A DNA stretch of 64,000 nt. It comes from Pseudobutyrivibrio sp. Lineage in GTDB: Bacteria; Bacillota; Clostridia; Lachnospirales; Lachnospiraceae. The notes under the pieces were generated by a model. That model had not been told where the DNA came from. It saw only the letters and a program-made list of their open reading frames with translations, and searched no databases. A program made the translations under genes and the position numbers. Below, in pieces: positions 1-64,000 of the stretch. The first letter of the stretch is position 1. Every line of letters begins with the position of its first letter. Location: the NCBI RefSeq assembly GCF_017471675.1, contig NZ_JAFUSK010000051.1, positions 1-64,000 of the forward strand, in the 5' to 3' direction.

Positions 1-101
1 CAGTTTTTGTATGTTTTCCTACCGGCTTCAAGCTCAGTCCATTTCGCTATCAGCCTTGGGCTGCCGTCCGTGGCAGCCCATATGAAAACATTCAAAAACT
101 G
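1..101. repeat. Large imperfect inverted-repeat element at window edge
   Basis: Bases 1-18 (CAGTTTTTGTATGTTTTC) pair with 84-101 (GAAAACATTCAAAAACTG) with one internal mismatch. Inside lies a perfect 8-bp GC-rich hairpin, GGGCTGCC (58-65) with GGCAGCCC (72-79). No open frame in it looks like a gene. It could be a structured intergenic repeat or the terminator of a gene to the left of the window. The window edge may cut it. Bases 102-227 hold nothing I recognise. Confidence 0.5.
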
Positions 102-227
102 CTTTAAGATTCTACTAGGCTCATTTCAAAATCATGCAATTAATACTAATATTGCCGCCACTGCTATTGCTCTAGGTAGAGTGTGTCTGTGAGATACATA
201 CAGTACCTTCGAATAGTCAAAGCCGTG

Positions 228-266
228 AATAGAAAAATAGAGGCCAAGCGGTTTGCCTGGCCTCTA
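228..266 (-). terminator. Terminator of the glutathione peroxidase gene
   Basis: The stem AGAGGCCA (239-246) / TGGCCTCT (258-265) is perfect and GC-rich. On the minus strand it is followed by a T-rich stretch (complement of 231-236). It lies about 30 bases past the stop codon of the gpx gene. Confidence 0.75.
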
Positions 267-295
267 CTATAATTAAAGGAGAAATAATGAATCTA

Positions 296-838
296 TTAGA
301 TAAGTGAAGCTACACACTTCTCAACTTCCTTCATGTCAGCTGTTGGCTCAAAGCGAGCAACAACGTTACCTTCACGGTCTACGATGAACTTTGTGAAGTT
401 CCACTTGATCTCTGAATTGTTCTTGTAATCCTTGTCAATTTTCTTAAGCATAGCGCTCATTGCAAGAGCCTTAGGTCCTTTGCCGAAGCCCTCAAATGTC
501 TTCTGTGACTTAAGGTACTTGAAAAGCTCAATAGCTGTCTCACCATTTACGTCAGCCTTCTTCATCTGAGGAAACTGTGTGTTGTAATGAAGTGAGCAGA
601 ACTCGTGAATTTCTTCATCTGTACCAGGTGTCTGACCTGCGAACTGGTTGCAAGGAACATCTACAATCTCAAGTCCCTTGTCATGGTATGTCTCATAGAT
701 GCTTTCAATATCTTTGTACTGTGGTGTGAATCCACAACCTGTGGCTGTATTAACTACCATTACTACCTTACCCTTGTAGTCAGCCATTGCCTGAGCTTCA
801 CCATTTGTCTTCTCTACTGTTAAATCATAAAATCCCAT
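296..838 (-). CDS. gpx: Glutathione peroxidase family thiol peroxidase (Cys type)
   Basis: This 180-residue protein matches the full length of the bacterial BtuE/BsaA-type glutathione peroxidases. These cytosolic enzymes reduce hydrogen peroxide or organic hydroperoxides, in bacteria usually with thioredoxin as reductant. The peroxidatic site NTATGCGFTPQY carries Cys35 instead of selenocysteine. The partner residues of the family are visible: Gln in PCNQF and Trp-Asn in WNFTKF. The start has a clear AAGGAGG site 7 bases upstream. The gene is single and convergent with nothing on its left. Two copies of a 12-bp motif, ATTGTRCGCAAT, sit upstream and suggest a regulated promoter. Family assignment is firm; the substrate is not known. 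Confidence 0.95.
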   Translation of the reverse strand: MGFYDLTVEKTNGEAQAMADYKGKVVMVVNTATGCGFTPQYKDIESIYETYHDKGLEIVDVPCNQFAGQTPGTDEEIHEFCSLHYNTQFPQMKKADVNGETAIELFKYLKSQKTFEGFGKGPKALAMSAMLKKIDKDYKNNSEIKWNFTKFIVDREGNVVARFEPTADMKEVEKCVASLI

Positions 839-893
839 TCTAATTTCCTCCTTGATAGGTACGGGCTGTGCCCTTTTGTTTATAGTTCATTTA

Positions 894-934
894 ATTGTGC
901 GCAATCTTTATTTGATGATTTGATTGTACGCAAT
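894..934. promoter_or_regulatory. Paired operator-like motif ATTGTRCGCAAT
   Basis: ATTGTGCGCAAT (894-905) and ATTGTACGCAAT (923-934) differ at one base and are spaced 29 bp start to start, close to three helical turns. Each has ATTG...CAAT symmetry. They lie between the divergent gpx and D,D-carboxypeptidase genes. The left copy is 56 bp upstream of the gpx start. Binding by a peroxide- or redox-sensing regulator is an inference only. Confidence 0.45.
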
Positions 935-1029
935 TTAATTTTATTTGTCAACTACTTTTTTTATTTTTTTTATAATTCTTTTTTGGTAAAATTATATTGG
1001 GTTTAAAAATGGTAAAGGGGAGTTGAATA

Positions 1030-2166
1030 ATGTTACTTACATCTATTAAAAGAATCTTAAAGAATAGTGCTATCTGCGCTACTGTTATTTCCACTGTTGT
1101 ATTTTCTACAACCATTTCTTCACAGGCTGCTGCATATTCCGTCACACCAGAAACCGGGGTACTCTTATCCTGCGTTGGAACGGAAGTTTTCTCAGATGCC
1201 AATCCTGGAACCTACGTTACCACTGTAAAGGCCAACACACCTGTAAATGTAATTGGCCGCACCAGTAATGGTTTTTGGCAGGTGGATGTTAATGGTACGC
1301 CATACTATATTTCCCAGCAGGCATTGTCTACCATGCCAAATAAAACAGCCTATAGGCTTACATCCTTTGATGCTGGTGCAGTGCTTGTTGCCAATGCTTC
1401 AAATGGAAAGCTTATATATTCTCAAGGAGCCATGGATAAGCTTGAGCCTGCCAGCACCACAAAAATCATGACTGCATTGCTTACTGTAGAGGCAATTGAA
1501 GCAGGGCGAATATCTTTAGATACACCTGTCATGGTTTCGAATTCTGCCCTTGCTACACTTCCATCAGACGCAAGCCATGTATCTCCTAGGCTTAGTCCTG
1601 GAGAAATAATGAACGTAGACCAGCTGCTTACAGCTATGATGGTTAGCTCCGATTGTCAGGCCAGCAATGTGTTGGCAGAACTTGTGGCTGGCTCAGTTCC
1701 AAATTTTGTTGCCATGATGAACGCAAGAGCTGCTCAGCTTGGTTGCGTCAATACCAATTTCACTAATCCATCTGGCTATCCTGATGTAAATATGTACACC
1801 AATGCATATTCATTATATATAATCACATTAAATGCTATTTCACATCCACTGTTCAATCAGTACTTTGGTAAGACAACAGCTGTGCTTCCAGCCACTAACA
1901 CTTGCCCTACACCTAGAGTCATTTCAAACACAGACTCTCTTATGGATGTAAACAGCGTTTACTACAATCCGTCAGTAATAGGTGGCAAAACAGGCAGTGC
2001 CAACCGCGCCGGTCAATGCCTGGTTTCAGTAGCATCCTCTGAAGGCAAGACTGTTATCTCCGTGGTGCTTGGAGCCAAAACAAGAACAATGTTTGACGGC
2101 AACAGGGTGGCTATGCGCTACGCTGAATCTAACCGCCTAATTAACCTTGGATTTGAAAACTATTAA
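1030..2166 (+). CDS. D-alanyl-D-alanine carboxypeptidase (S11) with SH3-like segment
   Basis: This is an exported low-molecular-weight penicillin-binding protein that trims the terminal D-Ala from peptidoglycan pentapeptides. Residues 1-35 form a Sec signal peptide ending near SQAAA. Residues 45-100 resemble a bacterial SH3 domain, which is unusual because DacA/DacF proteins more often carry a C-terminal PBP5 domain. The S11 catalytic domain follows, with S142-T-T-K145 and K320-T-G322. The middle motif, normally S-x-N, reads S206-S-D208. The 378-residue chain ends soon after the KTG region, so the usual C-terminal beta domain and amphipathic anchor are missing. AAGGGGAG precedes the ATG. Confidence 0.9.
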   Translation: MLLTSIKRILKNSAICATVISTVVFSTTISSQAAAYSVTPETGVLLSCVGTEVFSDANPGTYVTTVKANTPVNVIGRTSNGFWQVDVNGTPYYISQQALSTMPNKTAYRLTSFDAGAVLVANASNGKLIYSQGAMDKLEPASTTKIMTALLTVEAIEAGRISLDTPVMVSNSALATLPSDASHVSPRLSPGEIMNVDQLLTAMMVSSDCQASNVLAELVAGSVPNFVAMMNARAAQLGCVNTNFTNPSGYPDVNMYTNAYSLYIITLNAISHPLFNQYFGKTTAVLPATNTCPTPRVISNTDSLMDVNSVYYNPSVIGGKTGSANRAGQCLVSVASSEGKTVISVVLGAKTRTMFDGNRVAMRYAESNRLINLGFENY

Positions 2167-2169
2167 AAT

Positions 2170-2205
2170 AAGGCCACCTGCAAGTAACAGCGGGTGGCCT
2201 TTATT
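2170..2205. terminator. Bidirectional terminator between convergent genes
   Basis: AAGGCCACC (2170-2178) pairs with GGTGGCCTT (2193-2201), with T/A-rich flanks on both sides. It sits between the convergent carboxypeptidase and phosphoglucomutase genes and probably serves both. Confidence 0.8.
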
Positions 2206-2219
2206 GTGTCAATATTAAT

Positions 2220-3914
2220 TTACTCTACAGCATTGATTAGAGCAAAAATCTCTTCTTTGATTGCTGCGTTTGTAGCAAGTGCATTCTCACGAGAATCACG
2301 GTTTGAATAGAAGTAGAACTTAATCTTTGGTTCTGTTCCTGATGGTCTGATTGCAAACCATGAACCGTTATCAAGGAATAATCTGATTGCATTCTGTGGT
2401 GGAATGTCCTCGTAACCATTAATGTAATCGATTACCTTTTCTACCTTTGCGCCAGCAACCTCTGTTGGCATGTTCTCACGGAACCATTTCATCATTCGCT
2501 GAATACGCTGTGCTCCAGGAATTCCCTCTAGGATAATGTTTGGCTCGTCCTCTGCGAAGAAACCGTACTTAGCGTAGATTTCCTGAAGAACATCCCAAAG
2601 TGTCTTGCCCTGCTTTCTGTAATATGCAGCTGCCTCTGCAACCATCATACCTGCAGAGATACCGTCCTTGTCGCGGATATCTTCGCAGATAGCATATCCG
2701 ACAGACTCTTCATATCCAAAGAGATATGTGTAACCATTCTCATGAAGATATGGGATTTTTCCACAAATGTTCTTAAATCCTGTAAGAGTTTCAAACATTT
2801 CCACACCGTAAGCCTTAGCCATGATTGTAGAAAGTGTAGATGTAACGATTGACTTAACCATTGCACCCTTAGCTGGTAAAGTTCCTGCATCCTTGTGACC
2901 TTCTAATATGTAATTAACAAGCAGATATCCTGTCTGGTTACCGTTAAGAGGTACATAGTTGCCCTCGCTGTCACGAATCTCAATGGCAAATCTGTCTGAA
3001 TCAGGGTCTGTAGCCATAAGAAGCTCTGCACCAAACTTACGTCCATACTCCTCTGAAAGCTTAAATGCCTTAGGGTCCTCTGGATTAGGATAACCTACTG
3101 TTGTGAAGTCAGGGTCTGGATTTTCCTGCTCAGGTACGATTGTCCAGTTAGAGAAGCCTCTGTCTGTAAGCATCTGTCTGAATGGGATTGAACCGCAGCC
3201 GTTAAGTGGTGTGTAAACAAGTGGAATGCTAAGGTCAAGCTCGTCTCCTTCGTGAATTGCAAGAGACTCTATCTTATCAAGATATTCTCTATCATATTCC
3301 TCACCAAGAACTGTGATTTTGCCAGCCTTTACGCACTCATCAAAATCAGCCTTCTTAACGCCATTCCACATATCTACAGCATTAATGCACTCTGTCATTC
3401 CATCTGCAATCTCAGATGAAACCTGGCATCCATCATCCCAGTATGCCTTGTAGCCATTGTATTCCTTTGGGTTATGGCTTGCTGTGATGTTGATACCTGA
3501 AACCGTACCAAGTCTTCTAATCATGTAAGCAAGCTCAGGCGTAGGACGAAGGTCTGGGAAAACATAGACCTTAATTCCATTTGCTGCAAATATGCCTGCT
3601 GCAAGCTGTGAAAATTCCTTTGAGAAGTGACGTGGATCATGGGCAATAACAACACCCTTTTCCATTGCTTCCTTCCCCTTTGAAACGATAAAATCAGCAA
3701 CACCCTGTGTAGCCTTGCCAACTGTGAAGAAGTTCATGCGGTTTGTACCTGCACCAACCTTACCACGAAGTCCTGCTGTTCCAAATGAAAGATCCTGATA
3801 AAATCTATCCTCTATATCCTTTTCATCGTTTTTGATAGCTTCAAGCTCTGCCTTTAAAGGGTCATTTGCTTCAAGCTTTTGTAACCACTCGTTATATCTT
3901 TCCTTGTAGTTCAT
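2220..3914 (-). CDS. Phosphoglucomutase/phosphomannomutase (alpha-D-phosphohexomutase)
   Basis: This cytosolic enzyme interconverts glucose 1-phosphate and glucose 6-phosphate, linking glycogen and cell-wall sugar metabolism with glycolysis. The 564-residue length is typical of the PgcA-type long phosphohexomutases of Firmicutes. Visible landmarks in order are the phosphoserine loop TASHNPKEYNG (Ser146), the metal-binding loop D303-PDSDR308, the sugar-binding GYEESVGY motif and the phosphate-binding RPSGTEPKIKFY near the C terminus. AAGGAGG precedes the ATG. It follows the CDF transporter gene by 12 bases and may share its transcript. A glycogen phosphorylase is encoded further along at 39.2 kb. 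Confidence 0.95.
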   Translation of the reverse strand: MNYKERYNEWLQKLEANDPLKAELEAIKNDEKDIEDRFYQDLSFGTAGLRGKVGAGTNRMNFFTVGKATQGVADFIVSKGKEAMEKGVVIAHDPRHFSKEFSQLAAGIFAANGIKVYVFPDLRPTPELAYMIRRLGTVSGINITASHNPKEYNGYKAYWDDGCQVSSEIADGMTECINAVDMWNGVKKADFDECVKAGKITVLGEEYDREYLDKIESLAIHEGDELDLSIPLVYTPLNGCGSIPFRQMLTDRGFSNWTIVPEQENPDPDFTTVGYPNPEDPKAFKLSEEYGRKFGAELLMATDPDSDRFAIEIRDSEGNYVPLNGNQTGYLLVNYILEGHKDAGTLPAKGAMVKSIVTSTLSTIMAKAYGVEMFETLTGFKNICGKIPYLHENGYTYLFGYEESVGYAICEDIRDKDGISAGMMVAEAAAYYRKQGKTLWDVLQEIYAKYGFFAEDEPNIILEGIPGAQRIQRMMKWFRENMPTEVAGAKVEKVIDYINGYEDIPPQNAIRLFLDNGSWFAIRPSGTEPKIKFYFYSNRDSRENALATNAAIKEEIFALINAVE

Positions 3915-3926
3915 AGTTCCTCCTTA

Positions 3927-5033
3927 TTAATCAGATAAATCAATATCCATATTTATATTAAAATTATATTGTGGATATGCCTTACTTATAGCATCAACAA
4001 TTGTGTTAAACAATTCTCTTCGGTTAGTAGCATCAAAGCTAATTACTAAGTCAAAGCTTACTGTTTGATTTGCTTCATCAAAATAAAAACCGTGGATTTG
4101 CTTAACATACTCGTATTTCTTTGCAAATTTGGATAATTCTTTTCTTAACAAATCTGCTGGTGAATCTTTTTTATTCTTGCAATAGATGCCGATTCCCTCT
4201 AAAAGTACCCCTGTTTCACCAAGGACTTTATGTGTAATCTCTCGCTGCAGCTGGTCAAGGCGCGCCATATCCATATCCTCATCTACCTCGATATGGATTG
4301 AACCTACATAGCGCTCTGGACCATAGTTGTGAAGGCTAAGGTCGTATGCACCAAGGACATCGTCAAATCCTACAACTACTCGCTTTACATCATGACTTAG
4401 CTGCATCTCAATTCGCTCACCCAATATATGAGAGATAGTGTCTGCAATCATTTCATAGCCTGATTTAATAATGACTATAGAAATGATGGCACCAAGCCAT
4501 GCCTCAAGGCTTACACCTGAGAAAATAAAGATAATAGCCGCAACCAGTGTAGATGCTGAAATTACAGAATCAAGCTTTGCATCTTCGCCTGAAGCCACCA
4601 GGGAATCAGAATTAACTTCCTTGCCCACCTTTTTAACATAGGTTCCTAAAACAATCTTTACCACTACAGCAACAGCAACGATAATAAGACTGCTTGTTGT
4701 GTATTCTGGTATAGATGGATTTATAATCTTCTTTACCGACTCAATTAAGGAAGTGATACCTGCGTAAGATACAATAATTGCTATAATTGCAGCACTGATA
4801 TATTCTACTCTTCCGTGTCCAAGTGGATGCTTCTTGTCAGGCTCCTTACCTGCAAGCTTTGTTCCAACTATCGTAATTACGGATGACAATGCATCACTTA
4901 AATTGTTAACAGCATCAAGAACAATAGCGATAGACCCTGTTACAGTACCAACAAATGCTTTAAAAGCGGCTAGTAGGCAGTTAGCACCAATACCAAGGAT
5001 ACTTGTTTGAATAATCTTTTTGTTTCGTTCCAT
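3927..5033 (-). CDS. Cation diffusion facilitator (CDF) family efflux transporter
   Basis: This is a membrane antiporter of the CDF family, which exports divalent metals such as Zn, Mn, Fe or Co in exchange for protons. The 368-residue chain has an N-terminal block of about six membrane segments. The family's metal-site region is seen in DAVNNLSDALSS (Asp40, Asn44, Asp47) and again in DAKLDS of a later helix, and HPLGHGRVEY follows the second helix. The C-terminal third is the cytoplasmic ferredoxin-like domain, extended by about 80 residues beyond the shortest family members. It starts 5 bases after the XRE regulator ends, so the pair forms an operon. The metal cannot be told from the sequence. 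Confidence 0.92.
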   Translation of the reverse strand: MERNKKIIQTSILGIGANCLLAAFKAFVGTVTGSIAIVLDAVNNLSDALSSVITIVGTKLAGKEPDKKHPLGHGRVEYISAAIIAIIVSYAGITSLIESVKKIINPSIPEYTTSSLIIVAVAVVVKIVLGTYVKKVGKEVNSDSLVASGEDAKLDSVISASTLVAAIIFIFSGVSLEAWLGAIISIVIIKSGYEMIADTISHILGERIEMQLSHDVKRVVVGFDDVLGAYDLSLHNYGPERYVGSIHIEVDEDMDMARLDQLQREITHKVLGETGVLLEGIGIYCKNKKDSPADLLRKELSKFAKKYEYVKQIHGFYFDEANQTVSFDLVISFDATNRRELFNTIVDAISKAYPQYNFNINMDIDLSD

Positions 5034-5038
5034 GTTAG

Positions 5039-5383
5039 CTACTTTTTATTCTTAAGATTCTTAACGTAAGTCTTAAGCTCCTCCTTCGTTTTTTTATTCA
5101 GTTTTTCCATTTTCTTAAGCACATCATACTCTGCTGTGCCCTCACTTGCGATGAGGAAATCTACCTCACCAGCCCCCTTAGAAGGAATAGTATCCTGTAA
5201 AACCTCAAATGGAGAAACATCCAAAACATCACAGATAGACATAATCTTATCTGCCGATGGATTAGTTTTCTTTCTTTTCCAATCACTGATGGTACTCTGG
5301 GCAATGCCAGTGCGAGTAGCCATCTCAAGCTGCGATACCCCTTTTTCCTCCATTAACATAAAAATTCTCTCACTAATAATCAT
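5039..5383 (-). CDS. XRE-family helix-turn-helix regulator
   Basis: This 114-residue cytosolic DNA-binding protein has an N-terminal HTH_3 domain, about residues 5-60, of the Cro/CI type: GVSQLEMATRTGIAQSTISDW is followed by the family's NPSADKIMSICDVLDVSP. The C-terminal part is charged (KKMEKLNKKTKEELKTYVKNLKNKK) and probably helical. It is the first gene of a tightly spaced operon with the CDF metal transporter. It has a good promoter, and the palindrome just downstream of that promoter could be its own operator. A role in controlling metal efflux is inferred from position only. Confidence 0.85.
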   Translation of the reverse strand: MIISERIFMLMEEKGVSQLEMATRTGIAQSTISDWKRKKTNPSADKIMSICDVLDVSPFEVLQDTIPSKGAGEVDFLIASEGTAEYDVLKKMEKLNKKTKEELKTYVKNLKNKK

Positions 5384-5397
5384 AATGCACCCCCTCC

Positions 5398-5453
5398 ATT
5401 ATTGCATATACGATAATAATATTTATTATACTCAATAATAATCTTAGTCACAA
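5398..5453 (-). promoter_or_regulatory. Promoter and operator-like palindrome of the XRE-CDF operon
   Basis: On the minus strand TTGTGA (5448-5453) and TATAAT (5425-5430) are separated by exactly 17 bp. An inverted repeat, ATTATTG (5398-5404) with CGATAATAAT (5411-5420), covers the predicted transcription start and leader. That is the usual place for an autorepressor site. Confidence 0.6.
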
Positions 5454-5502
5454 GTTTAGCCTAAAGCTACTGATTTGCCTTTTCTTATCAGAAACCAGAA
5501 AG

Positions 5503-6642
5503 CTACAGTGATGCATGATGTCTTTGCTTTTCATTATACATAAGCCTATCAATAATCTGTTGAAATTCCTTTGCACTCATTCCACTGGCATGATAATATT
5601 CTTCAAATCCACAGCTAACATCAACTCCATTTGGCCAGCCATGCTTTCTACTAGCCTTTGCTACATCAGTGTGAAGAATATCAATCTTTTTTGAAACCTC
5701 ATATTTAGAAGCCTCTTCAACAACAATGCAAAACTCATCGCCACCAAATCTGCCAATATACGCATTTTCTCCAAAAATATCAACAAGAATGTCTGCAACC
5801 ACCTTGATAGCTTTGTCACCTGCATCATGACCTAAGCTATCATTGATTTCCTTGAAATTGTCAATATCAATCATAACTGCAGTAAAATCCCGACCTGTGG
5901 ACGCAGCATTCTTAACCATATCCTGCATCTTAATATCCAGACCACGCCTGTTTAATAAACCAGACAGATAATCTACATTAACGTCTCTGCTTTGGTAGAA
6001 GAAAAATAGTATAAGGCATCCCAGTGAAATACCTGCATAGGTAGTGTCAAGCTCAGCTAAGAATACCTGTAATACAGAGCCTATAAATGAAAATGCTGGA
6101 AGAAACAGCACCGCCTGCTTGTATTCGCTCATAATATTATTTCTAAATGCAATGGCATATACCACCAGCAAACAGATAAAAATCATTAGCAATATGGCTC
6201 TTGGATAAAAAAACTCTCCCCTATAATAAACACCATCTTCAAAATAGTAGAACCATTTTGTCTTAAATACTGTAGCCAAAAATACCAAAACAAAGTTTGT
6301 AACCGCAAAAAGCTCAAAGGCTATTCTAAAAGTTGCTCTAGGCTTTTTATTTCCATCATCCATCCAACAATCCATATAATAGACTGCAAAAAGAATATCT
6401 ACAGGATCTAATAAAAAGATAATGAAGTACCCTATCTGAGAGAAAATTAAAAAATCGTTTGGATAAGTCTCTCCAATTCTACCGATTGACTCCGAAAGCA
6501 GTAAAACAAGGGTGCATTTTAGTATAGCGGAATATTTACGCCCCTTTTGAAGCCGTGATGATTTATTCTGAAAAATCAGCAATAGCACCAATAGGAAGGA
6601 CGTGAAAAAGTTAAGTGTTATCCAGCTTGCTACCTCAACCAT
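5503..6642 (-). CDS. Membrane-bound diguanylate cyclase (GGDEF)
   Basis: This 379-residue protein has about six or seven N-terminal membrane segments (residues 1-215). They resemble the histidine-kinase-like sensor regions often attached to GGDEF domains. A complete GGDEF domain follows, beginning at DYLSGLLNRRGL. The active-site loop is intact (GRFGGDEFCIVVE), and so is the substrate-binding DIDNFKEINDSLGHDAGD. It should make cyclic di-GMP at the membrane in response to an unknown signal. No RxxD inhibitory site is obvious before the loop. It is a single gene, with a weak AAAGGTG ribosome site. Confidence 0.92.
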   Translation of the reverse strand: MVEVASWITLNFFTSFLLVLLLIFQNKSSRLQKGRKYSAILKCTLVLLLSESIGRIGETYPNDFLIFSQIGYFIIFLLDPVDILFAVYYMDCWMDDGNKKPRATFRIAFELFAVTNFVLVFLATVFKTKWFYYFEDGVYYRGEFFYPRAILLMIFICLLVVYAIAFRNNIMSEYKQAVLFLPAFSFIGSVLQVFLAELDTTYAGISLGCLILFFFYQSRDVNVDYLSGLLNRRGLDIKMQDMVKNAASTGRDFTAVMIDIDNFKEINDSLGHDAGDKAIKVVADILVDIFGENAYIGRFGGDEFCIVVEEASKYEVSKKIDILHTDVAKASRKHGWPNGVDVSCGFEEYYHASGMSAKEFQQIIDRLMYNEKQRHHASL

Positions 6643-6724
6643 ATTTCACCTTTCATCTAACTAATCCCATTAACGAACATACTACAAGTGTATGATACCA
6701 TATAAAATCCATAAATCTGTGAAT

Positions 6725-6784
6725 TAAAAAAATCACCTGAATTAGCTGATTCCATAGTAATCAGTTGTTTCAGGTGATTTTACC
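6725..6784 (-). terminator. Terminator of the aldose-epimerase-like gene
   Basis: AAAATCACCTGAA pairs with TTTCAGGTGATTTT across a 22-base segment that is itself partly self-complementary (GCTGATTCC...AATCAG). The A/T runs on both sides make it bidirectional. It lies about 15 bases beyond the stop of the 6797-7672 gene. Confidence 0.75.
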
Positions 6785-6796
6785 TATATGCTAGTG

Positions 6797-7672
6797 TTAT
6801 TCAAGAATAATCTGATATTCACTAGCAAAAGCATCACTAGGATTTAGGCTGTTGCCATATTCTCTCTCTTCAAGCTTTTGGTTAAAGCCCACTCTATCGC
6901 ATCGCCCGAACCATGGTTCAATACATACAAATGGTGCATGCTTTGCAACTGGTGACCACACACCAAATAAAGGTGTAGGGCATGTCACTGAAAGAAGAGG
7001 CTTTTTATCCTTGTCTAAAATAGTCACCTTATCTGCCTGTTCATCTTCTATCACCAAGGCATCCTTTGAAAAAAGCTCATCGGACATCTTAAGAATTCCA
7101 TCTTCTAATGAATAATTATCCTTTTCATCAGAAAGGCATCCACTGCCATCACCAGCAATAACATTAGCTGTGATTGCTTCTAATGCCTCCCCTGCCTTTT
7201 CAAATCGAAGATAATCTGTATCAAGATCCACGTTAAAAGCAGGATGTGCTCCGATTGAAAAATACATTTTTCTGCTGTCAGTATTTAATACATTCCAACA
7301 TACCTTAACTGTATTTTCCTCTATTACATATGTAATAGTAAGCTTGAAATCAAATGGATATTTTTCGTGGGTGCTATCATCAGAATTAAGCTCAAAAACC
7401 AGCTTGTTCTCACTCTCACTCGCCAATGCAAAATCCATATCTCTGGCAAATCCGTGCTGTCCCATTTCGTAGGTCTTTCCATCATATACTGATTTCTTCT
7501 GATAGTAGCTACCTACAACCGGGAACAATACAGGAGATGTTCTTCCCCAAAATGCAGCATCAGCCTGCCACATCATTTCTTTATTATCGTATTTACGAAT
7601 CAAGGATTTTATCTCTGCACCATGTTCTGCCACTGTTAGCTTAAGGTTATTATTTTCAATTGTATAATTCAT
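6797..7672 (-). CDS. Aldose 1-epimerase family protein (LacX/YeaD-like)
   Basis: This 291-residue cytosolic protein of the galactose mutarotase fold has the family sequences SIGAHPAFNV, with the catalytic-type His, and CIEPWFGRCD near the C terminus. The length and the opening (MNYTIENNNLKLTVAEHGAEIKSL) match the LacX-like branch, whose substrates are mostly undefined, rather than classical GalM. It should interconvert alpha and beta anomers of a sugar or sugar phosphate. AGGAGAG precedes the ATG. The endonuclease IV gene lies 30 bases upstream and may be co-transcribed. Confidence 0.88.
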   Translation of the reverse strand: MNYTIENNNLKLTVAEHGAEIKSLIRKYDNKEMMWQADAAFWGRTSPVLFPVVGSYYQKKSVYDGKTYEMGQHGFARDMDFALASESENKLVFELNSDDSTHEKYPFDFKLTITYVIEENTVKVCWNVLNTDSRKMYFSIGAHPAFNVDLDTDYLRFEKAGEALEAITANVIAGDGSGCLSDEKDNYSLEDGILKMSDELFSKDALVIEDEQADKVTILDKDKKPLLSVTCPTPLFGVWSPVAKHAPFVCIEPWFGRCDRVGFNQKLEEREYGNSLNPSDAFASEYQIILE

Positions 7673-7702
7673 TTGTCTCTCCTAATTCAAAGTCCTTCTA
7701 TC

Positions 7703-8530
7703 TTACATCCAACTATTTACTATCTTGATTTCTTCCATGTATCCTGCGTCATCATTTGGTGTTTCAAGGATGAAAGGAAGCTTCTGAAGAGCTGGATGAA
7801 GAGCTATACGTTTCATTGCTTCCATGCCAATAAATCCCTGACCTAGCTTTTCGTGGCGGTCTTTTGCGGCGCCACATTCATTTTTGCTATCGTTAAAATG
7901 AATAGCCTTTAAACGGTCAAGCCCTATTATTTTATCAAACTTAGTAAGCACACCATCAAAATCATTTACTATATCATATCCACCATCCCAAATATGGCAG
8001 GTGTCCAAGCAAACACCAAGCTTATCGTTTAAGGTGGTGCGGTCAATAATTTCTCGCAGTTCTTCAAAGGTCTTACCCACTTCCGAGCCTTTACCAGCCA
8101 TAGTCTCTAGCAAGACGGTGGTTTGCATATCAGGCCACAGTGCTTCGTTTAATCCATCTGCAATCTGTTTAATCCCTGTTTCAACCCCTTGGCCTGTATG
8201 AGAGCCGGGATGAAAATTATAAAGCTGATTTGGAACCTGTTCCATTCTTTGTAAATCCTGCTTTAGCATATCCAGTGCATTTGCCCTGGTTTCAGGCTTA
8301 GCAGAGCAAAGATTCATAGTGTAGCTGGCATGCGCCACCAGCTTACCAAATTTCTTTTCACCTAAGATTTGCTGGAGTTTTTGCACATCATCTCCATCTA
8401 TATCCTTAGCTTTTCCACCACGTGGATTTCGTGTAAACCAGGCAAAGGTATTGCCGCCAAAATCTACCATGGTACGCCCCATGGCTTCATATCCATTAGT
8501 CACTGACAAGTGACAACCTATGTATATCAT
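7703..8530 (-). CDS. nfo: Deoxyribonuclease IV (endonuclease IV, AP endonuclease)
   Basis: This cytosolic base-excision repair enzyme cuts the DNA backbone 5' of abasic sites and removes 3' blocking groups. The 275 residues cover the whole TIM-barrel family. Zinc-ligand regions are recognisable: LVAHASYTMNL, YNFHPGSHTG, LLETMAGKGSEVG, GVCLDTCHIWDGGYD, AIHFNDSKNECGAAKDRHEKLGQG and the C-terminal FILETP. It starts at an ATG after TAGAGG. It is followed by the epimerase-like gene and preceded by a small hydrolase gene, 18 bases away. Confidence 0.95.
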   Translation of the reverse strand: MIYIGCHLSVTNGYEAMGRTMVDFGGNTFAWFTRNPRGGKAKDIDGDDVQKLQQILGEKKFGKLVAHASYTMNLCSAKPETRANALDMLKQDLQRMEQVPNQLYNFHPGSHTGQGVETGIKQIADGLNEALWPDMQTTVLLETMAGKGSEVGKTFEELREIIDRTTLNDKLGVCLDTCHIWDGGYDIVNDFDGVLTKFDKIIGLDRLKAIHFNDSKNECGAAKDRHEKLGQGFIGMEAMKRIALHPALQKLPFILETPNDDAGYMEEIKIVNSWM

Positions 8531-8548
8531 ATATTACCTCTAAATGCT

Positions 8549-9106
8549 TTATAGTAGCTTAGCTACCATACTAATAACTTTTCCAAGATTTTCTATATCT
8601 GTGGAAACTTCCCCTGTTTCAAGGGAATGATTTGCCTTTGGAATTACCACATAGGTAAGTGATAACTCATCGCAAAGCTGAGTACACATATCTGTATCGC
8701 AAAGTGGGTCAGCATCACCATGGAAAACAAAGCCCTCGCATGGATTAATATAGGCAAAGGTTGTTTCTATAGGAGTTAAAATAATCTGGTGTGCTTCAAG
8801 CTCATAGGTCATATTGTACCTGGCAGCCAGTGCTGAACCAATACTTTTTCCTATAAATACAATCTTTTCATAATCCGTAAATACGATATCTTTTAACTGC
8901 TCTGTAACCTGCTCAAATGCATTATCAAAGGCTTCCATCCTTTTTTCTTCATCTGCCTTGATTACAGAACCAGGCTCTGGTAAATCATACTTTATTTCTA
9001 CAACTTCGTAATCCTTAGCCTTTGCAAGCTTTTTTGAATAATAAAGAAGTGGTTTATCTGTGTGATAGCCTATCCCTGGAAAAATTACTGCTAATTTCTT
9101 ACTCAT
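8549..9106 (-). CDS. Small alpha/beta-hydrolase of unknown substrate
   Basis: The 185 residues make a minimal alpha/beta-hydrolase. The nucleophile elbow is F-I-G-K-S-I-G-S (Ser in GKSIG), the acid is probably Asp in FHGDADPLC and the base is His in KANHSLETG. There is no lid domain and no signal peptide, so it is probably cytosolic. AGGAGG lies close to the ATG. It sits between nfo and a Dabb-domain gene, with short gaps that suggest one transcript. The substrate cannot be inferred. Confidence 0.75.
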   Translation of the reverse strand: MSKKLAVIFPGIGYHTDKPLLYYSKKLAKAKDYEVVEIKYDLPEPGSVIKADEEKRMEAFDNAFEQVTEQLKDIVFTDYEKIVFIGKSIGSALAARYNMTYELEAHQIILTPIETTFAYINPCEGFVFHGDADPLCDTDMCTQLCDELSLTYVVIPKANHSLETGEVSTDIENLGKVISMVAKLL

Positions 9107-9123
9107 ACTTTCCTCCGTGCCTT

Positions 9124-9426
9124 CTATACTTCAAAATCCAGGCAACTTCTGATTTTTGTGTAAGGTCTAACCTTTCCATCTGCCACTGCTACATGCTCTG
9201 GATGCACTGCATAACCCTTTAGGGCATCCTCATTTTCAAATGTAGAATCAAGCATCAAATCTGCATTTGAGCTGGCAAGACCATTGATGTTAACCTTGAT
9301 ATCAATCATACCTGGAATCTTTCCTGCAAGACCTTCTAATCCTTCCTTGATACCAAGCTTTACCTGCTCCTTCTCCTTGGCTGAAAGCTCATCCTTAAGT
9401 GTCCATAAAATAATGTGTTTTACCAT
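9124..9426 (-). CDS. Dabb (stress-responsive alpha/beta barrel) domain protein
   Basis: This small dimeric-barrel protein has about 100 residues and opens MVKHIILWTLKDELS. It contains the typical Dabb features: an N-terminal VKHIILW strand, a helix with repeated E/K residues and the D-L-M-L-D-S-T-F and HPEHVAVA segments. An in-frame ATG 39 bases further upstream exists, but AAGGAG lies just before this one, which decides the start. Bacterial Dabb proteins are mostly uncharacterised; some act on small aromatic substrates. It is the first gene of the run towards nfo. Confidence 0.85.
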   Translation of the reverse strand: MVKHIILWTLKDELSAKEKEQVKLGIKEGLEGLAGKIPGMIDIKVNINGLASSNADLMLDSTFENEDALKGYAVHPEHVAVADGKVRPYTKIRSCLDFEV

Positions 9427-9561
9427 TGTTATCTCCTTTCTTATAAACCACCCTTCATACTCCAATTCCCCTGGTTTTATAATAACCTCTTAATTTCTTC
9501 CATACGGTTATTTATCATTTTACCATAAAAAAACTGTAATATACTAAGAGCTAAACCTATA

Positions 9562-10485
9562 TCAATTATTCGCCCTATTAACAATAAATATTCCAAGACT
9601 CACAAGTACAAGCGCCACCAAGTATTTTAAAGTGATTGTCTGCCACTCTGACAAGAATATTGCCGAAAGGATTGCTCCAAAAATTGGATTCGTAAATCCG
9701 TATATGGTGACTGATGATACTGGATTGTACTTAAGTAGCACACCCCAGATGGAATAAGCCACTGATGATATCAATGCCATATAAATAATGAGTGGAATGC
9801 CGGCAGGGGATGTCATGTGAAGTCTGCCACCAGCCAGTAATCCTACGATTATCATTATAAGACCACCAATAATAAACTGATATCCGCTGAGCGTGACAGG
9901 ATTTTCCCTGAGGGAATATTCCTTAATAAGTACTGATGAAATAGCATAGGATACTGAAGCTATAAGGATAAAACCTTCGCCATTTATTGCAAAGCCTGCG
10001 CCCATGTCGCCGCCAGCTAAGCTAACCAGTATCACACCTGCAGCCCCCAGCACGCAGCCTACCATCTTATTGGTAGTGAGTTTTTCCTGTTTCCTCACAA
10101 GGGAAGCCATCAGGATTGCGAAGAAAGTGCTCATGCCATTAATAATAGATGATTTCACTCCTGATGAGTGTGCAAGTCCCATGTAGAAAAAGAAATATTG
10201 AAGGACAGTCTGGAAGATGCTGAGCTTGCAAACCATTCCCCAAGACTGCTTTTTAGGATACAATAACTTTTTCTGTAATAAGCTGCCAAAAACAATCGCC
10301 AAAATTCCTGCTAAGAAAAATCTGATTCCCGCGAAAAGAATCTGTGACATGCTATCACCAGCGCCTATTTCAAAAAGCCTGTAGCCAATTTTTATACTTG
10401 GAAATGCACTGCCCCACAGCAAGCAGCAAAGTATTGCCAGACCGCATACTACAATTTTGTTTTTTAATATACTTTTATTTTCCAT
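9562..10485 (-). CDS. DMT superfamily (EamA) transporter
   Basis: This 307-residue integral membrane protein has ten predicted membrane segments arranged as two EamA repeats, about residues 10-155 and 170-305. The repeats carry LCCLLWGSAFPSIKIG at the start and the SVAYSIWGVLLKY motif in the second half. Members export small metabolites, often amino acids, or import nucleotide sugars. The substrate is unknown here. The ribosome site is weak (AGAGAT). It stands alone between a Dabb gene and a GNAT gene. Confidence 0.9.
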   Translation of the reverse strand: MENKSILKNKIVVCGLAILCCLLWGSAFPSIKIGYRLFEIGAGDSMSQILFAGIRFFLAGILAIVFGSLLQKKLLYPKKQSWGMVCKLSIFQTVLQYFFFYMGLAHSSGVKSSIINGMSTFFAILMASLVRKQEKLTTNKMVGCVLGAAGVILVSLAGGDMGAGFAINGEGFILIASVSYAISSVLIKEYSLRENPVTLSGYQFIIGGLIMIIVGLLAGGRLHMTSPAGIPLIIYMALISSVAYSIWGVLLKYNPVSSVTIYGFTNPIFGAILSAIFLSEWQTITLKYLVALVLVSLGIFIVNRANN

Positions 10486-10532
10486 CTAATATCTCTACTT
10501 ACTTTATAATTGGACTTTGCATGCCCTACAGA

Positions 10533-11081
10533 TTAGTTGTTAAGCTGTTTCCAATCCTCTTTTGTCATGAGATTTACCACATTTGTCCTAACCTCATTTA
10601 AAAGTGGCACCTTAACATTTTCATCTGTTCTATTATACTTGAATCCAAGCTTTTCTTGAACACGTTTTGACTTTTCATTTCCTTGGAAATATGCGCACCA
10701 AACCTTTGAAGCATTCAAATCTTCAAAGGCTCTTTTTAAGAGAAGTGTGCAGGCCTCAGGCATAATGCCCTGACCCCAGTAAGGCTTTCCCAGCCAATAA
10801 CCAAGCTCGCACTCATCCTTATTTTCATAATGAAACATCAAATCAGCAGTGCCGATTGGCTCCCCTGTCTCCTTCAAGCAAATGGCATAATTTTCAGGAT
10901 TCGTAAATACGTTATTTATCACGTTGATGCTTTCTTCTATTGTCTTATGAGCAGGCCATCCGCAAGGGCTTCCAACCTCTTTTTCTTTTGCCATGCTAAA
11001 TAAAACCTCTGCATCATCCTCTCTCCAATGGCGAAAGCCTAATCTTTCTGTCTCAAATAAATATTCAGTTTTTGTGCTCAT
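10533..11081 (-). CDS. GNAT N-acetyltransferase (RimJ/RimL type)
   Basis: This 182-residue acetyl-CoA-dependent transferase begins with the RimJ/RimL-like ETERLGFRHWREDDAEVLF. It contains the acetyl-CoA-binding region LGYWLGKPYWGQGIMPEA and the late EKLGFKY motif. RimJ/RimL-type enzymes acetylate protein N termini, but many relatives act on small molecules. AGGAGG precedes the ATG. Nothing in the neighbourhood suggests a substrate. Confidence 0.9.
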   Translation of the reverse strand: MSTKTEYLFETERLGFRHWREDDAEVLFSMAKEKEVGSPCGWPAHKTIEESINVINNVFTNPENYAICLKETGEPIGTADLMFHYENKDECELGYWLGKPYWGQGIMPEACTLLLKRAFEDLNASKVWCAYFQGNEKSKRVQEKLGFKYNRTDENVKVPLLNEVRTNVVNLMTKEDWKQLNN

Positions 11082-11115
11082 GTCGTCATCCTCCTACTCG
11101 TAAATATGTTAAACA

Positions 11116-11150
11116 ATGGGCAGGTGCTTGTGTACACCTGCCCCTATTGC
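11116..11150 (-). terminator. Hairpin terminator of the ArsC/Spx-like gene
   Basis: GGGCAGGTG (11118-11126) pairs perfectly with CACCTGCCC (11135-11143) around an 8-base loop. It stands 14 bases beyond the stop. The T-run on the minus side is weak (CATTGTTTAA). Confidence 0.6.
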
Positions 11151-11157
11151 AGTCGTT

Positions 11158-11508
11158 TTAGCTAAGCTTAGCTTCCCATTCAGCTTCTTTAAATCCAAGC
11201 AACACAAAGTCATCTCCTATCACAAGTGGCCTTTTTACAAGCATTCCATCTGTTGCTAAAAGATTTAGCTGCTCATCTTCACTCATATCTGGAAGCTTCT
11301 TAGAAAGCTCCATGCCACGATAAAGCTGACCGCTAGTATTGAAGAACTTTTTAAGTGGCTGACCACTTTTCTCATAAGCCTCCTTAAGAGTTGCTTTGTC
11401 CGGATTACTTCCCTTAATATCTATGAGCTCATATTTGATTTTATTATCATCTAGCCATTTCAAAGCCTTCTTGCATGTAGTGCATCTTTCATAGCAATAT
11501 ACTTTCAT
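11158..11508 (-). CDS. ArsC/Spx family thioredoxin-fold protein
   Basis: This 116-residue protein opens MKVYCYERCTTCKKALKWL, with a CTTC (CxxC) active-site motif at residues 9-12. The ArsC/Spx features KKFFNTSGQLYR and MLVKRPLVIGDDFVLLGF follow. The family includes arsenate reductases and the RNA-polymerase-binding regulator Spx. The length and the KRP(L)VI segment fit either, and the YffB-like branch is also possible. No arsenic genes lie near. AGGAGG precedes the ATG. It is the first of a convergent pair of units on this strand. Confidence 0.85.
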   Translation of the reverse strand: MKVYCYERCTTCKKALKWLDDNKIKYELIDIKGSNPDKATLKEAYEKSGQPLKKFFNTSGQLYRGMELSKKLPDMSEDEQLNLLATDGMLVKRPLVIGDDFVLLGFKEAEWEAKLS

Positions 11509-11660
11509 AACCTAATACCTCCTACGAATATTTTAAATAGTATACTAAACTCTTATTTTATTGACTAGTACTATTACCACTTTTACATTTGTTTTTATCT
11601 TTTGATTTTGCTAGACTAGCTTATGGATTTTATTAATTTCATATTATGAAAGAGGTTAAG

Positions 11661-12272
11661 ATGATTAAAACAATTATTTTTGATATCGGTGGAGTGCTTA
11701 TCGGCTACGACTGGACTGCCTATCTAATGAAAGAGTTCAATAATGACGTAGCACTTGTTGAACGCATAAAGGAAAACGTATTTGGTAATCACAAATGGGA
11801 TGAAGTGGACCGTGGTGTTTTAACAGATGACGAATTACTTGCGTCCTTCACTAAGGATGCTCCTGACATCAAAGATGAAATCACACATTTTTGGGAGACC
11901 TGTGGTGATGCATTATGGCAATATGATTTTGCTAAAGACTGGATTAAAGAGCTGAAAGCCAGAGGCTATCAAGTGCTTTATCTATCAAACTGGTCATATC
12001 ATTTGCGAAAGCTTGCTGCAAAACAGATGGATTTCCTACCTTTGCTAGATGGAGGCGTTTTCTCTTGTGAAGAAAAGCTAATTAAGCCTGACCACGCAAT
12101 TTATGAGCGTATTGTTGAAAAGTACAATCTGAAACCAGAAGAATGTGTATTTATTGATGATTCTGAGCGCAATGTAATTGGTGCTAGAGAGTGCGGCCTT
12201 TACGCTGTTCATGCCAAGGATAAAAACCATGATATAGCAGTTTCCGAATTAGAAGCACTTCTTAACCAGTAA
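11661..12272 (+). CDS. HAD-superfamily hydrolase
   Basis: This is a cytosolic phosphatase-like protein of about 203 residues. Motif I is IIFDIGGVLIGYD: the nucleophile Asp is present, but the second Asp of the usual DxD is Gly, as in the YihX-like HAD branch. Motif II is LYLSNWS, and motifs III and IV are KLIKPDHAIYERI and CVFIDDSERNVIGARECG. An ATG 15 bases upstream is in frame. I chose the second because AGAGG lies 5 bases before it. The substrate is probably a sugar phosphate. It appears to share a transcript with the gene that starts 22 bases later. Confidence 0.85.
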   Translation: MIKTIIFDIGGVLIGYDWTAYLMKEFNNDVALVERIKENVFGNHKWDEVDRGVLTDDELLASFTKDAPDIKDEITHFWETCGDALWQYDFAKDWIKELKARGYQVLYLSNWSYHLRKLAAKQMDFLPLLDGGVFSCEEKLIKPDHAIYERIVEKYNLKPEECVFIDDSERNVIGARECGLYAVHAKDKNHDIAVSELEALLNQ

Positions 12273-12294
12273 TTTTAAGGAGCTAGTTGACTTT

Positions 12295-13116
12295 ATGAAC
12301 ATAGAAAACAAAAATGGAGTATCATTTTTAACATTTGATTCATTTAAGACTGCTGGTGTCAAGCATGGCTTTTCCACCAGAATAGGCGGTGTCAGCGAAG
12401 GCGTTTTCGATTCCCTAAACCTAGGCTTTAACAGAGGGGATTTAGATGAAAATGTCCGTGAGAACTATCGCAGAATCGCATCAGCACTTGATATGAATTA
12501 TGAGCGCATGTGCCTGTCAAAGCAGACTCACACTACAAATGTAATCATTGTGGATGAGAAGGATGCTGGAAATGGATTAACAAAGCCTTTGCCATACGAT
12601 GATGTGGACGGATTAATCACAAATGTAAAAGACATGCCGCTAGTTACATTCTACGCAGACTGTGTTCCACTATTCTTCTATGATCCTGTAAAGGAAGTGG
12701 TGGCATTGTCTCATTCAGGCTGGCGTGGAACTGTTGGCAAAATCGGAAAAGTGACAGTTGAAAAAATGCATGAAGCATTTGACTGTAATCCTTCTGATAT
12801 TTTGTGTGGAATCGCTCCTAGCATCTGCAAGGATTGCTATGAAGTTAGTGTAGATGTGGCAGAAGAATTTATAAAAGCTTTTGGTGATTCACATAAAGCA
12901 GAACTGCTTCGTCCATCTATCTTTAATCCAAATGACAAGGATAAATATATGCTTGATTTATGGGCTGCCTGCCGGCTGGTGTTTCTTGAGGCTGGCATTC
13001 CTGAGGAGCATATCGAAATTACGAATTACTGCACCCGCTGCAATCCCAAACTTTTCTATTCCCATAGAATCATGGGAGCTAATAGAGGTAGCCTTGCAGC
13101 ATTTATTTCTTTATAA
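12295..13116 (+). CDS. pgeF: Peptidoglycan editing factor PgeF / YfiH-LACC1 family purine phosphorylase-like protein
   Basis: This 273-residue protein of the YfiH/YlmD/LACC1 family has a family history that includes laccase-like and purine nucleoside phosphorylase/adenosine deaminase activities and a role in keeping peptidoglycan precursors correct. Characteristic segments are HGFSTRIGGVSEG, KQTHTTNV, DGLITN, YADCVPLFFYD, HSGWRGT, GIAPSICKDCYEV and CTRCNPKLFYSHR, including the His/Cys zinc-binding residues. AAGGAG lies 12 bases before the ATG, a little far. A downstream hairpin ends the unit with the HAD gene. Confidence 0.9.
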   Translation: MNIENKNGVSFLTFDSFKTAGVKHGFSTRIGGVSEGVFDSLNLGFNRGDLDENVRENYRRIASALDMNYERMCLSKQTHTTNVIIVDEKDAGNGLTKPLPYDDVDGLITNVKDMPLVTFYADCVPLFFYDPVKEVVALSHSGWRGTVGKIGKVTVEKMHEAFDCNPSDILCGIAPSICKDCYEVSVDVAEEFIKAFGDSHKAELLRPSIFNPNDKDKYMLDLWAACRLVFLEAGIPEEHIEITNYCTRCNPKLFYSHRIMGANRGSLAAFISL

Positions 13117-13118
13117 AA

Positions 13119-13168
13119 ATAAGACCTTGAAGAGACTTATTCATTAAGCTTTTCAAGGTCTTTTTAAT
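13119..13168 (+). terminator. Terminator after pgeF
   Basis: AAGACCTTGAA (13121-13131) pairs with TTTCAAGGTCTT, followed by TTTTT. A-rich bases on the left mean it could also serve the convergent DUF1846 gene. Confidence 0.8.
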
Positions 13169-13192
13169 TTACGCTTATTTCTACATTGCTGT

Positions 13193-14677
13193 CTAGCTAT
13201 GATAGAGTTTATTTCCTTCGTAACGTGGTTCGCAGGTGAGTTGCATACCTAGCTGCTTAAATACTCCCACATCCACTGAAGAAAGAATAACTGAGGAATG
13301 TACCTCTGCACCATCCATCTGTGGGATGCAATCGTATGCCTTCTTTGCATTTTCATTGCTTATAGATTCCATAGAAAGAGCAATCAAAAGCTCATTCAAA
13401 TGAAGATGTGGATTGTGATCTCCCAAATGCTGTGTCTTAAGGTTCATAATTGGTGTAAGCACTTCTGGCGAAATCAGCTTTACTTCATCTGGTATTCCTG
13501 CCAAATATTTTAAAGCATTAAGAATCATAGCTGATGAAGCACCTAACATCTGAGATGTTTTGCCTGTAATGATTTGACCATCTGAAAGCTCCATTGCAGC
13601 ACATGGCACACCTGTTTGTTCAGCTTTAATATTTGCAGCGGAAACAACTAATCTATCTGCTGGTGAGATGCCGGCCTTTTCCATAAGAAGCTCTAGCTTC
13701 TGAATAGCAGAATCACTACCATCTCCCTTACGCTTTGCAACTACAGCCTCATAATAGCGGCGGATGATTTCTTGGTTAGATGCATTGCGGCACACATCGT
13801 CATCAATAATTGCATTACCAGCCATATTTACACCCATATCTGTAGGTGATTTATAAGGAGATTCTCCTGAAATTTTTTCAAACATAGTCTTAAGTACTGG
13901 GAATACTTCTACGTCGCGGTTGTAGTTTACAACAGTCTCTCCATAGGCATCAAGGTGGACTGGGTCAATCATGTTCACATCATTTAAATCTGCTGTTGCT
14001 GCCTCGTATGCCAGGTTTACAGGATGATTTAATGACAGATTCCATATTGGGAAGGTTTCGAATTTGGCGTAACCAGCCTTAACCCCACGCTTAGACTCAT
14101 GATAAAGCTGCGAAAGGCATGTGGCCATCTTTCCACTTCCTGGCCCTGGTGCTGTAACAACTACTAGCGGCCTGGTTGTTTCGATATAATCGTTCTTTCC
14201 AAAGCCTTCATCGGATACTATGTATGGAATATTTGATGGGTACCCTGGAATGATGTAGTGTCTGAATACCTTAAGGCCTAGTGCCTTAAGCTTTTTCTCG
14301 TATGCTACAGCAGATGGCTGCTCTGCAAACTGAGTAAGTACAACAGAACCTACATACAAACCATAGCTTGTAAAAGCATCAATAAGCCTGAGAAGATCCA
14401 TATCGTAAGTGATACCAATATCCCCACGAACCTTGTTCTTCTCAATATCTCCTGCCTTGATAGCAATTACGATTTCTGTTTTGTCTGCAAGCTCCTTGAG
14501 CATAGTGATTTTTGCATCTGGCTTAAATCCAGGCAAAACTCTTGATGCATGATAATCATCAAAAAGCTTTCCACCAAACTCAAGATAAAGCTTTCCACCA
14601 AACTGGTCTATGCGCTCTCTAATATTCTTTGATTGCATCTCAGTGTATTTTTCGTTACTGAATCCTAATTTCCTCAT
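13193..14677 (-). CDS. DUF1846 domain-containing protein
   Basis: This 494-residue cytosolic protein belongs over its whole length to the DUF1846 family, which is common in Clostridia and streptococci and has no settled function. It has a P-loop-like segment VVVTAPGPGSGKMATCLSQL (about residues 173-192), so nucleotide binding is plausible. The C-terminal half carries GASSAMILNALKYLAG and HLGDHNPHLHLNE, which look conserved. AGAAGGA precedes the ATG. It is a single gene with its own upstream region of 190 bases. Confidence 0.88.
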   Translation of the reverse strand: MRKLGFSNEKYTEMQSKNIRERIDQFGGKLYLEFGGKLFDDYHASRVLPGFKPDAKITMLKELADKTEIVIAIKAGDIEKNKVRGDIGITYDMDLLRLIDAFTSYGLYVGSVVLTQFAEQPSAVAYEKKLKALGLKVFRHYIIPGYPSNIPYIVSDEGFGKNDYIETTRPLVVVTAPGPGSGKMATCLSQLYHESKRGVKAGYAKFETFPIWNLSLNHPVNLAYEAATADLNDVNMIDPVHLDAYGETVVNYNRDVEVFPVLKTMFEKISGESPYKSPTDMGVNMAGNAIIDDDVCRNASNQEIIRRYYEAVVAKRKGDGSDSAIQKLELLMEKAGISPADRLVVSAANIKAEQTGVPCAAMELSDGQIITGKTSQMLGASSAMILNALKYLAGIPDEVKLISPEVLTPIMNLKTQHLGDHNPHLHLNELLIALSMESISNENAKKAYDCIPQMDGAEVHSSVILSSVDVGVFKQLGMQLTCEPRYEGNKLYHS

Positions 14678-14867
14678 AATTTCCTTCTTCTAAAATGTAT
14701 TTAATTAATGCCTATAAGTTTATCATGGATTAGGGATTAATCCAATAATTTTGGTATAAAATAAATCATTTTTTCTTTCATAGTGCCCTCCATTTCTTAT
14801 GTGTTTTCTTGTTAGCTCATATGTTAAGGGCTGCCCCAAGGGCAAGGTCAACAGCTTTTTTTGAAAT
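14678..14867. other. Intergenic region upstream of the DUF1846 gene
   Basis: An AT-rich stretch at 14700-14770 probably holds the DUF1846 promoter and includes a short dyad, GGATTA...TAATCC. A GC-rich hairpin-capable segment (14829-14852, GGGCTGCCCC...CAACAGC) is followed on the plus strand by TTTTTTT. That is the wrong strand to end the 14868 gene. I see no gene here. Confidence 0.35.
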
Positions 14868-15497
14868 TTATTCAATTTCCATTCCATACTTATCCAAATC
14901 TACCTTTCCGTTTTGGATGACAATTCCATCAGCCTCCAAAAGCTCCTTCTGAGCCCAGGCTCCGCCAAACACATACTCGCCAGCCAGCTCGCCTTTGGAA
15001 TTTACTACTCGATAGCAAGGAATATTTTCAAAATCCGGATTTTTGTGGAGGGCATTTCCTACAGCGCGGCTCATTTTAGGATTTCCTGCCATAGCAGCCA
15101 CCTGTCCGTAGGTTGCCACCTTGCCCTTAGGGATGCGCTTTACTGCTTCGTATATACGTTTTGTGGGAGAATCTGTTACCAGGTCATAGCTTTCAGCAAT
15201 CATTCGTTTAACATCTTCATCAGGAATACTGCCATCTAAAATTATAGTGTTCCAATGCTCCTTGTTTTGGTGATATCCAGGAAGCACCGCATCATAGGTG
15301 CGTCTCCAGAAATCTCTCCACTCCGGGTCGCATTTTAGATTCAAGCAAATCTGCCCATCCTTTTCATAAGACCATAGAAAAGCCTTCTTGCTAGGTTTCA
15401 CCCTTATCAGCTGCCAGTTCTGGTCGTGAAATGGAGCCTCCTGATACGTATATGGAAATGTAAGGCCGTAGCTTAGTGCCTCTTCTCTGGTTTTCAT
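14868..15497 (-). CDS. MmcQ/YjbR domain fused to an O6-alkylguanine-DNA alkyltransferase-like domain
   Basis: This is a two-domain protein of about 209 residues. Residues 1-105 form an MmcQ/YjbR-like domain (MKTREEALSYGLTFP, LNLKCDPEW, GYHQNKEHWNTI). Residues 112-195 are the DNA-binding domain of MGMT (Ogt/AdaC family): RIYEAVKRIPKGKVATYGQVA, RAVGNAL and IPCYRVVNSKGELAG. The alkyl-acceptor Cys161 is kept, but the following His of the classical PCHR motif is Tyr162. It may repair alkylated guanine, or work like the alkyltransferase-like sensors. The start is the second in-frame ATG, which has AAAGGGGG before it. The longer frame would overlap the upstream gene. Confidence 0.85.
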   Translation of the reverse strand: MKTREEALSYGLTFPYTYQEAPFHDQNWQLIRVKPSKKAFLWSYEKDGQICLNLKCDPEWRDFWRRTYDAVLPGYHQNKEHWNTIILDGSIPDEDVKRMIAESYDLVTDSPTKRIYEAVKRIPKGKVATYGQVAAMAGNPKMSRAVGNALHKNPDFENIPCYRVVNSKGELAGEYVFGGAWAQKELLEADGIVIQNGKVDLDKYGMEIE

Positions 15498-15510
15498 TAT
15501 AATCCCCCTT

Positions 15511-16191
15511 TTACCACACAAATGGAATAATTCTATATTTTACCCGCTCTTTGTACTGCTTGTATCCAGCGAGTCCCTCTTCAAGTACCTGTTCCTCGTT
15601 TCGAATGCGCTTTGCAATGATTGGAAGATATACAAGCATTATAACAAATGAAAATATTGAGCCTAGAATGATTGGCATAGATAAGAATAACAGAACTGTT
15701 GCCATATACATAGGATGACGGACGATTCCATAAAGCCCTGTGTCTACCACCTTTTGGCCTTCCTGTACTTCTATAGTTCTTGAAAGATATTCATTTTCCC
15801 TTAGCACTTCTGCGTATAATGCGTAGGCTAAAAGAAAAATCACTGTACCAGCAATCGTCACCCAGGCTGGCAGCACTAGCCACGAAAATCTGAAATTTAA
15901 ACCTGCAATAACGAATGAAGCTAAAAACATCAGTCCACTGAACAAAACCACTTCTTTTTGCTCTAACTGTTCTTCCTTTGCATTAAGTCGCTTTCGCAAA
16001 AGAGATGGATTTTTCTTCATTAGAATCAAACCCGCTACAAACATAGGGATAAAAAGCACTGCCATAAAAAGCCACGCCTGCCAAAAGTCAAAGCTTCCTG
16101 CCGCTGGAAAAAGCAGCAATCCCACTAAGAGCACGCCTGCGAAAAATTTAATTAGTGCTGAACAAAAAAGCTTCTGCGTATTTATTTCCAT
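15511..16191 (-). CDS. Isoprenylcysteine carboxyl methyltransferase family membrane protein
   Basis: This 226-residue integral membrane protein has about five hydrophobic segments and a C-terminal ICMT/PEMT-type active region: GLYGIVRHPMYMATVLLFLS followed by RIRNEEQVLEEGLAGYKQYKERVKYRIIPF. The RHPMY and E-E-x-L signatures bind S-adenosylmethionine in this family. Bacterial members methylate unknown lipids or small molecules, so the name does not imply prenylated proteins. AGGAGG is present upstream. It ends 14 bases before the MGMT-like gene and is probably in its transcript. Confidence 0.88.
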   Translation of the reverse strand: MEINTQKLFCSALIKFFAGVLLVGLLLFPAAGSFDFWQAWLFMAVLFIPMFVAGLILMKKNPSLLRKRLNAKEEQLEQKEVVLFSGLMFLASFVIAGLNFRFSWLVLPAWVTIAGTVIFLLAYALYAEVLRENEYLSRTIEVQEGQKVVDTGLYGIVRHPMYMATVLLFLSMPIILGSIFSFVIMLVYLPIIAKRIRNEEQVLEEGLAGYKQYKERVKYRIIPFVW

Positions 16192-16230
16192 TTTATCCCT
16201 CCAATAATTGCCAACTAACTCCTCATTTGA

Positions 16231-17109
16231 TTATAGCAAATCCAGTGTCAGCTGTTCATATCTCTCAGGCAAATCATTCAGATAATTAAAGCAATCATCA
16301 GGTTTATAAAGGATATTATGAGCTTTGCAGGTGTCCTCAAAAAGTCGCATTAGCTTGTGGCTGTTAGGGCTTGGAACATTATAAGAATTGCCATAAGTCT
16401 CGATGTATTTTTCTTTCAATCCTGGAAAATTTTTATCCAAAGCTTCATAAAAATACTCCCTGTCACCTTCCCTCAGGGTCACGCCCATATCAAAGCAAAT
16501 AATGCCCTTCACACCTACGCGAATACATTCTTCAAGTATCGCATTTACGTTTTCTTCTGTATCGTTTATAAAAGGAAGAATCGGCGTCAGCCAAACCACT
16601 GTTGGAATGCCACGCTTTTGCATCTCCTCTAACACCTGTATTCTGCGCTTTGTGTTGCAGACATTTGGTTCTAGGATAGCGCACAGGTCATCGTCATAGG
16701 TAGTCAATGTCATCTGCACTACAGTCTTTGCCTTTTGATTGATTTCATCCAGCAAATCAATATCTCTAAGTATTCTGTCTGACTTTGTCTGAATCGCTAT
16801 GCCAAATTCATATCTTGAAATAATTTCTAAGCACTGCCTTGTAAGCTTTAGCTGCTCTTCACAGTGCATATACGGGTCAGACATGGAGCCTGTGCCAATC
16901 ATGCATTTCTTTCTTTTGGATTTAAGGGCGCCTTCCAAAAGTTCTGGTGCATTGCTCTTCACCTCAATATCCTCAAAGGCATGGGTAAACTGATAGCATT
17001 TGCTTCTGCTATCACAATAAATACAACCATGTGTGCACCCGCGATATATATTCATACCGCAGCGACCATTATTTGTAGTTAGTATCCCCTTCGCATTTAC
17101 GAAATGCAT
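16231..17109 (-). CDS. Radical SAM protein, spore-photoproduct-lyase-like (SPL family)
   Basis: This 292-residue radical S-adenosylmethionine enzyme has the CxxxCxxC cluster motif at C25-T-H-G-C29-I-Y-C32 in the context MNIYRGCTHGCIYCDSRS. It matches the Rv2578c-like branch of the SPL family, which is widespread and mostly of unknown function. Further conserved segments are GTGSMSDPYMHCEEQ, IQTKSDRILRD, TTYDDDLCAILEPN and PTVVWLTPILPFINDT. It overlaps the upstream GNAT gene by 13 bases, so the two are translated together. Spore photoproduct repair itself is not implied. Confidence 0.9.
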   Translation of the reverse strand: MHFVNAKGILTTNNGRCGMNIYRGCTHGCIYCDSRSKCYQFTHAFEDIEVKSNAPELLEGALKSKRKKCMIGTGSMSDPYMHCEEQLKLTRQCLEIISRYEFGIAIQTKSDRILRDIDLLDEINQKAKTVVQMTLTTYDDDLCAILEPNVCNTKRRIQVLEEMQKRGIPTVVWLTPILPFINDTEENVNAILEECIRVGVKGIICFDMGVTLREGDREYFYEALDKNFPGLKEKYIETYGNSYNVPSPNSHKLMRLFEDTCKAHNILYKPDDCFNYLNDLPERYEQLTLDLL

Positions 17110-17612
17110 TTACTCCTCCATTTTCTTTTGTACAGTGGCATATCATACTCATCTTTCCCATTTTCTACAAATCCAAGAGTTTTCCAGAATCGTACCGAAT
17201 CTTCTTTCGTACTGTTGATTTCATAGTAAACCGCACCATCCTGCTTTGTATATTGCTCTAAAGCTTTAAAACATTCATGGCCCCAGCCCTTATTTCTGAA
17301 TTCCGGAAACACCCAAAAATCCAAGATAAAACACTTACCATCTTCACTTGAGTATGTGTTATATTGTGCAGCTCCTATCTTCTTTTCTTCGCTCACAAAA
17401 TAAATCATATGATGCTTATCAACAGCTCTCTCCATATGTGCCTTAATAATTCCACGATACTCTTCCCCTGAAAAATATTCTATATCCTCCTCGTCACTTA
17501 TGATGTTTTCATCAACAAGATATTTAAGATGTATCTTCCAAAAATCATCAATCTGGCTAACTGGTATTTCATCAATACGTATTTCATCACTCATTTGCAT
17601 GTCTTCTCCCAA
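17097..17612 (-). CDS. GNAT family N-acetyltransferase
   Basis: This 171-residue GNAT protein has the acetyl-CoA loop region FILDFWVFPEFRNKGWGHECFKAL and the final EDSVRFWKTLGFVENG. Its start is probably a TTG, six bases after AAAGGAG. An ATG four codons later has the weaker GGGAG before it. Its stop overlaps the start of the SPL-like radical SAM gene by 13 bases, which suggests a shared unit. The substrate is unknown. Confidence 0.88.
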   Translation of the reverse strand: MGEDMQMSDEIRIDEIPVSQIDDFWKIHLKYLVDENIISDEEDIEYFSGEEYRGIIKAHMERAVDKHHMIYFVSEEKKIGAAQYNTYSSEDGKCFILDFWVFPEFRNKGWGHECFKALEQYTKQDGAVYYEINSTKEDSVRFWKTLGFVENGKDEYDMPLYKRKWRSKCIS

Positions 17613-17708
17613 TATTTCTCCTTTAATTCCGTTTCAAAGTCATCCCTCTGAGCATTTTTTACTTTTGGGATGCATTTTAACAAAATCAAACTAATCCTAG
17701 ATACATTT

Positions 17709-18521
17709 TCAATGTTCTCGGCTTTTCACAAACTCATATACCTTTTCTGACCATTCCCATATGTCCGTACAATCATTGTCTAAATAAAATGTCCTACTCT
17801 CCAAATCATATGGAATGATTGCTTTAAACACAGCTCTTTCAGCCGATGGTATAATAATAGTATCAACCCAATCAGACAATTTTACTTCTTCCTTAATCTT
17901 TAGTGGTAATACGCCCTCAAATGTTGCATTTGGATGTTTTACAATTTCATCATACCGAAAGAAAAATCTTACTCCTGGTGTAAAGTATGTGCTTAAATCT
18001 TCCTCTGTGGGAAAACGCTTCAGTTTCCTCTCTATAACCAATCGGTCCCCGGCCTGACAGTTTCCCCATGCAAACATTACATAATCAAAATAATCTTCTG
18101 GGTCATTTGCTGCATTTCTGCTTTCTGCTTTTAATACCGATGCCGGAACACCTCTCCATTTGGTAGGTGCTTGTAAAGCTCCACATTTAAAAATCTTTAC
18201 AGCATTTTCAATAGGTGCCGTGTGGCAAACGAAATCAGTCATACATCCTTTATACCTTGGGCAGGCTACACATTCTGTAATCTTTTTGGGAACTGCTACG
18301 CGCTCGCCCGCCTCATAAATTGACCTATAATTATCAATAGCTCTGACTATGGAATCAGTTGCTTCTATAGTGCACTCCCTACCATTCCTTTGCTCATAAC
18401 TTTCAAAATCCAATATGGTTTGAATTTCCCATTCTGTAATATAAGGGTAGTTAGTGAGCTTTTTGTAAAAAACACCATCCCAGCACTCAGTACAATCAAA
18501 TTCTCCTATTTTAATCAACAT
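17709..18521 (-). CDS. Cys-rich protein of unknown function
   Basis: I do not recognise this 270-residue protein. It has no signal peptide or membrane segment. Residues 94-109 hold a possible metal-binding cluster, CVACPRYKGCMTDFVC. Immediately after come CHTAPIENAVKIFKCGALQAP, then SRNAANDPEDYFDYVMFAWGNC and GVRFFFRYDEI. The order His-Thr, a helix, I-F-x-x-G-x-L and later strands loosely recalls ADP-ribosyltransferase-fold proteins such as DarT. This is only a resemblance. A DarT-type toxin would need a macrodomain partner, and none is next to it. The neighbours are a GNAT gene and a methyltransferase gene. Confidence 0.6.
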   Translation of the reverse strand: MLIKIGEFDCTECWDGVFYKKLTNYPYITEWEIQTILDFESYEQRNGRECTIEATDSIVRAIDNYRSIYEAGERVAVPKKITECVACPRYKGCMTDFVCHTAPIENAVKIFKCGALQAPTKWRGVPASVLKAESRNAANDPEDYFDYVMFAWGNCQAGDRLVIERKLKRFPTEEDLSTYFTPGVRFFFRYDEIVKHPNATFEGVLPLKIKEEVKLSDWVDTIIIPSAERAVFKAIIPYDLESRTFYLDNDCTDIWEWSEKVYEFVKSREH

Positions 18522-18555
18522 TTAAAACCTCAATTTTTCTATTGGCTTGTCCGTT

Positions 18556-19362
18556 CTAACCAATAATGTCCTTGTGTTTTTCAACCTCATTTTTATATCC
18601 ATAAGAAATGACGTGACATCGTGCAGCCAGGTAACTATTCGAATCAGCATATTTTTCGTCTACTCCATGGTCACTTATGAATCTTCTTTGCTCTGATTCA
18701 AAATCAGCATGTCCTGCACTAACGAAATCAACATAATCATTGATTCTAACTCCGATATTCTTTAATCCCATCTTTTTCATGAATACTGGTACTCTCACTC
18801 CAACTTGATAATCTCTGCCGCCAGATTGTTCTTCCGATAGCCACCTTTGCTTTAGGAAATCATCGATTTCAAACGGATCATAGTTGCTATTGTCTACAAA
18901 AATACCAGCATTTTCCATGCGTCTACTTGGCTCAATACATATAACTAATCCATTCTCTTTTACTGCACCAATCATCTTCTTCAATATATCTTCCGGCTTT
19001 GTAAGATGTCGAAGCAACGCCTGACATATAGCTATATCATATTCTGATGTAGGCTCATACTCATTTAAATCTGCAACTTCAAAGCAGACATCCTTTTGTC
19101 CTGCAAAAATTTCTTGTGCCTCAGCTATAAGTGCCTCAGAAATATCAATCCCCTTATAGGTACTTCCCTGCGGAACTAACGGCATCAGCATCTGAGCCAA
19201 ATATCCATATCCACAGCCAAAATCAATTATTCTAACCGGCTTATCTATCTTCCATACATATTTTACAAGGAACTCAAAATAATCATTGTTCCACAAATGC
19301 TGTCTTGTGCTGTGTAAGTATTCCTTTTTTAATCCCCAATCTTTATTACTGCTATCAGGCAC
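18556..19362 (-). CDS. Class I SAM-dependent methyltransferase
   Basis: The 268-residue protein has the Rossmann-fold SAM-binding motif I IIDFGCGYGYLAQML (about residues 45-60). It is followed by the acidic GIDISEALIAEA, then VADLNEY and YDIAICQALLRHLTKPEDIL. It resembles small-molecule methyltransferases of the UbiE type. The start codon is GTG at 19362, preceded by AAGGAG at a rather long distance. It lies 34 bases from the Cys-rich unknown gene and may be its operon partner. Confidence 0.88.
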   Translation of the reverse strand: MPDSSNKDWGLKKEYLHSTRQHLWNNDYFEFLVKYVWKIDKPVRIIDFGCGYGYLAQMLMPLVPQGSTYKGIDISEALIAEAQEIFAGQKDVCFEVADLNEYEPTSEYDIAICQALLRHLTKPEDILKKMIGAVKENGLVICIEPSRRMENAGIFVDNSNYDPFEIDDFLKQRWLSEEQSGGRDYQVGVRVPVFMKKMGLKNIGVRINDYVDFVSAGHADFESEQRRFISDHGVDEKYADSNSYLAARCHVISYGYKNEVEKHKDIIG

Positions 19363-19392
19363 TTTCTCACAATCTCCTTTTTTAGAATCTGG

Positions 19393-19863
19393 CTATCGTT
19401 GAATTCTATAATATATAAAGCTATCATCTTCCTTTACATATTTGAATCCAACTTTTTCAATAACATGCTGACTTCTGGTGTTCTTTTTCACTGTATCTGC
19501 ATTCACAGCAATCATTCCCAGCTCATCAAAAGCATACTTGATTGCAAGCTGCTCCGCCTTTGTACCATAGCCTTTTCCCTTAAAATTATCATTTTGCATA
19601 TGGATACTGAGAGTACATTCATTATTGTCATAATCTATTTGCTTTAGCTGTAATTCGCCGATTGGCTTATCAGACAGCATTATCACAAACATTATTCTTG
19701 ATGAATCCTGTTTTGAATCAAAGTATCTATTTACCGCATCTTCAGCGTATTCATATGGCTTGAATAGGCTCATATCCATATAGATAGCTTCATCATTTTC
19801 CCACTCTTTATAAAGCTTATGGCACAGTTCTCTTGTCATTCGTTGCAGTTTTAGTTCTTCCAT
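19393..19863 (-). CDS. GNAT family N-acetyltransferase
   Basis: This 156-residue acetyltransferase of the RimJ/RimL-like group has the segments DKPIGELQLKQID, LSIHMQNDNFKGKGYGTKAEQLA (the acetyl-CoA-binding Q/R-G-x-G-x-G/A-like loop) and SQHVIEKVGFKYVKEDD. AAGGACAAC precedes the ATG. It is one of four GNAT genes between 17.1 and 23.0 kb on this strand, separated by unrelated small-enzyme genes. The substrate is unknown. Confidence 0.88.
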   Translation of the reverse strand: MEELKLQRMTRELCHKLYKEWENDEAIYMDMSLFKPYEYAEDAVNRYFDSKQDSSRIMFVIMLSDKPIGELQLKQIDYDNNECTLSIHMQNDNFKGKGYGTKAEQLAIKYAFDELGMIAVNADTVKKNTRSQHVIEKVGFKYVKEDDSFIYYRIQR

Positions 19864-19941
19864 GTTGTCCTTAATCCACCCTTTCGTATGTCATCCAATT
19901 TCAGGTATTCGACAGTCTTCCGCGCACTTTCGGAAAGAAAA

Positions 19942-20898
19942 TCATTGTTCATATCTGAATTCAACCTCATCAAGTTTACCAGTAATATGATTTCTATTTT
20001 CTGTAGGAACAAATCCCTGTCGCAAATACAGGCGCTCCGCTCCCTTGTTATTCTCTAAAATCCATAGAGATGGGATTAGTCCCAACTTCTGAATCTTAGC
20101 AATAACATAACCAAGCAATTGTGTTCCATATCCTTTGTTCTGGTGCTCTGGTAAAACATATAAGTCTTCTATAAGTCCCTCATTTATCGACACAACCGCA
20201 ACTGGCTCTTTATCATAAAGCAGATAAAACTTGCTACCATTCTTCATTTTTGCCCTGATATATTCCTTTTGATGTTCAACCGTATGCTTCTGTATGAAGT
20301 CCTCATTGCAAAAAGAACGATGTGATTCCTGCCAAGAAACAGAATGGATTCTGGCTGCATCAGATATGTTTTCTTCTGTCACTGGGATAACTATGTTCTT
20401 TTGTGCCTCTACCACTGTAAAGTCATCCATGTCATACATCTTTCCAGTCTCTTTAAATCCATTCTTATGCCAGAAATGTTCTGCCTGAGGATTCCCTTTT
20501 ACCCATCCTAACTGAATATCTGAGTATCCTTGGCTGCAAATAAACTGGCTCATTTCACTAATGATTGCACTTCCAACGCCCTTTCCTTGTACAGAAACAT
20601 CAGTCATAAAAAATCCGATATAAGCAATGTCTTCATCTGGATATCCCAATATCAAATCCATTACTGCAATCAAATTATCATTATCAAAATATCCTAAATA
20701 GAATTTATCTTCCCTTCTCTTTCCCGGTGGTAGTGCCGTCATATCAGCCTTTATACTTTCAGGAGTCACAAATGGTGGACAGAAATCGTAGTACAGTGTA
20801 TTCTTGCTACATAAGCTATAAATACTCGAAACATCGCTCTTTCCAAGCAGTTTTACTGCATATTTTTGGGAAAGATTGTCAACTTTTAACTTCATCAT
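19942..20898 (-). CDS. Tandem GNAT acetyltransferase (two fused domains)
   Basis: This 318-residue fusion has two GNAT domains. The first (about 15-155) has AYIGFFMTDVSVQGKGVGSAI and ends EHFWHKNGFKETGKMYDMDD. The second (about 165-315) has the family loop EDLYVLPEHQNKGYGTQLLG and ends RLYLRQGFVPTENR. Both acetyl-CoA loops (QGKGVGS, QNKGYGT) look intact, so both halves could be active, unlike many tandem GNATs with one decayed half. The ribosome site is weak. The first ATG of two adjacent ones is given as start. Confidence 0.88.
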   Translation of the reverse strand: MMKLKVDNLSQKYAVKLLGKSDVSSIYSLCSKNTLYYDFCPPFVTPESIKADMTALPPGKRREDKFYLGYFDNDNLIAVMDLILGYPDEDIAYIGFFMTDVSVQGKGVGSAIISEMSQFICSQGYSDIQLGWVKGNPQAEHFWHKNGFKETGKMYDMDDFTVVEAQKNIVIPVTEENISDAARIHSVSWQESHRSFCNEDFIQKHTVEHQKEYIRAKMKNGSKFYLLYDKEPVAVVSINEGLIEDLYVLPEHQNKGYGTQLLGYVIAKIQKLGLIPSLWILENNKGAERLYLRQGFVPTENRNHITGKLDEVEFRYEQ

Positions 20899-20953
20899 CT
20901 TTATAGTATCCTTTACTTTTCATTTTCCTTGCACCAGCACAGTATTCGAATGA

Positions 20954-21718
20954 CTATAATGCAATAGAAAAATCTTCGTATGAATGTACCCCACTTCCAT
21001 GATGCAATCCTCCATTTTGTTCAAGTTGCCATAATGCCTCTTCAATATCACCAATAATTGAGGTAGGTATATTAATTGCATGGTGTCCTGGAAATATTCT
21101 ATCTACACTTAGTTTCCTAATTTTTCTTATAGAATCATAAAACAATAAAGGATCTGTAGAAAGATAATTAACATACAAACATCCTTTGTAAATCAAGTCA
21201 CCCGAATACAAATACTTTCTGTCAGGTTCGTAAAAGCAGCAATGTCCAGGAGAATGGCCTGGTGTATGAATCACTTTAACTAAACGTTCGCCCAAATCAA
21301 AGTAATCGCCATCATGAAGTATAATCTGAGGCTCACCTTGAAAAACGTAGTACTTTTCAATATCAAAATCTCTAGGAGCATCAAAGCTCTCACGAGTCAA
21401 ATTTGCCTTCACAACGCTTAGTGGCAAAGGGAACTTCCCGTTAAGCCATGGCTCTTCCAATTCATGAACAGCAATATTATCAAATAACGAATGTCCGCCT
21501 ATATGGTCCCAATGAACATGTGTAGTTACCACCATCACTGGAAACTCAGTAATGGAATCAACAACTGCTTTAATATTAGCAATTCCAAGGCCAGTATCTA
21601 TCAAAATCGCCTTTTGAGAGCCAAGCAGAAGATAACACCTTGTTTCTTCCCAATGTTTATTTTCACATATTACGTATGTTTGATTATCTATTTTTTCAAC
21701 TGAAAACCAATCATTCAT
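20954..21718 (-). CDS. MBL-fold metallo-hydrolase
   Basis: This 254-residue metallo-beta-lactamase-fold hydrolase is probably cytosolic. The zinc-binding motif is TTHVHWDHIGGH (His67, His69, Asp71, His72). The next ligands are His in HTPGHSPGHCCFYE, Asp in YLYSGDLIY and His in IFPGHHAI. The pattern resembles the glyoxalase II/flavodiiron-like MBL group, so thioester or lactone hydrolysis is possible. No substrate can be named. AAGGTAGGG precedes the ATG. Confidence 0.9.
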   Translation of the reverse strand: MNDWFSVEKIDNQTYVICENKHWEETRCYLLLGSQKAILIDTGLGIANIKAVVDSITEFPVMVVTTHVHWDHIGGHSLFDNIAVHELEEPWLNGKFPLPLSVVKANLTRESFDAPRDFDIEKYYVFQGEPQIILHDGDYFDLGERLVKVIHTPGHSPGHCCFYEPDRKYLYSGDLIYKGCLYVNYLSTDPLLFYDSIRKIRKLSVDRIFPGHHAINIPTSIIGDIEEALWQLEQNGGLHHGSGVHSYEDFSIAL

Positions 21719-21836
21719 AACCCTACCTTATATCCAATCCTAACCTGATTATAGCTTCAATAATTCCTTTGCTCTCTTAAGAACATGAACTTCCCTATTT
21801 GCAACAAGCCTTCCCAGGCTCGTACATCTGCACCTT

Positions 21837-22454
21837 TCATATTCCCCAAGGTCTTGGTGTCATCAACGTAGTTTTTTCTATCCCAGGAAGTACATCATAA
21901 ATTGAGCAGCCCATCAGCTCTTCAAAATACTCTTTTATACTAAATGCTACTTCCCACCCTTTGATATAGCCTTCCATAATGCCATATCTTCTTGTGACAT
22001 CAACAAATCGCTTTTCTAAAATAACAAAGCCATAATCTGTTGCAAGAGAATCGCATAATTGAATTAACTTATCATAATCATCTGGCTCTCCGTAATTCAT
22101 GATGTAATCCTTTATGACCTTCTCATGTTCAGTTTCAGGCTCATAACTGAACTCATCCTGCATTCGAAGATAAGAATGGGTCATGCAGATTCTGGCCACC
22201 TCATCCCAGCCTTTTTCCATACAATATTTATATCCATCATAAACATGGGTCGGAATATCGGTTATTCCAGCTCTTCTGCCTATATCATGCAAAAGCCCAC
22301 AAATATAGGCTTTTTCAGAATCTAGCCCCGGCACTTTTTCTGCAATATATTTGGCTGCAGCTCCTGTATTCATAGAATGCTTAACCCAAGGACCTGGATT
22401 AAGTCTGCCTGCTATTTCTAACTCTTCAATTGCCTCATCAGCTGTTGGTAACAT
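21837..22454 (-). CDS. HD domain phosphohydrolase
   Basis: This 205-residue HD-superfamily protein has the first His at WVKHSMNTG (His26), the HD doublet at LLHDIGRRAG (His56-Asp57) and later metal ligands in MTHSYLR and QLCDSLATDYG. HD proteins of this size hydrolyse nucleotides or phosphate esters. AGGAGA precedes the ATG. Another short coding-like frame runs across its end (21749-21847). Confidence 0.88.
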   Translation of the reverse strand: MLPTADEAIEELEIAGRLNPGPWVKHSMNTGAAAKYIAEKVPGLDSEKAYICGLLHDIGRRAGITDIPTHVYDGYKYCMEKGWDEVARICMTHSYLRMQDEFSYEPETEHEKVIKDYIMNYGEPDDYDKLIQLCDSLATDYGFVILEKRFVDVTRRYGIMEGYIKGWEVAFSIKEYFEELMGCSIYDVLPGIEKTTLMTPRPWGI

Positions 22455-22508
22455 CTAATCTCCTCCATTGCACTTGCGCTTTAATAATCCCACTATCCCT
22501 GATATCCA

Positions 22509-22991
22509 TTACAACTCCATCTCATAGCAAAGCATTGGCTGCTCATATATCTCGCACTCGCCAACCTTGTTAAATGGAAAGGCAGAATAACATTTAAGTG
22601 CTTTTAAATTATGTCTGTTTACCAAGAAATGCAGGCTTTTATAGCTTCTATCTCTTAGCTCTTCCAAGCCTGTTTCTATCATTTCTTTTGCTAAGCCTTT
22701 ACTTTGACAATCAGGGCTGACTGCAAGACGTGAAAGTTCTCCGCCAGGTTGTAATTCAGATGTCCAACACTCCAAATTGTTAACCTCTTTATCGTCATCA
22801 ACAGATATTGCGGCTATTATCTTGCCCTCTTCTCTCATTATAAGTAACGCATCTCTAGATAAATCAAAATCTATTGTTTCCATTGAAGGATAGTCTTCAT
22901 TCCATGGGCAATATTTTCTACCCAGCTGGGATTTATATAGTTTAAGAATTTCGTCTTTGTCTTTTGCTGTAGCTTTCTCGATTACCCGCAT
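22509..22991 (-). CDS. GNAT family N-acetyltransferase
   Basis: This GNAT protein of about 160 residues opens MRVIEKATAKDKDEILKLYKSQ. The acetyl-CoA-binding part is LSRLAVSPDCQSKGLAKEMIETGL, and the C-terminal part is FLVNRHNLKALKCYSAFPF. An in-frame ATG lies four codons upstream, but its codons contain the GGAGG that serves the inner ATG, so the inner start is used. It is the last of the GNAT cluster. A decayed DUF523 gene lies immediately upstream. Confidence 0.88.
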   Translation of the reverse strand: MRVIEKATAKDKDEILKLYKSQLGRKYCPWNEDYPSMETIDFDLSRDALLIMREEGKIIAAISVDDDKEVNNLECWTSELQPGGELSRLAVSPDCQSKGLAKEMIETGLEELRDRSYKSLHFLVNRHNLKALKCYSAFPFNKVGECEIYEQPMLCYEMEL

Positions 22992-23012
22992 GTTGTCCTC
23001 CATTTCTTATTA

Positions 23013-23185
23013 CTACAAGTCTGCATCCACAGAACTACCATCCTTATGCCTTACAACTCCATCAATTATTTCCGCTGATTCCCTTGGAATAGGTAGACCA
23101 CCTTAAAACTTCAGGGCAAACAGAAATGACCTCATGACCTTTTAAATATTCAAGAGTCTTTCCATCCTGTACTCGTCCACCTAGC
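23013..23185 (-). pseudogene. Decayed fragment of a DUF523 family gene
   Basis: Read on the minus strand, this stretch encodes LEYLKGHEVISVCPEVL. After skipping one extra A in a TTTTAAGG run it encodes GGLPIPRESAEIIDGVV and HKDGSSVDADL, then a stop. This is the signature central part of DUF523 (YbbK-like) proteins, which read CPEVLGGLPxPR. The N-terminal CxxG half and the C-terminal SPSCG half are both absent, and a frameshift interrupts the remainder. It is an internal remnant left by deletion at both ends, between the S66 peptidase and GNAT genes. Confidence 0.75.
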
Positions 23186-24020
23186 TCCTCAATTCCATAT
23201 TATGTCCAATAACAATTGCCTTCGAATCCGTGCCATGTCCTATTTCAGATGTTTTAGCCACAGGCAATGTATTAGGAATATGTCCTTTTAGCAAATCAAA
23301 TACACTTTGTTTTGCGCCTGACTTTTCATACGCTGTAAATGTTCCAAGTATTATTCCCTCTACTTGTTTAAACACTCCCATCTGTTCAAGTTGCGTAAAC
23401 AGCGCCGCTATTTGGCTAATCTTACCGCCATACGCTTCCAATAAAAGAATTCTGCCTTTCATATCAGGCCAGTACTCTGTTCCCGCCAGTTTTAGCAAGC
23501 ATCTTATATTTCCACCTACAACAATGCCTTCCATTCGTTCACCCTGAAGAAATGTATATTTAATATCAAACAATTCATTATTCTTTTGGGATACAAACTC
23601 CGCATATCGTTTTCTCTGAAGTTCGCCATTAGCATAAACCAAGTTCTTAATCTGATACAAAACAGAAGATTTTCCCGTTTTTGTAAAAATAGCATTTATT
23701 ATAGTTGTAAGGTCACTGTAGCCCCAAAACATTTTATTGGTAGCCGCAATAACATCCCAATCCAAGTATTTCAAAACGCCATTTGCCAAATCTCCACCGG
23801 ATATATCATATATGGCATCAATAGAATCATCTTGATAAAAGCCCATCAAATCCTCAGCGCGTTCCTCATCCGTTCCGCTAAATGAATCTTCCTTAACGTA
23901 GATATGTTTTGCAAACACAACCTCTATTCCTTGTTCATAAAGAATTGTTTCTAATTCCTCATTCTGCTTTTCCCATTCTTTCAATTGCCCGTCCGAGCAT
24001 GCTGTTATTCCTACTTTCAT
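23181..24020 (-). CDS. S66 family peptidase (LD-carboxypeptidase/MccF-like)
   Basis: This 279-residue cytosolic serine peptidase of family S66 has the catalytic triad in context: Ser102 in FWGYSDLTTI, Glu195 in LLLEAYGGK and His262 in SEIGHGTDSKA. Family members cleave the L,D bond of recycled murein tetrapeptides (LdcA) or inactivate microcin C-like aminoacyl nucleotides (MccF). The WGYSD and IGHG forms fit the MccF-like side slightly better. A good GGGAAGG site precedes the ATG. The relation to a defence function is open. Confidence 0.85.
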   Translation of the reverse strand: MKVGITACSDGQLKEWEKQNEELETILYEQGIEVVFAKHIYVKEDSFSGTDEERAEDLMGFYQDDSIDAIYDISGGDLANGVLKYLDWDVIAATNKMFWGYSDLTTIINAIFTKTGKSSVLYQIKNLVYANGELQRKRYAEFVSQKNNELFDIKYTFLQGERMEGIVVGGNIRCLLKLAGTEYWPDMKGRILLLEAYGGKISQIAALFTQLEQMGVFKQVEGIILGTFTAYEKSGAKQSVFDLLKGHIPNTLPVAKTSEIGHGTDSKAIVIGHNMELRS

Positions 24021-24190
24021 TAGTACCTTCCCGTCATTCTCCGTAGCTTCTTATGTTTCAAAATTGTAAAAGGATATTTTGCAATTTCAACTTCTTCTCA
24101 TAATACTATATATGTTGCATATACGCATTTTATCTAATATCAAAAAATCTTACAATATATAGGTACATAAATATAATCCTCAAAAGCCTA

Positions 24191-25000
24191 TTATAAAAGA
24201 AACTCTCTTATTTTCTCCTCAACAAGCTTCACATCTATAGGCTCATCTGAGGATTCCATCGTTGTAATCAAATCTCTTCCTTGCCAATAACCATTTTTTT
24301 CATAGGCTTGTATCTTTTTAAAATTCTTTACAGCATACTCTATATCAGATGTCATTCCCAAATGCTCCCAGTAAATAGTCTTTCTAGTGCGCAGGTTAAG
24401 GACAACAAAATCAGGATAAACTGTGCTATATCCAAGTTCCAACATAGGCTCGTATTGGTAAGGGACCTTGTACTTGGCCAATGCATCTGCGATAATCTTT
24501 TCAGATTTAGAACGTACCATCTCCCCGCGATTTGTCTGATATAGACCTTTTTCTGGAAAAGTATTTTGGTTACCGGGATGTTGCTCTAACCATCTTTGTA
24601 TAAAAACCGATGTTGGTTCTACTAACGGAACTAACATATTCTTTCTGGAATCAGGCAATTTATCATACAGTGCCTCAATAGAATTTATGTCATAGCCTAA
24701 AATAAACTTGTTTAATCTATTCCGTAAATCAAATAGCTTCTTATCTACTGAAACAGCATATTCCTTTTGAATCAATTTCTTTATAAGCTTATATTTCTCT
24801 TTTCCGGCATACTTGCGTTTACCTGACTCTTTATCTACAAAATAGTATTGATGACAGCCTCTAACAGTTGAAGCTTTCACTCCATAATCCGGTAGGTTCT
24901 TTAATTTAGTCAAATTCTTTGTATTTACCTTTATTAATTCATCCAGTTCTCTTAACTGTTCTTCTAGTTCTTCCTTATAATTTCTCAAATTTTCCTCCAT
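24191..25000 (-). CDS. Orphan protein with coiled coil and PD-(D/E)XK-like nuclease domain
   Basis: This 269-residue cytosolic protein has three parts. Residues 3-35 are a charged coiled coil. Residues 45-85 look like a small hairpin-plus-helix DNA-binding module (YYFVDKESGKRKYAGKEKYKL). Residues 155-269 resemble the restriction-endonuclease fold: Glu167 in MVRSKSEKIIAD, YEPMLELG, Asp197 in VYPDFVVLNLR and Glu212-His213 in IYWEHLG, with no Lys two residues after the Glu. I know similar proteins as frequent hypothetical genes in Lachnospiraceae, without a function. The start may instead be TTG at 24988, because GGAGG (24994-24998) is well placed for it. The gene follows a leader with a ten-copy inverted-repeat array, so it probably acts on that array or is controlled by it. 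Confidence 0.75.
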   Translation of the reverse strand: MEENLRNYKEELEEQLRELDELIKVNTKNLTKLKNLPDYGVKASTVRGCHQYYFVDKESGKRKYAGKEKYKLIKKLIQKEYAVSVDKKLFDLRNRLNKFILGYDINSIEALYDKLPDSRKNMLVPLVEPTSVFIQRWLEQHPGNQNTFPEKGLYQTNRGEMVRSKSEKIIADALAKYKVPYQYEPMLELGYSTVYPDFVVLNLRTRKTIYWEHLGMTSDIEYAVKNFKKIQAYEKNGYWQGRDLITTMESSDEPIDVKLVEEKIREFLL

Positions 25001-25011
25001 TTCTTTCTTAC

Positions 25012-25309
25012 ATGCATCCCATCTACGGGAACTATGTTTTTGGGATGCATTGAAATTTATTTAATTTTCAAATATGCATCCCGCTACCACCTTTTACCCA
25101 TTTGGGATGCATGTTTTTCAGAAATCCAACGGGATTTCGTTCCCAATAAAAAATGTAGTAGCTCTTTATGCATCCTTATAAGTGCTTTTAAACAACAGGA
25201 TGCATACATAACATTAGCCGTGCATCCTATAACAAAAATCTCACTAATGGGATGCATACTCCATATTTTGAATGCATCCCAATTCACAAATTCCTATTGT
25301 AGGATGCAT
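25012..25309. repeat. Array of five inverted-repeat pairs (ATGCATCCY / RGGATGCAT) with 20-21 nt variable segments
   Basis: Ten copies of a 9-bp motif alternate strictly in orientation. They start at 25012, 25042, 25074, 25104, 25168, 25197, 25220, 25249, 25272 and 25301. Paired 1-2, 3-4 and so on, they enclose 21, 21, 20, 20 and 20 nt with no shared sequence. The gaps between pairs are 23, 55, 14 and 14 nt. Pairs 1 and 2 are perfect with a C-G inner pair. Pair 3 is perfect with a T-A inner pair, a compensatory double change. Pairs 4 and 5 keep at least the 7-8 bp core. The 55-nt gap contains another hairpin, GAAATCC/GGATTTC. The array is inside the predicted leader of the 24191-25000 gene. 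Confidence 0.9.
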
Positions 25310-25422
25310 AACTAAGTAAAATCCGCAAATAAATCTAATAAATTCATCTTGGAATAATTGGCGAAATGAAAATTCTGCCTTGATAGTGATATATTACACC
25401 ACTCCTGCAAACGACAGCTATG

Positions 25423-25451
25423 AATATAACTCCTATCCAAAGAAATGTCAA
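25423..25451 (-). promoter_or_regulatory. Consensus sigma-A promoter reading into the repeat array
   Basis: On the minus strand the -35 box is TTGACA (complement of 25446-25451) and the -10 box is TATATT (complement of 25423-25428), exactly 17 bp apart. Transcription should begin near 25416 and cross all ten repeat copies before the first codon near 25000, giving a leader of about 415 nt. I see no open frame of interest in the leader. Confidence 0.75.
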
Positions 25452-25494
25452 CAGAAAAACTTACTACTTTATCAATATGCTATGACGAATAGTA

Positions 25495-25540
25495 TCAAAA
25501 AAGCCCCGGAAACATTGAATTTTCAATGTTTCCGGGGCTC
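25495..25540 (-). terminator. Strong terminator of guaA
   Basis: AGCCCCGGAAACATTGAA (25502-25519) pairs over 17 bp with the segment ending CCGGGGCT (25538). It is followed on the minus strand by TTTTTT. It separates guaA from the repeat-array promoter. Confidence 0.9.
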
Positions 25541-25549
25541 CAATTTTTG

Positions 25550-27097
25550 TTACTCAAGTTCCACTGTTCCAGGTGGCTTAGAAGTAAGGTCGTACATTAC
25601 GCGGTTAACGCCCTTGACCTCGTTTATGATACGGCTCATGACGCGCTGCAATACCTCGAATGGAATCTCAGATGCTTCTGCTGTCATAAAGTCGATAGTT
25701 TCTACGGCACGAAGGACTACGGCGTAGTCATAGGTGCGCTCGTCTCCCATAACGCCAACGGAACGCATGTTGGAAAGGGCTGCGAAGTACTGGTCTGGAA
25801 GCTTCTTAAGGCCTGCTTCAGCAAGCTCAGTACGGTAAATATAGTCAGCATCCTGTACAATGCGAACCTTTTCTTCTGTAACTTCACCGATGATACGGAT
25901 TCCAAGGCCTGGGCCTGGGAATGGCTGACGGAATACCAGGTATTTTGGTAAGCCAAGCTCTAAGCCAACCTTGCGAACCTCGTCCTTGAATAGGTTGCGA
26001 AGCGGCTCGATGATTTCCTTGAAATCAACATAATCAGGAAGACCGCCTACATTGTGGTGAGACTTAATTACAACTGACTCACCACCAAGTCCTGACTCAA
26101 CAACGTCTGGATAAATAGTACCCTGTGCAAGGAAGTCTACTGTGCCAATCTTTTTAGCTTCTTCCTCAAATACACGGATAAATTCCTCACCTATTATCTT
26201 ACGCTTCTGCTCTGGCTCTGTAACACCTGCGAGCTTAGCGTAGTAACGCTGTGCTGCGTTTACACGAACAAAATTAATATCAAAAGAACCAGCTGAACCA
26301 AATACTGACTCTACCTCGTCACCTTCATTCTTGCGAAGAAGACCGTGGTCTACGAATACGCAAGTAAGCTGCTTACCAATTGCCTTAGCAAGAAGTGCTG
26401 CAAGAACTGATGAATCAACACCACCAGAAAGTGCAAGTAACACCTTACCAGAACCAACACGCTCTCTAATCTCTGCTATTGTATGCTCTACAAAGGAGTC
26501 CATGCGCCAGCTACCTTCTGTACCACAGATATTACGAACAAAGTTAAATAAAATTTCCTTACCCTGCACAGTGTGAAGAACCTCTGGATGGAACTGAATA
26601 GCGTATAGGTTCTTATCTAAGCACCCAGCTGCTGCAACCGGGCAATCTGCTGTATGTGCAAGGATTTCAAATCCAGGAGCCACCTTAGAAATGTAATCAA
26701 AATGACTCATCCATACTATAGTAGACTTATCCACTCCTGCGAATAATGAATCATAAGCTCCATCAATAAAGGTCTCAGTTTTGCCGTATTCACGAACTGG
26801 TGCCTTTTCAACCTTGCCACCAAGCACATGCATCATAAGCTGTGCGCCGTAGCAAAGACCAAGCACTGGTATACCAAGTTCAAAAAGCTCCTTAGTATAG
26901 GTAGGTGCTCCTTCTTCGTAGCATGAATTTGGTCCACCAGTTAGAATAATTCCCTTTGGATTCATTTTTTTGATTTCTTCTAACGGGGTACGATAAGAAT
27001 AGATTTCGCAGTAGACATTACATTCTCTGACACGACGAGCCACAAGCTGATTGTACTGTCCGCCAAAATCGATAACGATGACTTTCTCCTGGTTCAT
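25550..27097 (-). CDS. guaA: GMP synthase (glutamine-hydrolysing)
   Basis: This cytosolic enzyme converts XMP to GMP with ATP and glutamine, the last step of guanine nucleotide synthesis. The 515-residue length is standard. The class I glutamine amidotransferase domain (1-190) has its nucleophile Cys82 in GLCYGAQLM and the His-x-Glu in QFHPEVLHT. The ATP-pyrophosphatase domain has the P-loop [10 protein letters not shown]. The C-terminal dimerisation domain ends [17 protein letters not shown]-like, here with PGTVELE. AAGGAG precedes the ATG. No purine riboswitch was seen in the 140 bases upstream. Confidence 0.98.
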
Positions 27098-27237
27098 AGA
27101 TACTCCTTATGTGTTTGTTATAAATTTTCCTAAAGTATAGATTAAATTTTCAAATTCTTCAACCAAAAACATTAATATAAATAGGATTTCATTCGATACA
27201 ATATGTAGAACCTTGATTTTCGTCTAAAGGAGTTCCT

Positions 27238-27738
27238 ATGAATATAAGTGTAACTAATTCATTAAGCTTAAGATTGTTTTATAATGGCAATGCCTCTATC
27301 TCCCATGGCTCATCTAGAAACAACGAGCTTACTGGCACATTGTCTATGGCAGATGCCAGTGCTTTGCGCAATGCCATTAGAAAGCTGCAGGACTATGAAT
27401 TTGAGGACGCATCTAAGACCTTAATCCAGGAGAAGCTAAAGGCCTTTACGGATACAGTGAATAATACAATTACATCCGCATCAAAATATGGGGCAGGTGA
27501 TACATCTGTCAAAAACGCTGTGTCAAAGTTAAAGAGGCTTAATAATGATTACGCGTCAGAATTGCAAAAAATCGGTATCACTGTAAATAAAGATGGAACC
27601 ATGTCACTATATGAAAATGCTTCCAAAACCTACTCTTCTAAGAAGATTGACAGCTTTTTTGATGTGGACAGCGAATACCTGAATAGCCTATATGATACCG
27701 CTAAAAAAATCACCCGCAAAGTAGATGTTAGAATTTAG
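27238..27738 (+). CDS. Small helical protein of unknown function
   Basis: I do not recognise this 166-residue protein. It opens MNISVTNSLSLRLFYNG and has no signal peptide. A Ser/Asn/Thr-rich first 35 residues are followed by long amphipathic helices (MADASALRNAIRKLQDYEFEDASKTL, TSVKNAVSKLKRLNNDYASELQKIG). A short region, ITVNKDGTMSLYENA, resembles the helix-turn pattern of flagellar axial or cap proteins such as FliD and FlgK. A good AAAGGAG site precedes the ATG. It is divergent from guaA and ends before a terminator that separates it from trkA. A surface or motility role is a guess. Confidence 0.65.
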   Translation: MNISVTNSLSLRLFYNGNASISHGSSRNNELTGTLSMADASALRNAIRKLQDYEFEDASKTLIQEKLKAFTDTVNNTITSASKYGAGDTSVKNAVSKLKRLNNDYASELQKIGITVNKDGTMSLYENASKTYSSKKIDSFFDVDSEYLNSLYDTAKKITRKVDVRI

Positions 27739-27773
27739 CTTGCACTTTTGCCTCTTTTGGACTAGAGTATGAG

Positions 27774-27799
27774 TGGGTACTTGTGTATCCCATTTTTTT
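27774..27799 (+). terminator. Terminator or attenuator before trkA
   Basis: TGGGTAC (27774-27780) pairs with GTATCCCA (27785-27792), with one bulged T, followed by seven T. It ends 15 bases before the trkA start, so it may end the preceding gene or act as an attenuator in the trk leader. Confidence 0.65.
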
Positions 27800-27814
27800 A
27801 TTGGAGGCAATATA

Positions 27815-29203
27815 ATGATTTTTGAAAAAACCTCAAAACGAGGACTTAAGATTATCATCGTTGGCTGTGGAAAGGTTGGTCGCACACTTGTGGATAGACT
27901 TTCCAAGGAAGGCCACGATATTGTTATCATAGATAAAGATCAAGACAGAATTGATAATCTAACAAATCTATATGACATAATGGGAATCCAGGGTAATGGT
28001 GCCAGCTATAGCATTCAGCTAGAAGCCGGTATTAAGGACGCTGACCTCATTATTGCCGTCACAAACTCTGATGAGCTTAATCTATTATGCTGCACTATTG
28101 CAAAGCAGGTAGGTGATTGTGCTTCTATCGCAAGAGTTCGAAATCCTGATTATTCAAAAGAAATTTCATATTTACAGGAGAAGCTCGGCCTTGTAATGGT
28201 TATCAATCCTGAGTTTGAAGCTGCAAGAGAAATATCATCTATTCTTTCGCTTCCTTCTACCTTAGAGGTTTCTTCTTTTGCTCACGGGCAGGCTGAACTT
28301 GTTGAGTTTAAGATTGAAGAAGGTAATGTGTTAGATGGTCTTACAATTAAGGATTTGTCTTCTGCTATTACCAGCAAGGTGCTTATTTCCGCTGTTAAAA
28401 GAGGCAACGATGTTGTAATTCCTACTGGTGATTTTGTATTACATGCAGATGATATTGTATCTGCTGTAGGTGCCAGAAGATTTGCACGTACATTCCTTAG
28501 TGAGATTGGATTCAAGACAAGACAGGTTAAGGATTGCTTGATTGTTGGTGGTGGTAAGGCTTCCTTCTATCTTGCTAAACTATTATTACAGGCTAGAATT
28601 AACGTTAGAATTATCGAGCGTAATAAGGAGCGTTGCGAGGAGCTTTCTATTGCCTTACCAAAGGCTACTATTATTAATGGTGATGGTGGCGATGAATCCT
28701 TGCTTCGTGAAGAAGGTATCGAATATGTAGAAAGCTTCGTTCCTCTAACAGGAATTGATGAAGAAAACATCCTTCTTACACTTTATGCAAATCAGGTTAG
28801 CAATGCCAAGGTTATCACAAAGGTTAACCGCATTAACTTTGATAATGTATTATCACAATTGAATTTGGGTTCAGTGATTTATCCACGCCATATCACTGCA
28901 GAATCTATCATTGCATACGTACGTGCCAAAAGTGCTTCAGGTGATGGTGATGATATCCTTACACTTTATCATTTATTTGATCAGAAGGTTGAAGCTATCG
29001 AATTCAACATTAGTGAAAAGTCAAAGGCTGTTGGCGTACCATTTTCAGTGCTCCAGTTTAAAGATAACGTGTTAATTGCATTTATCAATCGTAATGGTAC
29101 AATCATTATTCCTAGTGGTTCTGACACAATAGAGGTTGGAGACACAGTAATGGTTGTTACTACACACACAGGCTTTGCCACAATACTTGATACTTTGAGG
29201 TAG
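27815..29203 (+). CDS. trkA: Trk system potassium uptake regulator TrkA
   Basis: This is the cytosolic gating subunit of the Trk/Ktr potassium transporter, about 462 residues long. It has two RCK units, each a TrkA_N Rossmann domain (IIIVGCGKVGRTLVDRL; LIVGGGKASFYLAKLL) followed by a TrkA_C domain. The double-RCK form pairs with TrkH, which is the next gene. GGAGG lies 8 bases before this ATG. A longer frame starts 42 bases upstream but lies in the terminator hairpin. Binding of NAD(H) or ATP is expected from the family. Confidence 0.95.
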   Translation: MIFEKTSKRGLKIIIVGCGKVGRTLVDRLSKEGHDIVIIDKDQDRIDNLTNLYDIMGIQGNGASYSIQLEAGIKDADLIIAVTNSDELNLLCCTIAKQVGDCASIARVRNPDYSKEISYLQEKLGLVMVINPEFEAAREISSILSLPSTLEVSSFAHGQAELVEFKIEEGNVLDGLTIKDLSSAITSKVLISAVKRGNDVVIPTGDFVLHADDIVSAVGARRFARTFLSEIGFKTRQVKDCLIVGGGKASFYLAKLLLQARINVRIIERNKERCEELSIALPKATIINGDGGDESLLREEGIEYVESFVPLTGIDEENILLTLYANQVSNAKVITKVNRINFDNVLSQLNLGSVIYPRHITAESIIAYVRAKSASGDGDDILTLYHLFDQKVEAIEFNISEKSKAVGVPFSVLQFKDNVLIAFINRNGTIIIPSGSDTIEVGDTVMVVTTHTGFATILDTLR

Positions 29204-29210
29204 TCGGATT

Positions 29211-30707
29211 ATGAATCATTCCGTTATTCGTTTTATTTTAGGTTATGTTATTGGATTTATGGGATTGTTTTTGATGCTTCCCATACTTGTTGCTGTAATT
29301 TATCATGAAAATGTATGGATTGACTATGCAATTGTTGCAGTTCCATGTCTTCTGATTGGAATAGTAAATAGCTATTTCAAGCCAAAGCAGTTTTCCTTTT
29401 ATTTGAAAGAAGGCTTCTTTTGTACCGGAGCTTCATGGGTGGTGCTTTCTATAATTGGTGCTCTTCCACTATACCTTAGTGACGAGATTCCACATTATAT
29501 TGATGCATTGTTTGAGGCAGTTTCAGGTTTTACCACAACAGGTGCTTCCATCATTGATAATGTAGAGCTTCTTAGCCATGCATCACTGTTTTGGCGAAGC
29601 TTCACTCACCTTGTTGGTGGTATGGGAGTTTTAGTATTCCTGCTTACAGTTATTCCCCTTGCAGGTGGTGATGGTTCTCAGTTCAATCTTATGAAGGCTG
29701 AGTCCCCTGGACCTTCTGTTGGAAAGCTTGTTCCAAAACTTAAGAATACTGCCCAGATGCTTTATTTGATTTACTTGGGATTATGTGCACTTGAATTTAT
29801 TCTTTTGTTAATTGCAGGCATGACACCATTTGAGGCAATCAATACAGCCATTGCTACAGCAGGTACTGGTGGATTTGGTATTTACGCAGACAGCTGCGCT
29901 GGATTTAATGTGGCCAGCCAATGGATTATTGCAATATTCATGTTTATATTTGGTGTTAATTTTAACTTTTACTATTATGTGCTCTTCCACCATGCAAGAG
30001 ACGCATTTAGAATGGAAGAAGTTAGAATGTATTCCTTCCTGACTGCTATTTCTATTGGTATTATTACTGTAAATACATTAGGAAGCAGTGCAGGGCTTTT
30101 CGATGCCCTCACTAAGGCGGCATTCCAGGTTACATCAGTTCAATCATCTACCGGTTTTTCTACTGCTGATTTTGCTCAGTGGCCACAGGCCAGCAGATGT
30201 GTACTTGTACTTCTCATGTTTATCGGTGCTTGTGCCGGTTCTACAGGTGGTGGTATCAAGGTTTCCCGCTTCGTGCTTATGGGCAAGGCGGTTCATAAGG
30301 AGCTTATTAGCTACATTCATCCTCGTAGCGTCAGAAAGACTCTCATGGATGGCAAGCCGGTTAACCACGAAACAATCCGTTCTAACAACGTATTCTTCGG
30401 CACATTTATGCTGATATTCTTTGTTAGTGCATTTATACTATCATTTGAAAACCTTGATTTTTCTACAGTATTTACAGCTGTGATTGCCACAATGAGTAAC
30501 ATTGGACCAGGTCTTAGCCTGGTAGGACCAGCAGCCAACTTTGGATTCTTCTCTGATTTATCAAAGATTGTATTGATTTTTGATATGCTTGCAGGAAGAC
30601 TTGAATTGTTCCCAATTCTTATGCTATTCCACCCTAAGATTTGGAACGATTTATTCTCAAAACGTCGTTGTAAAGAATTAAAGAACGCAGGAAAAGTATT
30701 AAAATAA
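29211..30707 (+). CDS. trkH: Trk system potassium uptake protein TrkH
   Basis: This 498-residue integral membrane protein is the ion-conducting subunit of the Trk potassium system. Four selectivity-filter-like loops are recognisable: SGFTTTGAS, ATAGTGGFGIY, QSSTGFSTAD and TMSNIGPGL. The final RLELFPILMLFHP is also typical of TrkH. The gene begins 7 bases after trkA, with no strong ribosome site, so translational coupling is probable. It ends in TAATG, overlapping the next start. Confidence 0.96.
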   Translation: MNHSVIRFILGYVIGFMGLFLMLPILVAVIYHENVWIDYAIVAVPCLLIGIVNSYFKPKQFSFYLKEGFFCTGASWVVLSIIGALPLYLSDEIPHYIDALFEAVSGFTTTGASIIDNVELLSHASLFWRSFTHLVGGMGVLVFLLTVIPLAGGDGSQFNLMKAESPGPSVGKLVPKLKNTAQMLYLIYLGLCALEFILLLIAGMTPFEAINTAIATAGTGGFGIYADSCAGFNVASQWIIAIFMFIFGVNFNFYYYVLFHHARDAFRMEEVRMYSFLTAISIGIITVNTLGSSAGLFDALTKAAFQVTSVQSSTGFSTADFAQWPQASRCVLVLLMFIGACAGSTGGGIKVSRFVLMGKAVHKELISYIHPRSVRKTLMDGKPVNHETIRSNNVFFGTFMLIFFVSAFILSFENLDFSTVFTAVIATMSNIGPGLSLVGPAANFGFFSDLSKIVLIFDMLAGRLELFPILMLFHPKIWNDLFSKRRCKELKNAGKVLK

Positions 30708-31360
30708 TGCAAACAACTATTATGAAGATGACTGATGCTTTCGAGCATCAGTCTTTTTACAAATCAAAAGAAAATATAAAAATTATCGACTGCCGTGACA
30801 TAGAAGGTACACGCTGTTATTTGGACGACTTAGCTAAGGAGCAGCTTCTTAAAAGAATGGAGGCTGCTTCTTTAAATGGACTCCATTTTATCGATTCTGG
30901 CAACTACCACTATCTTACATTACTGTGGTTGCAAAGGATTAATACACCATTTAATCTGATTCTTTTTGACCATCATCCTGATAACCAGCCACCTAGCTTT
31001 GGACAAATTACATCCTGCGGTGGATGGGTTTTAGAGGCTACTACAGAGCTTTCTAACCTTAAGCAGGTATTTACCTTTGGTGTAGGGGAATTTCCAGATA
31101 TTAGCCAAATTCCAACGGATATCCCTATATATATTTCCATTGATAAGGATGTACTTTCAACAGATTTTGCCGTCACTGATTGGGACCAGGGTGATATGAC
31201 TATTGATGAAATGATTTCTTATCTGAAAGAAATTATTAAAAACCGCCAGATACTTGGTGTAGATATTTGTGGAGACAGTGGAGAATACGCTGAAAATGGA
31301 GCCTGTATTAATAATCAGATAAATCAGACTCTTTTTGACTTTTTCGCCAATTTTCTTTAA
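30707..31360 (+). CDS. Arginase/agmatinase-fold (ureohydrolase family) protein
   Basis: This 217-residue protein is shorter than true arginases (about 300). It keeps the two metal-binding clusters of the fold, LFDHHPDNQP (family D-H-x-D) and ISIDKDVLSTDFA (D-x-D), along with IDSGNYHYLT and GVDICGD. It may hydrolyse a guanidino or related compound, but the N-terminal part of the family is missing, so the reaction is uncertain. Its start overlaps the trkH stop in TAATG, so it is translated with the Trk genes. This neighbourhood is unexpected. Confidence 0.8.
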   Translation: MQTTIMKMTDAFEHQSFYKSKENIKIIDCRDIEGTRCYLDDLAKEQLLKRMEAASLNGLHFIDSGNYHYLTLLWLQRINTPFNLILFDHHPDNQPPSFGQITSCGGWVLEATTELSNLKQVFTFGVGEFPDISQIPTDIPIYISIDKDVLSTDFAVTDWDQGDMTIDEMISYLKEIIKNRQILGVDICGDSGEYAENGACINNQINQTLFDFFANFL

Positions 31361-31396
31361 ACTATAGATAAGAAAAATGATTGGAGGGAAACCACT

Positions 31397-31999
31397 ATGT
31401 ATCCAGTAATTACTATTTCAAGAGAATTTGGCAGCGGCGGTCATAGCATTGGCGAGGCTGTTGCAAAACAGTTGAATATCCCATTTTATGACGGAGAAAT
31501 TGTTAATCGTGTAGCTGTGGAAAGTGGCTATGCAAAAGAGCTTATAGAAACCCAGGGAGAATATACATCTTCTACAGCAATGTGGTTTGATATTTCTGCT
31601 GCTGGAACAATGTATTTCCAAAGTCCTCAGGATGAAATCTTCATCGCACAGAAAAAGGTTATCCTTGATTGTGCAAGCAAGGGGCCTTGCGTTATCGTTG
31701 GTAGATGCGCCGATTACATCCTTAGAAAAGAAGGTGTACGCTGCATGAATGTTATGATTCACGCAGATATGGAGCACAGAAAAAAACGAGTGCTGGAGCG
31801 CTATGAAAACATCGAAAATGTAAGTATCGAAAAGCGTCTTGCTAAGAAGGACAAGCAGCGTAAAACTTACTACAAATATTACACTGATAAAAGCTGGGGT
31901 GATTTCAGAGAATATGATGTTATCTTAGATAGTGGATCTCTTGGTGAAGAGATGTGCGTAAAGACTATATGTGAATTAGCCGGTGCATTTCCGGAATAA
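31397..31999 (+). CDS. Cytidylate kinase-like family protein
   Basis: This 200-residue P-loop kinase has the fold of the AAA/cytidylate-kinase-like family found widely in Firmicutes. Its P-loop variant is TISREFGSGGHSIGEAVA, followed by IPFYDGEIVNRVA, VGRCADYIL and the lid part RVLERYENI. True Cmk proteins are longer and differ in the CMP-binding insert, so the substrate is uncertain. TGGAGGG precedes the ATG. It is the last gene of the plus-strand run beginning with trkA. A family A structured element sits immediately downstream and may end transcription. Confidence 0.85.
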   Translation: MYPVITISREFGSGGHSIGEAVAKQLNIPFYDGEIVNRVAVESGYAKELIETQGEYTSSTAMWFDISAAGTMYFQSPQDEIFIAQKKVILDCASKGPCVIVGRCADYILRKEGVRCMNVMIHADMEHRKKRVLERYENIENVSIEKRLAKKDKQRKTYYKYYTDKSWGDFREYDVILDSGSLGEEMCVKTICELAGAFPE

Positions 32000-32010
32000 A
32001 ACAAAGAAAG

Positions 32011-32149
32011 AACACCCCTCGTAATAGTCGGCAAGCGCGAGCAAGAGGGCCCCATGGAGTTAAGGAGGGACCCTTTAGGGAGGTTCCCTTGACTCCAATG
32101 GGAGATGGCTTGCGGGAGCATGTAAAACTACAGGGGGGTGTTTTATTTT
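32011..32149 (+). repeat. Family A structured element, copy A1
   Basis: The outer stem AACACCCC (32011-32018) / GGGGTGTT (32135-32142) is followed by a T-tract. It encloses a core shared with copies A2 and A3 in the opposite orientation: GGCAAGCGCGAGCA, GTTAAGGAGGGACCC, a small hairpin and AATGGGAGATGGCTTGCGGG. It can work as the terminator of the kinase-like gene and, with its A-rich left flank, of the convergent mecA. The outer stem differs in sequence from those of A2 and A3. Confidence 0.8.
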
Positions 32150-32150
32150 T

Positions 32151-32870
32151 TTATACCTGCGATAATACATTTACGCAATCGTCGCAGATTAAATCTCCAT
32201 GCTCTAGCAAGAATGCTCCGTCGAAGCTTTCTGTAAACATCTGTGTAGCAAATTCTGCTAAAACTAAGATTACTGCTGATATCTGACGACGTGTAAGCTC
32301 AAAGTTAAGCTTGATGTAATAGTCATCACCGTAGCGATAAAGTGCACTCTGCATTCCATCGTACTTTGGAAGATGCTTGCATAGTAAAATAGCTGCATCC
32401 AAATCAGGTAAGATTGCCCAAAGTGGTGTATCCAAATACTGGGCTGTTACCTCATCTGTGTCATCAGTTATAGCCTGAGCCTTCTGAACCGGCACATCTG
32501 CTGTGCCAGGGCCAGCTGCTACCATAGCCGGTGTAGAACCTGTTGTATTTTTTGTGGTAGATAGTGTTTCCTGTAAACCAGTTAAATGCTTCTTCAATTC
32601 CTCAATTGCAGTGGCAAGTCCGCTGCTTGAATCCGGGGATATAAGTAATGCAACATCACCCTGTGGCATAACTGTCATCTGAACACTATATGCCTTTGCA
32701 TGAGTCTCAATACCAAGTGTTTCACACGCCTCTGCTAAAATATCCCTAATAAAGCTCTGGGTCTTTTCCTGGTCACTGACGAAATCACCAAGCTCCATGC
32801 CGCTCATTTCCATTTCTTCTTTAGTGATGACACATCTAATTTTGTCCTCACCTATCTTCTTGAACTTCAT
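32151..32870 (-). CDS. mecA: MecA-type adaptor protein
   Basis: This cytosolic protein of about 239 residues is homologous to MecA/YpbH, the adaptors that deliver substrates to the ClpC-ClpP protease. The N-terminal substrate-binding domain (MKFKKIGEDKIRCVITKEEM, typical SGMELGDFVSD) and a C-terminal domain that contacts ClpC are recognisable. An acidic/Ser/Thr-rich linker lies at about 105-150. A longer frame begins 63 bases upstream, but AGGAGGGGAGCTG precedes this ATG. The proteins it targets cannot be inferred. Confidence 0.9.
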   Translation of the reverse strand: MKFKKIGEDKIRCVITKEEMEMSGMELGDFVSDQEKTQSFIRDILAEACETLGIETHAKAYSVQMTVMPQGDVALLISPDSSSGLATAIEELKKHLTGLQETLSTTKNTTGSTPAMVAAGPGTADVPVQKAQAITDDTDEVTAQYLDTPLWAILPDLDAAILLCKHLPKYDGMQSALYRYGDDYYIKLNFELTRRQISAVILVLAEFATQMFTESFDGAFLLEHGDLICDDCVNVLSQV

Positions 32871-32981
32871 CAGCTCCCCTCCTTTCAAATATGGACGTAA
32901 TAAAAGTTTAGCAAATCGAATTAAAAGTGTCACGGAAATTTCTGTATATATTGTGTGAAAGTTTTAAGAACTAGTTTTATA

Positions 32982-33890
32982 TTATTTAACTATTCCGACG
33001 ATATCATTTATATCGTCTATTTTCTTCCGATTCATATAATCTATAACACCATCAAGTATATCCACTGTGGCTGTAGGATTATAGAAATTTGCTGTTCCAA
33101 CAGACACTGCTGTAGCACCTGCCAACATCATTTCCACTGCATCTTCCCATGTGCTGACGCCACCCATTCCGATGATTGGGATGTTCACTGCGTTTGCACA
33201 TTCATATACCATTCTAACTGCTATTGGATGAACTGCTGGGCCAGACATACCTCCGGTCTTATTTGCCAGAACAAAGTTTTGACGCTCTACATCGATTTTC
33301 ATTCCTGTAAGAGTATTGATAAGCGAAATTGCATCTGCTCCTCCGGCCTCTGCTGCCTTTGCCATAACCTTGATGTCTGTAACATTCGGAGAAAGCTTCA
33401 TAACAATTGGCTGCTTGGCATGCTTCTTTACAAGCCTCGTGATTTTCTCTACTGCCTTAGGGTCCTGTCCAAAGGCGATACCGCCTTCCTTTACATTAGG
33501 ACATGATATGTTGATTTCAAGCATATCAACCCTGCTCTCTTCTGCCAATCTATCAACCACCTCAATATATTCTTCGGCTGAATGACCGCAAACATTAACC
33601 AGAACACGAGTATCTTTATAATTTTCTAGAAATTTTAGATCACGATTGCAAAATACTTCTACTCCAGGATTCTGCAAGCCAATAGCATTAAGCATTCCTG
33701 AACTTACCTCTGCAATACGAGGTGTAGGATTGCCTGGCCATGGTACATTTGCCACGCCCTTTGTAACAACCGCACCTAATCTATTTAAATCTACAAACTC
33801 TGAGTATTCCATACCAGAACCAAAGGTTCCAGAGGCCTCCATAATTGGATTTTGAAATTCTACTCCCGCAATTGTAACCTTAGTATTCAT
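32982..33890 (-). CDS. pyrD: Dihydroorotate dehydrogenase B, catalytic subunit
   Basis: This FMN-containing enzyme oxidises dihydroorotate to orotate in pyrimidine synthesis. At 302 residues it is the class 1B form, which needs PyrK to pass electrons to NAD+. Landmarks are the opening QNPIMEASGTFGSG, the NINISCPNVKEGG-like LEINISCPNVKEGGIAFG with the catalytic Cys, VMKLSPNVTDI, the SGPAVHPIAVRMV segment and IIGMGGVSTWEDA. It overlaps the pyrK stop by one base (TAATG), so the two are translated together. It is the last gene of the operon. Confidence 0.97.
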   Translation of the reverse strand: MNTKVTIAGVEFQNPIMEASGTFGSGMEYSEFVDLNRLGAVVTKGVANVPWPGNPTPRIAEVSSGMLNAIGLQNPGVEVFCNRDLKFLENYKDTRVLVNVCGHSAEEYIEVVDRLAEESRVDMLEINISCPNVKEGGIAFGQDPKAVEKITRLVKKHAKQPIVMKLSPNVTDIKVMAKAAEAGGADAISLINTLTGMKIDVERQNFVLANKTGGMSGPAVHPIAVRMVYECANAVNIPIIGMGGVSTWEDAVEMMLAGATAVSVGTANFYNPTATVDILDGVIDYMNRKKIDDINDIVGIVK

Positions 33891-34654
33891 TATAGGACTA
33901 CCTCCGTTGATAGGAAAACTGGACCATCTTTACATACTCTCTTATTATTTACATGGCTATGGTCATCTACCTCTGTAGACTGACATACACAGCCTAGGCA
34001 AGCTCCTACGCCACATGCCATACGCTCTTCCATAGAAACATAGCATTTAGCACCGATTGAAGCTGCGTACTCTGCCACACCTCTTAGCATAGGCTTTGGA
34101 CCACAGGCATAGATTACATCTGCTTTAAGGTCATTTTCCTTCATAGCATCCACAACTGTTCCGTGGACACCTGCTGAACCATCGTCTGTGGCAAAAATCA
34201 CCTCTCCTGCTGCATCAATAAAATCGTCAGCAAGGAACAAATCATCTGTACGATATCCAAGTACTGCTGTTACATCACCACTAAGTTCCTTAGCAAGCTC
34301 TAGCATTGGAGGTACGCCAATACCACCACCTACTACGATAGCCTTACCTGCCTCAAGAGGGAAGCCGTTACCTAGAGGTCCTAAAACTTCTACAGTATCT
34401 CCTGCCTGAAGCTTTGAGAACTCTTCTGTTCCCTTGCCTACTACACGGTAGACAACTCTGAGAGTGCCCTGTGCCTTATCAATCTCACAGATGCTGATTG
34501 GGCGTGGAAGTAGCTTGCTTCCATCGTTTGAAAAGATGTTGATGAATTGGCCAGGGATGGCGTATTGTGAAGCTGTTGTAGCTAAAAGCAAACTGTAGAT
34601 ATTATCTGCAAGCTTGTTAGAAGCTACAATCTGCGCTATTTCTTTAACTTTCAT
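33890..34654 (-). CDS. pyrK: Dihydroorotate dehydrogenase B, electron transfer subunit
   Basis: This 254-residue iron-sulfur flavoprotein partners PyrD. The FAD-binding region LLPRPISICEID is followed by the NAD-binding core AIVVGGGIGVPPMLELAK. The [2Fe-2S] cluster cysteines lie in MACGVGACLGCVCQS and a later Cys in RVCKDGPVF. It transfers electrons from dihydroorotate oxidation to NAD+. AAAAGGAG precedes the ATG. It sits between pyrF and pyrD in the pyrimidine operon. Confidence 0.97.
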   Translation of the reverse strand: MKVKEIAQIVASNKLADNIYSLLLATTASQYAIPGQFINIFSNDGSKLLPRPISICEIDKAQGTLRVVYRVVGKGTEEFSKLQAGDTVEVLGPLGNGFPLEAGKAIVVGGGIGVPPMLELAKELSGDVTAVLGYRTDDLFLADDFIDAAGEVIFATDDGSAGVHGTVVDAMKENDLKADVIYACGPKPMLRGVAEYAASIGAKCYVSMEERMACGVGACLGCVCQSTEVDDHSHVNNKRVCKDGPVFLSTEVVL

Positions 34655-34678
34655 TTATTTGACTCCTTTTAGTTTTTA

Positions 34679-34735
34679 CCCCTCATCAGTCACCTTCGGT
34701 GACAGCTTCCCCCCTATATAGGGGGGAAGCCTTTT
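34679..34735. repeat. Double-hairpin intergenic repeat after pyrF
   Basis: Two hairpins lie side by side: GTCACC-TTCG-GGTGAC (34689-34702) and GGCTTCCCCCC-type GCTTCCCCCC/GGGGGGAAGC (34705-34732). Sequences of this kind (CAGTCxxxxxGACAGCTTCCCC) are scattered through many Clostridia genomes. Here it follows pyrF directly and may act as its terminator or slow transcription into pyrK. Confidence 0.6.
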
Positions 34736-35654
34736 ATGCTAACGCGCTACGAATATCTGCAAGCATATCCTCAACTGCGGCGCGGCTGGCTTCAGCGAAG
34801 TTTGCCTCACCGTATTTTGCGTACTTTTCCTGCTGGTAGGCTGCGATAATTCCACGGCTGGAATTTACGATAGCACCAAGTCCATCTTCATTGAAGAAGT
34901 TTACAAGGTCTGCGCCTTTGCCTCCCTGTGCGCCATATCCTGGCACAAGGATATATGTATGAGGCATAAGCTTACGAAGCTTTGCACCCATTTCTGGGTA
35001 AGTGGCACCAACAACAGCACCTACATTAGAATAGTTGCCATCCATGCTTTCACTGCCCCACTCTTCAATCTTTTCAGCCATGTGCTCGTACAATGGTCTG
35101 CCATCAATTAATCTATCCTGGAACTCACCAGAAGAAGGATTAGAGGTCTTGCAAAGTACGAAAATACCCTTATCCTCTTCATTACAAACATCAACAAAAG
35201 GCTTCACGCCATCTGTACCAAGATATGGATTTACTGTAGCCATATCTGCGTCAAATCCCTGATACTTATAGTCCCCAACCTGAACAGAGCCTAGATGTCC
35301 AAGGGCATAAGCTGTAGATGTTGAACCGATATCACCACGCTTAATATCTGCGATAACCACAAGACCAAGCTCCTTAGCATAATCAACAGTCTTCTTATAA
35401 GCTATCATGCCTGGGATGCCGAAGCTTTCATACATGGCAATCTGAGGCTTAACAGCTGGAATCAAATCAGCACAAGCATCCATAATCTGTCTATTATAAT
35501 CAAACATGGCCTCGCCAACTGCCTCTAGGGTCTGGCCCTGCTCTGCCATGTGCTTCTCAACCAGTGACTTTGGCATAAGCTTCATAGTAGGGTCAAGTCC
35601 CACAACAATAGGTGCATTCTTCTCAGTAATCTGATTAATTAATCTTGAAATCAT
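34734..35654 (-). CDS. pyrF: Orotidine 5'-phosphate decarboxylase
   Basis: This cytosolic enzyme makes UMP from OMP, the last step of pyrimidine synthesis. The 306-residue length shows it is the longer type 2 PyrF. The catalytic network is seen in LVVIADIKRGDIGSTSTAYA (Lys-Asp-Lys/Asp pattern). GLDPTMKLMP lies near the N terminus and VPGYGAQGGKGAD late. TGGAGG precedes the ATG. It lies between pyrC and pyrK. The 187-base gap to pyrC contains family B structured repeats. Confidence 0.96.
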   Translation of the reverse strand: MISRLINQITEKNAPIVVGLDPTMKLMPKSLVEKHMAEQGQTLEAVGEAMFDYNRQIMDACADLIPAVKPQIAMYESFGIPGMIAYKKTVDYAKELGLVVIADIKRGDIGSTSTAYALGHLGSVQVGDYKYQGFDADMATVNPYLGTDGVKPFVDVCNEEDKGIFVLCKTSNPSSGEFQDRLIDGRPLYEHMAEKIEEWGSESMDGNYSNVGAVVGATYPEMGAKLRKLMPHTYILVPGYGAQGGKGADLVNFFNEDGLGAIVNSSRGIIAAYQQEKYAKYGEANFAEASRAAVEDMLADIRSALA

Positions 35655-35679
35655 AATATATCCTCCAGGTTTTTATCTC

Positions 35680-35764
35680 GCCTGTTACGCTATCAAAGAT
35701 AAATATTACACACTCGACTAGGATGTCTCGCTTAGTAATATTTTTCTTTGACAGCTACAGGCTA
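35680..35764 (-). repeat. Family B structured element, copy B1
   Basis: On the minus strand the element begins GCCTGTAG and ends CGTAACAGGC (35680-35689), ends shared with copy B2. Between them are a long stem (CTGTCAAAGA...TCTTTGATAG with AATATTAC/GTAATATT) and a tip with TAAGCGAGAC...GTCGAG. The stem sequence differs completely from that of B2 but still pairs, and the ends and tip are conserved. It lies in the pyrC-pyrF gap. Confidence 0.75.
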
Positions 35765-35804
35765 CTTTTACACACTACAATTATTTATTGCATACCCGAC
35801 GAGA

Positions 35805-35844
35805 GTCTCGCTTAGTAATATTTTTCTTTGACAGCTACAGGCTA
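35805..35844 (-). repeat. Direct 40-bp duplicate of half of element B1
   Basis: Bases 35725-35764 recur exactly at 35805-35844, an 80-bp period. The second copy carries only the right arm; the left arm needed to close the stem is missing. It ends on the stop codon of pyrC, so it may be a partial duplication or a decayed second element. Confidence 0.8.
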
Positions 35845-37116
35845 TTTATACACAACCTTACCACCGAAGATGGTGGTTACCACTTTGCCGGTAACCTTAC
35901 GGCCTTCGTAGGGCATGTTCTTAGATTTGCCGGCGAAATCGGCGGCGTGGATTTCATACTCTACGTTTGGGTCGAAAATGGTGATGTCGGCTGTTTTGCC
36001 AACAGACAGGTCGCCTAAAGCATTAAGGCCAAGGATTCTTGCAGGATTGCTACTCATGTAGGCAGCCATCTGCATAGGGCTAATTACTCCCCCAAGAACA
36101 AGCTCGGTGTATGTAAGGCTTGCGCTTGTCTCTAATCCTACTATTCCAAATGGAGAAGCGAAGCCCTTAGCCTTTTCTTCTGCTGTATGTGGAGCATGGT
36201 CTGTAGATATTACCTCAAATACTCCCTCTGCAAGGCCCTTTCTTAAAGCCTGCCTATCTTCTGCAGTTCTTACAGGAGGATTCATTTTATAGTTGCCATC
36301 ACCTGGCACAATGTCCTCCTCAGTAAGAGTAAAATGATGTGGGCAAACCTCACCAGACACCTTAACGCCTCTGGCCTTTGCCTCCTTAACAATATCGTAG
36401 CTTTCCTTTGTAGAGCAGTGACAGAGATGAAGTGTGGCACCTGTTTCCTCTGCAAGCATTACGTCTCTTGCTTCGATAATGTTTTCAACAGCATTGCTGA
36501 TGCCCTTTTCTCCCATGGAATCAGACTTTGCACCCATGTTCATTACTCCACCCTGAACAAGATTTATGTCCTCGCAGTGGGCAAGTACTGGTACACCCTT
36601 TTTTGCCACAATCTTCATGGCCTCACGGTACACACCTGAATCCATAACAGATTTGCCATCCTCGGAGATTGCAGGAATTCCTTCTTTAATCATCCCCTCT
36701 AAATCAGAAAGCTCCTTGCCTTCCATCCCCTTAGTAACTGAGCCTACCTGAAGTACCCTGGTAAGCCCTACAGCTTTTCCCTTGTCGTGCACATACTTAA
36801 CAAGCTTCGGATTATCAACAACAGGCTTCGTATTTGGCATTGCAAGCACTGTTGTTACACCACCTCTGGCTGCTGCCTTAGAGCCAGTTTCAATATCTTC
36901 CTTAGCAGTCTGTCCAGGATCTCTGAAATGTACGTGCATATCAATGAACCCAGGGAAGACCATACAGCCCTTGGCATCAATTACCTCATCAGAAAAAACG
37001 GGAACAATGCCAGCCGAAAGGGCTGATATACTGTTCCCGTCTATCTTAATATCTAATATTTCGTCTGTGTTTGTTGGTGGGTTAATCACCCTACCATTTT
37101 TGATAATTAGGCTCAT
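35842..37116 (-). CDS. pyrC: Dihydroorotase
   Basis: This cytosolic zinc enzyme cyclises carbamoyl aspartate to dihydroorotate. It is the 424-residue class I type of Firmicutes. Metal and substrate residues are visible in FIDMHVHFRDPGQTAKED (HxH), AHCEDINLV, HLCHCSTKES and ISTDHAPHTAEEKA. AGAGG lies 6 bases before the ATG. It is the first gene of the operon pyrC-pyrF-pyrK-pyrD, which follows the usual order for this family but lacks carAB, pyrB and pyrE here. An extended -10 promoter is present upstream. Confidence 0.97.
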   Translation of the reverse strand: MSLIIKNGRVINPPTNTDEILDIKIDGNSISALSAGIVPVFSDEVIDAKGCMVFPGFIDMHVHFRDPGQTAKEDIETGSKAAARGGVTTVLAMPNTKPVVDNPKLVKYVHDKGKAVGLTRVLQVGSVTKGMEGKELSDLEGMIKEGIPAISEDGKSVMDSGVYREAMKIVAKKGVPVLAHCEDINLVQGGVMNMGAKSDSMGEKGISNAVENIIEARDVMLAEETGATLHLCHCSTKESYDIVKEAKARGVKVSGEVCPHHFTLTEEDIVPGDGNYKMNPPVRTAEDRQALRKGLAEGVFEVISTDHAPHTAEEKAKGFASPFGIVGLETSASLTYTELVLGGVISPMQMAAYMSSNPARILGLNALGDLSVGKTADITIFDPNVEYEIHAADFAGKSKNMPYEGRKVTGKVVTTIFGGKVVYK

Positions 37117-37145
37117 GCTATACCTCTTTCTTCTAAACTTTCAAT

Positions 37146-37173
37146 AGTATAGCATAAACCTCTTCAAGATGAA
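37146..37173 (-). promoter_or_regulatory. Likely extended -10 promoter of the pyr operon
   Basis: On the minus strand, TGC-TATACT (the -10 box is the complement of 37146-37151) lies 17 bp after TTTCAT, a weak -35. TG at the extended position compensates. The leader before pyrC is short, about 25 bases, so no PyrR attenuator fits. Confidence 0.5.
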
Positions 37174-37200
37174 ACAAATAAACCTAAATTAAACCACTAT

Positions 37201-38196
37201 TTAAGTAGCAAAATCTACATGCTGAATCCCCCCAGCACGACCATCTGATTCATGTAAATATATTCCTGATTCACGTATTGCAGCACGAGCTCTTTGCTCA
37301 TCGTCATGGTTAATATATTCTGTAGGAATTCTACCTAAATATATGGCTCCTATATCAGATTGCTTTAGGGTATATAGCTCCATATCCCCTTTTTCATTCA
37401 TAGACCATACTCTTAGCTTTTCAAAGATTGGGTCATTTTCATCTATCCAGCCATTGCAATCCTCATCAAATACCGCCAGTTCCCCAAAGCCATCTCCTGA
37501 ACGGGTTCCAAACAGCTCCCCGCCATCATTAATCTCGCCATCCTCGTTCTTATCTAATGCTAAAAACCCCTGGCCTGCTGCAAGCTTATTTATCTCATCC
37601 ATGTTCCCATCACCATCTAAATCAAAAAAGAATGTTTGATTGGATATATTTGCAGGGGAATCCGATAGATTTATTACCAATGGGTCTATAAATCTGCTAA
37701 AGGATTCTTGAATACTGGTGTACTCTTCATGTAATGATTCAGACATTTCAAAGCCGTAATCAAAGCTGATTCTTCTACCATCGGCAGTTAATGCCGTTCC
37801 CTTAGATGAATAGGAAAGGGATTGGGTTTCTGTCCTTTCATAGTTTACAGATGTGGTCTGTGCAAAGCCTGTGTTTTCACCAAAGAAATCCTTTAGTATA
37901 TCAGAAAACCCCTTCTTTTCCCCAAAGATTCTTCCTAGCAGCAGTACCCTAAGCAAATAGCTCATAGTCTGCATTCTGGTTTCTCTGTTTGCAAAAAGAG
38001 AGTTTTCTTGTTCATCTTCAAGTGCACTAATGTCCTTAACCTCGCTAGCTCCTTTCTCTTCCCCATTTTCTGGAAGCTTAAATGTGATGTCTCCAATTTT
38101 AATAGCTGGAGTGTGGCTTACCTGATAAGTAGCCTTCGTAGTAACTGAATAGTTACTTTTTGAGGTCATTTGAACCTCAGAGTTTTGAATTACCAT
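37201..38196 (-). CDS. Protein with EF-hand/dockerin-like calcium-binding repeats
   Basis: I do not recognise a named family for this 331-residue protein. It has no signal peptide. Residues 190-260 contain at least three calcium-loop-like motifs: FDLDGDGNMDEIN, LDKNEDGEINDGGELFG and FDEDCNGWIDENDP. A SerThr-rich N-terminal half (KSNYSVTTKATYQVS) precedes them. The pattern resembles EF-hand-containing proteins common in Butyrivibrio-type genomes and thought to be secreted or flagellum-related. The good site AGGAGGG precedes the ATG. Confidence 0.7.
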   Translation of the reverse strand: MVIQNSEVQMTSKSNYSVTTKATYQVSHTPAIKIGDITFKLPENGEEKGASEVKDISALEDEQENSLFANRETRMQTMSYLLRVLLLGRIFGEKKGFSDILKDFFGENTGFAQTTSVNYERTETQSLSYSSKGTALTADGRRISFDYGFEMSESLHEEYTSIQESFSRFIDPLVINLSDSPANISNQTFFFDLDGDGNMDEINKLAAGQGFLALDKNEDGEINDGGELFGTRSGDGFGELAVFDEDCNGWIDENDPIFEKLRVWSMNEKGDMELYTLKQSDIGAIYLGRIPTEYINHDDEQRARAAIRESGIYLHESDGRAGGIQHVDFAT

Positions 38197-38274
38197 GTTC
38201 TTCCCTCCTATAAATGATGGATACTATTTATAAAAGGAAATTCCGTTTTCCCATCACAGGTTTCTTAAAATAGA

Positions 38275-38306
38275 AAAACCAGGAAAGCAATCGCCCTCCT
38301 GGTCCT
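38275..38306 (-). terminator. Terminator of the CPBP protease gene
   Basis: ACCAGGA pairs with TCCTGGT (38278-38303). It is followed on the minus strand by TTTTT and lies 20 bases beyond the stop. Confidence 0.75.
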
Positions 38307-38325
38307 GTGATTATCGTCCGTGTAA

Positions 38326-39210
38326 TTATATATCGGAATAATTGTCCTCTTCCTTAACAGATGCTGCACTTCTTTTTAATAAAAGCAAACCGCCATAGGT
38401 CACCATCAAAGCTAACAGCACGCTAAAGAAAAATGAAATTAATGTGTCTCCACTAAATGGTAAAAATTCTGAGAAGAATGTTCCTACTAAGTTATACAGT
38501 ATATGAACCATAATTGTTACCCAAATATTATCATATAGATGCATTATATATCCCAGGCCAAGGCCTAAAACAAATGCATAGCATCCCTGAATAGCATTCA
38601 TATGGAAAGCTCCAAAAAGAATTGCCTGAACAATTATAGCCAGATAATATGGCATAACCTTTTTGGCCGCAGAAAATGTAATTCCTCTGAAAATGAATTC
38701 TTCTACAATTGGCCCTAAAATTACTGCATATATGCCCATTAAAACAGATATTTCATCATCAAGACCTGCACTTTCAAGAATCATTTCGTATTCTTCCATC
38801 CATGCTGGGAAGGCTGTACCAAGTGCATTCATCAAAAACACGCTAACATACTGCATACCAATACAAAACATCAAAAGGCCTGCTATAGTAACAGGAATAT
38901 TTTTTGAAATGCCCTTAAGGCTATATGTCTTATTCTCCATAAACATTTTATGGTAGCAGCTGATAAATATACACATACCTACTGCAGAATATAAAACATA
39001 TATAATCCCATTCACAGTATCCGATAACATTAATTTTAGAACACTATCCATCAGCTCATCCCATGTTGCCCCTTTAAAGGTGCCAAGAACATAAGCTACA
39101 CTTCCTTCTAATACTACAATAGAAGCAATGTACTGGATTACTAATGCTAAAATACATGGAATAAAAATCCAAAAAATATACTTTCCTCTGTTGTCTTTAT
39201 TCTGGTTCAT
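38326..39210 (-). CDS. CPBP family intramembrane glutamic protease
   Basis: This 294-residue membrane protein has about seven or eight hydrophobic segments. It carries the Abi/CPBP motifs: GPIVEEFIFRGITFSA (EExxxR), FGAFHMNAIQG (FxxxH) and the final HILYNLVGTF. Relatives cleave prenylated or bacteriocin-related proteins, and in Firmicutes they often protect against bacteriocins, but no bacteriocin genes are near. AAGGAAATTG precedes the ATG. It follows glgP by 20 bases and may be in its transcript. Confidence 0.88.
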   Translation of the reverse strand: MNQNKDNRGKYIFWIFIPCILALVIQYIASIVVLEGSVAYVLGTFKGATWDELMDSVLKLMLSDTVNGIIYVLYSAVGMCIFISCYHKMFMENKTYSLKGISKNIPVTIAGLLMFCIGMQYVSVFLMNALGTAFPAWMEEYEMILESAGLDDEISVLMGIYAVILGPIVEEFIFRGITFSAAKKVMPYYLAIIVQAILFGAFHMNAIQGCYAFVLGLGLGYIMHLYDNIWVTIMVHILYNLVGTFFSEFLPFSGDTLISFFFSVLLALMVTYGGLLLLKRSAASVKEEDNYSDI

Positions 39211-39230
39211 ATCAATTTCCTTACTTGCAT

Positions 39231-41687
39231 TTAGTGTAATTCAAGCTTGTCTAAATGCCAAATATCGTCTACATATTCTTGTATAGTTCTGTCTGATGAG
39301 AACTTGCCTACATGAGCTACATTCTCAAGAGCCATCTGTCCCCACTTAAATCTATCCTTGTAAGCCTCCTGAATCTTCTCATGAGCTTCAACATAAGATG
39401 CAAAATCCTTTAATACAAAGTATGTATCAGCCTTTGCTGTACACTGTGTATTAAGCAACGAATTGTATAAAGGTCTGAATAGCTCAGGATTATCAATGCT
39501 GTAATATCCATTAACAAGCTGCTGCAGAACCTTCTGAATACGGTAGTCACTATTCATTATATCTACAGGATTGTAATCATTGTTCTTCTCATGAGCAATA
39601 ACCTCATCTGAGCTCATACCGAAGATAAAGATATTCTTACCGCCTAAATCCTGGTACATCTCCACATTGGCACCATCCATAGTGCCTATTGTAACTGCAC
39701 CATTAAGCATAAACTTCATGTTACCTGTACCTGATGCTTCCTTAGAAGCTGTAGATATCTGCTCTGAAACATCTGCTGCTGCAAAAATCCATTCAGCATT
39801 AGATACCCTGTAATCTTCAATAAATACAACCTTAAGCTTGCCATCAATTGATTTATCGTTGTTGATTACAGCCGCAACATTATTAATAAGCTTAATTATA
39901 AGCTTAGCATTCTCATATCCGGCTGATGCCTTAGCACCAAAGATAAAAGTAGTTGGGAAGAAATCCATCTCTGGATTTTCCTTAATCTGATTGTACAGAT
40001 ACATTACATGAAGAATATTTAAAAGCTGTCTCTTGTACTCATGCAATCTCTTAACCTGAACATCAAAGATTGAATTAGGGTCAACCTCAATGCCATTATG
40101 GTCAAAGATATATTTAGCCAGACGCTTTTTGTTTTCATGCTTAATCTCGATAAACTCATCGATAGAGCGCTTATCATCAATGTATCTTTCAAGCTTCTCC
40201 ATCTGAGAAAGATCAGTAATCCAACCACGGCCAATCTTAGATATTACCCAATCTGAAAGCTTGTAATTGCCATGCATCAAGAAACGTCTTTGGGTGATAC
40301 CGTTAGTCTTGTTATTAAATTTCTCAGGATACATCTCGTAGAAATCATGAAGAGAAACATTCTTCAAAATCTCTGTATGAAGGGCTGCAACACCATTTAC
40401 AGAAAAGCCTGCTGCAATAGCCATGTGAGCCATCTTAACCTGACCATCTGCAAGGATTGCCATACGGCCTACCCTTGCCTCATCACCAGGGAACTTAGCC
40501 CTTATATCATCACAGAATCTACGGTTAATCTCCTCAACTATCATGTAGATACGTGGAAGCAGATTCTTGAAGATATCCTGTGGCCATTTTTCAAGAGCCT
40601 CAGACATGATAGTATGGTTAGTGTAAGCCACACAATGGGTGGTAATCTCCCATGCATCATCCCATCCAAGACCATGCTCATCCATAAGAAGTCGCATAAG
40701 CTCTGCAACTGTAAGTGTTGGATGAGTATCGTTCATCTGGAAAACTACCTTCTCAGGAAGTCTCATTATATCGTTATGATGGCGGAAATACTTAGCAAGA
40801 GCACGCTGCAATGAAGCAGATACAAAGAAGTACTGCTGCTTCAAACGAAGCTCCTTGCCCTGTATATGATTATCATTAGGATAAAGAACCTCTGTAAGGT
40901 TACGGGCAAGGTTCATATCCTCAACCGCCTTATTATAATCGCCTCGCTCAAAGGAATCTAATCTAAAGACCTCCTTTGGCTTAGCATCCCAAATCATAAG
41001 TGTATTTACCATACCATTATCAAAGCCTGTAACAGGCATATCATAAGGTGTGGCAATTACTGAATTGTAGCCCTCATGAACATACTTGGTAGAACCATCT
41101 GGCTGGCTCTCATAACGAACCCAACCACCAAATTTTACCTCGAATTCATACTCTGGGCGCTCCAATTCAAAGGGGTATCTTGTCTGAAGCCAGTTGTCTG
41201 GAACCTCACGCTGATAGCCATCCTCAATCTTTTGCTTAAACATACCATAATGGTATCTGATACCACAGCCATAAGCCGGGTACTGAAGTGTTGCAAGTGA
41301 ATCCAAGAAGCATGCTGCAAGTCTTCCCAAGCCGCCATTTCCCAAAGCTGGATCTGGCTCCTGGTCTTCGATTGCATTAATATCTACCCCTAATTCATCA
41401 AGGGCATCCATAACCTCTGTATAGCCACGCATATTAATCATATTATTGCCTAAGAGTCTTCCAATCAAAAACTCCATAGACATATAATATACGCACTTAG
41501 GATCCTGTTTATTGAACTCCTTTTGGGTGTTCAACCAATTATCGATAACTACCTCGTTAACTACTTCGGAGCAGGCTCTATAAATCTCCTCCTCGGTAGC
41601 CTCCTCAAATTCCTTCCTAAACATGATTTTCACACGATTAACAATTTCGCGTTCAATCTCTTTAGTACTTGGCATCTGTCTCTTCAT
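39231..41687 (-). CDS. glgP: Glycogen/starch/alpha-glucan phosphorylase
   Basis: This cytosolic enzyme releases glucose 1-phosphate from glycogen or other alpha-1,4-glucans. The 818-residue length is standard for GT35. The N-terminal part holds DPALGNGGLGRLAACFLDSLA, and the pyridoxal phosphate lysine lies in EASGTGNMKFMLNGA, the family signature. The in-frame extension to 41783 comes from the family A repeat; AGGAGGGG lies close before this ATG, which decides the start. The product would be used by the phosphoglucomutase at 2.2 kb. Confidence 0.97.
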   Translation of the reverse strand: MKRQMPSTKEIEREIVNRVKIMFRKEFEEATEEEIYRACSEVVNEVVIDNWLNTQKEFNKQDPKCVYYMSMEFLIGRLLGNNMINMRGYTEVMDALDELGVDINAIEDQEPDPALGNGGLGRLAACFLDSLATLQYPAYGCGIRYHYGMFKQKIEDGYQREVPDNWLQTRYPFELERPEYEFEVKFGGWVRYESQPDGSTKYVHEGYNSVIATPYDMPVTGFDNGMVNTLMIWDAKPKEVFRLDSFERGDYNKAVEDMNLARNLTEVLYPNDNHIQGKELRLKQQYFFVSASLQRALAKYFRHHNDIMRLPEKVVFQMNDTHPTLTVAELMRLLMDEHGLGWDDAWEITTHCVAYTNHTIMSEALEKWPQDIFKNLLPRIYMIVEEINRRFCDDIRAKFPGDEARVGRMAILADGQVKMAHMAIAAGFSVNGVAALHTEILKNVSLHDFYEMYPEKFNNKTNGITQRRFLMHGNYKLSDWVISKIGRGWITDLSQMEKLERYIDDKRSIDEFIEIKHENKKRLAKYIFDHNGIEVDPNSIFDVQVKRLHEYKRQLLNILHVMYLYNQIKENPEMDFFPTTFIFGAKASAGYENAKLIIKLINNVAAVINNDKSIDGKLKVVFIEDYRVSNAEWIFAAADVSEQISTASKEASGTGNMKFMLNGAVTIGTMDGANVEMYQDLGGKNIFIFGMSSDEVIAHEKNNDYNPVDIMNSDYRIQKVLQQLVNGYYSIDNPELFRPLYNSLLNTQCTAKADTYFVLKDFASYVEAHEKIQEAYKDRFKWGQMALENVAHVGKFSSDRTIQEYVDDIWHLDKLELH

Positions 41688-41727
41688 ACTCAAAACCCCT
41701 CCTATATACGTATTATGTGCGTAGGAC

Positions 41728-41864
41728 GTATAAGCTGCTCCTAGTTCTCCGTGCTCCCGCAGGCCACCTCCCATTGCAGTCAAAGGAACCTCCCCTTCGG
41801 GGTCCCTCCTTAACTACATGGGGCCCTCCTGCTCGCGCTCGCCAAGGATAAGAACAGCTTATAC
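41728..41864 (+). repeat. Family A structured element, copy A2
   Basis: Perfect 10-bp ends GTATAAGCTG (41728-41737) / CAGCTTATAC (41855-41864) enclose the family core: GTGCTCCCGCAGGCCACCTCCC, CTCCCCTTCGGGG and CTGCTCGCGCTCGCC. The core is shared with A1 (inverted) and A3, but the outer stem sequence is not. It lies between ileS and glgP. Confidence 0.85.
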
Positions 41865-41898
41865 TAGTTTACGAATTGCTTCCAATGTAGTAAGAATA

Positions 41899-41983
41899 GC
41901 CTGTAGTGCACAAATAAAATATTTCTTAAGCGAGACGTGCTGTCGAGCGTAGAATTATTTTGTTTGTGCACGTAACAGGCGAG
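41899..41983 (+). repeat. Family B structured element, copy B2
   Basis: GCCTGTAG (41899-41906) and CGTAACAGGCGAG (41971-41983) are identical to the ends of B1. The enclosed stem TGCACAAA-TAAAATA / TTATTTTG-TTTGTGCA is unrelated to that of B1 but pairs. The tip TTAAGCGAGAC...GTCGAG is shared. It stands 35 bp from A2 and ends 15 bases before the ileS stop. Confidence 0.8.
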
Positions 41984-41997
41984 CCACAACGTAGTGG

Positions 41998-44900
41998 CTA
42001 GCCACGGCGTGTTACTGCTAGTGTTACCTTTTCGCCGTTGATGTTCCATTCTTTGATGTGGTCGCCGGCGGTGCCTTCGGCGATTTCATCTGCAAGAACT
42101 TCGCCTGCGATAAGGTTCTTATTCTTAGCGAAAATCTCGTTAGCTTTATCGGTACCTGCATATGCTACGCTGATGCGGTCCATAACCTCGAAATCAGCTT
42201 CCTTACGCATAGTCTGAATCTTTGAAACGATTTCTCTTACGAAGCCTTCCTCAAGCAGCTCCTCTGAAAGATTTGTATCGAGAACTACTGTTACGTAGTT
42301 GTCTCCGTCTGCTACGAAGCCTTCTGTCTGGGCCATAGAGATAAGTAAGTCTTCCTCTGCAAGCTCGATAGATGCATCAACCTCTGGCAATCTTAATACC
42401 CCATTTGCCTTAAGCTCTGCATAAGCTGCGTTTCCATCAAGTGATGCAAGTGCCTTCTGGATACCGCCAAGGAACTTACCATACTTAGGTCCTACTGTAC
42501 GAAGCTGTGGCTTGAATGAGTATGATGTGAATGAAGATACATCATCTGTAAATGTAGCCTTCTTAACGTTAAGCTCATCCTCGATGATAGATACATACAT
42601 TTCATCAAGCTCATGCTCAGCCTTGATGTACATCTGGCCGATTGGCTGTCTATTCTTAATCTGTGCTGTGTTACGGCAAGCACGTCCGTGAACTACAATC
42701 TTAAGAAGCTCATCCATATCTTCCTCAAGCTTCTTGTCAATGAATGCTTCATTAACAACTGGGAAGTCACAAAGATGGATTGACTCTGGTGCTGTCTTAT
42801 CTACTGAGCGAACCATGTTCTGGTAGATTTCCTCTGTCATGAAAGGAATCATTGGTGCTGCTGCAAGTGAGATTTCCTTAAGGCATGTGTAAAGAGTCAT
42901 GTAAGCATTAATCTTATCCTGCTCCATTCCCTTAGCCCAGAATCTGTCACGGCAACGACGAACATACCAGTTAGACATATCATCTACAAACTCATCTAAA
43001 GCACGTGCTGCCTCTGGAATCTTGTACGCGCCAAGATTGTCATCAACAGCCTTGATGCTTGAGTTAAGACGAGAAAGAATCCACTTATCCATAACTGCAA
43101 GCTTATCAAAATCAAGCTCGTACTTTGTAGGATCAAACTCATCAATGTTTGCATATAAGATATAGAAAGCGTATGTATTCCAAAGAGTTCCAAGGAACTT
43201 TCTTTGGCCTTCCATAACTGCATTCTCACCAAATCTCTTTGGAATCCATGGAGCTGAAGATGTGTAGAAGTACCATCTAATTGCATCTGCGCCCATCTTC
43301 TCAAGTGCATCGAATGGATCAACAGCGTTACCCTTAGACTTAGACATCTTCTGACCGTTCTCATCCTGAACGTGACCTAAAACGATAACGTTCTCATAAG
43401 GAGCCTTGTTGAAAAGTAAAGTTGATTCAGCCATCAACGAATAGAACCAACCACGAGTCTGGTCAACAGCCTCAGAAATAAACTTAGCTGGGAACTGCTG
43501 TTCAAATACTTCCTTATTTTCAAATGGATAGTGATGCTGAGCAAATGGCATAGCACCTGAATCGAACCAGCAGTCAATAACCTCTGGTACACGCTTCATT
43601 GTACCCTTACATTCTGGACATGTGCATGTAACCTCATCGATGTATGGACGATGAAGCTCGATTTTTTCAGCCTCAGGTCTGCCTGAAAGCTCTGCAAGCT
43701 CCTTGCGGCTACCGATAGAAATCTGCTTACCGCAATCAGGACATTCCCAAATGTTAAGTGGAGTTCCCCAATAACGGTTACGAGAAATACCCCAATCCTG
43801 AACGTTCTCAAGCCAATCGCCGAAACGTCCCTTACCGATGTTCTCTGGAATCCAGTTAACTGTATTGTTATTTCTAATCAGGTCATCCTTAACCTCTGTC
43901 ATCTTGATGAACCATGATTCTCTAGCATAATAGATAAGTGGAGTATCGCATCTCCAGCAGTGTGGATATTCGTGTTCGAACTTAGGAGCATCGAAAAGCT
44001 TACCTTCCTTATCAAGGTCCTTAAGAACCTCTGGGTCTGCCTTCTTAACGAAGAGACCTGCATAAGGAGTTTCCTCGGTCATCTCACCCTTGCCATCTAC
44101 GAACTGAACGAATGGAAGGTCATACTTACGACCTACCTTAGCATCGTCCTCACCAAATGCAGGAGCGATATGTACGATACCAGTACCATCTGACATAGTA
44201 ACGTATGAGTCACATGTAACGAAATGAGCCTTCTTGTGCTGCTTTTCAGCTGCAACGCCTGCACACTGGAAAAGTGGCTCATATTCCTTGTACTCTAAAT
44301 CTGTACCCTTGTATGTCTCAAGTACTTCGTAAGGCTTAACGCCCTCTTCTGTAGCAACCTTTGAAAGCACCTTATCTGCAAGTGCCTCTGCAAGGATGTA
44401 TGTATATCCATCAACAGCCTTAACCTTGATGTATGTCTCATCAGGGTTTACACAAAGTGCAAGGTTAGATGGAAGTGTCCATGGTGTTGTTGTCCATGCA
44501 AGGAAGTAAGCATCCTCACCCTTGATTTTGAAACGAACAACTGCTGAACGTTCCTTAACTGTCTTATATCCCTGTGCAACCTCCTGTGCTGAAAGTGGAG
44601 TACCGCAACGAGGGCAATATGGAACAATCTTAAAGCCCTTATAAAGAAGCTTCTTGTCCCAGATAGTCTTAAGTGCCCACCACTCAGACTCAATAAAATT
44701 ATCATCGTATGTGATGTAAGGATTATCCATATCAGCCCAGAAACCTACTGTTCCTGAGAAATCCTCCCACATACCCTTGTATTTCCAAACGGATTCCTTA
44801 CACTGCTTAATGAAAGGCTCCATTCCGTACTCTTCAATCTGTTCCTTACCGTTAAGGCCAAGAAGCTTCTCAACCTCTAGCTCAACTGGAAGTCCATGTG

Positions 44901-45159
44901 TATCCCATCCAGCTTTTCTAGGCACGAATTTACCCTTCATAGTCTGGTATCTAGGAATCATGTCCTTGATGGCACGTGTCTCTACGTGGCCAATGTGTGG
45001 CTTACCATTTGCTGTTGGAGGACCATCGTAAAATGTGTAAGTCTCCCCCTCTTTTCTTGAATCCATTGACTTCTGGAAGATGTCATTCTCTTCCCAGAAC
45101 TTCAATACCTGCTTCTCCCTTTCAACGAAGTTCAGGCTAGCGTCTACTTTGTTGTACAT
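41998..45159 (-). CDS. ileS: Isoleucyl-tRNA synthetase
   Basis: This cytosolic class I synthetase charges tRNA-Ile. It is about 1053 residues long and opens MYNKVDASLNFVEREKQVLKFW. The HIGH motif is in ANGKPHIGHVETRA and the KMSKS motif is in NGQKMSKSKGNAVDP. An internal CPxC/CxxC pair (YCPRCGTPLS, ECPDCGK, TCPECKG) sits before the editing/insert region. The long form without a C-terminal zinc finger matches the type 2 enzymes related to eukaryotic and mupirocin-resistant IleS. The frame runs to 45240, but a hairpin and the better start lie here, with AAAGGA 10 bases before. No T-box leader was seen. Confidence 0.96.
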   Translation of the reverse strand: MYNKVDASLNFVEREKQVLKFWEENDIFQKSMDSRKEGETYTFYDGPPTANGKPHIGHVETRAIKDMIPRYQTMKGKFVPRKAGWDTHGLPVELEVEKLLGLNGKEQIEEYGMEPFIKQCKESVWKYKGMWEDFSGTVGFWADMDNPYITYDDNFIESEWWALKTIWDKKLLYKGFKIVPYCPRCGTPLSAQEVAQGYKTVKERSAVVRFKIKGEDAYFLAWTTTPWTLPSNLALCVNPDETYIKVKAVDGYTYILAEALADKVLSKVATEEGVKPYEVLETYKGTDLEYKEYEPLFQCAGVAAEKQHKKAHFVTCDSYVTMSDGTGIVHIAPAFGEDDAKVGRKYDLPFVQFVDGKGEMTEETPYAGLFVKKADPEVLKDLDKEGKLFDAPKFEHEYPHCWRCDTPLIYYARESWFIKMTEVKDDLIRNNNTVNWIPENIGKGRFGDWLENVQDWGISRNRYWGTPLNIWECPDCGKQISIGSRKELAELSGRPEAEKIELHRPYIDEVTCTCPECKGTMKRVPEVIDCWFDSGAMPFAQHHYPFENKEVFEQQFPAKFISEAVDQTRGWFYSLMAESTLLFNKAPYENVIVLGHVQDENGQKMSKSKGNAVDPFDALEKMGADAIRWYFYTSSAPWIPKRFGENAVMEGQRKFLGTLWNTYAFYILYANIDEFDPTKYELDFDKLAVMDKWILSRLNSSIKAVDDNLGAYKIPEAARALDEFVDDMSNWYVRRCRDRFWAKGMEQDKINAYMTLYTCLKEISLAAAPMIPFMTEEIYQNMVRSVDKTAPESIHLCDFPVVNEAFIDKKLEEDMDELLKIVVHGRACRNTAQIKNRQPIGQMYIKAEHELDEMYVSIIEDELNVKKATFTDDVSSFTSYSFKPQLRTVGPKYGKFLGGIQKALASLDGNAAYAELKANGVLRLPEVDASIELAEEDLLISMAQTEGFVADGDNYVTVVLDTNLSEELLEEGFVREIVSKIQTMRKEADFEVMDRISVAYAGTDKANEIFAKNKNLIAGEVLADEIAEGTAGDHIKEWNINGEKVTLAVTRRG

Positions 45160-45217
45160 ATTAAGTAATTCCTTTCTATGAGGATATCCTTTCTCGTCAG
45201 ATATCCCTTCTCTTACT

Positions 45218-45246
45218 ATTAAAAATGCCAAAGTCGGCACATTTAA
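45218..45246 (-). terminator. Terminator of the DUF4190-type gene
   Basis: On the minus strand a GCC/GGC-based stem (AATGTGCC...TTTGGCATT) is followed by TTTTT. It lies just past the stop at 45253 and 60 bases before ileS starts. Confidence 0.6.
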
Positions 45247-45252
45247 CCAAAA

Positions 45253-45864
45253 TTAAAGTGTGTCATCAAAATCCACTTCAGGATGTTCATCCTCACCTAT
45301 TTTTCCATCAAATAAATTGTTTAAATCATCCCCATTTGGATCATCAAATATATAATTATTTTCATCATCGTATGGCTCTAAATCATCATATATACTATCA
45401 ATACCATAATAGCCATACCACTTCTCCATACCATCTTTATCATTTGCAAGATTTAAGATGCCATCTACGTTGCTAAAGATAAAATTCCATGCCGCTATAC
45501 AGCAGGCGATACCAAGCACTGATGTAACAATACCAGTAATAGAAAAAATTCTGCCAAGCTTATCACTACTTCTAACAAGAAAAACTATTCCAAGAATAAT
45601 AGAAATAATTGAAGCAATGATATTGATACCACATAAAAACAAAACAAACGAAATAATACCAAGCACCATAGAAGCTACAGCTATTCCCAAGCCATCTGAC
45701 TTTGGCTTATACCCTGGATCAATATAGCTATATTTAGGACCTGTATACTGCCCGCTCTGATTCCCATCATCGAAGCCAAACTGTTGATTTTGTTGGCTTT
45801 CCTGATTATGGTTACTGTTGTAATCCATATTATCTTCGTCTTCAAACATATAATCGTTATTCAT
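45253..45864 (-). CDS. DUF4190-type small membrane protein
   Basis: The 203-residue protein has a disordered acidic and Gln/Asn-rich N terminus (residues 1-50) and two or three hydrophobic segments of the DUF4190 kind (GLGIAVASMVLGIISFVLFLCGIN; ISIILGIVFLV; IFSITGIVTSVLGIACCI). An acidic tail follows (residues 155-203). Such proteins are small membrane proteins of unknown role. AGTAGGTG precedes the ATG. It lies 94 bases upstream of ileS. It is not clear that it is co-transcribed, because a hairpin stands between. Confidence 0.7.
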   Translation of the reverse strand: MNNDYMFEDEDNMDYNSNHNQESQQNQQFGFDDGNQSGQYTGPKYSYIDPGYKPKSDGLGIAVASMVLGIISFVLFLCGINIIASIISIILGIVFLVRSSDKLGRIFSITGIVTSVLGIACCIAAWNFIFSNVDGILNLANDKDGMEKWYGYYGIDSIYDDLEPYDDENNYIFDDPNGDDLNNLFDGKIGEDEHPEVDFDDTL

Positions 45865-45944
45865 AATTCACCTACTATACCTAATATTAACCTAATCTTA
45901 ATTATGATAACTGTTTACACCTTTTTTTACAACCCCCTATAGAT

Positions 45945-46178
45945 GCGACCTTCCTAGTTTTTCATGCTCCCGGAGGCCACCTCCCATTGCGGTCAAGGGA
46001 ACCTCCCTAAAGGGTCCCTCCTTAACCGCATGGCATGTCCTCAAAGGCATCCTTGCTTTGCAAGGAACTTTGAGGGCCACCGATGTAAGCTCCGCTTACT
46101 AGACCAACATTTTCCTTCATTACATTCGGAAAATGATGGTCATATCCTCCTCGCGCTTGCCAAGGTTATGCAGGTCGC
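45945..46178 (+). repeat. Family A structured element, copy A3 (extended)
   Basis: The outer stem GCGACCT (45945-45951) / AGGTCGC (46172-46178) again differs from A1 and A2. The core (CATGCTCCCGGAGGCCACCTCCC, CTCCCTAAAGGGTCCC, CTCGCGCTTGCCAAGG) is conserved. About 100 extra bases are inserted in the right half, holding three further hairpins: TCAAAG/CTTTGA with CCTTGC/GCAAGG, GTAAG/CTTAC, and CATTTTCC/GGAAAATG. This accounts for the 368-base gap between genes. Confidence 0.8.
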
Positions 46179-46186
46179 TAAAGAAA

Positions 46187-46219
46187 AAAGCCACCCAGCT
46201 AATATAACTGGGTGGCAAA
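46187..46219 (-). terminator. Terminator of the crotonase gene
   Basis: GCCACCCAG pairs with CTGGGTGGC around a short AT loop. A T-run follows on the minus strand, about 15 bases past the stop. Confidence 0.85.
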
Positions 46220-46232
46220 TGACTAAGTGATA

Positions 46233-47036
46233 TTAGAAATCTGTAAGATTAGCTGCACGTCTCTCAAGGAAAGCGCCCATTCCTTCAGCCTTATCATGTG
46301 TAGAACATGTAATACCGAAGAGGTTAGCTTCCATCTCAACAGCGTTCTTGATATCCATGTCGTATCCGTTGTTGATAGCAGCCTTTGCGATAGATACTGC
46401 GTAGCTTCCCTTTGAAGCAATCTTAGCAGCCATAGCCTTAGCTGTAGACATAAGCTCTTCTGTAGTTGTTACCTTGTTTACAAGGCCGATTCTGTATGCT
46501 TCGTTAGCATCAATAGAATCACATGTGAAGATAAGCTCCTTAGCACGTCCCATACCAACAAGACGAGCAAGTCTCTGTGTGCCACCGAAACCTGGGATAA
46601 TTCCAAGGCCTGTCTCTGGCTGACCAAATGTAGCGTTCTCTGAAGCGATACGAATATCACAAGCCATTGCGATTTCGCATCCACCACCAAGTGCAAATCC
46701 GTTAACTGCAGCGATTGTAACCTGTCTCATATTCATGAGCTTAAAGAATGGAACAGAAGCTCTCATACCGAATGCTCTAGCCTCTGCAGCTGTGAAGTTA
46801 ACCATCTCAGAGATATCTGCACCAGCTACGAATGACTTAAATGCATTATCCTTCTTGTCAGGACCACCTGTAAGAATAAGAACCTTAACATCATCTCTTG
46901 CCTCGATTTCTGTTAAAGCTACATTAAGCTCATCAAGTGTCTCTGAATTAAGTGCATTAAGTGCTGCTGGACGTGAAATTGTAAGAACTGCAATCTCATC
47001 TGCAACTTCAAGCTTTAAGTTGTTAAATTCGCTCAT
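46233..47036 (-). CDS. crt: Enoyl-CoA hydratase (crotonase), butyrate-pathway type
   Basis: This cytosolic crotonase-fold enzyme of about 267 residues hydrates crotonyl-CoA to 3-hydroxybutyryl-CoA. Conserved segments are FVAGADISEM, AVNGFALGGGCEIAMACDIRIAS and FGQPETGLGIIPGFGGTQRL. Both catalytic glutamates of the rat enzyme are matched (Glu in SENATFGQ and Glu in QPETG). In butyrate-forming bacteria crt usually sits with hbd, bcd and etf, but here it is alone. A longer frame exists, but AGAGGAGG precedes this ATG. The role is inferred from family and organism type. Confidence 0.93.
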   Translation of the reverse strand: MSEFNNLKLEVADEIAVLTISRPAALNALNSETLDELNVALTEIEARDDVKVLILTGGPDKKDNAFKSFVAGADISEMVNFTAAEARAFGMRASVPFFKLMNMRQVTIAAVNGFALGGGCEIAMACDIRIASENATFGQPETGLGIIPGFGGTQRLARLVGMGRAKELIFTCDSIDANEAYRIGLVNKVTTTEELMSTAKAMAAKIASKGSYAVSIAKAAINNGYDMDIKNAVEMEANLFGITCSTHDKAEGMGAFLERRAANLTDF

Positions 47037-47125
47037 AGTAATCCTCCTCTTTAAGGGTCTTGCCCTTTTTCTCATGTTTATAATAGTAGTCTATTGTTAA
47101 ACTTTTGTCAATCCCAATTAAGTCA

Positions 47126-49690
47126 TTATATATCTTCTTTCATCTTCTTTTTGTTTGCATACATAGTTGAATCTGCTCTCTCAAAAACATCCGATACAAA
47201 CTTGTCCGCTTTGTTGAACACAGAAGAACCTACAGCAATTGTGACTTTACCATTCTTCTTATTCTTATCATTGATTTTGGTAATCTTGGATATTCTTGAA
47301 TTCAGGCGGTCATAGTCTTTTCCTTGAACTATTGCCACAAATTCATCTCCACCAATTCTAAAAACAGGGCTTCTTGAAAATGCATCGCAGATTATCTCAC
47401 AGCCCTCTTTTATGTACGCATCACCGGCCTGGTGCCCCTTTGTATCATTTATTTGCTTCAAGCCATTTATATCGCATACAACAATGCCAAATTCAAAATC
47501 GGAACCTGTTTTAATCTGCAGGTTAATACGTTCCTCTTCATCCACATAGGCTCTCTTGTTTTTAACACCTGTGAGCTGATCCTTAAATGCCTTATCTTCT
47601 GCGGCCTGCAAGTTGGCAGCATACTCCTGCTCCATCATAAACTGATTTTCAATGTTCATTATACCTACAATAAGCTTTGGACCGGTGTTTTCCTCCACAA
47701 GAGTGGATCTAAGCATTACATGAATAGTTTCATCCTGTAATCTGAATCTGTACTTATGTATGAAGATGCCGTGATTCTTAATATTTGTGAGAACATTTTC
47801 CTTAGTAAATACAGATAAAAATTCTCGCAAATCATCTCGATGAACAATACGCTTGGCATTTTCTCTGGACTCTGCAAAGAAATTATCATCATCCATTGGT
47901 ATATTAAATTCATCCAACTCATCTGTTGAGTTGAAGCAAACATAATGCTCTGTATCTGGATCAACTAAATAAATGCTAAATATGTCACCAGCAAGAGACA
48001 TTACGCGAGAATACATAATCCGCTCTTCTTTAACCTTTTCTATTAATTTTCGTTCCTTAATCTGGGCATCTATATTATTGATTCCAATCAGTATGTGATT
48101 TCTGTCACTTCTAACCTTAACTGCTTTCAAAATAACATATGTAGGAACCCCTTGTACCATTCTTCGATAGGTAATGGAATAAGCCCTCTGCTCTTCAATC
48201 ATCTTTAAAATATTTTCTTTAGTAAATGAGTTTCGCATTAATTCGATGTCATCAGCATACACCCTTCTGCTATACTCATAATCCAGTCTTCTAAAGAAAT
48301 CCTGCCCACGCATTTCAACAGACACATCCCTGTTAAGGCCATCTGGATTGTATTCTACATAATCCTCTGTATCCATATTAACAAAGAACAAATCCACATA
48401 ATCCTCAGACAGTGCCCTTGCTATATAGTTATAGGTAAGTGAATCAGCATTAGTCTGTTCCTCATTAACCTGTAAAACAGCTATTACAACAGCTGCAACC
48501 TTTGTCACAGGATTAACTGCAATTCGTTGAACAAGCATTTGAATTATACGACCATCGGAAGTTCTATCATCAATGATTCTGCGCTTACCATTCTCACCGC
48601 ATTTGCGGATGCTGTTCATGGTATATACTCCAACAGATTTATGATTCTTGCCAAAAATATATTCTGAATAAAGATTTGCATTAGGAAAATTCTTATCCAT
48701 AAATTTCTTGAAGGATTCATTTCCCCTTACAAATCTTAAGCTTGTTTCACTTGTTTCCAATATTGCAATTGGAAAGGTATCGAAATAATTAGCCAATTCA
48801 TTAGAATTATTTCTTGCAAAGGATATATCATATAAGCTGATTTTACCTACAGCAGAGTAGTAAGAAGACTCTTTAGGATTTTCAAAGCCTATTGCAGTTC
48901 CGTTTTCGTATCTGGCAAATATCTGACTGATAGGAAGAGGTTTGCAATAAATAAAGCCCTGAAGCTTTGTGCAACCTATCTCCTGCAAAAAATCTATTTG
49001 CTCTTTAAATTCAACACCCTCTACTACAGTCTCCATTCCAAGAGACATTGCAAGCCTAACAAGCTCTGTTAATATAATTCTTGCTCTCTCACTCTTTTTT
49101 ATCTGTTGAACAAAAAACATATTGATTTTCAGGGCATCAAAATGTACCTTCTGCAATATAGTAAGAGCAGCATCCCCGCTGCCATAATCGTCCATCCATA
49201 CCTGGAATCCCAAATCTCTAAACTGTTCCAGTTGAGAAATAATATAGTCATTTCCTGCTGAAAGAGTTTCCTCTGACACCTCTATGGCTATTAACCTTCT
49301 GGAGATATTTGCTTTTTCTACTCTCTTGGCAACCTCCTCAACCACATCGCAAGTATAAAAATCCACCTGAGACAGATTAATAGATGTAGGAACAACATAT
49401 ATTCCCCTTCTAATCTGTTCATTCATCTTAGCAAGAGCAATCTCTAACACATATAGATCCAGCTTGTGAACTATATTCACCGCCTCAAGAGATGGAACAA
49501 AATCCATAGGATTAAGCATGCCAAGCCTAGGGTCTTCCCATCTCACCAGGGCTTCTTCTGCGCATACTCGACCGTTAGAGGTACGTATTATCGGTTGAAA
49601 ATATACTTCTACCCAGCCTTCTGCAAGCGCCCTATCAAAATTGTCTATTAAGTATTTGCTCTTATTAAAAGTGCCCCCCATTTTATCCAT
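47126..49690 (-). CDS. EAL-PAS-GGDEF cyclic di-GMP signalling protein
   Basis: This 854-residue protein has a domain order that is rare: EAL first, GGDEF last. Residues 20-265 form the EAL domain, with EALVRW, VSEETL (E-x-x-E), DDYGSGDAALTIL, ALKIN and VVEGVE, so most catalytic residues are kept. The middle region (about 300-690) holds two PAS-like segments, each preceded by heptad-like stretches. The C-terminal GGDEF domain has FRIGGDEFVAIV. It may act as phosphodiesterase, cyclase or both. No membrane segments are visible. It starts in the TAATG stop overlap of the upstream gene. Confidence 0.9.
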   Translation of the reverse strand: MDKMGGTFNKSKYLIDNFDRALAEGWVEVYFQPIIRTSNGRVCAEEALVRWEDPRLGMLNPMDFVPSLEAVNIVHKLDLYVLEIALAKMNEQIRRGIYVVPTSINLSQVDFYTCDVVEEVAKRVEKANISRRLIAIEVSEETLSAGNDYIISQLEQFRDLGFQVWMDDYGSGDAALTILQKVHFDALKINMFFVQQIKKSERARIILTELVRLAMSLGMETVVEGVEFKEQIDFLQEIGCTKLQGFIYCKPLPISQIFARYENGTAIGFENPKESSYYSAVGKISLYDISFARNNSNELANYFDTFPIAILETSETSLRFVRGNESFKKFMDKNFPNANLYSEYIFGKNHKSVGVYTMNSIRKCGENGKRRIIDDRTSDGRIIQMLVQRIAVNPVTKVAAVVIAVLQVNEEQTNADSLTYNYIARALSEDYVDLFFVNMDTEDYVEYNPDGLNRDVSVEMRGQDFFRRLDYEYSRRVYADDIELMRNSFTKENILKMIEEQRAYSITYRRMVQGVPTYVILKAVKVRSDRNHILIGINNIDAQIKERKLIEKVKEERIMYSRVMSLAGDIFSIYLVDPDTEHYVCFNSTDELDEFNIPMDDDNFFAESRENAKRIVHRDDLREFLSVFTKENVLTNIKNHGIFIHKYRFRLQDETIHVMLRSTLVEENTGPKLIVGIMNIENQFMMEQEYAANLQAAEDKAFKDQLTGVKNKRAYVDEEERINLQIKTGSDFEFGIVVCDINGLKQINDTKGHQAGDAYIKEGCEIICDAFSRSPVFRIGGDEFVAIVQGKDYDRLNSRISKITKINDKNKKNGKVTIAVGSSVFNKADKFVSDVFERADSTMYANKKKMKEDI

Positions 49691-50358
49691 TAGACGCTTA
49701 ACCTCCTTTGAATCTCGCCAGCCACTTCTCTTCCCTTAAAAATAATTGCTCCTACAAAAAGGATAACACTTATTAACAAACATACTATCCAGGCAATTGG
49801 ACAGTCTCTTTCCATAAAATAAAAAACAATATATGGCAAAATTCCAACCACAAGATTTGTTAACAGATAAACCATAGCATTGCCATTTTTATCTAACATG
49901 GCAAGTACAAAATTAGCTATCAATGTTCCCATTACAACAATCGGTGCAATCCAATCGGTAACTAATGAAAAAATCCCCACATAATAAGCTGTAATTCCAA
50001 GCATTACTAACACTATGAATACAAACAGGGTCATTATTCTTGATGAGCTAATGCCTTTTTTGAATAGCCTCATTATTCCAAATTCAAATACAATCAACCA
50101 CATCGCCACTATAAGACTCCAGTGAATATCAAGCGTTGGCCACACCTTAAGGTTAAACAAGAAATCCAAGCCCAGGCTTAGGATAACCATGGACCAAACT
50201 ATAAAAAGCTGTAGCTTATAGAAGAAAGATTGAATCTTTAATGTGGTCTGCTGTGGAAAATAAGGCCTTTCTGCCTCGCCGTTTAATCTACTTTGGCACA
50301 GTGGGCATTTTTTAAGATTGCCGCCCACTTCTATTTTACAATAAGGACAATTCTTCAT
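49690..50358 (-). CDS. Zinc-ribbon plus membrane protein (DUF6320-type)
   Basis: The 222-residue protein opens with a rubredoxin-like zinc ribbon, NCPYCKIEVGGNLKKCPLC (two CxxC pairs, residues 4-21). Five or six membrane segments follow. This matches the DUF6320 family that accompanies condensation-fold acyltransferases in Lachnospiraceae. The function is unknown. Its start overlaps the stop of the acyltransferase (TAATG) and its stop overlaps the next start, so the genes are translationally coupled. Confidence 0.8.
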   Translation of the reverse strand: MKNCPYCKIEVGGNLKKCPLCQSRLNGEAERPYFPQQTTLKIQSFFYKLQLFIVWSMVILSLGLDFLFNLKVWPTLDIHWSLIVAMWLIVFEFGIMRLFKKGISSSRIMTLFVFIVLVMLGITAYYVGIFSLVTDWIAPIVVMGTLIANFVLAMLDKNGNAMVYLLTNLVVGILPYIVFYFMERDCPIAWIVCLLISVILFVGAIIFKGREVAGEIQRRLSV

Positions 50359-51605
50359 TATCGAATCACCTCCGTCGCATATATTCTGATATTTACCCCA
50401 TCCTCAGAAAGACCTCGCACAAGGTTCTTAACTACCCTTGTGTTTGCGTATGGAGAAGAGATTCCAAGGGATAGCTCCCCATTATAACTATACATGGTAG
50501 AAAACAGATTAGCCGAGCTACAAAAGGCACTGTAGTTTTGAATCATAGATGCCACTTCCTCTGGTGGCTTCTGCACACCAAGATTAGATAGCACTACAGA
50601 CACCTTTTTATCTGTGACCTTTGAGCCATATCTTACCACCCACTGCTTGATAAAAAGTGGTACTGCCCTAACAGGAGCCACATATTCCATGGTCTCAAAA
50701 TTGTCCATCTGCTTTTTGATATTTTCTTCTGTAAGATTAGCCTTTAGCTTTTCATCGAACTCTTTAGCCAAATCTTCAAGGGAAATGTCCTCATCAAATA
50801 CATGAGAAACATTTACATTGTTAAAGAAATTACGTGATGTGTGGCTAGGATAATAGTTTCTAAGATTAACAGGCAAGGATACATTAATAGGTGTTTTACG
50901 CTTACGTGGTGGCATATCCTCCATAATAGCAAGCATAAACCTTGCCCCTATATAGCTGGTAAGGGAAACCCCAAGTTCCTTAGCCTTAGGAAGTATCTGT
51001 TCTGTAGGCATGTGAACCTCAAAGAACTGTAATTGGTCGTATGGAAGCTTTAGCCCACTAGGGTGATAAGCGTACTTAAGGGAAGAGCCCTTTAATCCCA
51101 TTCCACCAAAAAACTGCTTATAGCTATCCTGATTCAAGTCATCCTCAGAAGCTCCTGAATGGATGGTGGTATTTTCGTATCTGCCAGGATATTTAAGCTT
51201 CAGATAATCTAAAACAATAATGTTCAAAAATTCCAACGCACCTGTTCCATCTGAAATAGCATGGAACAAATCAAGATTGATTCTATTGCCGTAGTATGTA
51301 ACCTTATAGTGAAGCATTGCTCGCCCTGGTATGTACAAAATAGGACAAACCCTGCCATGCTCCTCTGTAACCACCGGCTGAATATCAGTATCCTCCATAT
51401 AGTGCCAAAAGATTCCTCTTCTAATACGCACCTGAAACTGAGGGCGAATCTGAATAGCCGATAAAACTGCCTCCTGTAAAAGCTCCGGGTCTATATCCTC
51501 CCAAAGTGTTGCGCTTACACGCAGTGTTCTTGTATCTCTCTTTGCTGCTGTTGCAAGAAAAACCTTTGCAACATTATCTACCTTATACCAATTGTCTCTA
51601 CTCAT
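50358..51605 (-). CDS. Condensation-fold acyltransferase (alcohol acetyltransferase-like)
   Basis: This 415-residue cytosolic protein belongs to the chloramphenicol-acetyltransferase/condensation-domain superfamily. The catalytic motif HxxxDG is in LDLFHAISDGTGALEFLN. The late DFGWG-like motif is replaced by KKVSVVLSNLGVQKPP. It resembles PapA/alcohol acetyltransferase-like and wax-ester-type enzymes, which move acyl groups onto alcohols or lipids. AAAGGATAAATA precedes the ATG. It stands between a lipase-like hydrolase and a zinc-ribbon membrane protein, a set that recurs in Lachnospiraceae and suggests a lipid-modifying pathway. Confidence 0.82.
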   Translation of the reverse strand: MSRDNWYKVDNVAKVFLATAAKRDTRTLRVSATLWEDIDPELLQEAVLSAIQIRPQFQVRIRRGIFWHYMEDTDIQPVVTEEHGRVCPILYIPGRAMLHYKVTYYGNRINLDLFHAISDGTGALEFLNIIVLDYLKLKYPGRYENTTIHSGASEDDLNQDSYKQFFGGMGLKGSSLKYAYHPSGLKLPYDQLQFFEVHMPTEQILPKAKELGVSLTSYIGARFMLAIMEDMPPRKRKTPINVSLPVNLRNYYPSHTSRNFFNNVNVSHVFDEDISLEDLAKEFDEKLKANLTEENIKKQMDNFETMEYVAPVRAVPLFIKQWVVRYGSKVTDKKVSVVLSNLGVQKPPEEVASMIQNYSAFCSSANLFSTMYSYNGELSLGISSPYANTRVVKNLVRGLSEDGVNIRIYATEVIR

Positions 51606-51626
51606 TATTTATCCTTTACTCCCAGG

Positions 51627-52544
51627 CTACATATAGATTAGGTTTGACAGGTAATCCGACAAACGCTTCATAGCCCTGTTTGCCAATGGCAATGGCATTT
51701 GCTGATACACATGCCACCCATCCTTTTCTATATCAATCACTGCATTGCAGCCAGCCTTATGCATCTTTTTTTGTAAAGATATACTGTCATCCAGTAAAAT
51801 CTCATTCTTGCCTACCATTATATAGGTAGGTGGAAATCCCACAAAACTGCCATTTAGTGGGCTATATATTTCATCTGCCGGATTTGCATCCTTACCTATA
51901 TATGCTTCTCTAACACCTAGCACATAATCCTTTGTAAGAATCGGATCCTTTTCTTTACAGGCTTCGTAGGATGAAGCCGTTGCTGTCATATCTGTCCAAG
52001 GGCTAAATAGCATCATGCACCTTGGAGTCAGTTGTTTTTCCACTAAAAGCTTTCTGGTCATACATAATACCAGATTACCTCCTGCGGAATCACCTGCAAA
52101 AATCACCTGCTTAGCACCGTACCCTTTATCCATCAGATAGGACCACACCTTCATAGCATCCTCTAAAGGTGCGGGATATTGATACTCTGGTGCCAATCTA
52201 TACTCAAATGAAACTACAGAAAACCCTGTTGATACTGCAAGCTTGGCTGCAAGAATCCTTGCATATCCTAAGCCCCCACAGGTGTAGCCTCCACCGTGAG
52301 CATATAGAATGATATACTGAGGATTATGTGCCAAATCCGGTTTAACCCATTCGCAGGAAATGTCCCCTGTAGTAAAAGCTTCTACTGTAACTCCACCTGT
52401 AGGCGCAGCAAGCTTCCCAGCTAATTCCATAGCGGACCTTTGCTTTTTTAAGTCTTCATCCGTTAGGGATTTGCCACCAATAGAATTAACTGCTTTGATA
52501 GCCTTCATCAACGGATCATTAAGATTGATTTTTAATAAAGCCAT
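51627..52544 (-). CDS. Alpha/beta hydrolase of the hormone-sensitive-lipase family
   Basis: This hydrolase of about 305 residues has the oxyanion motif HGGG in YAHGGGYTCGG, the nucleophile Ser in FAGDSAGGNLVL, the acid in PADEIYSPLNG-following VGKNEILLDDS and the His in KDGWHVYQQM. The family hydrolyses short acyl esters. An in-frame ATG lies 75 bases upstream, but AAGAGGG precedes this one, which decides the start. It begins the run that also includes the acyltransferase, the zinc-ribbon membrane protein and the EAL-GGDEF gene. Confidence 0.88.
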   Translation of the reverse strand: MALLKINLNDPLMKAIKAVNSIGGKSLTDEDLKKQRSAMELAGKLAAPTGGVTVEAFTTGDISCEWVKPDLAHNPQYIILYAHGGGYTCGGLGYARILAAKLAVSTGFSVVSFEYRLAPEYQYPAPLEDAMKVWSYLMDKGYGAKQVIFAGDSAGGNLVLCMTRKLLVEKQLTPRCMMLFSPWTDMTATASSYEACKEKDPILTKDYVLGVREAYIGKDANPADEIYSPLNGSFVGFPPTYIMVGKNEILLDDSISLQKKMHKAGCNAVIDIEKDGWHVYQQMPLPLANRAMKRLSDYLSNLIYM

Positions 52545-52668
52545 ACTTTCCCTCTTAATTATACTATTTTTATTATAATAATTATGAGCTTCTTTTTCTA
52601 TAAAATCAGCAAGAAACATTTAGTAATATACATTTTTATTGCTTTGAGTAAAATTTCACAGTTTTTTC

Positions 52669-52698
52669 ACATTTTGGTCACAGTTTGACACCAAATGT
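52669..52698 (+). promoter_or_regulatory. Inverted repeat upstream of the YjfB gene
   Basis: ACATTTTGGT (52669-52678) pairs with ACACCAAATGT (52688-52698), with one bulge. It contains TTTGACA, a possible -35 box. It may be an operator for the yjfB gene that starts at 52766, or for the divergent hydrolase gene. Confidence 0.45.
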
Positions 52699-52765
52699 AA
52701 AGCGTTACATGATAGAATGTCTTTGTACAGAAAAAGCGTTAAGTCTTTTTTAGGGGAGGCGCAGC

Positions 52766-52963
52766 ATGGATATAGCTGAGATTTCTATGAATTTAAGTCA
52801 AAACCAGCTCCTTTCAGCAGTGGGGACTGCTATGCTCGGCAAGACTTTAGATGTCGTAGAAGGACAAGCCGAGGCTTTATCAAAAAGTATGGATATGAAT
52901 TCTCCTTCTTTGGAAAGCTTGGTTTATCCTACGTCAGGTACCATGATTGATATGCGCATATGA
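52766..52963 (+). CDS. YjfB family protein (putative motility protein)
   Basis: This 65-residue protein matches the YjfB family (MDIAEISMNLSQNQLLSAVGTAMLGKTLDVVE). It is small, helical and not exported. The family is found in flagellated Firmicutes and some proteobacteria and is named motility-associated in databases; no function is proven. GGGGAGG precedes the ATG. The terminator hairpin at 52992-53019 follows. Confidence 0.85.
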   Translation: MDIAEISMNLSQNQLLSAVGTAMLGKTLDVVEGQAEALSKSMDMNSPSLESLVYPTSGTMIDMRI

Positions 52964-52991
52964 GTTATAAATGTATTTTGGTTTTTACTAT

Positions 52992-53019
52992 AAAAGAGCT
53001 TGCCCGTTGCAAGCTCTTT
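52992..53019 (+). terminator. Terminator after the yjfB-type gene
   Basis: AAAGAGCTTGC pairs with GCAAGCTCTTTT around CCGTT, giving 11 bp. Confidence 0.9.
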
Positions 53020-53139
53020 TCATTTGCGTTATAGTTATTAACCTATATCAATTACTTTCAAATATCGGTAAGCAATTCACAATATAAAATTTTCTTTCTA
53101 TGCTTTATTCACATTTTTTACATTGTTAGTTCACCTGTA

Positions 53140-53240
53140 GATAGTATTATAATTACATCGCAAGACAGAAGCGATGAACCATTTTTTTCATAACATTATT
53201 CTCCCTTTTGAAAAGCGATGCCCCGCCGGCATCGCTTTTT
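53140..53240 (+). ncRNA. Possible small RNA between yjfB and the AraR-like gene
   Basis: TATAAT is followed by CATCGC/GCGATG, a small hairpin, a T-run (ATTTTTTTC) and then a strong terminator-like hairpin (53211-53240). No coding frame is visible. A short transcript of about 80 nt is possible. A good -35 box is missing, so the assignment is weak. Confidence 0.25.
53211..53240. terminator. Bidirectional terminator of the AraR-like repressor gene
   Basis: AAAAGCGATGCC (53211-53222) pairs with GGCATCGCTTTTT (53228-53240), 11 bp with a CCGCC loop. It lies 17 bases past the repressor stop. Confidence 0.9.
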
Positions 53241-53256
53241 ACCTGTCTAAAATTAA

Positions 53257-54324
53257 TTAAAAACAGCTCTTTCGTTCTATAACCTTAGGTTCGAGCATAA
53301 TATGCGCTTCTTTACGTGGAAGTGTACCATCTATCAAGCCCAGAAGGGTGGTCGCGGCAACTTTGCCAAGCTCCTCCTGTGGATGTGCGATGGTTGTGAT
53401 TCCTTTGCTGTGGGCAAGTAGGGAATTGTCGAAGCCTGTCACAGAAATATCGTGAGGCACACTTCGCCCAATATTTTGAAGACCCTTTATAACATCGGCG
53501 GCTATCTCGTCATTGTAGCAAACCACTGCATGACAGGATAAGCCGCTTTCTAATATTCTAATTAAGCCTTCCATTGGCTTCATTGTTTTATCCTTAGTGT
53601 GGTACCAGATAACTAAATCAGGATTGTAGGCTATGCCGGCAGCCTGTAGTGCCTTGATGTAACCCTTGTGGCGAAGGATGCCCTGGGTGTCGTCAGCCTT
53701 AAAAATGCCAGCAATATTTTTGTGTCCTAGACCAATCAAATGCTCGGTGATTAGCTTTCCACCTTCCACGTCATCAAGCATTACAAATGGACGGTCCATC
53801 ATTGCTTCGTAACAGCCTTGTATGAAAACGTATGGGATTCCCATAGCATCCATCTGGTCGTAAAGAACCTGGTGCTGACAGCTGATGGCACTTTGGCTAG
53901 GCTCGATAATCATGCCATCGATGTTTTTGGATAACAATTCTTCCATACACCAAGCCTCACCCTTTCTGGAGTTGTTGGTAGTTTTAAGAAGAATACTGTA
54001 GCCGTTTTCATCTAAAACCTGATTAATCCCCTGTATTACCCTAGGAAAGATATAGTCTGACATATAGGTTGAAACCACAGCAATATTTTTAGTATGTCTT
54101 TTATGATTTTTACGAGTTGCAACAAATGTGCCACTTCCGTGCATTGCGTAAAGGTAGCCCTCAGTTATCATTTCAGATAGCGCTTTTCGTACGGTTTGCC
54201 TACTAACTCCATACTTATTTGCTAATTGGTTCTCTGAAAGAATTTTATCTCCCTCTTGATACCGTCCTTCATTTATTAATTTTTTAATATCCCTTATTAT
54301 TATGTCTTTTTTAGAATAATTCAT
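53257..54324 (-). CDS. GntR/LacI-type transcriptional repressor (AraR-like)
   Basis: This 355-residue protein has an N-terminal GntR winged helix (residues 10-65: ENQLANKYGVSRQTVRKALSEM, then GYLYAMHGSGTFVA). A LacI-type periplasmic-binding-protein-like effector domain follows (NIAVVSTYMSDYIFPRVIQGIN; SVTGFDNSLLAHSKGITTIAHP). This is the architecture of AraR, the arabinose-responsive repressor. No arabinose genes are next to it, so the effector is unknown. The ribosome site is weak (GGAAAG). It is convergent with the yjfB side and sits beside a restriction-modification pair. Confidence 0.9.
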   Translation of the reverse strand: MNYSKKDIIIRDIKKLINEGRYQEGDKILSENQLANKYGVSRQTVRKALSEMITEGYLYAMHGSGTFVATRKNHKRHTKNIAVVSTYMSDYIFPRVIQGINQVLDENGYSILLKTTNNSRKGEAWCMEELLSKNIDGMIIEPSQSAISCQHQVLYDQMDAMGIPYVFIQGCYEAMMDRPFVMLDDVEGGKLITEHLIGLGHKNIAGIFKADDTQGILRHKGYIKALQAAGIAYNPDLVIWYHTKDKTMKPMEGLIRILESGLSCHAVVCYNDEIAADVIKGLQNIGRSVPHDISVTGFDNSLLAHSKGITTIAHPQEELGKVAATTLLGLIDGTLPRKEAHIMLEPKVIERKSCF

Positions 54325-54336
54325 CTTTCCAAATTA

Positions 54337-55227
54337 TCATCTATTGATAGTTCTATTATAGCTATCTAACGCCATTCCCTTAGATATTGGATTGTTTTTA
54401 TACTCTAGTGTTTTTGAATTAAATCCTATATATGATTCAAAACCAAGGAAATACATAGCTAAACACATAGACAATTCATCAGTTTGCGCATCAAGAGTAG
54501 ATGCTATCGCCCTTAATTCATCTATAACTGTATCATTCGGCACACATACTTTGTCACTTTCGGAAACAACTGATTCTATTATTTCAGGAAGCTTCAAGCA
54601 CATTTGATAAAAGGCATCTTCTTCCCCAGTAACTATATCGTAGAACTGGTCAATACTAACTCTTCTAATTCTTTTATGTGATACCTTGTTTCCATCAACA
54701 CTTGTTTCCCATTTAATATTCTGCGAATGCTTAGCAATAGCCTCTACTAAAAAACATGCACAATCATCATCTGACAATAGTTGATTTTGCATTTTTATAT
54801 ATGTTTTAGCAGCAGAAGCTGAATTCATAGTGTTATGTTTATTCTTCATCTCAACATAAACAGTATGAACTGTATCTCCATCTGGAAGTATGATTCCATC
54901 ATCATTCTTATAAATTACGTCCCAGCCACCATCTTTTCCATTATCTGGCACATAGCATTTATCGATATATTGAAAAATTCTTTGATGAAAATAACCTATA
55001 TCATTATTATTAGATTTATCTCTCTGTCTTGATATTTCATTGCTAACAATCTCATCCCAAGATGCCTGATATACCATTTTGTCAAACAATATCTTTATAG
55101 GGTCAACAATATTACTATTAAACTTTTTAATATCGTATGGCTCCAATTTTGTACCATACTTAGTTATGGTATTTTCAACATGTTTTCTAAAATCTTCTTC
55201 TTTTATAAAACTAAGCTCCCAAGACAT
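54337..55227 (-). CDS. Eco47II-family type II restriction endonuclease
   Basis: This restriction enzyme of about 296 residues begins MSWELSFIKEEDFRKHVENTITKYG. The Eco47II family signature and a PD-(D/E)XK-like core are visible in KDGGWDVIYKNDDG, followed by VYVEMKNKHNTMNS (E-x-K). Eco47II itself cuts GGNCC; this homologue's site is inferred to be similar. The frame begins 144 bases earlier in the methyltransferase, but GGAGG lies 9 bases before this ATG. It overlaps the methyltransferase stop by about 17 bases, so the pair is translated together. Confidence 0.88.
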   Translation of the reverse strand: MSWELSFIKEEDFRKHVENTITKYGTKLEPYDIKKFNSNIVDPIKILFDKMVYQASWDEIVSNEISRQRDKSNNNDIGYFHQRIFQYIDKCYVPDNGKDGGWDVIYKNDDGIILPDGDTVHTVYVEMKNKHNTMNSASAAKTYIKMQNQLLSDDDCACFLVEAIAKHSQNIKWETSVDGNKVSHKRIRRVSIDQFYDIVTGEEDAFYQMCLKLPEIIESVVSESDKVCVPNDTVIDELRAIASTLDAQTDELSMCLAMYFLGFESYIGFNSKTLEYKNNPISKGMALDSYNRTINR

Positions 55228-56233
55228 ATACATTTTCCTCCAAAGCTTTCTTAATCTGCGCCGCGACTTCATATCCCAAATTAACCGGAACAGCATTTCC
55301 CACTTGCTTGTATTGAGACATAATACTTCCGCAAAATTCCCACTCATCTGGAAAACTTTGACATCTAGCATTCTCTCTTATAGTGAAAGGTCTTGCCTCA
55401 AGTGGATGACAACGTTCTGTTTGCTTTTGAGATGGAGATGTCAATACTGTCAATGAGGGTTCCTCCATACTTAATCTTCTTAAAATACCCGTCCTTCCAC
55501 CAGCCATATACCAACAGCTTTTCATATATTCTTTTGCAATTTCAGGATCAATATCTCTCCAATAGCCTCCAGGAGGAACAAGTTCAAATATTTTTCTTTT
55601 CTTTTCTCCGTATGGAGTGTATGGAGAATCAGGAACATTATATAAAATATCTTTCAAAACAGGCTTATATTCATGTTTTTTTGGAAACTCAAACTTTATT
55701 TGATTTGCCAAATCTTTTCTTATTCCAACAGTTATAAGCCTTTCCCTTTTTTGAGCTACCCCATAGTCCCAAGCATTAAGCACCTGTTTTTCAGTGACAT
55801 AACCAGCATCTTCAAAAACATTAAGCATGGTTTTATATGTTTTTCCACCATCATGTGTTAATAAACCTCTAACATTTTCAAATAAAAACATTTTTGGTTG
55901 TAACTTCTTCAAAAACACTGCGTAATGGTAAAACAATGTGCCACGAGTATCTTCGAAACCAAGTCTTTTTCCAGCATAAGAAAAAGCTTGACAAGGAGCA
56001 CCGCCTGACAATAAATCTAAATCGCCTTTTTTTATATTAAATAATTCTTCCAAATTTTGATTTGAAACATTTGCAATATCATCATGTATCACGTTCCAAT
56101 TTGGCCTGTTAGTCTTAAGTGTATTGCACGCATCTGCGTCAAATTCCACTAATCCAATTGTATTAAATCCTGCTTTTTCAACACCAAGTGCCAAACCACC
56201 TGCTCCAGCAAACAGTTCTATTGTTGTATACAT
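55211..56233 (-). CDS. DNA (cytosine-5-)-methyltransferase of a type II R-M system
   Basis: This 340-residue C5-methyltransferase has its motifs in the standard order: I ELFAGAGGLALGVEKAG (about residues 6-22), IV GGAPCQAFSYAGKRLG with the catalytic Cys, VI LFENVRGLL, VIII QKRERLITVGI and X VGNAVPVNLG. It protects the host from the adjacent Eco47II-type enzyme and is expected to methylate the same site. It has a good promoter, and the inverted repeat ATCTATA...TATAGAT over the predicted start may control timing. The pair is AT-rich and isolated, which suggests transfer. Confidence 0.93.
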   Translation of the reverse strand: MYTTIELFAGAGGLALGVEKAGFNTIGLVEFDADACNTLKTNRPNWNVIHDDIANVSNQNLEELFNIKKGDLDLLSGGAPCQAFSYAGKRLGFEDTRGTLFYHYAVFLKKLQPKMFLFENVRGLLTHDGGKTYKTMLNVFEDAGYVTEKQVLNAWDYGVAQKRERLITVGIRKDLANQIKFEFPKKHEYKPVLKDILYNVPDSPYTPYGEKKRKIFELVPPGGYWRDIDPEIAKEYMKSCWYMAGGRTGILRRLSMEEPSLTVLTSPSQKQTERCHPLEARPFTIRENARCQSFPDEWEFCGSIMSQYKQVGNAVPVNLGYEVAAQIKKALEENVYVLGA

Positions 56234-56244
56234 TTCTACTCCCT

Positions 56245-56270
56245 ATCTATAATTTATTGTATAGATTATA
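56245..56270 (-). promoter_or_regulatory. Promoter and operator-like repeat of the R-M operon
   Basis: On the minus strand the -10 box TATAAT (complement of 56265-56270) is overlapped by the inverted repeat ATCTATA (56245-56251) / TATAGAT (56260-56266). A weak -35, TTAATT, lies 18 bp upstream. The repeat covers the start site, suggesting autoregulation by the methyltransferase or a missing C protein. Confidence 0.5.
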
Positions 56271-56370
56271 ACACTAAATATATGCATAAATTAAGAACAA
56301 TTATTTTTAGCATTATCATCCATGTAATTTTATCATATTAAAAAAATCTGGTCCATCCATATTTAAAAAA

Positions 56371-56400
56371 ATCCTAGCAGCTAACTACTGCTAGGATTTT
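56371..56400. terminator. Terminator of dapL
   Basis: ATCCTAGCAG (56371-56380) pairs with CTGCTAGGAT (56388-56397). A-rich on the left and T-rich on the right, it can work in both directions. Confidence 0.85.
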
Positions 56401-56405
56401 ATATA

Positions 56406-57620
56406 CTATAGTTTCTTTATACGCTCAATTGCTCTAGCGGTATTTTCTGTGGATCCGAAGGCTGTCAGGCGGAAGTATCCTTCACCGGATGGTCCAAAGC
56501 CTGCTCCAGGTGTTCCTACTATCTGAACCTTTTCTAATAAGTAATCGAAGAATTCCCATGAAGTCATGTTGTCAGGAGTCTTAAGCCAGATGTATGGTGC
56601 GTTAACGCCACCGTATACCTCGAAGCCTGCATCCTTAAGACCAGTATATATTGTCTTGGCGTTATTCATGTAGTAGCCAACCTGCTCCTTAATCTGAGCC
56701 TGACCTTCTGCTGAATAAACTGCCTCACCAGCGCGCTGGATGATGTATGGAGCTCCGTTGAACTTAGTGCCGTGACGTCTAGCCCACATTCCGTGAAGTG
56801 ATGCCCCATCAAATACCAAATCCTTAGGTACTACAGTATATCCAAGGCGTACGCCAGTAAAGCCTGCATTCTTAGAGAAAGAATGAATCTCTATAGCGCA
56901 TGTGCGGGCACCTGTACATTCATAGATGGAATGAGGTACATCTGCTTCAGAAATATAAGCCTCATAAGCTGCATCAAAAATAATCAGGCAGCCATTTTTA
57001 TTAGCATAATCAACCCATTGCTGAAGCTGGCTCTTAGTAAGAGTAGTTCCAGTTGGATTGTTAGGAAGGCAAAGATAAATAACATCAGGTGTCTCACTTG
57101 GAAACTCTGGCACGAATTTATTCTCTGCTGTTGTAGGCATATAAATAATATCTGACCACTTGCCAGACTTGTCATCGTATGTGCCACCTCTGCCTGCCAT
57201 AATATTAGAATCAACATATACAGGATAAACAGGGTCACATACTGCTATCTTAACATCATCAGCGAACAGCTCCTGAATATCTGCAGAATCTGACTTAGCT
57301 CCGTCTGATACGAATATCTCATCTGCACTAATATCACAGCCTCTAGCCTGAAAATCTGTCTTAGCAATAGCTTCTCTTAAGAAAGGATAGCCTAAATCAG
57401 GTGCATAACCATGGAATGTGTTAGCGCTGCCCATCTCATCAACTGCACTATGAAGTGCCTTAATCATAGCTGGTGCAATAGGCTGAGTAACATCGCCAAT
57501 GCCAAGTCTGATTATATCAGCATTTGGATTAGCCTCAGAGTATGCTGCTACCTTCTTAGCTATTGTAGAGAAAAGATAGCTTCCTGGAAGTTTTGCAAAA
57601 TTCGAATTTACCTTAAACAT
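56406..57620 (-). CDS. dapL: LL-diaminopimelate aminotransferase
   Basis: This cytosolic pyridoxal-phosphate enzyme converts tetrahydrodipicolinate straight to LL-diaminopimelate, a shortcut used by many Clostridia for lysine and peptidoglycan synthesis. At 404 residues it has the DapL opening MFKVNSNFAKLPGSYLFSTIAKKV, the PLP lysine in HSFSKNAGFTGVRLGYTVV and the late GFGPSGEGYFRLTAFG. AGGGAGGCG precedes the ATG. It stands 24 bases from hisA. Confidence 0.97.
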   Translation of the reverse strand: MFKVNSNFAKLPGSYLFSTIAKKVAAYSEANPNADIIRLGIGDVTQPIAPAMIKALHSAVDEMGSANTFHGYAPDLGYPFLREAIAKTDFQARGCDISADEIFVSDGAKSDSADIQELFADDVKIAVCDPVYPVYVDSNIMAGRGGTYDDKSGKWSDIIYMPTTAENKFVPEFPSETPDVIYLCLPNNPTGTTLTKSQLQQWVDYANKNGCLIIFDAAYEAYISEADVPHSIYECTGARTCAIEIHSFSKNAGFTGVRLGYTVVPKDLVFDGASLHGMWARRHGTKFNGAPYIIQRAGEAVYSAEGQAQIKEQVGYYMNNAKTIYTGLKDAGFEVYGGVNAPYIWLKTPDNMTSWEFFDYLLEKVQIVGTPGAGFGPSGEGYFRLTAFGSTENTARAIERIKKL

Positions 57621-57644
57621 GTCCGCCTCCCTTTTAATATTTAA

Positions 57645-58433
57645 TTATCTGGTTGTTATTCTTTTAACTATTCGCTCATAGGATAAATTTCCGCCGAATA
57701 AATCCAAACACGAGCCAACAGTAAAATCCATATTATTATCGCTGAGATAGCTGATAAGCTCGATGTCGCCATAATCAGAGACGCCACCTGCGTATGTGAT
57801 TGGCACTCTCTTATAGCGGGCCAAAAATCCAACTAAATCTCTGTCGATTCCGTTTTGTCTGCCTTCAACATCTGCTGCATGAATCAAAAACTCATCACAG
57901 TAATAAGCTAATCTATCAAGGAAATTGTATGTGATAATCTCCTTTGAAACCTTCTGCCAGCGATCTGTAACAATTACATATTTATCATCAACTCTGGTGC
58001 ACGACAAATCAAGAACCAAGTGTTCTCTGCCAACAGCATTTGATATGCGCTTAAGGGCATCATAATCCACCCTTCCATCATTAAAAACAAAGGAAGTAAC
58101 GATTACATGGCTAGCACCTGCATCGATATACTCCTTGGCGTTTTTATCATCAACGCCTCCACCGTACTGCATGCCATTTGGGAATGTGCTAAGTGCTTTG
58201 ATAGCCTCTTCCATAGAAGCCTTGTACTCCTTGGTGCCTTTCATATTGAGGTTAATAATGTGACCACCATTTAGGTTGTCAGCCTTGTAGATATTTGCAT
58301 AATAAGCTGCATCCTTATCGGCTACAAAATTCTCCTTTGGCTGTCCATCAGCCTTTCCCAAATCTGAGATAGTATCTCCTACTATCTGCTTTACCTTTCC
58401 GTTGTGAATGTCAATGCATGGTCTGAAACGCAA
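57645..58433 (-). CDS. hisA: HisA, eukaryotic-type ProFAR isomerase
   Basis: This 262-residue (beta-alpha)8 enzyme isomerises ProFAR in histidine synthesis. The opening MRFRPCIDIHNGKVKQIVG, NLNMKGTKEYKASMEEAIKA, QYGGGVDDKNAKEYIDAG and TYAGGVSDYGDIELIS match the eukaryotic-type HisA subfamily (long loops, weak similarity to bacterial HisA). Other his genes are not in the window. The start codon is TTG at 58433, with GGGGAGG 8 bases before it. It is followed by dapL. Confidence 0.9.
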   Translation of the reverse strand: MRFRPCIDIHNGKVKQIVGDTISDLGKADGQPKENFVADKDAAYYANIYKADNLNGGHIINLNMKGTKEYKASMEEAIKALSTFPNGMQYGGGVDDKNAKEYIDAGASHVIVTSFVFNDGRVDYDALKRISNAVGREHLVLDLSCTRVDDKYVIVTDRWQKVSKEIITYNFLDRLAYYCDEFLIHAADVEGRQNGIDRDLVGFLARYKRVPITYAGGVSDYGDIELISYLSDNNMDFTVGSCLDLFGGNLSYERIVKRITTR

Positions 58434-58479
58434 TTTCTCGTCCTCCCCTGTTATAGTTTAGTCATTAAGCAAGTAAAAA

Positions 58480-59784
58480 TTAACGTAAATTATAATCGCA
58501 ACCAGAAATATTTTCAATTACACTTTCGTAGAAAATTGTGGCAATTTTCAATAAATATTCGGTATCTTTCACACCTGCTGTCTCATAGCAAGAATGCATT
58601 GCAAGCTGAGCCAATCCTATATCAACACCATTGATAGAAACATGGGCATTAGAAATGTTACCAAGTGTAGAACCACCTGCAACATCAGAACGGTTTACAA
58701 ATGTCTGATAAGGCACCTTAGCCTTGTTGCAAAGCTCTGTGAAAATGCCAAATGCAAGACCATCAGTCATGTACTTCTGATTAGCATTGAACTTGATAAC
58801 AACGCCCTCATTCATAAATACCTTGTTAGTAGGGTCACTCTTCTCTGGGTAGTTTGGATGAAGAGCATGTGCATTGTCAGCAGATACCATAAATGAATTA
58901 GCAATTGCTGTTAATAATGTAGAATTATTTCCACCCATTGCCTCGTTAATTCTAACAAGAGCATCATAAAGGAATGTAGAATCAGCACCCTGCTTTGTTC
59001 CACTTCCTACTTCTTCGTTATCAAATGTTACATGAATCTGAACTGCAGACTCTGAATTCTTAGCATCAAGAAGTCCCATCATTGAGCTGTAAGAGCACTG
59101 AAGGTCATCTAATCTTCTGATTGAAATGAACTCATCCTTAGCACCCCAAACCTTACCAGGCTCTCTGTTGTATAAGAATAAATCGCTTCCTAGGATATCG
59201 TCTTCCTTAACAGATAAGCTTTCAGCAACAAACTTCTTAAGGTTAAAATCTTCATCCATAGAAACAAGTGGAAGCATATCCTTTTGCGCATTGTACTTAT
59301 AGCCGTCATTTGCCTCACGGTTCATGTGTATAGCAAGGGATGGAAGCATGCACAAATCCTTGTCTAAATTAACAAGCTTTGTTTCAATACCATTCTTAGA
59401 CTTAACAATGGCGCGACCAGCTATAGAAAGAGGTCTGTCAAACCATGGCGCCATAAGCATTCCGCCGTACTTTTCTGTATTAAGCTTTACATAGTGGCCT
59501 TCCTTCATCTCAGGCATTTCCTTAATACGGAAGCTTGGTGAATCGCTGTGAGACGCCATAATCATGAAGCTCTTGTATTCAGCCTTTGGCATTCTAAATG
59601 CAAGAATTGATGAACCGTTTCTTGTAACGAAATAATTCTTACCAAGCTCAAGCTTCCACTCCTTAGCCTCTGAAAGCTCCACAAAGCCTGCATCTAAGAA
59701 TCTTTGTCTTTCATTTGCTACAACGTGAAACTGTGATGGACTCTCCTCTATAAATTCAAATAAACCTTTTACTGTTTCATTCAT
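58480..59784 (-). CDS. apeB: M18 family aminopeptidase
   Basis: This 434-residue cytosolic zinc aminopeptidase of the aspartyl-aminopeptidase family M18 has metal ligands in MASHSDSPSFRI (His), VTFDNEEVGSGTKQGADS (Glu-Glu) and DVAGGSTLGNISN (Asp). The opening NETVKGLFEFIEESPSQFHVVANE is typical. It degrades peptides from protein turnover. AAGGAAAG precedes the ATG. It overlaps the flavin reductase stop by 4 bases (ATGA), so translational coupling is expected. Confidence 0.95.
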   Translation of the reverse strand: MNETVKGLFEFIEESPSQFHVVANERQRFLDAGFVELSEAKEWKLELGKNYFVTRNGSSILAFRMPKAEYKSFMIMASHSDSPSFRIKEMPEMKEGHYVKLNTEKYGGMLMAPWFDRPLSIAGRAIVKSKNGIETKLVNLDKDLCMLPSLAIHMNREANDGYKYNAQKDMLPLVSMDEDFNLKKFVAESLSVKEDDILGSDLFLYNREPGKVWGAKDEFISIRRLDDLQCSYSSMMGLLDAKNSESAVQIHVTFDNEEVGSGTKQGADSTFLYDALVRINEAMGGNNSTLLTAIANSFMVSADNAHALHPNYPEKSDPTNKVFMNEGVVIKFNANQKYMTDGLAFGIFTELCNKAKVPYQTFVNRSDVAGGSTLGNISNAHVSINGVDIGLAQLAMHSCYETAGVKDTEYLLKIATIFYESVIENISGCDYNLR

Positions 59785-60356
59785 TTTTTCTTTCCTTCTT
59801 TCTTTACTGAATATCCAAAAGTCCCTTTAGGACTGGTTAGGCCATAATATGTTCCATGGGAATAAGCAAGCAGATTGGCTTTTTCAAGTTCAAACTTGCC
59901 AGTTTCATTCATATAGCTTTCATCTGCATGTACAGCCAAAACATCTGCTACAAACATGGTGTGACTGCCATATTCATGAGCTTCTTTAACTCGGCATTCG
60001 ATGTTGACTGGTGATTCAACAATGAGAGGTACATTGATTTCATCAGCTTCTTCCTTATGAAGATTGCATTTTTCGAATTTATCAACATCTCTTCCGCTTT
60101 GCACTCCACAAAAATCTGTAGCAAAGCTAAGCTCCTCAGTAGTTAAGTTGATTGCAAATTCCCCTGTGTCTTTTATCATCTGATAGGAATATCTGCTAGG
60201 TCTTACAGATATATATGCCATTGGTGGATTCGTGCAAACTGTACCTGTCCAAGCTACTGTAAGCACATTATCATTGCCATCCTTATCACGGCATGTAACC
60301 AAAACAGCCGGAAGGGGATATACCATATTTCCTGGCTTCCATTTTTGTTTTCCCAT
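59781..60356 (-). CDS. Flavin reductase family protein
   Basis: This cytosolic FMN-binding split-barrel protein of about 191 residues opens MGKQKWKPGNMVYPLPAVLVTC. Conserved segments are DNVLTVAWTGTVCTNPPM, VRPSRYSY and GEFAINLTTEELS. It may reduce flavin for a partner enzyme. A longer reading begins with GTG six bases upstream, but AGGAGG is spaced correctly for the ATG at 60356. It is coupled to the M18 aminopeptidase gene. Confidence 0.88.
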   Translation of the reverse strand: MGKQKWKPGNMVYPLPAVLVTCRDKDGNDNVLTVAWTGTVCTNPPMAYISVRPSRYSYQMIKDTGEFAINLTTEELSFATDFCGVQSGRDVDKFEKCNLHKEEADEINVPLIVESPVNIECRVKEAHEYGSHTMFVADVLAVHADESYMNETGKFELEKANLLAYSHGTYYGLTSPKGTFGYSVKKEGKKK

Positions 60357-60411
60357 GTTCACCTCCTAAAAAACTACCCTACTAATATACTCTAAAAAAT
60401 TCCATAAGAAA

Positions 60412-60436
60412 AGGGGCTTGCACATAAGCAGCCCCA
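60412..60436 (-). terminator. Terminator of the 51-residue protein gene
   Basis: GGGGCT (60413-60418) pairs with AGCCCC (60430-60435), followed on the minus strand by TTTTCTT. Confidence 0.7.
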
Positions 60437-60445
60437 CTTAAAATA

Positions 60446-60601
60446 CTATTTATAAATCGGCATTCTTGTAGCAAAATCGATTATCTTTTTTCGCTCCTCA
60501 AACTCAGCCTTAAATTCCTCTTTCTTTTTCTCCAATTCCTTTTTTACCTCATCGGTAATTGGCGTTCCCCTGTACATTGCGCAATATCCATACCCTAACA
60601 T
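60446..60601 (-). CDS. Small protein, 51 residues
   Basis: I do not recognise this protein. It starts MLGYGYCAMYRGTPITDEVKKELEKKKEEFKAEFEERKKI. The short N-terminal hydrophobic part is followed by a highly charged helix (residues 19-42) and ends ATRMPIYK. AGGAGGGG precedes the ATG, a strong site for so short a gene. A longer frame starts 36 bases upstream with a worse site. The gene stands alone and a terminator follows. Confidence 0.6.
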   Translation of the reverse strand: MLGYGYCAMYRGTPITDEVKKELEKKKEEFKAEFEERKKIIDFATRMPIYK

Positions 60602-60716
60602 AACTACCCCTCCTCCTAAATTTGCAGGCAACCCCACTCGTTCAGATTGCCTTTTGCAAATTATTAGTGATAGACATATTCTAGCAAATGTATATTGACA
60701 ATGTGTGACGATTTAG

Positions 60717-61607
60717 TTAATTCTCTGATTTTTCTTCCATCATTTCAGAAAAAGTTCCCATATATACATTATCTTTCCCAAGAAGGAATTTTAAATCATC
60801 CATAAAAGCCTTGGTCTTAGGGTCATTTTCGAAGCCTCTAGAAATTATTTCCTCTAAAAACTGCTCCCCGATTTCAGAATCAATAATATAATCTCTATCC
60901 TCTTCAAAATCGTCAAAGCTGCGGTTCTTTACGTATTCCCCTCTGAACTTCTTGTATTCGGCGGCTTTCTTGCCATCGTATCGCATTTCATCCTGCTCAA
61001 TAATGCGAATACAATTAAGCATATCCTCAGCATCTGATAAAGCATTATGCTCCACATATCCACCAAGACCACAGATAGTCTTCATATCTGCAAGAGACAG
61101 ATTTGCATCAAGTCCATCTGTAACATCTAGGCTTACTTCCTTTTGGATATTTTCAAAGGTGCTGATAAATTTACCTACACTACGCTTAAGTGGCTTTTCC
61201 AGATTGCGAGACTCAAAATCCCTTTGAAAGCTGTTTTTATCACCGCCCCAAACACAGATTTTGCCAACCTGATATTTGCGAATCATGGTGATAAGCTCTG
61301 TCATTACATCCTCATAATCCGGTGCAAATTCCAAGTCCTCATTAGTAAGACCAGTAAGCTCTGTAATAAGTGGAGGCAGCTTGTGCCCTGGACGAAGTCT
61401 GACTGTGGAATAGAATCTGTCAAGCTCCTCATGGGCTGGGTTAGTAATGATTACACCAACAGATATTACATCCTCAATAGAGCTTTTCTTATACCTTGCG
61501 CTTAAATACTCAGCATCCAAAAATGCCTGATTTTTCCCCTTGTAGCCTGCTGGCGCAGTCTGACTCGGACCCTTTATTTTTTTATTTGAATTATTAACTG
61601 TTGCCAA
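60717..61607 (-). CDS. DEDDh 3'-5' exonuclease-like protein (KapD-type)
   Basis: This 296-residue protein has an RNase-T-fold exonuclease domain at about residues 25-210. It has the first acidic pair in FLDAEYLSARY (D-x-E), PDYEDVMTEL, a central Asp in VWGGDKNSFQRDFE and the final HNALSDAEDMLNCI (H-x4-D), so the DEDDh set looks complete. The remaining 80 residues are of unknown fold. It may trim RNA or DNA 3' ends. The start is TTG at 61607, with GGAGA before it. Confidence 0.85.
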   Translation of the reverse strand: MATVNNSNKKIKGPSQTAPAGYKGKNQAFLDAEYLSARYKKSSIEDVISVGVIITNPAHEELDRFYSTVRLRPGHKLPPLITELTGLTNEDLEFAPDYEDVMTELITMIRKYQVGKICVWGGDKNSFQRDFESRNLEKPLKRSVGKFISTFENIQKEVSLDVTDGLDANLSLADMKTICGLGGYVEHNALSDAEDMLNCIRIIEQDEMRYDGKKAAEYKKFRGEYVKNRSFDDFEEDRDYIIDSEIGEQFLEEIISRGFENDPKTKAFMDDLKFLLGKDNVYMGTFSEMMEEKSEN

Positions 61608-61796
61608 TATTTATCTCCGTAAAATAACTAATTAATTACATAAATCTTATCATGTTTTTGAACCATCAACAACCTTGTAAAATTCTTCCACTTAATAGAT
61701 TGTTGTTTATGTTATCATACACACAATTATTTCATAATTTTAGTTTATAATAACTCTTACAAGTGGGAGTGTGTTTACCAGGTCAGGAGATACATT

Positions 61797-62456
61797 ATGG
61801 CTGATATCAGTGTAAAAAACAATATTCATATAGAAAACACAACGGTCACTAAGGCTGCGCATTCTTTGGATAGTTCTAAGCCATCTTTAGATAGTTCTAA
61901 GCCACCTGTTAGTGAAAAACATCCCCTTTCAGATAAGTCAACTGATGTTTTAACCAAAGAATATGGCCCTGTTGTATCCTCTTCAAAGGATGGAGATACT
62001 GTCCGTGTTAAGCAAGATAATGGTGAGGAAACCAATCTTCACAAGATACTGCAGGAAGAACTAGAAAGATTGTCCGAAAAGAAGTTTGAAATGCCTGATT
62101 ATGAGGTTCATACTGCAACTAAAGAAATTCAGAAAAACACCTGGGATATGGCAGAAGAAGCAAGTACAATCACATCCTTTGCAGGCTATTCCGATTCGGA
62201 ACTAAAGCAGCTATATCTAAAGGGTGATATTTCTCAAATAGACTATAATCAGGAAATGGAATCAAGAACTGCCAGAAAAGCCTCTGAGGCAGAGGACTTA
62301 CAAAACTTCAACAACACCACAGCTAAAAGCTTTGCAAAGCTATCTCAGATTGAAAACGATGCTAACACCGTAGATTTAATCGAATCTGGCCAAGTATCAG
62401 ATACCATTCCAGATGAAATAAGAATCCAGGCCCTTCAGAATTTCGACATACTCTAA
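61797..62456 (+). CDS. Low-complexity soluble protein of unknown function
   Basis: I do not recognise this 219-residue protein. It has no signal peptide or membrane segment and is rich in Ser, Asp, Glu and Lys. Residues 25-37 contain a short tandem repeat (LDSSKP twice, a 21-bp duplication in the DNA). Charged helices follow (HKILQEELERLSEK, SEAEDLQNFNNTTAKSF). Its style is similar to flagellum-associated or scaffold proteins. CAGGAGA precedes the ATG, and a hairpin with T-run ends the gene. A motility link is a guess from style only. Confidence 0.6.
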   Translation: MADISVKNNIHIENTTVTKAAHSLDSSKPSLDSSKPPVSEKHPLSDKSTDVLTKEYGPVVSSSKDGDTVRVKQDNGEETNLHKILQEELERLSEKKFEMPDYEVHTATKEIQKNTWDMAEEASTITSFAGYSDSELKQLYLKGDISQIDYNQEMESRTARKASEAEDLQNFNNTTAKSFAKLSQIENDANTVDLIESGQVSDTIPDEIRIQALQNFDIL

Positions 62457-62485
62457 CCGCCGCAGATTTAATTCTATATTTTACA

Positions 62486-62518
62486 TAAAAATCCTTGCTT
62501 AGCAGGGATTTTTTTTTG
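62486..62518 (+). terminator. Terminator after the low-complexity protein gene
   Basis: AAAAATCCTTGC pairs with GCAGGGATTTTT around TTA, followed by eight or more T. Confidence 0.9.
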
Positions 62519-62541
62519 TGTTTATACACATTGTATTTTTT

Positions 62542-62603
62542 TGTATTTATATAAATACATTTAATTATGTTTTTATTCAAATACATTGTTAATTTTTTAT
62601 CAG
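62542..62603 (+). promoter_or_regulatory. Palindrome and Rex-like site upstream of pflB
   Basis: TGTATTTAT (62542-62550) / ATAAATACA (62551-62559) is a perfect 18-bp palindrome. Downstream, TTGTTAATTTTTTATCAG (62586-62603) has one perfect half of the Rex consensus TTGTTAANNNNTTAACAA, and its second half differs at two positions. TATATT (62612-62617) is a possible -10 box. Redox control of pflB is plausible but inferred. Confidence 0.45.
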
Positions 62604-62723
62604 ACCTATGTTATATTGTAAATGAGCTAGTACGTTAGTTATATCTAACTGTCCATGGTATAGCTAACACAACCCCACTAGCATAACCAATAACATTTAT
62701 AATTTCAGAAAGGGATTGAATCA

Positions 62724-64000
62724 ATGGCAAATCACGATTTCGCACAATGGAATGGTTTCGTAGGTCGCGTTTGGAAAGATAACGTTGATGTACGTGACTT
62801 CATTCAGAACAACTACACTCCTTATGATGGAGATGAGTCTTTCTTAGCAGGTCCTACAGATGCTACTAACACTCTTTGGGGCAAGCTTCAGGAGCTTCAG
62901 GCAGCTGAGCGTGCTAAGGGCGGCGTTCTTGACATGGAAACAGAAATTGTTTCTTCACTTACTTCTTATGGCCCAGGTTACATTTCTGATGAGACAAAGG
63001 ATCTTGAGCAGATTGTTGGTCTTCAGACAGACAAGCCACTTAAGAGAGCATTCATGCCTTACGGTGGTATCAAGATGGCTGAGCAGTCTTGCAAGATGTA
63101 CGGTTATGAGCCAAGCGAGAAGCTTCACGAAATCTTTACAAAATATCATAAGACACATAACCAGGGTGTATTCGATATCTACACTCCTGAAATTTTAAAG
63201 GCACGTCACAACAAGATCTTAACAGGTCTTCCTGATACATACGGTCGTGGACGTATCGTCGGCGATTACAGAAGAGTTGCTCTTTACGGTATTGATTACC
63301 TTATCGAGAAGAAGCAGATTGACTTCGCTAACACAAACCGTCAGGGTATGAGACGTTACGACTTCCAGCTTCGCGAGGAAATCACAGACCAGATCAATGC
63401 TCTTAAGGGCATGAAGGAAATGGCTGCTTCTTATGGCTTCGATATTTCTAAGCCAGCTGCTAACGCTAAGGAAGCTGCTCAGTGGTTATACTTCGGTTAC
63501 CTTGCAGCTATCAAGACTCAGAACGGTGCTGCTATGTCAGTTGGTCGTGTATCTACATTCCTTGATATCTACATGACACGTGACCTTGCTAATGGCGTTA
63601 TCACAGAGTCTGAGGCACAGGAAATCATCGATCACTTCACAATGAAGTGCCGTATGGTTAAGTTTGCTCGTATCGAGTCTTACAACCAGTTATTCTCAGG
63701 TGATCCAGTTTGGGCTACACTTGAAGTTGGTGGTATCGGTCTTGATGGTCGTCACCAGGTTACAAAGACTTGCTACAGATTCCTTCACACACTTGAGAAC
63801 ATGGGACCTTCACCAGAGCCAAACCTTACAGTTATGTACTCTAGCCGTCTTCCTGAGTCATTCAAGAAGTATGCTGCTAAGATTTCTGTAAACACATCTT
63901 CTATCCAGTACGAGAACGATGATGTTATGAGAGTTACATGGGGCGATGATTACTCAATCTGCTGCTGTGTATCTGCTACAGAGACAGGTAAGGAGCTTCA
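62724..64000 (+). CDS. pflB: Pyruvate formate-lyase (partial, C terminus beyond window)
   Basis: This glycyl radical enzyme splits pyruvate into formate and acetyl-CoA under anoxic conditions. It opens MANHDFAQWNGFVGRVWKDNV. The PFL domain contains TGLPDTYGRGRIVGDYRRVALYG and, near the window edge, the catalytic cysteine pair in ICCCVSATETGKELQ (E. coli Cys418-Cys419). The Gly-radical end lies outside. No stop occurs in frame to 64000, 425 codons. Codon use is strongly biased, as in a highly expressed gene. AGAAAGGG precedes the ATG. The activating enzyme gene pflA may follow. Confidence 0.97.
   Translation, partial: MANHDFAQWNGFVGRVWKDNVDVRDFIQNNYTPYDGDESFLAGPTDATNTLWGKLQELQAAERAKGGVLDMETEIVSSLTSYGPGYISDETKDLEQIVGLQTDKPLKRAFMPYGGIKMAEQSCKMYGYEPSEKLHEIFTKYHKTHNQGVFDIYTPEILKARHNKILTGLPDTYGRGRIVGDYRRVALYGIDYLIEKKQIDFANTNRQGMRRYDFQLREEITDQINALKGMKEMAASYGFDISKPAANAKEAAQWLYFGYLAAIKTQNGAAMSVGRVSTFLDIYMTRDLANGVITESEAQEIIDHFTMKCRMVKFARIESYNQLFSGDPVWATLEVGGIGLDGRHQVTKTCYRFLHTLENMGPSPEPNLTVMYSSRLPESFKKYAAKISVNTSSIQYENDDVMRVTWGDDYSICCCVSATETGKEL

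What the first reader, a model, noticed from the sequence alone, without database searches (positions are those of the whole stretch)
25012..25309. Alternating inverted-repeat array with fixed-length variable segments in the leader of a nuclease-like gene
Ten 9-bp copies of ATGCATCCY/RGGATGCAT alternate perfectly in orientation. Paired, they enclose five unrelated segments of 20, 20, 20, 21 and 21 nt. One pair shows a compensatory change (inner C-G replaced by T-A). The array starts 12 bp from a PD-(D/E)XK-like gene and is predicted to be transcribed with it. Fixed loop length with variable sequence recalls guide-carrying RNAs; other readings are an array of dimer binding sites, a REP/RAYT-like module or a toxin-like mobile unit. 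Adjacent pairs are also inverted across 14-23 nt gaps, so the true pairing is ambiguous.
Basis: partly seen in the sequence, partly recalled or inferred. Interest (0 to 1): 0.92.

Follow-up and report, generated by a model that had tools for sequence, protein, structure and literature searches.

The report
Nuclease genes with matching DNA arrays
Some gut and rumen bacteria carry several copies of a nuclease-like gene, each beside its own array of evenly phased short DNA words, with matching arrays scattered elsewhere in the genome, which looks like an undescribed partnership between an enzyme and its own genomic repeats.

Summary
The array is real: five units ATGCATCCY-(20/21 nt)-RGGATGCAT at 25012-25309, in the leader of a PD-(D/E)XK-like gene. 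It does not behave as guide RNA: segments drift in register between orthologues, arms do not co-vary, and same-orientation spacings across 45 clusters of arrays follow the 10.5-bp DNA helix.

It is one of many. The genome holds eight members of the gene family; 67 of 88 loci examined carry such an array beside the gene, with words that differ between lineages. The word tracks the protein's N-terminal half, not its nuclease half. In a near relative, leader, array and N-terminal half are replaced as one block (36-63% DNA identity), while the nuclease half and both neighbouring genes stay 84-100% identical. All four words tested also form gene-less arrays elsewhere in this genome; one word's arrays are visibly copies of each other.

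Best reading: a nuclease addressed by its N-terminal half to its own helically phased dsDNA arrays, an enzyme-repeat partnership that works like REPIN/RAYT but with an unrelated enzyme and another kind of site. Binding, cutting, autoregulation and the copying step are inferred; structure prediction could not be run.

The parts
24191..24988 (-). Nuclease-like gene, 265 aa from the probable TTG start at 24988 (269 aa if read from the ATG at 25000)
   Evidence: ORF; SD GGAGG 24998-24994 and alignment of starts; one of eight members in the genome
24191..24597 (-). C-terminal PD-(D/E)XK-like nuclease half
   Evidence: PADLOC PDC-S68 E 4.5e-31, residues 139-267; E167, P196-D197-F198, E212-H213 invariant in 65 sequences; 94-98% DNA identity to L021
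24598..24988 (-). N-terminal half, inferred reader of the array word
   Evidence: Word similarity tracks this half after allowing for the C-terminal half (partial r 0.265, 0 of 2000 permutations); exchanged together with the array in L021
25012..25309 (.). Array of ten alternately oriented half-sites (five units)
   Evidence: kept in position and orientation in L016-L019 while segments drift, partly decayed in L020
25012..25050 (.). Unit 1, ATGCATCCC...GGGATGCAT
25074..25112 (.). Unit 2, ATGCATCCC...GGGATGCAT
25168..25205 (.). Unit 3, ATGCATCCT...AGGATGCAT
25220..25257 (.). Unit 4, GTGCATCCT...GGGATGCAT (one mismatch)
25272..25309 (.). Unit 5, ATGCATCCC...AGGATGCAT
25351..25391 (-). Block between promoter and array that is conserved in the orthologues and partly in alleles with other words (TATCACT...GGCA...TTTCATTTCGCCA...)
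   Evidence: alignment and by eye in L021, L023, L027; function unknown
25423..25451 (-). Promoter-like site TTGACA-N17-TATATT
   Evidence: 11 of 12 matches; prediction only
25502..25539 (.). Terminator-like hairpin between guaA and the array locus
17638..17675 (.). Single degenerate unit of the same word (two mismatches), 7.3 kb from the array
   Evidence: units of the same word occur beside the corresponding genes in L110 (about 6324) and L111 (about 9693)

Best explanation
Each gene of this family encodes a PD-(D/E)XK-like nuclease whose N-terminal half recognises one DNA word of about 8-10 bp. The word is laid out as alternately oriented half-sites spaced by whole helical turns, so that many copies of the protein can sit in register on the DNA as a cooperative complex. 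The array in the leader puts the gene under its own product's control. Gene-less arrays of the same word elsewhere are further sites of the same protein and arise by copying. Array and N-terminal half are exchanged as one specificity cassette while the nuclease half stays. SHOWN by sequence: association of array and gene, helical phasing, the word tracking the N-terminal half, one clear cassette swap, solo arrays with matching words, copying between loci for the CTGTCACA word, no RNA-stem co-variation. INFERRED: direct binding, autoregulation, cutting, and that the nuclease drives the spread or upkeep of arrays.
For: Eight members in the genome, words next to seven of them. Array found in 67 of 88 loci (63 of 87 upstream, 6 of 88 downstream) against 0 of 89 window segments and 2 of 371 distant flank segments. 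Spacings: 123 values from 45 clusters, best period 10.55 bp, R 0.76, 0 of 20000 jittered sets as high. Word against N-terminal half: partial r 0.265, 0 of 2000; against C-terminal half 0.002, 964 of 2000. Cassette: window against L021, DNA 36-63% from 25496 to 24598, 84-99% before in guaA and 92-100% after through the S66 gene; protein C 0.96, N 0.44; dS 0.10 against 1.54. N-terminus at least 60% identical: 10 of 10 other loci have two or more exact ATGCATCC sites upstream; at most 49%: 0 of 15. Gene-less arrays for four of four words tested in this genome; CTGTCACA segments across loci 52% alike against 30% shuffled. No arm co-variation. Nuclease half under purifying selection, dN/dS 0.03-0.20 in the 8 of 10 pairs that gave a ratio.
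Against: No binding, cutting or expression data, and no structure: the prediction server was full at all 20 attempts. 21 of 88 loci show no array. The 80 outside loci are the nearest relatives, not a random draw. Word and gene do not always agree within a genome: 6 of 14 genus genomes without an ATGCATCC-type N-terminus still hold such units, and G312, whose gene is TACAGT-type, keeps an ATGCATCC array beside its flavodoxin gene. The canonical lysine of the (D/E)XK motif was not located. No exact insertion footprint or target duplication was found. The word-N correlation is carried mainly by close pairs (partial r 0.122 when N is below 0.5).
Confidence: 0.68

Rival explanations
1. Pure autoregulation: the protein is mainly a self-controlling DNA-binding enzyme, the array is an oversized operator, and solo arrays are remnants of lost gene copies without function.
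For: Arrays lie mostly upstream (63 of 87 against 6 of 88 downstream), here between a promoter-like site and the ORF.
Against: Arrays lie downstream or on both sides in 6 loci (L003, L008, L029, L034, L058, L070). In 11 stretches of this genome with solo arrays no family gene was found, and 14 of 18 stretches from the genus had none. CTGTCACA arrays at different loci are copies of each other. Up to 25 sites (L066) exceed ordinary operator needs (judgement, not a test).
Confidence: 0.2
2. RNA hairpins or RNA antitoxin: the leader is transcribed as stem-loops that bind or inhibit the protein, as the repeat RNA does in type III toxin-antitoxin systems (recalled).
For: The array lies between a promoter-like site and the gene; cognate word-protein pairs.
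Against: No compensation between arms in either register: 12 against 13.5 and 11 against 15.6 in shuffled partners; position 9 independent; spacing periodic at 10.5 bp; some arrays only downstream; gene-less arrays.
Confidence: 0.04
3. Guide RNAs: the 20-21 nt segments are guides for the nuclease.
For: Near-constant segment length with variable content in the ATGCATCC units (51 of 64 distinct units are 39 bp, 12 are 38, 1 is 37; the pattern itself allowed 36-41).
Against: Segments diverge in register between orthologues rather than being exchanged; in other words of the family they are near-copies of each other; their composition is symmetric, AT-rich beside the word and at the centre; helical phasing.
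Confidence: 0.02
4. Restriction-like or abortive defence: the array is a store that holds an otherwise dangerous nuclease, released on infection.
For: The nuclease half is related to candidate defence proteins PDC-S68 and to the ends of AAA/RecD-like proteins on plasmids.
Against: The window neighbours are housekeeping-like genes (guaA, LD-carboxypeptidase, acetyltransferase); PDC-S68 matches only over the C-terminal 130 residues of a 1221-position profile. Nothing tested speaks to phage response.
Confidence: 0.06

Closest known systems
REPIN/RAYT (REP doublets with REP-associated tyrosine transposases; PMC3116915, passages read)
   Same: Inverted doublets of a short word with a variable spacer, in extragenic DNA, beside a cognate enzyme gene and also dispersed without it; several orthogonal families in one genome.
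   Different: The enzyme is PD-(D/E)XK-like, not an HUH/Y1 transposase. Sites are helically phased arrays of up to 25 half-sites without hairpin co-variation. Far fewer copies. Word and reader half are exchanged as a cassette.
PDC-S68 candidate phage-defence proteins (PADLOC)
   Same: C-terminal nuclease domain (E 4.5e-31).
   Different: Only about 130 of 1221 profile positions are shared; the rest is absent; the N-terminal half here is of no known family.
Tn7-like TnsA with arrays of TnsB sites at the ends (recalled)
   Same: PD-(D/E)XK-like nuclease and arrays of short sites, in L003 and L034 on both sides of the gene.
   Different: No partner transposase gene beside the window gene; the nuclease gene carries its own reader half; no defined ends found.
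Type I restriction HsdS target-domain exchange (recalled)
   Same: A recognition domain is exchanged at a constant locus while the rest stays.
   Different: Here the target array is part of the exchanged block; no methylase gene among the window neighbours named.
Type III toxin-antitoxin systems (recalled)
   Same: Repeat array in the leader of the effector gene; cognate specificity.
   Different: Alternating inverted instead of direct repeats, helical phasing, no RNA-stem co-variation, arrays also downstream and gene-less.

Membership tests
REPIN/RAYT | Cognate enzyme is a Y1/HUH tyrosine transposase | tested here: not met
   Matches PD-(D/E)XK-containing profiles; no transposase family in Pfam, NCBIfam
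REPIN/RAYT | Inverted doublets predicted to pair as hairpins | tested here: not met
   Inverted doublets present, but arms do not co-vary and spacing follows the dsDNA helix
REPIN/RAYT | Repeats beside the enzyme gene | tested here: met
   67 of 88 loci
REPIN/RAYT | Same repeats dispersed in extragenic DNA | tested here: met
   Four of four words in this genome; 15 of 25 genomes of the genus for ATGCATCC; short ORFs overlap a few arrays
REPIN/RAYT | High copy number (hundreds of doublets in P. fluorescens SBW25) | tested here: not met
   5 to 31 exact pairs per word in this genome
Type III toxin-antitoxin | Direct tandem RNA repeats upstream of the toxin | tested here: not met
   Repeats alternate in orientation; no stem co-variation; downstream arrays
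Type III toxin-antitoxin | ToxN-like RNase fold | not testable with these tools
   Structure prediction busy at all 20 attempts; no such Pfam family
CRISPR-like or guide RNA arrays | Variable segments acquired and exchanged, used as guides | tested here: not met
   Segments drift vertically in register; not compared with phage or plasmid sequences
PD-(D/E)XK nucleases | Conserved acidic motif and lysine | tested here: inconclusive
   E167, D197, E212 invariant in 65 sequences, position 214 is not lysine; K165 invariant and K229 nearly so; profile match; no fold
Tn7-like elements | Partner transposase and defined ends | tested here: not met
   No transposase-like neighbour of the window gene among the ORFs listed; not examined at the other loci
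Mobile element in general | Defined insertion of gene or array into an empty site | tested here: inconclusive
   Presence or absence of arrays at the same intergenic places, no exact boundary or target duplication established

The most novel reading that the evidence does not exclude
Probability: 0.4. Interest if true: 0.93.

Novelty: categorically new. Interest (0 to 1): 0.86.

Why it matters
If right, it is a second, independent form of the enzyme-plus-interspersed-repeat partnership known from REPIN/RAYT, with a different enzyme and dsDNA arrays in place of hairpins. It gives dozens of natural protein-word pairs (67 arrays in this set), including a recent cassette swap, from which the recognition code of an undescribed DNA-reading domain could be worked out. 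It also makes testable how ten scattered sites and a protein change their word together, and whether a nuclease can maintain or spread its own binding sites.

Tried and rejected
Guide RNA, hairpin and type III antitoxin readings were tested and rejected. Rfam gave three matches below gathering scores, taken as chance. Pfam, NCBIfam and PDB sequence searches gave no family for the protein; PHROGs gave only weak matches of the nuclease half of one relative. My impression that the N-terminal half resembles arm-binding (AP2-like) domains of integrases is recalled from the residue pattern and confirmed by no call. A regulon reading was rejected: solo arrays sit beside unrelated genes. Phage or plasmid home: 3 of 50,697 phage records match, one of them over 83% of the query at 32.5% identity (an unannotated 4.2-kb faecal 'Bacteriophage sp.' record, MT839528.1, not followed up); 9 plasmid records match, none over 80%; one viral contig matches, over the nuclease half. 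Clean transposon-like ends were looked for at three places without an exact footprint. DNA bending is only suggested: AT enrichment at gap centres is weak over all arrays (0.036, se 0.017, 42 of 66 arrays positive); in the ATGCATCC units inner A/T tracts are 38 of 64 against 28.5 shuffled, but the highest of 500 shuffles was 39. Site layout shared by the window and L027 despite different words: 8 of 10 sites within 2 bp, reached by 124 of 5000 gap-order permutations, so moderate. Literature: (search listings) show nothing that describes this; passages of PMC3116915 read. Subscription papers and preprints are not in that library.

Full report
THE OBSERVATION. Five units lie at 25012-25050, 25074-25112, 25168-25205, 25220-25257 and 25272-25309. 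Each is ATGCATCC plus C or T (GTGCATCCT once), a 20-21 nt segment and the inverted word. The window has 10 exact words, 9 of them here; 1.74 are expected and 100 shuffles give at most 6. The gene reads on the minus strand. A promoter-like site lies above the array at 25451-25423, and a terminator-like hairpin at 25502-25539 separates the locus from guaA (predictions). The likely start is the TTG at 24988 with GGAGG before it, which lines up with relatives.

THE FAMILY. The genome (3.10 Mb in 92 contigs; the window is contig C21) has eight members, this one included. A simple finder showed different words at other members: AGATAGTA on both sides of the C7 gene, AGTGGTAA at C15, CTGTCACA at C52 and C24, GCGCCCAA downstream at C18. 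A more sensitive one adds TTCACTTAA at C51 and finds none at C74, where 510 nt were available. Their titles name Pseudobutyrivibrio, Butyrivibrio, Acetatifactor, Lachnospira, Oribacterium, unnamed Lachnospiraceae and one Clostridiales. In a draw of 295 genomes of the order, 49 match at E 1e-10 or better, in 21 of 129 genera. Of 19 further loci looked at there, 16 are from another family (f8); an array scoring above 18 and above its own 10 shuffles was found in 8 of these 16 (L140-L144, L148, L149, L151; two of them downstream) and in 1 of the 3 others (L156).

ARRAYS ARE A PROPERTY OF THE FAMILY. The finder (9-mers, at most one mismatch, both strands, 20 dinucleotide shuffles each) called an array upstream in 63 of 87 loci, downstream in 6 of 88, and on at least one side in 67 of 88. 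The pass mark was a score above 18 and above the locus's own shuffles; the highest single shuffle anywhere was 19.5. On real DNA elsewhere, 0 of 89 window segments and 2 of 371 segments 2-4 kb from the genes score above 18, and one of those two carries the word of its own gene (L091, GGCATGCGG). The 21 loci without a call may lack arrays, have decayed ones or have too little flanking DNA.

SITES ON DOUBLE-STRANDED DNA. Spacings between consecutive same-orientation sites were counted once per value and per cluster of related N-termini: 123 values, 45 clusters. Of these, 95 fall at 41-42 (4), 52-53 (39), 62-64 (25), 72-75 (11), 93-95 (5) and 103-107 bp (11). The best period is 10.55 bp, phase near zero, R 0.76; 0 of 20000 sets jittered by up to 8 bp reach it. 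Against RNA stems: in 64 distinct ATGCATCC units, some of them orthologous, the ninth bases of the arms are C-G 44, C-A 10, T-G 9 and T-A 1, 19 discordant against 17.6 expected if independent. Over the 67 arrays, positions changed alike in both neighbouring arms number 12 (shuffled partners 13.5) and 11 (15.6) in the two registers, against 308 and 297 changed in one arm only. Orthologues L016-L019 (70-73% identical in protein) keep the repeats in place while the segments drift in register; in L020 several half-sites differ. The segments are spacers, not guides.

THE WORD FOLLOWS THE N-TERMINAL HALF. Over 67 arrays, word similarity correlates with N-terminal identity after allowing for the C-terminal half (partial r 0.265, 0 of 2000 permutations) but not the reverse (0.002, 964 of 2000). 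With N-identity 0.5-0.6 the word is shared in 64% of 11 pairs, at 0.6-0.8 in 95% of 20, above 0.8 in all 5; of 9 pairs with C-identity of at least 0.8 but N below 0.5, none shares it. Among pairs with N below 0.5 the partial r is only 0.122. In the genus, the 10 other loci with N-identity of 60% or more to the window all have at least two exact ATGCATCC-type sites upstream; 0 of 15 with 49% or less do; one further locus could not be read. Genomes with such an N-terminus hold more units than the rest (11 against 14 genomes, p 0.004; units in 9 of 11 against 6 of 14; on counts). The two of the 11 without exact units are G007 and G021; G021's word has drifted to ATGCAACC.

A SPECIFICITY CASSETTE. 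L021 comes from a genome close to this one (guaA 98% over the part held, the LD-carboxypeptidase 97% in protein). DNA identity along the locus is 84-99% in guaA, 36-63% from 25496 to 24598 (leader, array, N-terminal half), 94-98% through the nuclease half, and 92-100% on through the next gene. In protein the C-terminal half is 96% and the N-terminal half 44% identical; dS is 0.10 and 1.54. The array word there is of a TACAGTKATTTT type. In 26 genomes of the genus with guaA found, 12 have the gene readable behind it, 1 a fragment, 7 none within about 1.5 kb (two of these, G009 and G005, have it slightly further away) and in 6 the contig ends too soon. The 12 carry ATGCATCC (7), ATGCAACC (1), TACAGT (2), TACGGAA (1) and ACCCGTAA (1). 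The G005 allele (L027, ACCCGTAA) keeps 8 of 10 site positions of the window array within 2 bp; 124 of 5000 gap-order permutations do as well.

GENE-LESS ARRAYS. The unit ATGCATCCYN(18-23)RGGATGCAT occurs in 15 of 25 genomes of the genus and 0 of 16 outside it, backward control 0. Of 18 stretches fetched around such hits, 14 hold no family gene; the neighbours are unrelated, often convergent or tandem 3' ends. In this genome all four words tested have arrays away from the gene: ATGCATCC on C49 and C24, CTACTATCT on C19 and C86, TTACCACTG on C31, C45 and C73, CTGTCACA on C19, C26, C28, C71 and C88 and singly on C11 (its backward control gave 1). The 11 stretches with solo arrays hold no family gene; CTACTATCT reaches 12 and 13 sites. 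CTGTCACA segments at different loci are 52% alike (363 comparisons, gene arrays included) against 30% shuffled, so these arrays are copies. Beside a flavodoxin-like gene, ten genomes were compared: G000, G312 and G006 have an ATGCATCC array, G012 a TACAGT array at the same place, G008, G314 and G019 the same neighbour but no ATGCATCC site, and G001, G022 and G004 another neighbour. G012's gene at guaA is TACAGT-type, so word and gene agree; G312's is TACAGT-type too but its solo array is still ATGCATCC, as expected soon after a swap and against strict matching.

MECHANISM. The simplest account is a nuclease with an N-terminal reader for one word, gathered in register on long phased arrays. The leader array would give self-control; solo arrays are further sites. 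The nuclease half is under purifying selection (dN/dS 0.03-0.20 in the 8 of 10 pairs with a ratio; the N-terminal half 0.09-0.35 except one pair with dS 0.01 and ratio 1.97), so more than DNA binding seems to be kept. How arrays copy is unknown. Breaks or nicks by the nuclease, repaired from another array, could spread arrays and carry cassettes, but that is inference. Binding, cutting and structure are untested; the structure server was full at all 20 attempts.

COMPARISON. It works most like REPIN/RAYT as described in passages of PMC3116915: inverted doublets, extragenic, beside and away from a cognate enzyme. It is not a member: the enzyme differs, the hairpin criterion fails and copy numbers are far lower. 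No paper in the searched open library was seen to describe it (listings); subscription papers and preprints could not be searched, so a description elsewhere cannot be excluded. 'Categorically new' rests on that and on the failed memberships; if the REPIN/RAYT analogy were taken as the kind, it would be a new variant.

Noticed in passing
L112:2354-2613 and L113:11384-11643: The solo ATGCATCC array behind cytidylate kinase is present in 2 of 26 genomes (G022, G009) and appears inverted between them together with its flanks (by eye).
   Followed up: partly
L248:1985-2320 (G000 C88): In G000 and G312 a CTGTCACA array begins right behind a stop codon, where in G008 and G015 the same gene reads on, so an array seems to sit at a gene truncation or rearrangement point.
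   Followed up: partly
window 24986-25000: Start codon probably the TTG at 24988 with GGAGG at 24998-24994; the ATG at 25000 overlaps this ribosome-binding site.
   Followed up: partly
window 25351-25391: Conserved block between promoter-like site and array, shared by orthologues and partly by alleles with other words; contains TGGCA...TCGCCA-like inverted pieces; function unknown.
   Followed up: no
window 17638-17675: A single degenerate unit of the same word 7.3 kb away, between two minus-strand genes.
   Followed up: partly
L020 leader (G021): Array with a mixture of ATGCATCC and ATGCAACC half-sites, possibly a word caught while changing.
   Followed up: no
window 32000-32140: Intergenic block behind cytidylate kinase with long inverted repeats; G312 and G008 carry a different hairpin-like block at the same place (by eye), possibly unrelated small mobile elements.
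   Followed up: no
L003 (G000 C7) and L034: Gene flanked by arrays of the same word on both sides, the layout most like a two-ended element.
   Followed up: partly
MT839528.1:380-1048: An unannotated 4.2-kb faecal phage record holds a relative covering 83% of the protein at 32.5% identity.
   Followed up: no
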